Shown: positions 1 to 27,303 of the stretch, one piece after another | Numbering within the stretch: position 1 is the first letter of the stretch | Layout: each line of letters begins with the position of its first letter | IMG/VR virus record: IMGVR_UViG_3300019880_000007 | Coordinates: 1 to 27,303 of that record | DNA: 27,303 bases | DNA from: a virus | Reading direction: 5' to 3' (one strand) | Translations under genes and position numbers: made by a program | The notes under the pieces: model-generated | The model's database searches: none | What the model saw: only the letters and a program-made list of their open reading frames with translations | Told to the model about the DNA's origin: nothing

Positions 1-667
1 GTCCTATCGCAGCGCGTGATGCCCCAACGCCGAAGGTGGCTGAAGCGATAAAACGCGTCAACACGTTGGAAACAAGTTGCATTGGTAGTTCGTGTTGATG
101 CGTTGCTAGTGCGATGCCAGCGAAAGTGGGAACACCGGCGGGCCATGTGATAACTTGGGCCGGTCCGGTTACAGTACCGTTGGTTCCAGCAGGCGTGAAA
201 GCTGCAGTACCGTTGGTTCCCACAGGAGTACCCGCACTTACGGCACTAGTGTTAGCTGAACTTCCTGTAAACACTTGTGCAGGCACCATCCCAGGAGTTC
301 CAGTGAACGTCTGAGCGCCAGCTGTTAACGTAGCTACGGTAGGGGTAATCGTATCGGAGCCGCCTGTCGTCCCAACATCTCCATTAGCAGCTACTGTGCC
401 GACTAGTGTCTTACCGCTTAATGCAGATACCTCAGGCCATCCCGCAGGGCATACGCCGGACACAACAAACGTCAGTAGCCCAACTGCAATAGGCGCCGGC
501 GCACAGCTAAATACCGTTCCGTCGAAGTTCATCCCGTTTACACAGTTAGTCGGGATAGGAGTGTTATAAGGTATTCCACCTGTGTAAACGACAGTGTTCC
601 GTCCTATCTGTGCCCAGGCCGGCGCAGAGGTCAACCAAAAGTATAAAGCTAAGCGTAGTAGCTTCAT
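1..667 (-). CDS. Exported tail-collar/fibre-like protein, 3' end cut by window edge
   Basis: The frame is open from an ATG at 667 to the left edge (222 codons visible), so the C-terminus is missing. The first ~20 residues (MKLLRLALYFWLTSAPAWAQ) form a textbook Sec signal peptide with an A-W-A cleavage site. Around residues 70-105 a CPAGW...LSGKTLVGT...NGDVGTTGG pattern resembles the PAGW...GDG region of phage tail-collar domains. It is followed by a Gly/Thr/Pro-rich stretch with two near-repeats ending in GTNGT. The start overlaps the stop of the frameshifted continuation of the upstream gene (ATGA), so the pair is translationally coupled. It probably forms part of the distal host-contact apparatus. 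The fold call is moderate and the signal peptide call is strong. Confidence 0.7.
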   Translation of the reverse strand, partial: MKLLRLALYFWLTSAPAWAQIGRNTVVYTGGIPYNTPIPTNCVNGMNFDGTVFSCAPAPIAVGLLTFVVSGVCPAGWPEVSALSGKTLVGTVAANGDVGTTGGSDTITPTVATLTAGAQTFTGTPGMVPAQVFTGSSANTSAVSAGTPVGTNGTAAFTPAGTNGTVTGPAQVITWPAGVPTFAGIALATHQHELPMQLVSNVLTRFIASATFGVGASRAAIG

Positions 668-840
668 TGTACGGGCTCCACACTGAGATACATTTTACCG
701 ACCATAGGTCCAGCGGTGCCACAAGCGACTGCCGTCGTACTGTAGTTAATAGAAGCAGCGCCTGTAGAACGAAGTATTTGGGAAGCCTCTCCAAAATTAG
801 CTGTTGAAGTTGTCGTCAGCACACCAGTGGCAGGAACAGT
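664..840 (-). pseudogene. Out-of-frame C-terminal continuation of the fibre-like gene
   Basis: This frame runs 58 codons and ends in TGA at 664-666, which overlaps the ATG of the next gene. Its translation (starting TVPATGVLTTTSTANFGEAS and ending GKMYLSVEPVQ) has the composition of the preceding fibre protein. It closes with a pattern (SINYSTTA, GPMVGKMYLS) that I recognise as a common C-terminus of phage fibre proteins. Removing one T from the run at 840-842 joins it in frame, giving VPVNIT-VPATG. Either the assembly has a one-base insertion, the gene is mutated, or a +1 ribosomal frameshift is used. Confidence 0.7.
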
Positions 841-2167
841 TTATATTCACGGGAACTGTTTTAGAACCTTGGTCATCAGTGTAGATAAGGTTCACAACGT
901 ATGTGCCAGTCGTGCCGCAGGGCGTCGTGATGTCTACATACACGTTCACACGATAGGTGCCAACCGGACAGTTAGTAGTCGAACAGAGTGACGTGGATCC
1001 AATCGACGTACCGGAGCCGATCGTCGTGCCTGCGGAACCGTTCGAGTGGTCTGCGTCTCCGCTGAACCCTTGTGTGATGACGGCTGCGGTATTCCTACCA
1101 ACAAGCGTACCCTGCGCGGCGACGGGTGGTTTAGTCACCACATAGCTTGTGAGACCAGTCGCAGGCGCTTGCTCACAGATGGCAGTTGCATTGTTGCACG
1201 GCGAAACTGCCGCAGCAGTCGTTCCTCCTGCGTACACTACGAATCCAGCGACAGGGTTGTTATTTAACGAGATAGCAGGCGCTAGTATGGCGTGAACACC
1301 GTCAACTTGAAAATTGTTCTGTGCATTTATGTACAGGCAACCGTCAGTACCTGCCGGGTTCGCTTCCCAACAAACATTTTGATTGTTGGGTAATCGAATA
1401 ACTCCAGTATCGGCTAGGTCGGTGAAGCCGCCTGTAACTTGCAGAAGTGGTGTGACAAATTTGGGAGCGACAACTACCCCGGCTCCTCCAATACCGAAAA
1501 TGTTTGTGTTTACTTGAAGTGTTGGAAAAAGAGTGCCGTTCCAAGCGCTCAAATCAATGCTCACATCGGTAGCGTCGGCAGCACCATTTAATGCCGTGTA
1601 ATTTCCTGCGGGGCCGTTGGAAAAGGTGCTCAACGCCAAATATCTATTTGTAGCGTTCTGAGCAAACTTCAAATAGCACGGAGTCCCAAACCCATCACAA
1701 TCCGCGGCGAGTCCGTTGGTCAGGCCAGCTACGCCGCCGAATGACGTGCCAGTAACATTGTACTGTATCTCACCCGGGCTGCCACCCGGTACGACGCCTG
1801 TCGGACTAGACGTATATCCTCGCCAAATACCGAACGTAGTTCCGGTTCCCGTGAACGAAGTTACAATCATTCGAACATAGTTCACACTACCTGCGGTTAC
1901 GACTGACGTTCCAGGAACGGCGCAGTTCATACTAGCGATTAAATCTGTCCACACAGTGCCGTTAACACTTTGCTGAAGCTTGCCGGCACACGTTAAGACA
2001 GTAGCCGCGGGGTTCCACCCAAGAGTGTGATACGCAATACCAGAGCCTATGTTGGAAATGGCAACATCGTTCTCAACACCAGTGAAACCGTGCGTACGCG
2101 TACCCTGCGCACGCGCGCCTGTGGAGCACAATAAAGCGACAGCGACAGCTAGAAGTATTTTTCTCAT
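797..2167 (-). CDS. Exported fibre-like structural protein, frameshifted near its C-terminus
   Basis: This 456-aa product starts at ATG 2167 with a clear signal peptide (MRKILLAVAVALLCSTGARA, cleavage before QG). The body is rich in Gly, Thr and Asn, with the phrase PGGSPGEIQYNVTGTSFGG near residue 130. That phrase is typical of the linker repeats in phage tail-fibre proteins (GG-x-QxQ(Y/F)N-x-x-G-x-(F)GG). The last 15 residues in this frame (from CSCHWC) look unlike the rest. The natural continuation lies in another frame at 664-840, with an apparent extra base in the TTT run at 840-842 (plus strand). The intact protein would be about 499 aa. The gene sits one base downstream of its upstream neighbour in the late operon. 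A receptor-contact role is inferred. Confidence 0.75.
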   Translation of the reverse strand: MRKILLAVAVALLCSTGARAQGTRTHGFTGVENDVAISNIGSGIAYHTLGWNPAATVLTCAGKLQQSVNGTVWTDLIASMNCAVPGTSVVTAGSVNYVRMIVTSFTGTGTTFGIWRGYTSSPTGVVPGGSPGEIQYNVTGTSFGGVAGLTNGLAADCDGFGTPCYLKFAQNATNRYLALSTFSNGPAGNYTALNGAADATDVSIDLSAWNGTLFPTLQVNTNIFGIGGAGVVVAPKFVTPLLQVTGGFTDLADTGVIRLPNNQNVCWEANPAGTDGCLYINAQNNFQVDGVHAILAPAISLNNNPVAGFVVYAGGTTAAAVSPCNNATAICEQAPATGLTSYVVTKPPVAAQGTLVGRNTAAVITQGFSGDADHSNGSAGTTIGSGTSIGSTSLCSTTNCPVGTYRVNVYVDITTPCGTTGTYVVNLIYTDDQGSKTVPVNINCSCHWCADDNFNS

Positions 2168-2168
2168 G

Positions 2169-2462
2169 TTATGGCCTCAGGTACACCAAAAAGAATCCCG
2201 TTCCTAGCGTGAACGAAGTTGCGATAAGACCTTTTACCCAACCAATGTCTTGTGAAACAACAGGTGACATATCGTCACTACCGTGTGCTCGCCAGACTTC
2301 GCGCCCCTCGTTATCGGTCAAAATACCCTCATCAGTAGCTACACTGTAGCCAACGAATTCGATATGTGCGATGTTCATGCGACAACTCTGCTGTGCTGGT
2401 GTGGCATACACGTCGCCTAGCGTGTCAATCTTAAGTGGATTTCCAGAAAGCACATTAGCCAT
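2169..2462 (-). CDS. Small conserved-looking virion-region protein
   Basis: A 97-aa protein starting at ATG 2462, one base from the following gene. It has a mixed, compact composition with no signal peptide. A hydrophobic C-terminus (FTLGTGFFLVYLRP) could be a beta-strand or a short membrane-like segment. It lies between two structural genes in the late operon. I do not recognise the family, and assignment as a fibre-associated or tail-associated protein rests only on position. Confidence 0.6.
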   Translation of the reverse strand: MANVLSGNPLKIDTLGDVYATPAQQSCRMNIAHIEFVGYSVATDEGILTDNEGREVWRAHGSDDMSPVVSQDIGWVKGLIATSFTLGTGFFLVYLRP

Positions 2463-2473
2463 TGTTAAACTCC

Positions 2474-2851
2474 TCAGAATATGAATAGTCTTACAGCTAC
2501 ACTAGCTACGCTGCATCGCAGCGTTAAATCCGTCGTTGTTGCAAGTGTTGCACCAAGATAAACACTCGCGGCTTTATCTTGCATCGCAACAATCCAGCCA
2601 CTAGGCAGTCGACCAAGATTGTGCACGACCGTGAAATCAGTATTTGCCACCGCTGGCGTTGTCGTAGATACCCACGTGCCCGCAATGTTATCAGAGATAC
2701 TATTAAGACTATCTCCGAAGGAAATCTGTCCGTTCACGATGCGCGCAAGCTGTTCGTACAGCTTCCGCAGCATCTTTTGAAAACGTTGCAACGGCTCCTC
2801 GGGCGGCCCAGGAACCTTGATGTCTTCGAGTGTATCTACGACGTGTGGCAT
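2474..2851 (-). CDS. Probable tail-associated protein with N-terminal helix and beta C-terminus
   Basis: A 125-aa protein. The first ~50 residues are charged and helical (EEPLQRFQKMLRKLYEQLARI), and the rest is beta-rich. The phrase TVVHNLGRLPSGWIVAMQDKAASV recurs in small phage tail or fibre-tip proteins (HNLGR-x-P-x-G). The ATG start (2851) overlaps the stop region of the large upstream gene by one base. The helical-then-beta layout would suit a trimerising appendage, but this is inference. Confidence 0.6.
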   Translation of the reverse strand: MPHVVDTLEDIKVPGPPEEPLQRFQKMLRKLYEQLARIVNGQISFGDSLNSISDNIAGTWVSTTTPAVANTDFTVVHNLGRLPSGWIVAMQDKAASVYLGATLATTTDLTLRCSVASVAVRLFIF

Positions 2852-4446
2852 TATTGATCCACCATCCCACCGCGTTGTTCTCCACCGATTGTAAACATCG
2901 GTGCGAATTCACAAAAACTACTCGGTTCACCGGCTACGCCTTCGACTTTCCACGCTATGCGAATTCCAGGGACGTTGAAAGCAAGTACTACAGCTAACGT
3001 GTTTCCAGAACCTGTTCCAATGGTGACATCTTGTGATTCACTCTGACCATTCTGATTTGAAACCGTTACCGTAAACGTTGTCTCTCCATTGTCTACAACA
3101 CAAAGTCTGAATTTCTTTACGGCTTTCGTATGCCGCGTATCTCCAAAGACGTGCACTCCTGTAACTGACCAAGGCTTTTCACTGTAGTTCGTGAAGTCAA
3201 CTAAATTCGGTGAACCATCTTTACAGCCAAGCAACAACGAATCGAACGGGTTCGCTAGGTTCAACGTATCCGGCGTCCAGTTCTGATCTTGAATCAAACC
3301 GACGAGGTCCATAATCCTAATAACTGCTGCCGTGTAGAACGTACCAATGGCCGTTATCCAATCATCGTATAAGAACCTTGTCCAGTTCTTTTCATCGAAG
3401 TTGTAGACCCAAACGGCCACATTAGGAATAACGAGCCAATAGGCACTGAAGTTTCGGCCGTTAATGTTCTCGCTGATGTGACCCAGAATGTGCTGATTAT
3501 CACCAGCAAAGATGTCAGCGAAAATCGCTGTCCTAGCGCCAGCGCGCACACGCGAATCCGCCACCGGCATATCACCTATCGGCTCGGACGCAGTCCCGTT
3601 GAAAACGTAGATGTTGTCTTTTCCAACGTACGCGGCAAGCTCTTCGCCAGAGGTGCCGATAGAATATGGACAAATGTTTCCACGAGCTTTGCTAGTCATT
3701 GGAACAAACCTGAAAGGCGCAGCGCCGATGCCTGTCGGAATAATCTGCGTCACACCCCATTGATGGAACGCGTAACCTGTTTGATACAGTTTCGCCAACC
3801 CTGTTATCGGACCGAGAGCGTTCAAGATGTCGTCAACACCCGCGTTGAACCCAGTCCAATCTGTAGGATCACCTGCGGCCGTCCAACGAACTCGTTGACT
3901 AAAGCGATTCCCGCCTTCTAACGTGTTTGCTACAAGTAGGTGCGTGTTCAATTCAAGTAGAAACTTCGCAGCAACAGCATCTGGCGAAACAATATCGCAT
4001 GTAGCCGTTATACCATCCCAGAAGTAAACAGGGTCAACGTTGTTGCTAAAAAGCAGCTTATTATTAACGACTGTCCAAGTCCAAAAGTCAGTAGAACTAC
4101 CTGTGAATGGTGTTGTCGCTGGTATATCTGTCCAAGCACCACTTTGATATTTTAACAACCGTGTAGCTGTTAATATTGTTTGAATACGAAGTTCATCTTC
4201 CGTGTAGAAATCCGCGATGCCAATAATAGCTTCTTGCGGATTGGGCATTAACGTAAGTGTCGTAAACCCTGGGCGCACCAGCAACTGCGCCAGCCGCATT
4301 ATCATGTTCGTGACGCCGGCGAAGCCTAGTTGTTCAATTATGTCCCTGGGTACTTCACTTTGATACCCACCGAACGGGCCTGTCATCTTGAACTCAGGTA
4401 GCTCTTCGCTCTGCGTCTGCTGTTTTCGACTTTGAAAAGCTGGCAT
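2851..4446 (-). CDS. Large beta-rich virion protein, P22 gp10-like hub/stabilisation candidate
   Basis: A 531-aa protein without a signal peptide. After a polar N-terminus it has repeated beta-strand segments, including LLKYQSGAWTDIP, YVGKDNIYVFNGTASEP and VAVWVYNFDEKNWTRFLYDDW. The W-x-D and Y-x-F-x-G spacing is reminiscent of propeller blades. This resembles DNA-stabilisation/tail-hub proteins of short-tailed phages (P22 gp10 type), which sit below the portal. The assignment comes from sequence texture and position, not from a specific motif, so a generic structural protein remains possible. It is translated just after the 179-aa gene, with start and stop adjacent. Confidence 0.6.
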   Translation of the reverse strand: MPAFQSRKQQTQSEELPEFKMTGPFGGYQSEVPRDIIEQLGFAGVTNMIMRLAQLLVRPGFTTLTLMPNPQEAIIGIADFYTEDELRIQTILTATRLLKYQSGAWTDIPATTPFTGSSTDFWTWTVVNNKLLFSNNVDPVYFWDGITATCDIVSPDAVAAKFLLELNTHLLVANTLEGGNRFSQRVRWTAAGDPTDWTGFNAGVDDILNALGPITGLAKLYQTGYAFHQWGVTQIIPTGIGAAPFRFVPMTSKARGNICPYSIGTSGEELAAYVGKDNIYVFNGTASEPIGDMPVADSRVRAGARTAIFADIFAGDNQHILGHISENINGRNFSAYWLVIPNVAVWVYNFDEKNWTRFLYDDWITAIGTFYTAAVIRIMDLVGLIQDQNWTPDTLNLANPFDSLLLGCKDGSPNLVDFTNYSEKPWSVTGVHVFGDTRHTKAVKKFRLCVVDNGETTFTVTVSNQNGQSESQDVTIGTGSGNTLAVVLAFNVPGIRIAWKVEGVAGEPSSFCEFAPMFTIGGEQRGGMVDQ

Positions 4447-4986
4447 TTACCCGTCCGTTTGAACACTAACAAAACTTGTTTTTCCACTAAAATACGCGTC
4501 AAGTCGGAAGCCGTTCGCAAGTATCGTACTTCCAAGAACACCTGCAAAAGCACTCATGTCAACACTGACTAGTCCTGCATTCAAATCGCCAATTGTAACT
4601 CCAGAATTCCACAAATCGACTGCGCTTCCGTACGACACAACCTCCGGGGCGGTATTGTCCCAAGTAGCACTAAGAGATTTGTTATCACCAACTTCAACAC
4701 CTGAAATTGCGAGGATTATAACACCGTCAGTAATACTTGTGTTACCTGGAGATTGTCTACGAAACGAAAAAACCAATCCAGTTAAAATCCCTGTTGGCGG
4801 TATTGTAAAACCAGAAAACGTACCGCGTAGCTTATCAGAGGCGGGAAATCCTGGGTGTGAATACGCACAAGACGCACGCGTAACAAGACTAGCATCGTCC
4901 GATGTAATGTCATTCGGTGAGACCCACGAATTCACATCATCGAACAGATCAGTTCCGCTAGTAGCAAGTATTGACTGAACAGCCAT
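4447..4986 (-). CDS. Beta-rich virion protein of unknown type
   Basis: A 179-aa protein starting MAVQSILATSGTDLFDDVNSW. It is rich in Ser, Thr and Gly with alternating hydrophobics, as expected for a jelly-roll or fibre-head fold. The segment around residues 55-80 (SGFTIPPTGILTGLVFSFRR) is typical of phage proteins annotated only as hypothetical. The start overlaps the stop of the upstream gene (TAATG). I see no enzyme motif. A tail-fibre or appendage component is likely from position. Confidence 0.55.
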   Translation of the reverse strand: MAVQSILATSGTDLFDDVNSWVSPNDITSDDASLVTRASCAYSHPGFPASDKLRGTFSGFTIPPTGILTGLVFSFRRQSPGNTSITDGVIILAISGVEVGDNKSLSATWDNTAPEVVSYGSAVDLWNSGVTIGDLNAGLVSVDMSAFAGVLGSTILANGFRLDAYFSGKTSFVSVQTDG

Positions 4987-5582
4987 TAGGGCCTCGTAAA
5001 GTCAACTTGGATAAATACGTATGACGGCGTTCCACTGTCGATACTAACAAGTTGCAAAAACAAATCACTTGTCGAAATAAAAGCAGCATTCTGATCAACA
5101 GCTGTTGCAACTACCGTGCCTGTAGGAACAGCAATATCTGTGCTGTGCAAATTTCCCGCGCCACCACGTGACGCATTAACGTGAACATCAGCGTCAGGAC
5201 AATATGCTATGATTTTCGTAGCTGTGCAAGCATACGGTGAAAACCACGCGACAAAAGCAATAGCACTAGCTGGCGCGATAATCGAACCACCTACGGTGGG
5301 TATGCGACTACTTCCAATCGTTGTAGTGACGTCAACCCAGGCTGCGCCGTTCCATTGGTAAACTGCGCCACTGTCCGTCGCGAAGTACAACATCCCATTG
5401 CCACCATAGGCGCCCCATCCCGTAATCATATCGCCTACGGCTGGCCTGCTAGCGAATGTACCGCTAATCGCTGCTACACGCTCACGAATGTCTTCTTTGA
5501 AGTCACGAATATCCTGGCCAAGAAGGTTCGCGGCCTGCGTATCCGGTGGAAAGGTTTCGTCCCAGTTTCGGCTGAACGCCAT
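4986..5582 (-). CDS. Tail-fibre-like protein with helical N-terminal adaptor
   Basis: A 198-aa protein. The N-terminus (FSRNWDETFPPDTQAANLLG followed by QDIRDFKEDIRERV) matches a recurrent phage appendage start, where W-x-E-x-x-P-x-D is followed by a DIR..K.DIRERL helix. Next comes a GMLYFATDSGAVYQWNGAAWVDV segment of the kind found before fibre domains. The C-terminal ~90 residues are beta-rich (VFIQVDFTRP end). A GAGGT Shine-Dalgarno precedes the ATG at 5582. It is probably a virion appendage protein; the exact location is unknown. Confidence 0.7.
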   Translation of the reverse strand: MAFSRNWDETFPPDTQAANLLGQDIRDFKEDIRERVAAISGTFASRPAVGDMITGWGAYGGNGMLYFATDSGAVYQWNGAAWVDVTTTIGSSRIPTVGGSIIAPASAIAFVAWFSPYACTATKIIAYCPDADVHVNASRGGAGNLHSTDIAVPTGTVVATAVDQNAAFISTSDLFLQLVSIDSGTPSYVFIQVDFTRP

Positions 5583-5597
5583 TTCGGACCTCGATTT

Positions 5598-5945
5598 CTA
5601 AATCTGCACTACCTGCCACTTATCGCGAAGCGGCTTCGGATCGTACTCAAAATGAAAATGTTCACTTCCAGGCGTGCTTTCGTAGACCATGTCAAATCCA
5701 AGCGGAAAAAATTTCAGTCTAGCGACCGCTAGTATGTTATCTCTATCGACTTGCGTTAACTCGTGCGTACGAAGATCAACGGCTTTGCCATTTCCGTGTA
5801 AGCTGTTCACGGAGTGAACGCCTTCGCGTCCGGAAGTCACGACTAACTCGTGCCCACGACCTTCGTATAAACGCTCTATGTACCCGAGTGCGTACCAAAT
5901 CGCGGGGTCCAGATTCGAAACGTCCACTCCGTGTTTGTAGGTCAC
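5598..5945 (-). CDS. M15-family peptidoglycan peptidase, endolysin
   Basis: A 115-aa enzyme with the zinc peptidase signature of the VanY/M15 (D-Ala-D-Ala carboxypeptidase-like) fold. The S-x-H-x-x-G-x-A-x-D motif is at residues 48-57 (SLHGNGKAVD), and the H-x-H pair is at 96-98 in EHFHFEY. His50 and Asp57 with His98 would bind zinc. There is no signal peptide, so a holin or similar would be needed for release; membrane protein candidates lie at 12.8-13.4 kb. The start is GTG at 5945 with GGAG seven bases upstream. It would cut cross-linking peptides of the host wall at lysis, or could be a virion-borne lysin given its position among tail genes. Confidence 0.85.
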   Translation of the reverse strand: MTYKHGVDVSNLDPAIWYALGYIERLYEGRGHELVVTSGREGVHSVNSLHGNGKAVDLRTHELTQVDRDNILAVARLKFFPLGFDMVYESTPGSEHFHFEYDPKPLRDKWQVVQI

Positions 5946-5963
5946 AGCTTCGCTCCATTCAGA

Positions 5964-6896
5964 TTACGACGGAGGTGATGTCACAACCGGGTCAGCGGTA
6001 CCTGTAGCATATGTCCGCCAATTATCTGAGGCTACACCTGTATAACCATGCGCCGGATCAACGTCGGCGGCGATGTCGTACGTATAGTTGTTAATAATGA
6101 AATTGCGAACACCACCGGTGGTCGTAACCTTGCCATTAGCAAAGTGCAAATCCGCACCGTCGATAAAATAGTTATTCTCAATCAAAGCGTTCGAAAACGC
6201 TGCCGTGATACCACCAGCAATGTTCTCAAAAATGTTATTGAGAATCTGCCACTGGAGAGGCAATGCTACTGCAGTCGATGAGCAGAAAATACCACGACTA
6301 GTCAACGCTGAAAAGATGCATTGCTCCACACGGACATTGTAATTTCCACCTACATCCTGAATACCTGTAGCACCGTCAACGAACTTACAACCGCTAAAGC
6401 TTGTTGACGAGGCATCTGGGTACGTCGCATCTTCTTGTCTACGAAGCATAACACCAGCGGCGTCCACCGGACAATCGAACATCATGTTGACGAAACGCCA
6501 ACCTTGCTGACGCAACGTTAACAACGGAGTAGTCGCCAAAGGCGTAGCCGCTGGTCGCCAAATGGCTCCGAAGTCATTCAACGGATGAGCAAAGCTTCCT
6601 TCATTGCCGTACCGAGGTACTGTTGAGGCACCGAAGATCGTCACGCTGCTAACGCCAAGCGGTGCCGTGATCTGTTCTTCCAATTGACCAATAACACCAA
6701 TAGACCCGAGCGAAGCTACAAACTGAAACGCTCGCGCCATTGTCTTAAAAGCCGTCTGCGGTGTCGTTCCAGGTTGGCCGTCGCTACCGTTGTTACCATC
6801 AACAAAATACGGCTGGCCAAATGGACTATAAATGCTCACATCAGACGGCAACGGAATTCCGTAACTTGCTAAGCCGTTCGGAAAATTCGTTGCCAT
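5964..6896 (-). CDS. Right-handed beta-helix virion protein, tailspike-like
   Basis: A 310-aa protein. An N-terminal YFVDGNNGSDGQPGTTPQTAFKT motif is followed by repeated beta-helix coils with N/F/I ladder residues, such as FVNMMFDCPV, SFSGCKFVDGATGI, VRVEQCIFSAL, LNNIFENIAGGI and IENNYFIDGA. This G-x-D-x-N-x-G-x-x-x-x-P...A entry plus NN-(Y/I)-F repeats is characteristic of pectate-lyase-like parallel beta-helices. Phages use this fold for tailspikes that bind or cut surface polysaccharide. I cannot identify catalytic residues, so binding and cleavage cannot be separated. A strong AAGGAG precedes the ATG. Confidence 0.75.
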   Translation of the reverse strand: MATNFPNGLASYGIPLPSDVSIYSPFGQPYFVDGNNGSDGQPGTTPQTAFKTMARAFQFVASLGSIGVIGQLEEQITAPLGVSSVTIFGASTVPRYGNEGSFAHPLNDFGAIWRPAATPLATTPLLTLRQQGWRFVNMMFDCPVDAAGVMLRRQEDATYPDASSTSFSGCKFVDGATGIQDVGGNYNVRVEQCIFSALTSRGIFCSSTAVALPLQWQILNNIFENIAGGITAAFSNALIENNYFIDGADLHFANGKVTTTGGVRNFIINNYTYDIAADVDPAHGYTGVASDNWRTYATGTADPVVTSPPS

Positions 6897-6934
6897 TCGC
6901 TTACGCTCCTTTTGATGCGCAATTTTAATCTCGT

Positions 6935-6985
6935 TAAAAAAACTAAATCAACGACGCTCTACGGTCTACGAGCCGACTGGATTCT
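6935..6985 (-). terminator. Weak terminator candidate after the capsid block
   Basis: In the direction of transcription a G/C-rich imperfect stem (GCTC...GAGC, 4 bp plus mismatched extension) is followed by a run of seven T on the minus strand at about 6935-6941. The stem is short and the call is weak. It would partly separate capsid genes from appendage genes. Confidence 0.25.
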
Positions 6986-7110
6986 GTATGTAGGCGGACA
7001 ACCAGACGGGCACTCAATGAGGTGTCATTGCTGGCAACAATGACATGCCCACATTCTCCCGCCACACCGCGTACGGTGTGGTTACTGCGTCGTTGAAAGT
7101 CGTTCGTCAT
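6943..7110 (-). CDS. 55-aa ORF coupled to the zinc-ribbon gene
   Basis: The ORF runs from ATG 7110, which overlaps the TGA of the upstream gene (ATGA), to TAG at 6943-6945. The product begins MTNDFQRRSNHTVRGVAGEC and ends RLVDRRASLI. It is basic, with a single Cys and no recognised family. The stop-start coupling supports translation. Against it, the segment contains two perfect 8-bp hairpins (7023-7045 and 7062-7081), so it may instead be a structured intercistronic region that happens to be open. Confidence 0.45.
   Translation of the reverse strand: MTNDFQRRSNHTVRGVAGECGHVIVASNDTSLSARLVVRLHTESSRLVDRRASLI
7023..7081. repeat. Two tandem perfect hairpins
   Basis: Arm TGTCATTG at 7023-7030 pairs with CAATGACA at 7038-7045 across a 7-nt loop. 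Arm CCACACCG at 7062-7069 pairs with CGGTGTGG at 7074-7081 across a 4-nt loop. Neither is followed by a T run on either strand, so they are not ordinary terminators. They fall inside the 55-aa ORF downstream of the capsid gene and could stabilise the upstream mRNA. Confidence 0.6.
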
Positions 7111-7364
7111 ATAACGTAGTCATCTTGCGTCTCCTCGGAAGGTCTCTTTAGAACATCCGCAGGAGGCGCATCAGGGCCGCTGGATAGTACCTGTTGAATG
7201 TACGATGGCCTTTCAAGAATCTGAAGGTTATCGATGCAATCATTGGTACTACATACCAACAGCCCCAGTTGGGGCTTTAATGCCGACTGTCTTTGGAGTG
7301 TACCGCAACGCTGACAGTACAACCAAGGATCGCCGTAAAGGCCAGAGTGTGATTGGTTTGACAA
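7107..7364 (-). CDS. Small zinc-ribbon-type protein next to the major capsid gene
   Basis: An 85-aa protein with C17-x2-C20 (YCQRCGTLQ) and C38-x4-C43 (LVCSTNDCIDN), the layout of a two-knuckle zinc ribbon. The C-terminal third is acidic and disordered. The start is TTG at 7364, chosen because GGAGGTG lies about five bases upstream and no ATG is suitable. It follows the capsid gene by 15 bases. Its role is unknown; a virion-associated or regulatory zinc protein is possible. Confidence 0.65.
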   Translation of the reverse strand: MSNQSHSGLYGDPWLYCQRCGTLQRQSALKPQLGLLVCSTNDCIDNLQILERPSYIQQVLSSGPDAPPADVLKRPSEETQDDYVI

Positions 7365-7379
7365 AGCACACCTCCCCGA

Positions 7380-8333
7380 CTACGGACCATCACTGCCGAA
7401 GGTTCCCATCCACGACGTAGCGCCGACGCTGAACCGCATAAACGCGAGTTGTTTAATGCTTCGCGTGTCGAAGTCATCGGCGTAATCCTCATCAAGGGCA
7501 CGCCGAGTGAAGAACTTCAACGAATGCGATTCTTTCTCAGCCACCAAGAACCACGCGCTGTCGCTAGTGAGATAATGACCGCTAAAGAAGTCCAGTTCTT
7601 CGCGCAGAAGAGAGTTAATCTCATTCTGCCCAGTATAGGGCTTGTTCGGCGAACCAAGAATTTCACGAGCTATAAAGCGTAGCTCCGGTGGAATGATAAG
7701 ATGCTTCGGCTTGATTGTAATCGGCAAGCCTTGGCTATCTACGAGGCGTTCGAACATGTTCGTGGCAAGCTGCAACGCAGTGAAGCTCAGGTCAACGTCA
7801 ACCGCTGGGCGATTCGGGTAAGTACCCGCCGTCGTGATGATGTTAGAAAGACCTGGACCTACGTTAGTTGCATCTGTACCGCCGAGCAGTGGGTGAACGT
7901 TACTAAAGAGCGCCAGCCCGTCTGTCGTGGTAACCGCGGTCGTGAAACCGAGGTTGAACACGTTCCAAGCATTCTGCTCCTTAGTGAATACCGCGGAGCG
8001 TGCGATAGCCTTCGGCACCTGGTTGATGATCTTGTACTGATCGTCTTCGAATAACTCGAAAGACGTCCGGCAGCCAAGCGCATACGTAAAGTGCAAGTAT
8101 CGCTTCGTACCACCTTGGATAGCATCTTGATACGCGACGCTCTCCCCTTCGGGCTTCTCGGGCATCGGCCCGAGTCCCGAAAATTCCACTTCGTCTTCAT
8201 ACGCCATCGTTGAAGTTTCCTCATGAAAAATCTGAGGATACTCCAAGGCGCGTTGCTGTAGGTCCCGCCAATGCACGAACAAATCGTGCAAGCCCGGGGC
8301 CATTAACTGTGCGAATGCTCCACGTACCATCAT
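7380..8333 (-). CDS. Major capsid protein, HK97-fold, Mu gpT-like
   Basis: A 317-aa protein. Features match the Mu gpT-type major head subunit group: an N-terminal helix, then YPQIFHEETSTMAYEDEVEFSGLGPMPEKPEGE (the strand and E-loop lead-in), and a long helix with FELFEDDQYKIINQ. A central FNLGFTTAVTTTDGLALFSNVHPL precedes a C-terminal LIIPPELRFIAREIL...WFLVAEKESHSLKFF beta region. Two adjacent ATGs (8333, 8330) follow an AGGAGG. It lies after the scaffold-like and capsid-associated genes, as usual. It assembles as hexamers and pentamers of the icosahedral head. Confidence 0.88.
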   Translation of the reverse strand: MMVRGAFAQLMAPGLHDLFVHWRDLQQRALEYPQIFHEETSTMAYEDEVEFSGLGPMPEKPEGESVAYQDAIQGGTKRYLHFTYALGCRTSFELFEDDQYKIINQVPKAIARSAVFTKEQNAWNVFNLGFTTAVTTTDGLALFSNVHPLLGGTDATNVGPGLSNIITTAGTYPNRPAVDVDLSFTALQLATNMFERLVDSQGLPITIKPKHLIIPPELRFIAREILGSPNKPYTGQNEINSLLREELDFFSGHYLTSDSAWFLVAEKESHSLKFFTRRALDEDYADDFDTRSIKQLAFMRFSVGATSWMGTFGSDGP

Positions 8334-8346
8334 GGTCGCTGGCCTC

Positions 8347-8901
8347 CTAAGCCTGCAACTGCTGCGCTAGCGGGATCACAATAAAATACACGCCCCGTTT
8401 CACGGTAGCCTGATCGTTAGGATCGAGTTTGACGACTCGAACCACAACGTCAGTTGTGTCTGTTAGGTCCACGTACCAGTGACCATCGGTGTCAACGGTC
8501 AGGCCGTATTGATTCCCAACAATTGCCGGGATCGCTTCCTGCAAAGGTCCGACTTGACCCTTGAAAACAGTGTCATCATTGGCGACGAAGAAACCTGTTC
8601 GTCCGTCGTTCAATGGCGCGCCCATTGGAATGTTCAAAGCGGCAGGCTCGTTCGGCACACTGCCGTAACTCAAGGTCTTCGGCACTCCTGCAGTAGTCAG
8701 GTTAGAACCTGGCTCCGCAGAAAAGCCGGCGATGCCTAGAGTTTCGGTAGTACCGTCCCAAATCTCCATCGAACCTGTCGCGTCGTCAATCTGCAACGGC
8801 ACGCCTAGGAGAAATGTTTGCGTAGCGTTTTCTATAATGCGACGCATACGCGGTTGGTTGCCGGACACAGTCTGCACAGGTGCGATTAGAGCAGTTGCCA
8901 C
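8347..8901 (-). CDS. Capsid-associated protein, decoration-type candidate
   Basis: A 184-aa, mostly beta protein directly upstream of the capsid gene (13-base gap). The segment IENATQTFLLGVPLQIDDATGSMEIWDGTTETLGIAGFSAEPG resembles head-decoration proteins, in which a short beta-barrel reports on a variable value. The C-terminal VDLTDTTDVVVRVVKLDPND segment is also found in capsid cement-like proteins. The start is GTG at 8901 with AGGAGG seven bases upstream. A head decoration or stabilisation role is inferred from fold texture and position. Confidence 0.6.
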   Translation of the reverse strand: MATALIAPVQTVSGNQPRMRRIIENATQTFLLGVPLQIDDATGSMEIWDGTTETLGIAGFSAEPGSNLTTAGVPKTLSYGSVPNEPAALNIPMGAPLNDGRTGFFVANDDTVFKGQVGPLQEAIPAIVGNQYGLTVDTDGHWYVDLTDTTDVVVRVVKLDPNDQATVKRGVYFIVIPLAQQLQA

Positions 8902-8966
8902 GCGTGTGCCTCCTGTCGTACTAGCTCGCTTCGCGTATAACTAATCCGTGAAGCGTAGCTGCCGTG

Positions 8967-9533
8967 TTACAATACCGGGGGTTCGTACAACTTTACTTTA
9001 GCCTTGTTAGCTGCCGTTCCCGGTACCTCGTTGAGTGCCTGGTTCAATTGCTCACGACCCTGTTGCATGGCGAAGCCCTTGTGTAAACGCTTGTGAGCTT
9101 TCTGTTGATTATGCTTAAGAGCACCGATGTAGCTTGTTCTGTCAATTATCGTCAGGATCAAATCCCCATTGATAATCGCGTTGTCCTTCTTAAAATGACT
9201 CGGAATTTCACCTTTCACATCGCTGTATGTAGCGACGCGAAAGCCACTGGCTTTCATCTTCTCGAAACGACTACCGCCTCCAGCGATGTGGTTAACCCAA
9301 CGGAAACAGTAGTTTGGATTCTTCGGCTTGAGGTTCGTGAAGTCAGGATCAACCAAAGGCTTCGCGACAATCTGATCGTCTGACAACGTCGCTGCTTGTT
9401 CACTAGGCGACTGCGTCGTTGAATTCGGAGTCGACGGTGGTAGGTTCGCCGATGTCATAGTCGGCTGCTTCGCGGGCGCGGCCTGTGACGGTTGCACAAC
9501 TGGTGCTTTCGTTGTTTCGACAGAGTCGCTCAT
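8967..9533 (-). CDS. Capsid-region protein with disordered Pro/Gln/Thr-rich N-terminus
   Basis: A 188-aa protein. Residues 1-60 are low-complexity (Pro, Ala, Gln, Thr, Ser). The rest is compact and basic: NPNYCFRWVNHIAGGGSRFEKMKASGFRVAT with a C-terminal amphipathic helix region (HKRLHKGFAMQQGREQLNQAL). The start ATG overlaps the stop of the scaffold-like gene (ATGA). Similar genes between scaffold and capsid genes are common in podovirus-like phages but functionally undefined. It may be a head-assembly cofactor. Confidence 0.6.
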   Translation of the reverse strand: MSDSVETTKAPVVQPSQAAPAKQPTMTSANLPPSTPNSTTQSPSEQAATLSDDQIVAKPLVDPDFTNLKPKNPNYCFRWVNHIAGGGSRFEKMKASGFRVATYSDVKGEIPSHFKKDNAIINGDLILTIIDRTSYIGALKHNQQKAHKRLHKGFAMQQGREQLNQALNEVPGTAANKAKVKLYEPPVL

Positions 9534-10252
9534 ATGTTCTCCGGTGCGCCTACCACCATCTCCTTCTTACGTTTAAGATAATTCTCTGGCGTAACTCCCA
9601 TTTTCTCCGCGATCTTAATCTGTTGTGGTGTTAGCGTATCTTCGTTCTTAACATCCTGTGAAACAGCTCGCTGCGCGGATTCAACGAAGAATTCGCCCTT
9701 TTTATCAATGTTTGCTGTGACGATTTCATCCGTGTGCCGACCCTTAACGTTGTAGAACAAATGAGTCCACGTTTGAGGTGATGCAAGTTGCTGTGGTGAA
9801 CACGTCTTCGCCAGAGCCATGATTTCATCGTCGAAGCGGTCGAACAATTGACCGTCGATGTTATTCTTCTGCGTACGCTGTCGCATCGCGGCGCTCTCGC
9901 GAGCCTGCTGCTTCGCAATAGACGCGGAAGTACTGAGTAGCAAGCCCACAATGGGCGCAGCCCGTTCCGCGAATGCCCTGTCAGGATCAGTCAAGAAATT
10001 CGCCGCTTCGCCGTTACCCCCGTCGCCTTCGGCCCTTTTCGGCGTAGCCATTCCATCAAGACGAGTGCTCATTTCTTGAAGCGTGTTTCCAAAAGATTCG
10101 AACTTACTGTTCACTTCAGCATTCTGCGTTCGTAACGTAGCATTTTCGGCCTTCAACGCCTCTGCGTCAGCAAGCATCTGCGTTATCTCTTCCTGCGTCT
10201 TACCCTTTAACGACTCTGGTAAGTCTGCTTCATCTTTCTTAAACCACGGCAT
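9530..10252 (-). CDS. Scaffolding-like coiled-coil protein
   Basis: A 240-aa protein. Residues 10-65 form a predicted coiled coil (KGKTQEEITQMLADAEALKA, then ENATLRTQNAEVN). A flexible Gly/Asn linker and a helical C-terminal half follow, ending in a basic ENYLKRKKEMVV segment. An acidic coiled coil, a helical body, a basic C-terminus and a position before the capsid gene are the usual marks of a head scaffold. No protease domain is visible. The ATG at 10252 lies inside the end of the 94-aa gene. Confidence 0.7.
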   Translation of the reverse strand: MPWFKKDEADLPESLKGKTQEEITQMLADAEALKAENATLRTQNAEVNSKFESFGNTLQEMSTRLDGMATPKRAEGDGGNGEAANFLTDPDRAFAERAAPIVGLLLSTSASIAKQQARESAAMRQRTQKNNIDGQLFDRFDDEIMALAKTCSPQQLASPQTWTHLFYNVKGRHTDEIVTANIDKKGEFFVESAQRAVSQDVKNEDTLTPQQIKIAEKMGVTPENYLKRKKEMVVGAPENI

Positions 10253-10523
10253 GTTTTACCTCTTTCTCATTGAGTTGCGTTACGCCAGATTGCTGCTTAC
10301 GCTTTAGAAAGTCACGAAGCTCTTTCTTCATCGTAAGTAACAAGTCCAAAATCTCAAGCTTCCCCTGCGCTTGGTACATCTTCTGCGGCTCCGACTCCTG
10401 GCGCAGCGACTTCGCCGCTCGGTCCTGAATTTCCTGAAGGAAAAGGAAGTACTCCGGTGGGGCCGCCTCCAGCCACGCTAGGAGGCGTCCCGAATTGGGG
10501 CCGTACAGCTTGTCCATTGCCAT
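10239..10523 (-). CDS. 94-aa helical protein overlapping the portal 3' end
   Basis: The ATG at 10523 has AGGA upstream, and the first 170 nt are shared, in another frame, with the portal C-terminal tail. The product (MAMDKLYGPNSGRLLAWLEA start) is helical and charged, with EILDLLLTMKKELRDFLKRK in the C-terminal half. The stop overlaps the start of the scaffold-like gene. Both frames are open and both starts are credible, so this is a genuine overlapping-gene arrangement rather than a shadow. Function unknown; probably head assembly. Confidence 0.65.
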   Translation of the reverse strand: MAMDKLYGPNSGRLLAWLEAAPPEYFLFLQEIQDRAAKSLRQESEPQKMYQAQGKLEILDLLLTMKKELRDFLKRKQQSGVTQLNEKEVKHAVV

Positions 10524-12294
10524 TTTGTCCTACTTTCGGCACTAAAGCGTCAGCGTCGTCTCTGTCGAAATTACGAAGTATTGACTTCATCAGCTTATCG
10601 CTTGCGCCGATGACTTGTACAAGGTAATCCTTGACCGGAGGTGGTGTTGTTGACACCGTCACAGCCTGAATTAGCTGCGCTATCATACTGTAGTGCCGAC
10701 TCATTACCTGTACTAGAAGCATATCGTTCTGCTTCTCAATCTCTTTGTTAACACTAGCGGTAGCTGAAGTCACAGCGAGGCCGAGCTTACCACTCTTAAC
10801 AAGCTCTGCTGCTTTCATTATGTCTTCAGCTTGATTTCCAAAGAACGCAAGCTTGCGTTCATCTAGTCCAAAATAGGCATATTGACGAGATAGAATCCGT
10901 CCAATTCGCAAGTGGGAGTAACGCATATCCGCAATGTTGAGGTCAGTTCTACGGTTACCCTCTTGCAGCAAACTCATAGTACCAGCGGCACTGTAAACAC
11001 CGCGCTTACCCTGCGTAGCAGCACCGAAGCCCTGCATCGGCGGGCTAACACCCGTACGGCGTTCAGCAAGCTCAAGCGTAAGCTGTTCTTCTGCAATCGT
11101 GATTTCACTGACTTCTCCGTGCATTAGAGGTTCAATTTCATCTTTTTCCGCAGGAAGCATCGCACTTGGATAAATCTCATAACCTTCGTTCAGCTTGCTC
11201 AACGGCGAGACGCGCCATACGCGCGTATTCGCGACCGTCATGTTATCTCGCCGTTGGTTATGAATCGTCGAGACTTCTTCTTGAAGATCACCGATTATTT
11301 CGCAGAAGCCGTATCCGTAAACGCTATCGTCACGGTAGAGAAGACGTCCAGTGACAAACGGCTGGTCCGGGTAGAAGTCGTAGATTGCGCGCAGTATTGT
11401 GTTACTTGCTTGATGATACCATACGATGACGCGAGGTGCTTTCTTCTGATTCGGCGCACGCCACGCGAACCAGCATTCATAAATATCCCATTCTGCGAAG
11501 TCAAGTGACGTTGTGTGCAAACCGGCGTCCGCGAGGCGTTGGCTTATAACAGGTCCAGGCTGTGTCCTGTCTGGTGTATTAATAATTTTATCAACCTGAG
11601 CAGGCTCGTAAACGCCACGATAGCGTCGTTCCATCAACTGATGCTTCTTGAGACGAACGCGGTGAATCTTAATATCTGCATCTTCAGGCCGCGCAATGTC
11701 TGGTGGAATAAAGAAATCTTCGAACGCAATCTTCTGCGGGCGCGGCCCGCTGTAGACGTTCATAGAAACTACATCGCCTCCACTACTACCGTCGCCAGAT
11801 GGTACCCACATATCAAGAAAACGATCTTCGTTACAAACCTTGATAGTCGCCGTCCCGTAGCGACAAATTTCACCAAACCATTCCTCTTCCACTCTGTAAA
11901 GATCAAGCTCGTCTGGCTCGACTGAGTTGTAAATTAGGAATTCTTCCCAGGCTTCCTTAATGTTATCAATCTGCTCCATCGCAACGGCGTCGTAGCGACC
12001 ATACAGCTTAACAGGGAACACCGGACGAACCTTCCAAATCGCAGCCATGATACGAGCTTGCATTGTATCACTGTGGATGCCGATTAGCGGCACGACTAGA
12101 TTACTTGCGTTCTGAAATGGGAAATTACGACTGCGTTCGAGCGGCCGACCCTCATACATACGTCGCCAAGCTGGAAGCTTCGTTTCATGTAATTCTCGAA
12201 GCGAATCGCGCGTAGCCGTAACGCGGGTATACAAATACTGCGCAAGCGCGCTGCGTGAGCTAGTTGTTAACGGAATCGGTGTTGGCTCTAGCAA
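10354..12294 (-). CDS. Portal protein
   Basis: A 646-aa protein with a typical portal sequence. It has an N-terminal helix with LPAWRRMYEGRPLERSRNFPFQNASNLVVPLI (the RxFPxxNASNL entry of many podovirus-type portals). A long wing/stem region contains GTATIKVCNEDR, DFFIPPDIARPEDADIKIHRVRLKK and GFGAATQGKRGVYSA (the crown loop). A disordered Gly/Pro-rich C-terminus (PTGVLPFPSGNSGPSGE) follows. The start is TTG at 12294, supported by AGGAG seven bases upstream. It forms the dodecameric DNA gate on which the terminase docks. The C-terminal low-complexity tail coincides with the overlapping 94-aa gene. Confidence 0.85.
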   Translation of the reverse strand: MLEPTPIPLTTSSRSALAQYLYTRVTATRDSLRELHETKLPAWRRMYEGRPLERSRNFPFQNASNLVVPLIGIHSDTMQARIMAAIWKVRPVFPVKLYGRYDAVAMEQIDNIKEAWEEFLIYNSVEPDELDLYRVEEEWFGEICRYGTATIKVCNEDRFLDMWVPSGDGSSGGDVVSMNVYSGPRPQKIAFEDFFIPPDIARPEDADIKIHRVRLKKHQLMERRYRGVYEPAQVDKIINTPDRTQPGPVISQRLADAGLHTTSLDFAEWDIYECWFAWRAPNQKKAPRVIVWYHQASNTILRAIYDFYPDQPFVTGRLLYRDDSVYGYGFCEIIGDLQEEVSTIHNQRRDNMTVANTRVWRVSPLSKLNEGYEIYPSAMLPAEKDEIEPLMHGEVSEITIAEEQLTLELAERRTGVSPPMQGFGAATQGKRGVYSAAGTMSLLQEGNRRTDLNIADMRYSHLRIGRILSRQYAYFGLDERKLAFFGNQAEDIMKAAELVKSGKLGLAVTSATASVNKEIEKQNDMLLVQVMSRHYSMIAQLIQAVTVSTTPPPVKDYLVQVIGASDKLMKSILRNFDRDDADALVPKVGQNGNGQAVRPQFGTPPSVAGGGPTGVLPFPSGNSGPSGEVAAPGVGAAEDVPSAGEA

Positions 12295-12454
12295 TTCGCT
12301 GCTCCTGTAGAATTCGACGAAGTCTTACAATACTCACTTTGTAACGTTCGTGCAGCGCAGTAAGAGATAGATTATACATCGTCGACAATCGATAAATCCT
12401 ATCCTTATCAGCTTCGCTCAGAATTCTGTGACAACGAGCTTCGCTGCTTCGCAT
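12260..12454 (-). CDS. Small helix-turn-helix-like protein
   Basis: A 64-aa protein. Residues 12-50 (LSEADKDRIYRLSTMYNLSL, then TALHERYKVSIVRLRRILQE) read as a helix-turn-helix: helix, L-T-x-L-x-x-x-Y-x-V-S turn, basic recognition helix. The S-E-A-R N-terminus is encoded by back-to-back GCGAAGC words. The 3' end overlaps the portal start by 35 nt. It may be a DNA-binding regulator or a packaging accessory. The weak Shine-Dalgarno lowers certainty on the start. Confidence 0.55.
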   Translation of the reverse strand: MRSSEARCHRILSEADKDRIYRLSTMYNLSLTALHERYKVSIVRLRRILQEQRIARANTDSVNN

Positions 12455-12461
12455 GTTCGCT

Positions 12462-12845
12462 TCAAGAGTTCACTAGCTTCGCGACTTCGTCTTCGTGAAG
12501 CGAATTCAATATGTCAGCCCAGCCGCTAGCCACTTTTTCGACACCTTGTCGGTACAAAGTCGGATTCCCGATCTTTTTACCTGCGATAGCCGCGGAGCTA
12601 AGAATTGCTTCACTGAAAGCAGGAATTGCCATTCTCAACTTATCAGCCCCATCCAACGGAGACGTGAGCGCTGCTGAGCCGAGTTCGACTTGCATAATGA
12701 TTTCGTTGAACTTCGTTGAAACGTCGAGAATCCGACCAACTATAGCGCCCGAGCTTGGAACAACTGAAGAAAACACTGGTCCGAAAATGCCAACGACTTG
12801 TCCGACCTTTAATGCAACTTGAGCAAGCTTAGATAAGAATTTCAT
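12462..12845 (-). CDS. Amphipathic helical protein of unknown function
   Basis: A 127-aa protein. The first ~40 residues are hydrophobic and Gly-rich (FLSKLAQVALKVGQVVGIFG), and the rest is helical with Ala-rich amphipathic segments (SEAILSSAAIAGKKIGNP). I recognise this pattern from phage late-region hypothetical proteins but not a function. It lies next to two membrane proteins and could belong to the lysis group or to ejection. The start overlaps the stop of the upstream gene by four bases. Confidence 0.55.
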   Translation of the reverse strand: MKFLSKLAQVALKVGQVVGIFGPVFSSVVPSSGAIVGRILDVSTKFNEIIMQVELGSAALTSPLDGADKLRMAIPAFSEAILSSAAIAGKKIGNPTLYRQGVEKVASGWADILNSLHEDEVAKLVNS

Positions 12846-13114
12846 TGTGAACTCCTTAGAATTAGTCCGACGATCGCGGCCACAGTGCCCATTGCGAGCA
12901 ACATTACGCTAACAATTGCAATAACTTCCCCGCGTGACACGAACAACGATCGTTGATCGTTCAATGCTTGTCTCCACTCATTACTTGTACTCTTGTACTG
13001 CGATAAAGCATCTGCTGTGATATTCGCAGCTTTATCCGCGCCATTCTGGCGTTCTTCAACGCGGGCCATTCGTTCACGAAGTTCAACGAGCTGTTGGTTC
13101 TCGCAATCATCCAC
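12842..13114 (-). CDS. C-terminal membrane-anchored coiled-coil protein (XhlA/holin-accessory-like)
   Basis: I place the start at GTG 13114, one base after the upstream stop, with GAGGGA just before it; a longer reading to 13156 lacks such support. The 90-aa product has a charged helix (ELRERMARVEERQNGADKAA) and one C-terminal membrane segment at about residues 64-86 (VIAIVSVMLLAMGTVAAIVG), then a short polar tail. The ExxxRMARVEERQ start plus a C-terminal anchor resembles hemolysin XhlA-like or holin-accessory proteins. A lysis role fits the neighbouring two-segment membrane protein but is inferred. Confidence 0.6.
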   Translation of the reverse strand: MDDCENQQLVELRERMARVEERQNGADKAANITADALSQYKSTSNEWRQALNDQRSLFVSRGEVIAIVSVMLLAMGTVAAIVGLILRSSQ

Positions 13115-13115
13115 G

Positions 13116-13400
13116 TCATCCCTCGGAAGGTGGTTTAGGTACGATCGGTACACCAAGTTGGCCGTAAATCTTTACAGAAAGCTGCCGCCAGTTCAACGCG
13201 CCCCAGTAGGCGATGAGCATGAGAAGAACGTTGTACGGTTTTTGAAAGGTTGGATAATCGTTGAAAATTTCCCTTGGAGGCATAACTGCGTTGACTAGTG
13301 TCCAGAACAAACACCAATAAGCTACGTACTGCAAAGCAGTCATCAACGTGAGATCACTCAAACCGAAGGTTTCAGGAAAGCCTACAAGTAGAATGGTCAT
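13116..13400 (-). CDS. Two-segment membrane protein, holin candidate
   Basis: The start at ATG 13400 has AAAGGA upstream and overlaps the stop of the 45-aa gene. The 94-aa product carries two hydrophobic segments at about residues 17-40 (LTLMTALQYVAYWCLFWTLV) and 56-70 (YNVLLMLIAYWGAL), with a polar C-terminus. Size and topology match class II holins, which open the inner membrane for an endolysin. The endolysin is 7 kb away, so a lysis role is inferred from topology alone; a virion membrane protein is the alternative. Confidence 0.6.
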   Translation of the reverse strand: MTILLVGFPETFGLSDLTLMTALQYVAYWCLFWTLVNAVMPPREIFNDYPTFQKPYNVLLMLIAYWGALNWRQLSVKIYGQLGVPIVPKPPSEG

Positions 13401-13534
13401 TTCTTTCCTTTCTTCTTGTGTTCGAACTGAAGTCCCGTAGATGCTACGCAAACGGCATACGCGTTGACTTTCTTCTTACGGTGAGCAGAAGCTTCTTTCA
13501 CGTGTTTCAAGCAACGCATTAGCTTCGCTGGCAT
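13397..13534 (-). CDS. 45-aa basic protein of a widespread phage type
   Basis: The ATG at 13534 opens MPAKLMRCLKHVKEASAHRK and the product ends FEHKKKGKK. The stop overlaps the next start (ATGA). The pattern of a short N-terminus, C-x-x-(H/K)VK, then a VNAYAVC phrase and a Lys-rich tail is one I recognise from many phage genomes (VxNPYAVC type). There it is a conserved small protein of unknown role, usually near terminase or portal genes. It is strongly basic, consistent with nucleic-acid binding. Confidence 0.7.
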   Translation of the reverse strand: MPAKLMRCLKHVKEASAHRKKKVNAYAVCVASTGLQFEHKKKGKK

Positions 13535-13536
13535 TG

Positions 13537-13833
13537 TTATTTACCGTACTTCGTGTTCACACGTCTCCGACGCATGGTTCGATATTCGTTAACACTACTA
13601 ACAGCACGATGTTCTCCCTGACTCTCATTAGGATGACGCATAGCTGGTCCATGTTCTCGTTCGTAAGAACGCTCAACAGCACGAGAAAACTCATCATCAG
13701 AAGCGCCCATTGTGTGCAAGCGACCAGTACCTTTAGGATACGAAGCAATCGTTGCTCGATCTTTTTCTGTTTGTGGCATACGTTCATTCAACTTCTTTAG
13801 AGCATCTGACATATACTTTTTGTTATTTGGCAT
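13537..13833 (-). CDS. Hydrophilic 98-aa protein downstream of the large terminase
   Basis: The ATG at 13833 overlaps the terminase stop (TGATG). The protein is highly charged, with no hydrophobic core: KKLNERMPQTEKDRATIASY then a His/Arg/Glu-rich stretch, ending in RRRRVNTKYGK. It is likely disordered or nucleic-acid-associated. Position directly after the packaging motor suggests packaging or head function. No family recognised. Confidence 0.6.
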   Translation of the reverse strand: MPNNKKYMSDALKKLNERMPQTEKDRATIASYPKGTGRLHTMGASDDEFSRAVERSYEREHGPAMRHPNESQGEHRAVSSVNEYRTMRRRRVNTKYGK

Positions 13834-15518
13834 CAGTGTACCCTCAAGACTCTAGAATAAGGAGCGTTAACTTTCTGAGCACGCTCTTGATTGCGTTGCA
13901 AGAAAACCAAGCTTTGCGCATGGCTAACGCTACTGCGAAGCATTTGCGGAACGTACGCTAGCGCATCTAACTGATCTACGAATTTGCCCTTCGGGAACGT
14001 TTCCATCTCTTGTATGAAATCTTGATGCTTTCGCTGAACGAAGAACTGCCCGCCTTCAAAGAGCGGAGCTAGAATGTTCCTAATGCGCCATTCCTTCTTT
14101 CTGGACATCGTCCCATCGGGAGCTTCAACTTCCCCGTTAAGATCAATAATCTGTAATCGCAAGCCGCTAGCTCGGTTCTTTTCTTCGAGATGGAATTTAA
14201 GGTACTTCTGAGCAGCGACAGTTTCAAGTCCAAACTTGCGAAGCTTCCAGCGGCCCGCGACTTCGTATATCTTGTCAACGAAGGCTCGGTACGAGACGCC
14301 CTGCGCCCAGGTTTCGAGCAGGTAGTAGTCATTCTCACTCTTCCCCACGACCACAATGGCATGTCTACATCGCCCCGAACCGGCATTCCCGCTATGATTT
14401 GGGTCAACCGCCATTGCGATAGAGAGGTGACCGACTGGAAGGTTCTTCCGAATAATTCCATCTTTCGGTTCATGGTTCACCTGAAGCCGTCCTGTGGACA
14501 CTTCGCGTTCGAAGACGAAGTAGTTAAGATCACTAGACTTAAAATCGGCATCTTCAGGTGACACAGGATTATTTAGAAACTGACAACTAAAATGATAATT
14601 TCCCAGTCGTTTCTTCCAGCGCATTAGTTTTTCGAACGTGAATTCTTCTGGAAAAATTGGCTGATCCTGCGGGTGCTCACTACAGCAACCGCCGAGAGCG
14701 CTGTGGCTGTGAATAGTAAACCATTCTTCATGTTCACGAATATGCGAGTTAAGATCGTGAAAACCCCAGCGGTTGCCAACAATAAGTTCACTGTTATCGT
14801 GCAACGCATCCTGCGTGTCGAAAGCACCAATTAGCAACTTATGATACTCGACGGTCGCATCCATTATCGTTTGCGATTCGATGGCCTTACGGCCGACGAT
14901 GTCATCTTGAATAATCGCGTCGTAGTGACGTGATTGCAGCGCACCGCCTACGCCGATGAAATCGAACGTGCCTTCGCCGTGAGCACCATCTCCGAAGGGC
15001 TTTCGATTCACTGTAAGCGAAAAAGATGTCCAGGACTCATCTGTTGTAGGCAAGATGTCGGAGAAAACGCCACGAAAAAGTGCATTAGATTCGAAGTGGT
15101 ATCGTATTCGTTTTCCAAGCTTGCTGGCATTTGTAATATTTTCTGACACAAGAAGTGTTCGCCACAGAGGGTCATGTATACTTCGTAGATGGCGGATGTA
15201 TTCATCAGGGTATCCGAGTTTAAGGAATTCATCTTCCTCCTTCGCCATGAACGGCAGCGCCCACCACATAGGTAGGCTTTCGCTGCATATCGTTGACTTG
15301 AAATGATCGCGAGGTAGTTCATAGAGGTCTTTGAGGTACTTACGTTCGAGTGACAGCGCCAAAGGCAGGTGTAGAAACTCTGTTAAGCGCTGCTTCCGCA
15401 GTGTCACTTTAGTGAAGTAGAAAAGGGAACCTAACGAGTTCAAGCGAATGCGACGCAGTTTCTCATCTGCGGAGCATCCGGCTAGAGGCAGCCAGTTGTA
15501 GACGACTGGTTGGTTCAT
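13833..15518 (-). CDS. Terminase large subunit
   Basis: A 561-aa DNA-packaging motor. The N-terminal ATPase has a divergent Walker A (PRDHFKST, residues 69-76) and Walker B HYDAIIQDDIV (198-208, acidic pair 205-206). The C-terminal RNase H-like nuclease has the expected acidic residues D372 (AMAVDPNHSG), E432 (FGLETVAA) and D518 (DQLDALAYV). These let it translocate DNA into the prohead through the portal and cut the concatemer. Length and order match the family. The small subunit lies upstream, separated by a 180-bp structured gap. Confidence 0.92.
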   Translation of the reverse strand: MNQPVVYNWLPLAGCSADEKLRRIRLNSLGSLFYFTKVTLRKQRLTEFLHLPLALSLERKYLKDLYELPRDHFKSTICSESLPMWWALPFMAKEEDEFLKLGYPDEYIRHLRSIHDPLWRTLLVSENITNASKLGKRIRYHFESNALFRGVFSDILPTTDESWTSFSLTVNRKPFGDGAHGEGTFDFIGVGGALQSRHYDAIIQDDIVGRKAIESQTIMDATVEYHKLLIGAFDTQDALHDNSELIVGNRWGFHDLNSHIREHEEWFTIHSHSALGGCCSEHPQDQPIFPEEFTFEKLMRWKKRLGNYHFSCQFLNNPVSPEDADFKSSDLNYFVFEREVSTGRLQVNHEPKDGIIRKNLPVGHLSIAMAVDPNHSGNAGSGRCRHAIVVVGKSENDYYLLETWAQGVSYRAFVDKIYEVAGRWKLRKFGLETVAAQKYLKFHLEEKNRASGLRLQIIDLNGEVEAPDGTMSRKKEWRIRNILAPLFEGGQFFVQRKHQDFIQEMETFPKGKFVDQLDALAYVPQMLRSSVSHAQSLVFLQRNQERAQKVNAPYSRVLRVH

Positions 15519-15698
15519 ATTATCTTTTCACTTTGTCCGCCCGCTCAGGCGCTTGCGCGCCTTCGCAAACGGGCGGAGACCGGGGCATTATGCGCTCCAA
15601 GCACCTAGGGCCGCCGTGCTTGTATGCGCTCCTGTCGTGAGCCCCGGTCAAGAGCACGTCGCAGGATTTCGCGGCCAACGACCCTAGGTGCGACTTGG
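15519..15698. other. Structured gap between terminase subunit genes, pac/cos candidate
   Basis: This 180-bp gap carries several perfect inverted repeats. TCCGCCCG (15536-15543) pairs with CGGGCGGA (15570-15577), enclosing AGGCGC-TTGC-GCGCCT (15547-15562). GACCGGGGC (15578-15586) pairs with GCCCCGGTC (15641-15649). GCACCTAGGG (15601-15610) pairs with CCCTAGGTGC (15682-15691). The last two pairs interleave, so both can form together only as a pseudoknot. TATGCGCTCC also occurs twice (near 15590 and 15623). Only a 22-codon ORF runs through it. The place is right for a terminase recognition or cleavage site, or for an mRNA structure tuning the large subunit. Confidence 0.5.
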
Positions 15699-16163
15699 CT
15701 ACTGAACTTGTTCCTTCTTCACGGCTACGCCGACTTTGTCCGCTTCGACCGCGATAGCATCGAGCATAGCTGTCGAGACAGGCTGCGCCTCGTTATTCAT
15801 GCGCGCTGCGCCTTTGGCAAAAAGCTTGTCTGGATCACGGTCAAGTAGCTCGCCTGCGGCACTGATGCGGGCGCGTAAGTCACGACTTTGTGTACACGCT
15901 TCAACGAGTGCACGCAACGCGACGGGCACGCCCTGGCGGCAGTAATCCTTTAGAGCATCGGCGCGGCCCGCGAGCGCAGCGTCCATCTTCGATACGGTTC
16001 CGGACAGCACCGCTGCTTCAACATCCTGGTATTCCTGCAACGCAAGTATTCGCGAGAGGCCGCCTTGGCTCATGTTCAGCTTCGCAGCAATAATGTTGTC
16101 CCTGATGCCTGCCACGCGCATCCTGGCGAGCTGTTCTATTACTATCTTAACCCTGGGTGTCAT
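15699..16163 (-). CDS. Terminase small subunit
   Basis: A 154-aa protein. The N-terminus has a helix-turn-helix (IRDNIIAAKLNMSQGGLSRI, about residues 20-40), followed by a helical oligomerisation region (RALVEACTQSRDLRARISAAGELLDRDPDK) and an acidic/basic C-terminal tail. This is the usual layout of small terminases, which bind the packaging site and hand DNA to the large subunit. The ATG at 16163 has a poor Shine-Dalgarno. The large-subunit gene is next in the operon. The family call comes from domain layout and position. Confidence 0.75.
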   Translation of the reverse strand: MTPRVKIVIEQLARMRVAGIRDNIIAAKLNMSQGGLSRILALQEYQDVEAAVLSGTVSKMDAALAGRADALKDYCRQGVPVALRALVEACTQSRDLRARISAAGELLDRDPDKLFAKGAARMNNEAQPVSTAMLDAIAVEADKVGVAVKKEQVQ

Positions 16164-16180
16164 TAGGCTTTACTCGCTTA

Positions 16181-16195
16181 CGTGACGAAGTCACG
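16181..16195. repeat. Perfect GAA-loop hairpin at the end of the 48-aa ORF
   Basis: CGTGAC-GAA-GTCACG is a six-bp perfect stem with a GAA trinucleotide loop, spanning the stop codon of the leader ORF. It uses the same loop as the GCGAAGC words spread through the window. Confidence 0.6.
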
Positions 16196-16337
16196 CGCTT
16201 TTTGCTTTTTCCTGTACGAACTTCGGGAACATCGAGCTTGCTTGTCTTTTTACTTCTTCGACTTTTGGGCTTACTAGCTTAGCAGGTTGCTTAACACCGC
16301 CTGGCGTAGCCCCAAGGACTTTACCGTTCTCGGCCAT
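16191..16337 (-). CDS. 48-aa leader protein of the late operon
   Basis: The ATG at 16337 is preceded by GAGGTGA and lies about 17 bases beyond the leftward -10 box, so it is the first cistron of the morphogenesis operon. The product begins MAENGKVLGATPGGVKQPAK and is Lys-rich throughout (SPKVEEVKRQ, QEKAKSA), probably disordered. No family recognised. The good Shine-Dalgarno and promoter proximity support translation; a peptide with a regulatory or packaging accessory role is possible. Confidence 0.6.
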   Translation of the reverse strand: MAENGKVLGATPGGVKQPAKLVSPKVEEVKRQASSMFPKFVQEKAKSA

Positions 16338-16353
16338 AGTTCACCTCGCTAGC

Positions 16354-16383
16354 ATTATGCCATAGCAGAGCGAAGCTTGTCAA
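16354..16383 (-). promoter_or_regulatory. Leftward promoter of the morphogenesis arm
   Basis: On the minus strand TTGACA (16383-16378), an 18-bp spacer and CATAAT (16359-16354) form a near-consensus sigma70 promoter. The spacer contains GCTTCGC. It would drive the 48-aa ORF, terminases and downstream genes. Confidence 0.6.
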
Positions 16384-16406
16384 GAGTTTTTTGTACGTGC
16401 AAGCCA

Positions 16407-16434
16407 TTGAAATGAATGGTGTTGTGAAAATAAT
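16407..16434 (+). promoter_or_regulatory. Rightward promoter candidate
   Basis: TTGAAA (16407-16412), a 16-bp spacer and AATAAT (16429-16434). The palindrome that follows would cover the transcription start, as expected for a repressed promoter. The first recognised gene is 400 bp away, which lowers confidence. Confidence 0.4.
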
Positions 16435-16452
16435 GCAATGCAATTGCATTGC
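16435..16452. promoter_or_regulatory. 18-bp perfect palindrome, operator candidate
   Basis: GCAATGCAATTGCATTGC is a perfect 18-bp palindrome immediately after the rightward -10 box and about 50 bp from the leftward -35. The 10-mer AATGCAATGC formed with the preceding bases recurs inside the promoter at 25558-25586, upstream of a ribbon-helix-helix-like gene. Confidence 0.5.
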
Positions 16453-16806
16453 GAAGCGGGCGACCAGCGCAGGCGCGGCCTCTCGCTGTCTTTACCAGTT
16501 CAAGCGAAGCCGCTGTCTTAAGCACACGCTCGCGAAGCCGGCGAAGCGCTTGTCAAACGCTTCAGCTTCTGAATGGTTCTACGCACAGCGCTCGCGAAGC
16601 TACGCACAGCGTGAACAAGCGAAGCTTGCGAAAAAGTGAAAAAATTTATCGAGGAGCGTCTAGGCGGTGTTGCATCTTTGGCTTTTGGGGTCGGGGGCTT
16701 ATGCGGAACATAGCTTGAGGAGCGAATTGCAAGCCAGCTTCGAGAAAGCTTGCATCATTTCTTATATCCCTTGCGTCTTTGCATAGGCCGCGCATCTTCG
16801 ATGTTA

Positions 16807-16818
16807 TGGCGAAAGCCA
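16807..16818 (+). promoter_or_regulatory. GAAA-tetraloop hairpin in a 5' leader
   Basis: TGGC-GAAA-GCCA lies just before the Shine-Dalgarno of the gene starting at 16834. The same 12-mer precedes the gene at 20761, and a related CCGC-GAAA-GCGG precedes the gene at 25777. Confidence 0.5.
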
Positions 16819-16833
16819 GAAGGATGGTGGAAT

Positions 16834-17196
16834 ATGGAAGACAATGCTAAAGAGCAAGCGATTTATACGATTCCGGCGAATAGTCACCTAGCGGTAATTA
16901 TCATGGCGCTATTCGAGAAGGAACAGCGTCTTAATCGAGATGAAGGGAGATATTCATTCGAGAATTACATCTCTCTTCTACTCGACAAAGGATTGAAGAC
17001 TCGGGATAATTATCTCGATGCTGATGAAGATCGACGTAATCTCGCGGCCTACAATAAGGCGAAGGAACGTATTCCTACGCCACCACCGCTTGATTCGAAT
17101 GATCCTCAAACAATCCAAGCGCATATCGCTTATTCACAAGCCGACGTCGCTCTGCGAGCGAAGCATCATATCGGTGGAACCAAGCAAGCGCTGTAG
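16834..17196 (+). CDS. 120-aa early protein, helical, unknown
   Basis: The start is ATG 16834, behind AGGATGG; the frame is open further upstream but lacks a ribosome site there. The product is hydrophilic, with a central helical stretch (FENYISLLLDKGLKTRDNYL) and a Pro-rich segment (RIPTPPPLDSND). Residues 8-60 could be a ribbon-helix-helix-like DNA-binding unit (YTIPANSHLAV strand, then helices), but this is weak. It is the first gene of the right arm and shares the AGGATGGTG ribosome-site pattern with the next gene. Confidence 0.6.
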   Translation: MEDNAKEQAIYTIPANSHLAVIIMALFEKEQRLNRDEGRYSFENYISLLLDKGLKTRDNYLDADEDRRNLAAYNKAKERIPTPPPLDSNDPQTIQAHIAYSQADVALRAKHHIGGTKQAL

Positions 17197-17267
17197 AATT
17201 GGCTGCAAGCGCGGCCTATTCATAGGCGCAAGGGATTGTAGGTCGTCATATAAAAGGATGGTGAAAC

Positions 17268-17543
17268 GTGCAAAGCGAAGATAGAACTATATATCTCGCC
17301 TTGCTACGCCAACTTCGCGGAATGCACGCAAGCGCATCTAATGGTTTAATGCGCTCGCGCAGTAAGAATGAGGCTTCGCCGGTCAGAATGCCCGGTTACT
17401 ACTCATTCTTCTGTATCCATGATAAGCATAAATGGAATGCCTGCCGTAATTGCAAGCGTACGCAAAGCGATGGTAACGCGCAGCGGGAAGAATATTTGAC
17501 GAAGCTGGAGAAAATCATGACTTTCGCGGGAAGCTTGCTGTAG
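17268..17543 (+). CDS. 91-aa protein with Cys/His cluster
   Basis: The start is GTG at 17268 behind AAAGGATGGTG, matching the ribosome-site pattern of the preceding gene. Residues 45-70 (YYSFFCIHDKHKWNACRNCKR) hold a possible zinc site made from one Cys, two His and a C-x2-C pair. The C-terminus is helical. No known family is recognised. The cysteine pair links it to the other small zinc-type proteins of this arm. Confidence 0.55.
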   Translation: MQSEDRTIYLALLRQLRGMHASASNGLMRSRSKNEASPVRMPGYYSFFCIHDKHKWNACRNCKRTQSDGNAQREEYLTKLEKIMTFAGSLL

Positions 17544-17931
17544 CAAGGATGCTTTGCGTCACAGCTTACTTAAAGCGCAGACGCATGAGCCTATGGCTAA
17601 GCCATTGATTATTAATGGCTTGCGCATGGATGCGCCTATGCACCAGAATGAGGCAGGGGGCAGCCTGAAGAAAGCGGGGAAAATGGCCAAAGGCCATGTA
17701 TCGCTATATTGATGTATTGATTGATTGATTGTTATTTTTTTTTTTAGTAGTAGTACTATATTGACGCTTCGCTATTTTCCCTTTGCCATTTTCTCCAGCC
17801 TGCGGCCTATGGCATTCTGGTGCAATAGCGGAATCATGGCTAGCGCCTTGATTCTAAAGGATTTATTTTACTTGACTTGCGCTTGCGCCTATGATAGCAT
17901 CTTGTCACGCGACTGAAAGGGCGCGCGAGCA
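17544..17931. other. Non-coding interval with AT-rich core and inverted repeats, origin candidate
   Basis: This is 388 bp with no credible gene. AAGCCATT...AATGGCTT forms an 8-bp hairpin near 17597. GCACCAGAATG (about 17640) is inverted as CATTCTGGTGC (about 17812), and the flanks continue as an imperfect inverted repeat (CAGCCTG, GAAAATGGC, AAAGG on one side, their complements on the other). Between the arms lies ATGGCC-AAA-GGCCAT and an AT-rich core with TGATTGATTGATTG followed by a run of twelve T near 17734. Inverted arms around an easily melted core suit a replication origin; a bidirectional terminator with a U-run is the alternative. The right end holds the promoter at 17872. Confidence 0.45.
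17848..17900 (+). promoter_or_regulatory. Right-arm promoter with upstream word
   Basis: TTGATTCTAAAGGA (17848-17861) is followed by TTGACT (17872-17877), a 17-bp spacer and TAGCAT (17895-17900). The upstream word recurs exactly before the promoter at 25558. The spacer carries GCGCTTGCGCC. It drives the zinc-protein operon starting at 17932. Confidence 0.6.
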
Positions 17932-18270
17932 ATGTCATTACAATGTCAATGTGGGCGAGACGCAGTTAAGATTCATTGTCCTCGATGCGGTAGTTTTGCG
18001 TGCTACGCACGACGTGGCTTGGCGCAGCCGTTGAAGATAAGCGATGGTGTCGTCACTAGCGTTGTTGAAGATATGAACTATGTTTGTCGCAAGTGTGGAT
18101 TGACGTTTTTCAACAGCAATCGCGCTAGCTGTGCTGCACCGAAGTCGAATATCACAGGCCGCGCGCGTACTGTTGATTCGCGAATCAACCCAGACTTAAT
18201 CGGTAAGCCTGACGCTGAAAGAATGGCATGGGCAAAAGCGCAACTTAGCAAGCTTAAGAGGTCGGAATGA
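17932..18270 (+). CDS. Double zinc-ribbon-like protein
   Basis: A 112-aa protein. Cys pairs at residues 5/7, 16/19 (HCPRCG) and 52/55 (VCRKCG), plus Cys24 and Cys67, could form two zinc ribbons. The C-terminus is a basic helix (ERMAWAKAQLSKLKRSE). A GAAAGGG lies upstream of the ATG, about 25 bases after the predicted transcription start. It is the first gene of an operon coupled by ATGA overlaps. Such small ribbons often bind RNA polymerase, DNA or other proteins; the target is unknown. Confidence 0.65.
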   Translation: MSLQCQCGRDAVKIHCPRCGSFACYARRGLAQPLKISDGVVTSVVEDMNYVCRKCGLTFFNSNRASCAAPKSNITGRARTVDSRINPDLIGKPDAERMAWAKAQLSKLKRSE

Positions 18271-18458
18271 TTACAATGTGTGATATTCCTGATTGTAATC
18301 ACCCATGTGCGATGGCATTCTGTAATGAAAAGCTATTCGACATGAAACTATGCACAGAGCATTTCATGAGTGTCATGACAGATACAGAATTGCGAGCGGC
18401 AATAGTATTTTGGATTCTTCAATTTGAACGTGAACAGTTGAAAGGAGCAAGCTCATGA
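18267..18458 (+). CDS. 63-aa Cys/His protein, treble-clef-like
   Basis: The ATG overlaps the previous stop (ATGA). C5-x4-C10, C14-x4-C19 and C29-x2-H32 give six zinc ligands within 30 residues, compatible with a treble-clef or a two-metal cluster. The C-terminal half is an amphipathic helix (LRAAIVFWILQFEREQL). The stop is coupled to the next gene. Function unknown. Confidence 0.6.
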   Translation: MITMCDIPDCNHPCAMAFCNEKLFDMKLCTEHFMSVMTDTELRAAIVFWILQFEREQLKGASS

Positions 18459-18661
18459 GTAATGGATTGTACAGAACTACAGTTCGTGAACTTAAAAGGG
18501 CATTGGCCGCGCATGATGATAACAACGTAGTCGAGATATTTCTATTAAATCCTGGCGGTGGCGTTGCTGAAGAATTCGATATCTACAATATTTACCGTGG
18601 TGGCGATGACAATTCGAATATCTGCTCTATCGAACTTCGAGCAGTGAAGGACAGGCCATGA
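18455..18661 (+). CDS. 68-aa protein of unknown function
   Basis: It starts at ATG 18455 overlapping the previous stop, with AAAGGAGC nearby. It has an alpha-beta composition (TTVRELKRALAAHDDNNVVE, then IFLLNPGGGVAEEFDIYNIY) and an acidic net charge. No family recognised. CATTGGCCGCGC, a word repeated in this arm, is read through in the coding sequence at 18501-18512. Confidence 0.55.
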   Translation: MSNGLYRTTVRELKRALAAHDDNNVVEIFLLNPGGGVAEEFDIYNIYRGGDDNSNICSIELRAVKDRP

Positions 18662-18792
18662 ATAACTTTCTAATGTTCGTCGGAAGCTGCGTTGTCGCTA
18701 TGGCCATAATGGCAGCCGTAGGCTGGGTCATTTCAAAAATCTTCGGCATCAGGGGTGGGGACGTCAAGGATGATAATTGGTATAACTACTAG
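18658..18792 (+). CDS. 44-aa single-pass membrane protein
   Basis: The ATG at 18658 overlaps the previous stop (ATGA). The peptide starts MNNFLMFVGSCVVAMAIMAA with one membrane segment at about residues 4-27, then a polar, acidic tail ending DNWYNY. It is stop-start coupled on its upstream side, which supports expression. Small early membrane proteins of phages can alter the host envelope or block superinfection, but nothing here shows which. Confidence 0.6.
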   Translation: MNNFLMFVGSCVVAMAIMAAVGWVISKIFGIRGGDVKDDNWYNY

Positions 18793-18804
18793 GAGCGCTG
18801 TGAA

Positions 18805-19056
18805 ATGAGTTCACAAATGTCGAAAAGTGCACCACGAACGTGTAATATGTGCGAAGCAAAATTGCAAAAACCGCAATACTTGCCAAAAGGTGCAATCTAC
18901 GGTAGATGGAAAGCTATCTGTCTCACGTGCAATACAGAATACGTTTGGTCACATCCACACGTGTGGCTTGAAAGGCACCCGCTTCCACTTTTTGACAGAA
19001 AGATCATTCTCGAACAGAAATTCGATTTCTACGGAAAGAGGCTATCAAATGTATAA
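18805..19056 (+). CDS. 83-aa zinc-ribbon protein
   Basis: C13-x2-C16 (CNMC) and C39-x2-C42 (CLTC) form a typical zinc ribbon with a basic linker of 22 residues. The C-terminus (WSHPHVWLERHPLPLFDRK) has four His and three Trp/Phe positions. A ribosome site (AGGAGCG) lies upstream. It overlaps the next start by eight bases. Function unknown. Confidence 0.6.
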   Translation: MSSQMSKSAPRTCNMCEAKLQKPQYLPKGAIYGRWKAICLTCNTEYVWSHPHVWLERHPLPLFDRKIILEQKFDFYGKRLSNV

Positions 19057-19228
19057 AGTTTTTAACAGGAAAACACACAAATTAGTACAGTTGATAACAG
19101 CAGCACGTTACGAAGAGTGGCTTCGTGACTGTGGAAAGAATGACGTTCCAATTGCGGATTACGATTGCGTGTTCATTCCTGAAGGACGTATACAAGTAGC
19201 TGACCTTGTTCGTGAGGGTGAATATTAG
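19049..19228 (+). CDS. 59-aa protein of unknown function
   Basis: Start at ATG 19049 behind AAGAGG, rather than the longer open frame. The product is MYKVFNRKTHKLVQLITAAR onward, a mix of strand and helix, ending VADLVREGEY. It has two Cys that are not paired as a zinc site. It overlaps the upstream zinc-ribbon gene and is followed directly by the 51-aa ORF. No family recognised. Confidence 0.55.
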   Translation: MYKVFNRKTHKLVQLITAARYEEWLRDCGKNDVPIADYDCVFIPEGRIQVADLVREGEY

Positions 19229-19229
19229 A

Positions 19230-19385
19230 ATGACTGAACTCATATGTGTAGTATGCGCGCTAGTATTTATCAACAGCCGTGATAAGAGAAGTAGTAGAGG
19301 TGGAGTAAGGCTAGTTCAGCTTATGATGAAACCTAATGGGGTGGAAGAGCCAGTGTGCGACGCACGCCACCAGTTATTACCATGA
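19230..19385 (+). CDS. 51-aa ORF with a start duplicated from the gene at 19761
   Basis: It begins MTELICVVCAL; the gene at 19761 begins MVELICVVCAL, and the two DNA starts match nearly base for base over about 30 nt. After residue 11 the similarity stops, exactly where the nested inverted repeat (19265-19415) begins. The remaining codons follow one side of that structure and end at TGA 19383-19385. It is either a real short Cys protein (C6, C9, C43) or the remnant of a duplicated gene invaded or replaced by the structured element. Confidence 0.4.
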   Translation: MTELICVVCALVFINSRDKRSSRGGVRLVQLMMKPNGVEEPVCDARHQLLP

Positions 19386-19415
19386 ACTAATGCTTCTCCA
19401 CGGCTGTTTATAAAT
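19265..19415 (+). ncRNA. Candidate ~150-nt structured RNA or element with nested stems
   Basis: Six stems nest in order. (1) ATTTATCAACAGCCGTG (19265-19281) with CACGGCTGTTTATAAAT (19399-19415), 16 of 17 pairs. (2) GAGAAG (19286-19291) with CTTCTC (19393-19398). (3) TAGTTCA (19312-19318) with TGAACTA (19383-19389). (4) TAAT (19334-19337) with ATTA (19376-19379). (5) GGTGG (19340-19344) with CCACC (19367-19371). (6) GTGC-GAC-GCAC (19355-19365). This is one long rod with internal loops, much more structure than its neighbourhood. It lies 60 nt upstream of the next gene. I do not recognise the family, and strand is assumed from the operon. Confidence 0.45.
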
Positions 19416-19470
19416 GCTGGCGCTCTTAGCGCGGCCAATAAATTCGTGCTTCGCAAAAAAGGAGAAACAA

Positions 19471-19767
19471 ATGCAATTGATTGTTACGAACAGGTGTTAC
19501 GGTGGCTTCGCGCTTTCGCCTGCGGCTGAAAAGCGTTTGAATGAACTAAAGGGTAACACCGATCCTGATGACATAAAATGGCTCACAGATTGGAACGTTG
19601 CTCGCGATGACGAGCATTTGTTGTTAGTACTACACGAACTTGGCTTGGAAGCTTCCGCCGGAGAGTATTGTGAGTTGGAAATAACCGAGATTCCTGACGG
19701 TGTTGAGTGGGTAATCGAAGAAAATGACGGGCATGAAATCGTCGCGGAGAAACATCGTATATGGTAG
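19471..19767 (+). CDS. 98-aa conserved phage protein (GGFxLS type)
   Basis: Start at ATG 19471 behind AAGGAG. The sequence MQLIVTNRCYGGFALSPAAE...LEITEIPDGVEWVIEE...AEKHRIW matches a conserved phage protein type I recognise (start M-x-I-V-I-N-x-C-x-GGF-x-LS; end IPDxVEWxIEExDGxExxAExHRxW). It is found in many phages and has no known function. The two conserved ends are intact here. It overlaps the next gene by seven bases. Confidence 0.75.
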   Translation: MQLIVTNRCYGGFALSPAAEKRLNELKGNTDPDDIKWLTDWNVARDDEHLLLVLHELGLEASAGEYCELEITEIPDGVEWVIEENDGHEIVAEKHRIW

Positions 19768-20366
19768 AACTCATTTGTGTAGTATGCGCTCTAAAGAGCG
19801 ACGCTAGCGCGAGCGCAGGCGTCTTTCAATTCGACGAAACAAATCCATTGGCCGCGCGCACGTGTCCGCTATGCTCATCGAGCGCTACCGTTGCCCTTGA
19901 AATCTTCAAACGCTTTGCGCTATCACGAGCTGATACTACTAAAGCGAAGCCTTCGCCGGTAGGCGCGCCCAATAAATTGAATGCTGAACGTTGGCCGCTT
20001 CCGCCGGTAGGAGAGAAAGAACCAATTCGTTCCTCGGATGTAGTCGCGAGACATATTGCAGAAACTGACGCACGAGCGACGTCGAAGATTCTTAACGAAA
20101 GCCATAAGTGGCAATCTCATGTTGACGCTGTGCGCAGTTTATTGCGACGAGGCACGCCTGACTGCGTCAACGCAGACGTATGGTGGGACGGATTTCATTT
20201 TTACATGTTACACTCATGGAGTATCGAAGCGGGCTCGCATACGCCAGATACTCTAGACTACGTCACTATCAGACTTTGTTCTAAAGACAAAGGTTACAAA
20301 GACGTCACGTTCTACATCAATGCTGAGGACGAGGGCTTCACTGAAGTCGGTGAGATTACGAAGTAG
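19761..20366 (+). CDS. 201-aa protein with N-terminal zinc knuckle
   Basis: The ATG at 19761 overlaps the upstream stop. C6-x2-C9 (ICVVC) and C35-x2-C38 (TCPLC) form a zinc-ribbon-like N-terminus. A linker and a C-terminal alpha-beta domain (residues ~115-200: HVDAVRSLLRR, WWDGFHFYMLHSW, DVTFYINAEDEG) follow. Its first codons are duplicated at 19230. The C-terminal domain is not recognised. Confidence 0.6.
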   Translation: MVELICVVCALKSDASASAGVFQFDETNPLAARTCPLCSSSATVALEIFKRFALSRADTTKAKPSPVGAPNKLNAERWPLPPVGEKEPIRSSDVVARHIAETDARATSKILNESHKWQSHVDAVRSLLRRGTPDCVNADVWWDGFHFYMLHSWSIEAGSHTPDTLDYVTIRLCSKDKGYKDVTFYINAEDEGFTEVGEITK

Positions 20367-20428
20367 CTTGCTTCGCGCAAGCGTAGAACCCATTGAAGAT
20401 TGAATAGTTCTACAAAGGAGAGATGAAA

Positions 20429-20620
20429 ATGCATACAAAGAAATGGACCACTGACAAAGGTTTCGAACATGAGACGACAGAGTTTGACAGTGTCGCAGAA
20501 GCAATGAAGAAACTAGGCGATCCTGAAACGTTGCTTTTGATAAATAGGGCCTATCGGCTTGAGCAGCTAAGGGAAAAACGCAAGCGAGAAAATAATCTTT
20601 CGTCGCCTGCAAGCGCTTGA
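20429..20620 (+). CDS. 63-aa charged helical protein
   Basis: Two ATGs are possible, at 20423 and 20429. AAGGAG ends at 20420, only two bases from the first but eight from the second, so I use 20429. The product is MHTKKWTTDKGFEHETTEFD onward, with a strongly basic C-terminal helix (RLEQLREKRKRENN). No family recognised. It ends the first small-protein operon; its stop overlaps the upstream word of the next promoter. Confidence 0.55.
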   Translation: MHTKKWTTDKGFEHETTEFDSVAEAMKKLGDPETLLLINRAYRLEQLREKRKRENNLSSPASA

Positions 20621-20687
20621 TTCCAAAGCCATTGGCCGCGCTCTCTTCGCGGCCCTACTTGACATTCGCTTCGCGCTAGCGCATAAT
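20617..20687 (+). promoter_or_regulatory. Right-arm promoter with upstream word and inserted hairpin
   Basis: TTGATTCCAAAGCC (20617-20630) lies upstream of TTGACA (20659-20664), a 17-bp spacer and CATAAT (20682-20687). The extra distance is filled by GGCCGCG...CGCGGCC, a 7-bp hairpin. The spacer contains TCGCTTCGCGCT. It drives the gene at 20761. Confidence 0.65.
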
Positions 20688-20728
20688 AGCGAAGCTTCGA
20701 GGTTGTAGCTACGCAGTAACAAACTAAC

Positions 20729-20740
20729 TGGCGAAAGCCA
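20729..20740 (+). promoter_or_regulatory. GAAA-tetraloop hairpin in the leader of the 148-aa gene
   Basis: TGGC-GAAA-GCCA, identical to the element at 16807-16818, lies eight bases before the GAGGAG ribosome site. It may protect the 5' end or keep the ribosome site open. Confidence 0.5.
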
Positions 20741-20760
20741 CTCAATAGAGGAGAACAGTA

Positions 20761-21207
20761 ATGAAAGCAACAAACGCAACAAACTACGCACTGACTGTCG
20801 ACGGAGAACTCACGAACTTCGCCGAGTCTCGCTGGAATAAGCACGTTGAAAAGATCGTCAAAGAGGGCGGCGTTGCACCTGTCCCCGAGAAGGTGCAAAC
20901 GTTCGTCGTATACGAAGCTGAGACGGTCGCAGACATCAGCGAACTCGTTCCGAACGAGGAAGTGGCAGTAAACCTGTTCAATCGCGGAGCGTCGCTGAAG
21001 CAATTAACGGCGATTCGCGGTTACATGGAAGACCCGAAGTTCGAGGTCGCTGACGCGCCGTATGACTTGCGTGAGGATTTGAACGCGGTCACCGAGCGTA
21101 GGGCTGCATCTCCTGAAGACCGCGTAGCTTCGTTGCTAGACAAGCTCGACGACGATGCGCTCGCGCGTATCATGGAGAAGCTCATGGCCAAAGGCGCACG
21201 TACCTAA
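20761..21207 (+). CDS. 148-aa protein of unknown function, single-gene unit
   Basis: A GAGGAG site precedes ATG 20761. The protein is acidic, with an alpha-beta N-terminal half (FVVYEAETVADISELVPNEE) and a helical C-terminus (RVASLLDKLDDDALARIMEK). It has its own promoter (20659) and a terminator (21268), so it may be made at high level as a monocistronic message. No family is recognised. Confidence 0.65.
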   Translation: MKATNATNYALTVDGELTNFAESRWNKHVEKIVKEGGVAPVPEKVQTFVVYEAETVADISELVPNEEVAVNLFNRGASLKQLTAIRGYMEDPKFEVADAPYDLREDLNAVTERRAASPEDRVASLLDKLDDDALARIMEKLMAKGART

Positions 21208-21267
21208 GCTAGCTTCGCTAACGAGTTCTACTTCACCGTTCGGCCACCATCCTTCCGGTGACGTAGT

Positions 21268-21320
21268 GGGCCGCTGACGCAAGGGTATAATGCCCAAGCG
21301 AAAGCGGCCCTTTTCTTTTT
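21268..21320 (+). terminator. Rho-independent terminator
   Basis: GGGCCGCT (21268-21275) pairs perfectly with AGCGGCCC (21303-21310), followed by TTTTCTTTTT (21311-21320). The loop contains a smaller GGG...CCC hairpin. It ends the 148-aa gene unit before the next promoter. Confidence 0.75.
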
Positions 21321-21367
21321 GCGAGCCTCTCGCTAGCGAATGAAAAGCGAAAGGATACTGTATCTCA

Positions 21368-21422
21368 TTGATAATAAAGAAGATGCAAACGGATTGACAC
21401 GCGCCTCGCGCCATGCTATCAT
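21368..21422 (+). promoter_or_regulatory. Promoter of the J-domain/VWA/FtsK operon
   Basis: A diverged upstream word TTGATAATAAAGAA (from 21368) is followed by TTGACA (21394-21399), a 17-bp spacer with GCGCCTCGCGCC and TATCAT (21417-21422). The first start codon (21461) has the strong ribosome site AAAGGAGGT. Confidence 0.7.
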
Positions 21423-21460
21423 CTTCGATTGGCGTCTGCGACACAAAAGGAGGTTATCAA

Positions 21461-22036
21461 GTGGCTGGAAGATATCAAGGTTATAGAATCAATCCGTCAG
21501 GTGTTTCACCTCCTGTGACGGGAACAAGACCATTCGCGCAGTATCAACCTGCGCCAGTGCTGGCGCAAGCTATTAAGTGTACGATAACATGGGACAGCGC
21601 CGCAGGCGTCTACAGCATCGCTACGCCATACGAGCCGAACTTCGTTGAATTCATAAAGGCGAAAATCCCCGGAGCACAGCGAGCTTGGGACCCAGGTACA
21701 AAGCTATGGACCGTCGAAGAACACTGGCTAGACGTTCTACAGACGTTAGCCACTGAACTGTGGGGCGCTGGCGCCGTACAAGTAACTACTCGTGCCAACG
21801 TCGAAGACGCGGAGCGTGAGCAACGCGAATCGCAGAAGCAAGCTATCATGGCTTCGCTACCGCCACGTGAGCGCGCACTAGTCGAATTTGTAACGGCTTT
21901 GCCATTCGAGGCCGTGCAAGCTGCGTATCGAAAAGCAGCGCTTGCTTTGCATCCCGATCGTAATCCTACGGACGGCGAAGCTATGGCTAAGCTGAACGCT
22001 GCGTGGACTAAAGTAGAAAAGGAGATGAAAAAGTGA
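21461..22036 (+). CDS. J-domain (DnaJ-like) protein with N-terminal HARP-like wrap domain
   Basis: Start at GTG 21461 behind AAAGGAGGT; the upstream open frame begins inside the promoter and is unlikely. Residues 40-100 (YSIATPYEPNFVEFIKAKIP, then RAWDPGTKLWTVEE) resemble the short wrap found at the N-terminus of phage and SMARCAL1/HARP-type helicases. The C-terminal ~50 residues form a J-domain with HPD at 164-166 (LHPDRNPTDGEAMAKLNAAW). J-domains recruit and stimulate Hsp70; this one may bring host DnaK to a phage complex. No helicase motor follows, which is unusual. Confidence 0.8.
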   Translation: MAGRYQGYRINPSGVSPPVTGTRPFAQYQPAPVLAQAIKCTITWDSAAGVYSIATPYEPNFVEFIKAKIPGAQRAWDPGTKLWTVEEHWLDVLQTLATELWGAGAVQVTTRANVEDAEREQRESQKQAIMASLPPRERALVEFVTALPFEAVQAAYRKAALALHPDRNPTDGEAMAKLNAAWTKVEKEMKK

Positions 22037-22215
22037 AAGAAAACTTGAAATGGTCAAGAAATGTCGTAAATAACAATCCCATTCCTTCTGGCTGTTTCCT
22101 CCATAGTATTGCTGTGGCATTCTTGAATGCTGACTTCAAAAATGCATTCATTCTGAATAATGCACTTACGGAGCTACGTGAGAAGTACCCAACATGGGAC
22201 GTAGAGGAGAACTAA
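22033..22215 (+). CDS. 60-aa coupled protein of unknown function
   Basis: Start GTG at 22033 overlaps the J-domain gene stop (GTGA) behind AAAAGGAGA. The product contains PSGCFLHSIAVAFLNADFKN, then a helical C-terminus ending WDVEEN. No motif recognised. Stop-start coupling on both sides indicates it is translated with the J-domain protein. Confidence 0.55.
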   Translation: MKENLKWSRNVVNNNPIPSGCFLHSIAVAFLNADFKNAFILNNALTELREKYPTWDVEEN

Positions 22216-22403
22216 TGGCAACAGCATGTTCCTGTCAATGTCTAGCAAGAGGAAAATTGCAAATTGTTTTCTATCCTGATAACATAGTCACGTTGTGTGT
22301 TATTGATGGTCAAGAGAACATTAACATCGACCTGCAGAAAGACGAAGTCATCATTCTACAAAAGGAGCTGACACAGTGGCTGACGACACTAAAGACAAGC
22401 TGA
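22215..22403 (+). CDS. 62-aa coupled protein with N-terminal Cys cluster
   Basis: Start ATG 22215 (TAATG overlap with the upstream stop) behind GAGGAGA. The N-terminus is MATACSCQCLARGKLQIVFY. Cys5, Cys7 and Cys9 are close together, and the rest is beta-rich and then helical (IILQKELTQWLTTLKTS). It overlaps the VWA gene by 28 nt. Function unknown. Confidence 0.55.
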   Translation: MATACSCQCLARGKLQIVFYPDNIVTLCVIDGQENINIDLQKDEVIILQKELTQWLTTLKTS

Positions 22404-23170
22404 ATAAGCCTCTAGATTTGAACGTGAAAACAACGCCCGAAGGGCTAACGCAATTCGGCGTTAAGCCCTCGATACACAGTCGCATAGCGAGCGCAGCAGC
22501 GAAGCGTGAAGAACAAGCGAAGCTTGTTAACTCTGTTGGCGGAAGCAAGTTCATAAATTTCAGTCGCATTTTCATATTCCCCGACGCCAGTGGCAGTATG
22601 GACGGCGCGGCCGTCGAATCTGAGCGTAGCTACGCTCGTTCAAAAGGTACTTTCGAGACGAAACTAGATTTACTGAAGAAAGCAGTAGACTCGTATCTTC
22701 AGAATTGTAACTGCGCTATTAATCTTGTTGGCGTAGCCTCGTTTCCCGAAGGGGCATTCGCTTCGCCGTCTAGCGACTATACTACGCTTCGCCAACTCGT
22801 TAACACGCTAACACCCGACGGCAGCACGCCAATGGCTGATGCTATGGGTTATTGTTTTGAATCTGAACAATTCAGTCACGGTGTTCTTATCTCCGATGGT
22901 TGTCCTGATAATGGTCCAGAAGTGTTATCTCTTGCGGAGCAATACAAGATGAAGAAGATAACCATTGACGCTGTTCACATCGGCAATGACAGAAGTGGTG
23001 AATCGTTGATGAAACGCGTAGCTGAAATAACAGGCGGAGCCTACATTAAGTTTACTGACGTCAGTAGCTTCGCTAAGGCGTTTCAATTTCTCGCGCCCGC
23101 GAAGCGAGGATTCTTGCAAGCACACAACAATCCTGTGGCACTTTTGGGCGCAGCTGAAGTAAAGTTGTAG
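22376..23170 (+). CDS. VWA-domain protein
   Basis: A 264-aa protein with a von Willebrand factor A domain. The MIDAS motif D-x-S-x-S is at residues 70-74 (DASGS), the conserved Thr is at 151 (GSTPMADAM) and the third Asp is at 174 (LISDGCPD). It is cytoplasmic (no signal or membrane segment). The first 55 residues are a charged tail (MADDTKDKLNKPLDLNVKTT). Start GTG 22376 lies behind AAAGGAG. VWA domains bind protein partners through a metal, often with AAA+ ATPases; the FtsK-type ATPase two genes downstream is a candidate partner, but this is not shown by the sequence. Confidence 0.85.
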   Translation: MADDTKDKLNKPLDLNVKTTPEGLTQFGVKPSIHSRIASAAAKREEQAKLVNSVGGSKFINFSRIFIFPDASGSMDGAAVESERSYARSKGTFETKLDLLKKAVDSYLQNCNCAINLVGVASFPEGAFASPSSDYTTLRQLVNTLTPDGSTPMADAMGYCFESEQFSHGVLISDGCPDNGPEVLSLAEQYKMKKITIDAVHIGNDRSGESLMKRVAEITGGAYIKFTDVSSFAKAFQFLAPAKRGFLQAHNNPVALLGAAEVKL

Positions 23171-23204
23171 AGACAAAAAACACACTCAACGAGGTGAAAC
23201 AACA

Positions 23205-23453
23205 ATGGCGAAATACAAATGGTCAAAAGCACGACGTGCTCAACAGGCTAGACGCATTAGAAAATTGCAACGCAGTGGGAAAATGCTTGGACGAAAACGA
23301 ACAGTACCACTCACGGTTGAAGTCGTACACCAAAAGGATAGTGTAGCTGCAAACGTAGTCGAAAGTCTTCTCGACTACATGTGGAGCAAGCTCGACATCG
23401 ATATGAAGCTTAGCTTGTTTCACAATGAAATTCAAATGACGACTGGAGTTTAA
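23205..23453 (+). CDS. 82-aa basic protein
   Basis: Start ATG 23205 behind GAGGTGA. The N-terminal 40 residues are strongly basic (KWSKARRAQQARRIRKLQRS), suggesting nucleic-acid binding. The C-terminal half is a mixed helix (SLLDYMWSKLDIDMKLSLFH). Its stop is one base from the TTG of the FtsK-type gene, so they are translated together. Confidence 0.6.
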   Translation: MAKYKWSKARRAQQARRIRKLQRSGKMLGRKRTVPLTVEVVHQKDSVAANVVESLLDYMWSKLDIDMKLSLFHNEIQMTTGV

Positions 23454-23454
23454 C

Positions 23455-24546
23455 TTGACCGACGCACAAGCCAACGTAGTAGCGAAGCTAACGCGTAAGA
23501 TGCTCATACTCGGGGCCGCGGCCAAGCCTCTTTCAGACGTGACCGTAGGTCCACTCGTGAGCGTCTACCGCTTCGCGCCCGCGGGGAACACCCGCGTTAG
23601 CCAAATCGAGGCGCTTGCGACGGACTTCGCAGTTGAATTAGGCGTCGAAGATGTAGTAGTGAAACGACTGCCTGGAGAAAACTGCGTAGCAGTCTTCGTG
23701 CCGAACGAAAAGCGAAGCTACGTAAAGTTTTTAGAAACGACCCCAGCGCTCTGGCGCGTCAAAGATACAATGGCTGTGCCGTTGAATCTTGGTGTCACAA
23801 TGATTGGTGAACCGTTAATCGACGACCTAGCACAGCTACCGCATCTGCTAATCGCTGGTGCTACTGGAAGTGGAAAGTCAACACTTCTAACGACAATAAT
23901 AACCTCAATCGTCGCTTCGAAGACGCCACGTCAAGTTCAACTCGTTATGAGCGACACCAAGGGTGTCGACTTCCGTGCATTCGCGGCCGTGCCGCATTTG
24001 AAATACCCTATTGCATATGACGACGAAGCTACGCTAGCGCAGCTAGAGTTCGAGATTGATGACATGAATGATCGTCTCGATAAAATCGGCGCCAGCGGCG
24101 CGCATAACATCGCGGAGTACAATGCGAAGCAGCAGGGCTTGTCGAAGACGCTACCCTATACGGTAGTAGTAATAGACGAGCTAGCTGATGTAATGGAAAT
24201 GCGTGGCGCGAAGCGAGGACACCGTCCAGGTCAAGATGCAATAAGCAAGCTTGCTCAAAAAGCACGCGCCTCTGGCATACATCTACTATGCGCTACACAA
24301 AGGCCGAGCGTGAATGTCGTGAGCGGAAGTATCAAGGCAAATTTCCCAGCGCGACTCAGTTTCAAGTTACCTAGCGAAGCTGATTCACGTACCGTACTTA
24401 ACTGTGCTGGCGCAGAGCACCTGCTGTCGCAGGGTGACATGTTCTATTTATCACCACTTCGCCCTGGCTTGCAGCGCAGCCATGCTCCGTTCACCGAAGG
24501 TAAAGACATCGAAGCTGCGCTCGAAGTAGTCGTTCGATATTCATAA
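23455..24546 (+). CDS. FtsK/SpoIIIE-type DNA translocase ATPase, soluble form
   Basis: A 363-aa motor. Residues 32-100 (VGPLVSVYRFAPAGNTRVSQ...) match the FtsK alpha domain. The ATPase has Walker A GATGSGKS at 135-142, Walker B VVVIDELADVM at 237-247 and the family-specific TQRPSVNVVSGSIKANFPAR at 281-300, then LLSQGDMFYL. There is no N-terminal membrane domain and no winged-helix gamma domain, so it lacks host-type KOPS guidance. The start is TTG 23455 with GGAG six bases upstream. A free FtsK motor could move phage DNA, resolve concatemers or strip proteins. The family is certain; the role is inferred. Confidence 0.93.
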   Translation: MTDAQANVVAKLTRKMLILGAAAKPLSDVTVGPLVSVYRFAPAGNTRVSQIEALATDFAVELGVEDVVVKRLPGENCVAVFVPNEKRSYVKFLETTPALWRVKDTMAVPLNLGVTMIGEPLIDDLAQLPHLLIAGATGSGKSTLLTTIITSIVASKTPRQVQLVMSDTKGVDFRAFAAVPHLKYPIAYDDEATLAQLEFEIDDMNDRLDKIGASGAHNIAEYNAKQQGLSKTLPYTVVVIDELADVMEMRGAKRGHRPGQDAISKLAQKARASGIHLLCATQRPSVNVVSGSIKANFPARLSFKLPSEADSRTVLNCAGAEHLLSQGDMFYLSPLRPGLQRSHAPFTEGKDIEAALEVVVRYS

Positions 24547-24565
24547 AAAAAGGAGAACACACGAA

Positions 24566-24769
24566 GTGGAATATACATTCAAAGGCAAAGTAACTCAGCA
24601 CAAGCTTCAACCACATGACGAAGTATATAGTGTCGTCGAAATACAAAATCCTACCCATAAAATAGCCATTACAATGGACATAATCGTACCAATGAAATTT
24701 CCACTGGCGTCTGTCGTGTACGTAAGCATCAACGACACTGAGCCAGAAGGCGGGGCACAAGATGTTTAA
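24566..24769 (+). CDS. 67-aa beta-rich protein
   Basis: Start GTG 24566 with AAAGGAG ten bases upstream, a long but usable spacing. It is a small beta protein (YTFKGKVTQHKLQPHDEVYS, then YVSINDTEPEGGA) of OB-like size and spacing, without diagnostic residues. It overlaps the next gene. Function unknown. Confidence 0.5.
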   Translation: MEYTFKGKVTQHKLQPHDEVYSVVEIQNPTHKIAITMDIIVPMKFPLASVVYVSINDTEPEGGAQDV

Positions 24770-25088
24770 GGTAGAACAGCTAGCTATAAATCCTGACACG
24801 CCAGCGGAGCTACAGAAAATCTCCACGGACCTCGTTGGCTATGTCATTGATAAAGCAACGAAGAAAGTTATCAGCGTAAACGTAATAACCCGGAGAGCAA
24901 TTCTAGATTGGTACAAGGGTGTCACCGACAAATATGCAACAAAAGACTACCATTTCTGTATCGCCTCGATATGTCTAATCGGGACGCTTGTTGGGATACA
25001 GGTAACCGAAGTCGAGGAAAAGAAGTCTGATGACGACGGTAATAACAAAGACGGCAAAAAATCGAAGTACATGTATCATGTAAACTAG
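24762..25088 (+). CDS. 108-aa protein with acidic/Lys-rich tail
   Basis: Start ATG 24762 overlaps the previous stop by eight bases. The N-terminal ~85 residues are folded-looking, with DYHFCIASICLIGTLVGIQV as a hydrophobic stretch. The end (EEKKSDDDGNNKDGKKSKYM) is disordered and alternates acidic and basic runs. No family recognised. Confidence 0.55.
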   Translation: MFKVEQLAINPDTPAELQKISTDLVGYVIDKATKKVISVNVITRRAILDWYKGVTDKYATKDYHFCIASICLIGTLVGIQVTEVEEKKSDDDGNNKDGKKSKYMYHVN

Positions 25089-25102
25089 GAGGAGGAAGGT
25101 AG

Positions 25103-25468
25103 ATGAGTGACTTGCCGAAGTGTCCAGTAGTTTCGCAAGAGGGCCAATGTACGTTGTCACAATGGCATGAAGGTCCACACATAACCAGCCGAAGCGAGCC
25201 GTTTCAGATTACTTACACACAATCCGAAGTAGACGCGCTTCTGCAATCCGCCACGGAGAGGAAACACGTTAATGACGAGTCAGTATTTCAACGCGGCGTT
25301 CGAGCAGCGAATGAGATGATGGAGACACACATAACCACACCACCGACCATTCAACCATGTGAGTGTGCTATCTGTAAACGAACGACCCATCAGCTTGCCG
25401 AGGCGATAGCGGGCATACTGAAACGGTGCGCTGAAGCGCAGGCACGCGAAGGAGAGACGAAGCCGTGA
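25103..25468 (+). CDS. 121-aa Cys/His protein
   Basis: Start ATG 25103 behind GGAGGAAGG. The N-terminus CPVVSQEGQCTLSQWHEGPH carries two Cys and two His spaced like a compact zinc or C-x8-C site (C-x8-C-x5-H-x3-H). A second CECAICKRTTH cluster (C-x-C-x2-C...H) is near residue 87. A helical tail follows. The E-G-x-C-x-L-x-x-x-H-x-x-x-H pattern is common in small phage and actinobacterial proteins of unknown function. Confidence 0.6.
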   Translation: MSDLPKCPVVSQEGQCTLSQWHEGPHITSRSEPFQITYTQSEVDALLQSATERKHVNDESVFQRGVRAANEMMETHITTPPTIQPCECAICKRTTHQLAEAIAGILKRCAEAQAREGETKP

Positions 25469-25506
25469 ACAACGACAACTGTTCGCTTTAGCTTCGCCTT
25501 GCACCA

Positions 25507-25531
25507 TTATGGTGCAGCTTCGCTGCAAAGC
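25507..25531 (+). terminator. Hairpin pair ending the FtsK operon (weak terminator)
   Basis: Adjacent perfect stems GCACCA-TTA-TGGTGC and GCAGC-TTC-GCTGC lie just after the 121-aa gene and before the next promoter. There is no T run, so termination is only suggested by position. Confidence 0.3.
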
Positions 25532-25532
25532 A

Positions 25533-25586
25533 TTGATTCTAAAGGAGATAGAACTTATTGACAATGCAATGCGAAGCTGCTATGCT
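25533..25586 (+). promoter_or_regulatory. Promoter of the RHH/zinc-finger/nuclease unit
   Basis: TTGATTCTAAAGGA (25533-25546) is identical to the word at 17848. TTGACA (25558-25563), a 17-bp spacer (containing AATGCAATGC and GCGAAGC) and TATGCT (25581-25586) follow. The predicted start of transcription is about 25593, close to the ATG at 25595. Confidence 0.7.
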
Positions 25587-25594
25587 ACATCTCG

Positions 25595-25747
25595 ATGATA
25601 CGCGTCACTACGTCTTTTCGCATACGTCGTGACTTGTTAGATTCTTTTCGCAAAAAAGTTCCAGATCGTGGAGATCGAACATATGTAATATGTGAACTCA
25701 TCAAGATGTACCTCGCTGGACGCGTAAGCGTACCTGCGAAGCAGTAG
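25595..25747 (+). CDS. 50-aa ribbon-helix-helix-like protein, apparently leaderless
   Basis: The frame runs from ATG 25595 to TAG 25745-25747: MIRVTTSFRIRRDLLDSFRK, then DRGDRTYVICELIKMYLAGR. The layout is an N-terminal strand (RVTTSFRI), a helix starting RRDLLDSF, a short turn, and a second helix (TYVICELIKMYLAG). This matches the CopG/MetJ ribbon-helix-helix fold, whose strand pair contacts DNA in the major groove as a dimer. No ribosome site precedes it, and the ATG is about nine bases past the -10 box, so the mRNA would be nearly leaderless. It may regulate its own promoter. The next gene has its own ribosome signals. Confidence 0.65.
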   Translation: MIRVTTSFRIRRDLLDSFRKKVPDRGDRTYVICELIKMYLAGRVSVPAKQ

Positions 25748-25752
25748 ATAGG

Positions 25753-25764
25753 CCGCGAAAGCGG
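25753..25764 (+). promoter_or_regulatory. GAAA-tetraloop hairpin in leader
   Basis: CCGC-GAAA-GCGG lies just before GGGAGTAT and the ATG at 25777, the third leader with a four-bp GAAA-capped stem in the right arm. Confidence 0.5.
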
Positions 25765-25776
25765 GGAGTATCCCAC

Positions 25777-26379
25777 ATGACAGAGTACAGCGAAGCCGAT
25801 GAAATAGTCGCGTCGTTCGAGGACCGTTGTGGTTTCATAGGATGTAATGATCTAGCAGTTTACCGCTGTCATAAGTGCGCAAGGTTGTACTGTATCGAAC
25901 ACTCCTCAGAGATTGATCCAGTTCATTTCTGCACCGAATGCCTAGACGTAGTCGCTTGCGAAGTCATCGAGATGCCACTCGTTGACAAAGAAGGCGTTCG
26001 CCACAAGGGTAGGATTCTACGCCCCGTAGGGCGGGCCTTCATTGAGAACAACAAACTTATAAGTGATCTGAACGATGAAGAGTTAAAGGATTTCATCGTT
26101 CAATATCAGAAACTTCTACACGATGCTGAAGCAATCACGAATCTGTATCGGATAAGCTTGACTCAAGCTACGCACACCGCACTGGATAAGGAAATTCTTA
26201 AGCAGAAGCCTAGCGGTGAATTCTACTTCCCGCCGCCTAGGCCGCAAGTGGAACGCAAATCTCGAAACGTAGCTAAGAATCCCGAGGACAGGATTGTCGC
26301 GGCAATGGCGAAAGCCGGCGTGACGCCGGAGATGATTCTAAAAATGCTCGCAGATCGCAAAGCGAAGAAAGCGGGGTAG
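25777..26379 (+). CDS. AN1/B-box-like zinc-finger protein
   Basis: A 200-aa protein. The N-terminal zinc module has C18-x4-C23, C31-x2-C34, C39-x2-H42 and H50-x-C52 (plus C55). This order C-C-C-C-C-H-H-C is that of cross-braced AN1/B-box fingers, which bind proteins. A helical region (SDLNDEELKDFIVQYQKLLH) and a basic C-terminus (PEMILKMLADRKAKKAG) follow. It is preceded by a GAAA hairpin and a GGGAG site. It is followed by the nuclease gene, so a joint DNA-processing role is possible but unproven. Confidence 0.7.
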   Translation: MTEYSEADEIVASFEDRCGFIGCNDLAVYRCHKCARLYCIEHSSEIDPVHFCTECLDVVACEVIEMPLVDKEGVRHKGRILRPVGRAFIENNKLISDLNDEELKDFIVQYQKLLHDAEAITNLYRISLTQATHTALDKEILKQKPSGEFYFPPPRPQVERKSRNVAKNPEDRIVAAMAKAGVTPEMILKMLADRKAKKAG

Positions 26380-26406
26380 GACTATTCAATTCCTAATGAG
26401 TTCAAC

Positions 26407-27303
26407 ATGAGCACAACTGACCAACTCGTTCCAGTAGGGAAGCTGTATGAGAAACTGCCTGATGGCAGGTGGGCATTCTTTTTCGATAGCTCCGCGATTC
26501 GTTCCTTCACTGACTGTGAAGCATACTTCGAGCTAAAGCATATACGCAACGTCGGACTGCGCGGCCGCGCATGGAAGCGTGATGTCGGTAGTTGGTGGTC
26601 TTCGACGTTAGAGTTGTACTACAAAGCCTACCGCGCCAACGATGGTAACGTCAGCCTTAGTGACATGATGGAGTTTGCAGTACACGCCTGGGATGAACAC
26701 AAGATGGACGAATTCGCTGCTACGCAGCCAGCGACGTACAATGAGTTCGGCGGTCGTAAAGGCTCAATCTTGATGGCCGGAGATTACTACCACTGGAGTA
26801 TGCCAATAGATTCACGAAGCTGGAAAAAGGTAATCTCTGTCGAAGAAGGCGCAGGCAGACTACGTGAGATACACGTCGGAGAGAACGGAAGCGTCGTGGT
26901 TTACTACATAGTAAAGCCTGATCTCTACGTTCTCAACTCCAGTGACCTCATCGAACCCGTTGACCACAAGACAAAGGACTACATAAACGCTCGTCACATT
27001 CACAGTTTCAAACCGCATCAGCAGCTACAGGGTTACATAGTAGCCGCTCAAGAACTCGCTAATGAATTGGGTATCAAAACGGTAGTCGACAGATGCACTG
27101 TCAACGTCGCTGCTCGTAACGTACCTGGACCACGTGCGAAGCAGCAAGAACGGTTCACCAGATTCCCTGTCTACTACAGTCAATACGAGCTTGCTGAGTG
27201 GCGGAAGCGTACTGTGGACACAGCAACGCGGCTACGCTATTGTATAGAGAATGACATTTGGCTTTGGAACGATTCGAGTTGTCACAAGTATTCTGGTTGT
27301 GTG
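26407..27303 (+). CDS. PD-(D/E)XK nuclease, Cas4/RecB-like, cut by window edge
   Basis: Open from ATG 26407 to the right edge (299 codons). The N-terminal SAIRSFTDCEAYFEL (Cys37) matches the S-x-L-x-x-F-x-x-C-P-x-x-F start of Cas4/AddB/RecB-type nucleases. The core shows D172 (KPDLYV), D186-H-K188 (PVDHKTK) and Q206-x3-Y210 (QLQGY). Cys279, Cys292 and Cys298 could complete a four-Cys Fe-S site with Cys37. The usual His of motif I appears replaced by Trp (GSWWSS). It would degrade or trim DNA ends in recombination or replication. The ribosome site is weak (no clear GGAG). The 3' end lies outside the window. Confidence 0.85.
   Translation, partial: MSTTDQLVPVGKLYEKLPDGRWAFFFDSSAIRSFTDCEAYFELKHIRNVGLRGRAWKRDVGSWWSSTLELYYKAYRANDGNVSLSDMMEFAVHAWDEHKMDEFAATQPATYNEFGGRKGSILMAGDYYHWSMPIDSRSWKKVISVEEGAGRLREIHVGENGSVVVYYIVKPDLYVLNSSDLIEPVDHKTKDYINARHIHSFKPHQQLQGYIVAAQELANELGIKTVVDRCTVNVAARNVPGPRAKQQERFTRFPVYYSQYELAEWRKRTVDTATRLRYCIENDIWLWNDSSCHKYSGCV

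Follow-up and report, generated by a model that had tools for sequence, protein, structure and literature searches.

A long branched RNA rod in the early operon of an uncultured phage, a candidate intercistronic mRNA hairpin

What occupies the one large gap among the early genes of this uncultured phage? The window, that is the whole stretch of DNA analysed, is IMG/VR virus record IMGVR_UViG_3300019880_000007 at its full length of 27,303 bases. Its minus-strand half holds structural genes (TerL, an SU10-like portal and a major head protein) and its plus-strand half holds small genes, including one for an FtsK/SpoIIIE-like protein, which we call early on the basis of gene content and layout. 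From 18267 to 20366 these genes form a packed co-directional row with a single large gap, of 242 nt, which separates the gene ending at 19228 from the gene starting at 19471. A rod-shaped, branched RNA structure fills this gap in an otherwise compact operon (Table 1).

Table 1. Coordinates of the rod, its parts, its neighbours and related repeats (positions are those of the window, except for class B copies, which are those of the named contigs)
Feature	Positions	Strand	Remarks
Whole rod-shaped branched RNA structure	19257-19423	+	167 nt, 63 pairs
Outer helix, 5' arm	19257-19281	+	partner 19399-19423; 24/25 positions paired, one C.U mismatch, two G.U
Outer helix, 3' arm	19399-19423	+	partner 19257-19281
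Middle stems, 5' side	19286-19308	+	8+3+4+5 pairs; partners in 19374-19398
First terminal hairpin	19309-19351	+	part of three-way junction
Second terminal hairpin	19353-19367	+	GTGTGC-GAC-GCACGC
ORF 19230	19230-19385	+	51 aa; starts 1 nt past stop of upstream gene; ends inside rod
Downstream gene	19471-19767	+	phrog_16527, function not assigned
Direct repeat, copy 1	19236-19262	+	27 nt, 93%; end overlaps first six bases of rod
Direct repeat, copy 2	19767-19793	+	27 nt, 93%; within 5' end of gene 19761
Second long inverted repeat of the early region	17625-17838		11-T run in loop
Class B copy, L148	6560-6680	-	conserved structured RNA
Class B copy, L149	6942-7063	-	conserved structured RNA
Class B copy, L146	4110-4230	-	conserved structured RNA
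Class B copy, L181	2605-2725	-	conserved structured RNA
Class B copy, L168	5280-5400	-	conserved structured RNA
Class B copy, L165	1623-1747	-	conserved structured RNA

The fold of the rod is far beyond chance. On the plus strand the rod has a folding energy of about -76 to -77.5 kcal/mol and a mean pair probability of 0.96; dinucleotide-shuffled versions of the segment 19255-19425 give -46 +/- 3.5 kcal/mol, and none of the 200 reaches the native value of -77.5 kcal/mol (z -9.0). In a scan with 170-nt windows it ranks second among the structures of the record and first in the early half. The sequence-only reading had proposed a nested structured element at 19265-19415, and such an element is present, although larger than proposed. 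Its outer stem, given as 16 of 17 pairs, is genuinely paired but makes up only part of a longer stem, in which helices of 14 and 10 pairs are split by the single mismatch. What had been read as six ordered stems resolves into ten short helices (14, 10, 8, 3, 4, 5, 4, 4, 5 and 6 pairs, nine of the total being G.U). A 4-nt bulge at 19282-19285 lies between the outer helix and the middle stems, and the apex is a three-way junction bearing two terminal hairpins; the GTGC-GAC-GCAC loop described as closing the rod thus exists, but it shares the apex with another hairpin.

Is the structure selected as RNA or as DNA? The minus strand across the rod reaches about -54.9 to -55.1 kcal/mol (z -3.6), and the energy difference between sense and antisense strands is the largest in our table of inverted repeats. 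The inner 117 nt alone show the same bias (z -3.6 on the sense strand versus -1.0 on the antisense strand). Since the plus strand folds far better than the minus strand, selection appears to act on RNA in the early-gene direction. When the arms are aligned in a strand-neutral way they contain 35 Watson-Crick pairs, three G.U and no A.C. Unselected decay of a DNA palindrome would be expected to add G.U and A.C alike, so these departures, small in number, favour a function of the plus-strand RNA.

Does the rod belong to a known kind of RNA? It had been judged not to be a terminator, and this holds: the downstream sequence, CTCTTAGCGCGG, has no T run as an intrinsic terminator would. It had likewise been judged not to be a recognised ribozyme or riboswitch, in agreement with which none of the Rfam 15 covariance models matches the rod at the gathering threshold; the two best permissive matches (E 4.5 and 4.8) are at chance level. 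GOLLD and ROOL are large RNAs of phages and prophages, GOLLD exceeding 800 nt (PMC12286853). Like the rod these are structured RNAs encoded in phage genomes, but they are far larger, multi-domain, often located by tRNA genes and represented in Rfam, whereas the rod is short and without an Rfam match, and no tRNA gene occurs anywhere in the 27,303-base record.

Copies in related phages, which the sequence-only reading had proposed to look for, did not emerge: no relative of the rod sequence was found among 50,697 phage records, in the TerL relatives listed or elsewhere in the record itself. A scan of IMG/VR with the arm pattern returned just five matches; when folded these look like unrelated hairpins, and their count is one that could arise by chance. 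A 14-mer apex pattern was too short and matches at chance level. A 26/30 match of 19312-19341 to four TerL-related contigs (L213, L210, L187 and L182) falls in the half of those contigs that carries structural genes, has the same sense, and appears to be coincidental.

A TerL search gave five relatives and a TerL profile extended these to at least 80 loci at 52-67% identity; the resulting contigs, many of them fragments, carry L-numbers here. Major capsid protein (MCP) identity to L148 and L149 is 73%. GTDB genomes contained no relative by TerL or MCP profile, and among cultured phages the relatives of this group are only distant.

Do these relatives have hairpins of their own in the early region? 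A strand-neutral scan found 25 strong inverted repeats in 260 kb of their early DNA, whereas their structural DNA has 7 in 291 kb. They recur in three places, which define classes A, B and C: class A lies between genes g0 and gA, class B between gA and the homologue of gene 17932, and class C between the homologues of genes 20761 and 21413. Pooled over all strong repeats, G.U departures outnumber A.C departures 79 to 60, a modest excess.

Class A occurs between homologues of the same two early genes in L146, L148, L149, L168, L169, L173 and L181. Its loop is AT-rich and conserved, resembling AATATATATTTTTT. Between L149 and L146 the arms are 51 and 54% identical, which is the level of shuffled arms, while the flanks are 82% and the loop 64% identical; each copy nevertheless retains 53-59 Watson-Crick pairs. 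Several copies are nearly strand-symmetric (for instance -62.6 and -63.2 in L148), so part of the hairpin family could act as DNA. The second long inverted repeat of the record resembles the class A rods by its T-rich loop.

Class B, of about 110 nt, lies upstream of the 17932 homologue in six phages as a conserved island between unaligned flanks. In the five aligned copies four pairs are changed on both sides, an outcome seen in 0 of 500 shuffles, and slid registers lose the pairing; the support for compensated changes is good, not overwhelming, coming as it does from five copies in related phages. Class B corresponds to no Rfam family and has no match in the phage collection. Its outer 5' arm is also able to pair with an upstream segment, and may switch between the two. 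That class A arms stay complementary at random identity, and that class B pairs are compensated, indicates selection on shape in the relatives.

Class C is often found just after a terminator-like hairpin and just before a Shine-Dalgarno sequence. Comparison of L148 with L149 shows a 36-nt segment within it inverted, at 94% identity, which suggests that the segment flipped between short inverted repeats of the rod. In our record the corresponding place, upstream of gene 21413, has a hairpin with a T-rich tail (21265-21325) where the relatives have the terminator-like hairpin and class C rod; judging from the sequence, the class C rod seems to be reduced here.

The rod at 19257-19423 sits between genes 17932 and 20761, outside all three recurrent positions. 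Like class B it is an intergenic, sense-strand structure of the early operon; unlike class B it is downstream, not upstream, of gene 17932, and there is no sequence match between them: the class B covariance model, R1, gives no hit in the record with E under 0.5, nor any hit at the rod. The rod is accordingly an orphan, for which the group habit of long early hairpins is supported and membership of class A, B or C is not.

Some other features of the record deserve mention. The 7-mer GCTTCGC/GCGAAGC occurs 57 times, most densely in 16200-27303, and in the early half it is 11 times as frequent as dinucleotide composition predicts; in L149 and L160 the excess is 5-6-fold. The oligonucleotide d(GCGAAGC) forms an unusually stable DNA mini-hairpin. 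Arms of 28 nt with 89% complementarity, at 16766-16793 and 17209-17236, flank the gene 16834-17196, and in the structural half a strong structure on both strands (7098-7288) occupies a gap between two genes, immediately past the gene for the major head protein on its downstream side.

What, then, does the rod do? The answer we favour, at about an even level of confidence and by analogy with T7, is that it is an intercistronic hairpin of the early mRNA, probably a processing or stabilising signal of the RNase III type. An RNase III substrate has 20 bp or more of almost unbroken double-stranded RNA, about two turns of the helix, and the outer helix, with one unpaired position in 25, has this length; the rod also lies where a T7-type signal would be, between co-directional early genes on the presumed transcribed strand. 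This reading is preferred because the fold is biased to the sense strand, inside the arms as well as overall, with G.U and no A.C departures in the arms; because the rod fills the gap in a tightly packed row of genes; and because the relatives carry recurrent early intergenic inverted repeats, two classes of which show signs of selection for shape. The precedent is T7 R1.1, a 49-nt stem, where cleavage by RNase III drives phage mRNA maturation and protection; around the point of cleavage, RNase III sites show proximal, middle and distal box preferences (PMC8708148). Like the sites in T7 early mRNA, the rod is a long hairpin that separates early genes, has the orientation of the transcript and lacks a T run; it differs from them in its size and branching.

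On this mRNA-hairpin reading the rod would form in a polycistronic early transcript, between the 19049 and 19230 frames and the phrog_16527 gene, and its long double-stranded outer part would be a likely substrate for a double-strand-specific RNase of the RNase III type. A cut there would provide the mRNA downstream with a defined 5' end and the mRNA upstream with a structured 3' end; left uncut, the rod would separate the two parts of the message as a stability barrier. Transcription of the region we infer from gene direction, and cleavage and an effect on expression are likewise inferred. Counting against the mRNA-hairpin reading are an apex branched more elaborately than RNase III recognition calls for, the near strand symmetry of class A, the modest pooled G.U excess, and the location of the rod outside the recurrent positions.

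Could the rod instead be a discrete non-coding RNA, as the sequence-only reading had also raised, released by processing or made from its own promoter and acting in trans, perhaps on a host protein or nuclease that it binds? The elaborate branched fold, its high pair probability and its sense-strand bias would suit such a molecule, and in the related phages at least one structured RNA, that of class B, is conserved independently. We nevertheless consider it unlikely, since the closest upstream promoter-like match, at 19062, lies within a gene and scores a weak 9/12, no terminator-like site is listed just downstream of the rod, and neither a copy of the rod in any relative searched nor a class B match at the rod was found. 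Equally doubtful is a wider proposal, drawn from the comparison of relatives, in which the phage group would use uncatalogued intercistronic RNA rods in its early programme, selected for shape while their arms turn over as in class A, and the rod would be an orphan among them with a role of its own, for instance as an RNA acting in trans or as a decoy for a dsRNA-binding or defence protein of the host.

Somewhat less probable again is a cis-regulatory leader for translation of gene 19471, possibly coupled to ORF 19230, whose ribosomes must traverse the rod. The sequence-only reading had also named a leader for this gene, and the position fits, the rod being directly upstream of the gene and ORF 19230 beginning right behind the preceding stop codon and ending in the rod; its extension of 40 codons into the rod is an overlap that chance can produce. 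However, the rod stops 37 nt short of the Shine-Dalgarno sequence and forms no pairs with it; that sequence and the start codon are partly sequestered by a separate local structure. Inspection of the DNA upstream of gene 19471 homologues revealed no counterpart of the rod, and the rod is no known riboswitch.

The 27-nt direct repeats raise another, improbable, explanation: that the rod is the end of a cassette, comprising rod and gene 19471, which was inserted in the 5' end of gene 19761 and duplicated 27 bp, the structure being a by-product or a recombination signal. The repeats bracket rod and gene together, not the rod alone, and the first copy duplicates the first codons of gene 19761 just ahead of the rod. 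Moreover, gene 19471 occurs in many unrelated phage contigs, and the search of the TerL relatives, many of which are fragments, did not find it. Gene 19761 was likewise absent from the TerL-related contigs, and a search for its relatives found none. A truncated paralogue accounts for the repeat equally well: ORF 19230, which has no Pfam match, resembles the start of gene 19761 in its first 11 residues and may be such a remnant. A hairpin-type mobile element, as had been suggested earlier, finds no second copy in the record or elsewhere searched, although the repeats flank rod and gene, and the neighbouring genes tested included no recognised recombinase or transposase. A DNA signal would also not be expected to show sense-strand bias. 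Integron attC sites are similar in being imperfect hairpins beside a single small gene with direct repeats close by, but inspection of both outer arms found neither RYYYAAC nor GTTRRRY boxes, and the rod has a sense RNA fold with G.U pairs and stands before its gene, not after it.

Finally, a DNA-level inverted repeat (a cruciform, a signal for replication or packaging, or a fold-back duplication that is neutral) is very improbable. The early DNA of this group often contains long inverted repeats, some of them almost symmetric between the strands, but the rod has a strong sense-strand bias, G.U without A.C departures in its arms, and structure inside the arms on the sense strand only.

What is known of intercistronic hairpins as dividers of phage messages comes mainly from T7-like phages. 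The uncultured phage group described here has long hairpins at conserved places in its early operon, one class of which shows random-level arm identity between otherwise similar phages. Such hairpins allow selection on shape to be distinguished from that on sequence, and offer natural material for testing what message segmentation, or another role of double-stranded RNA, requires.
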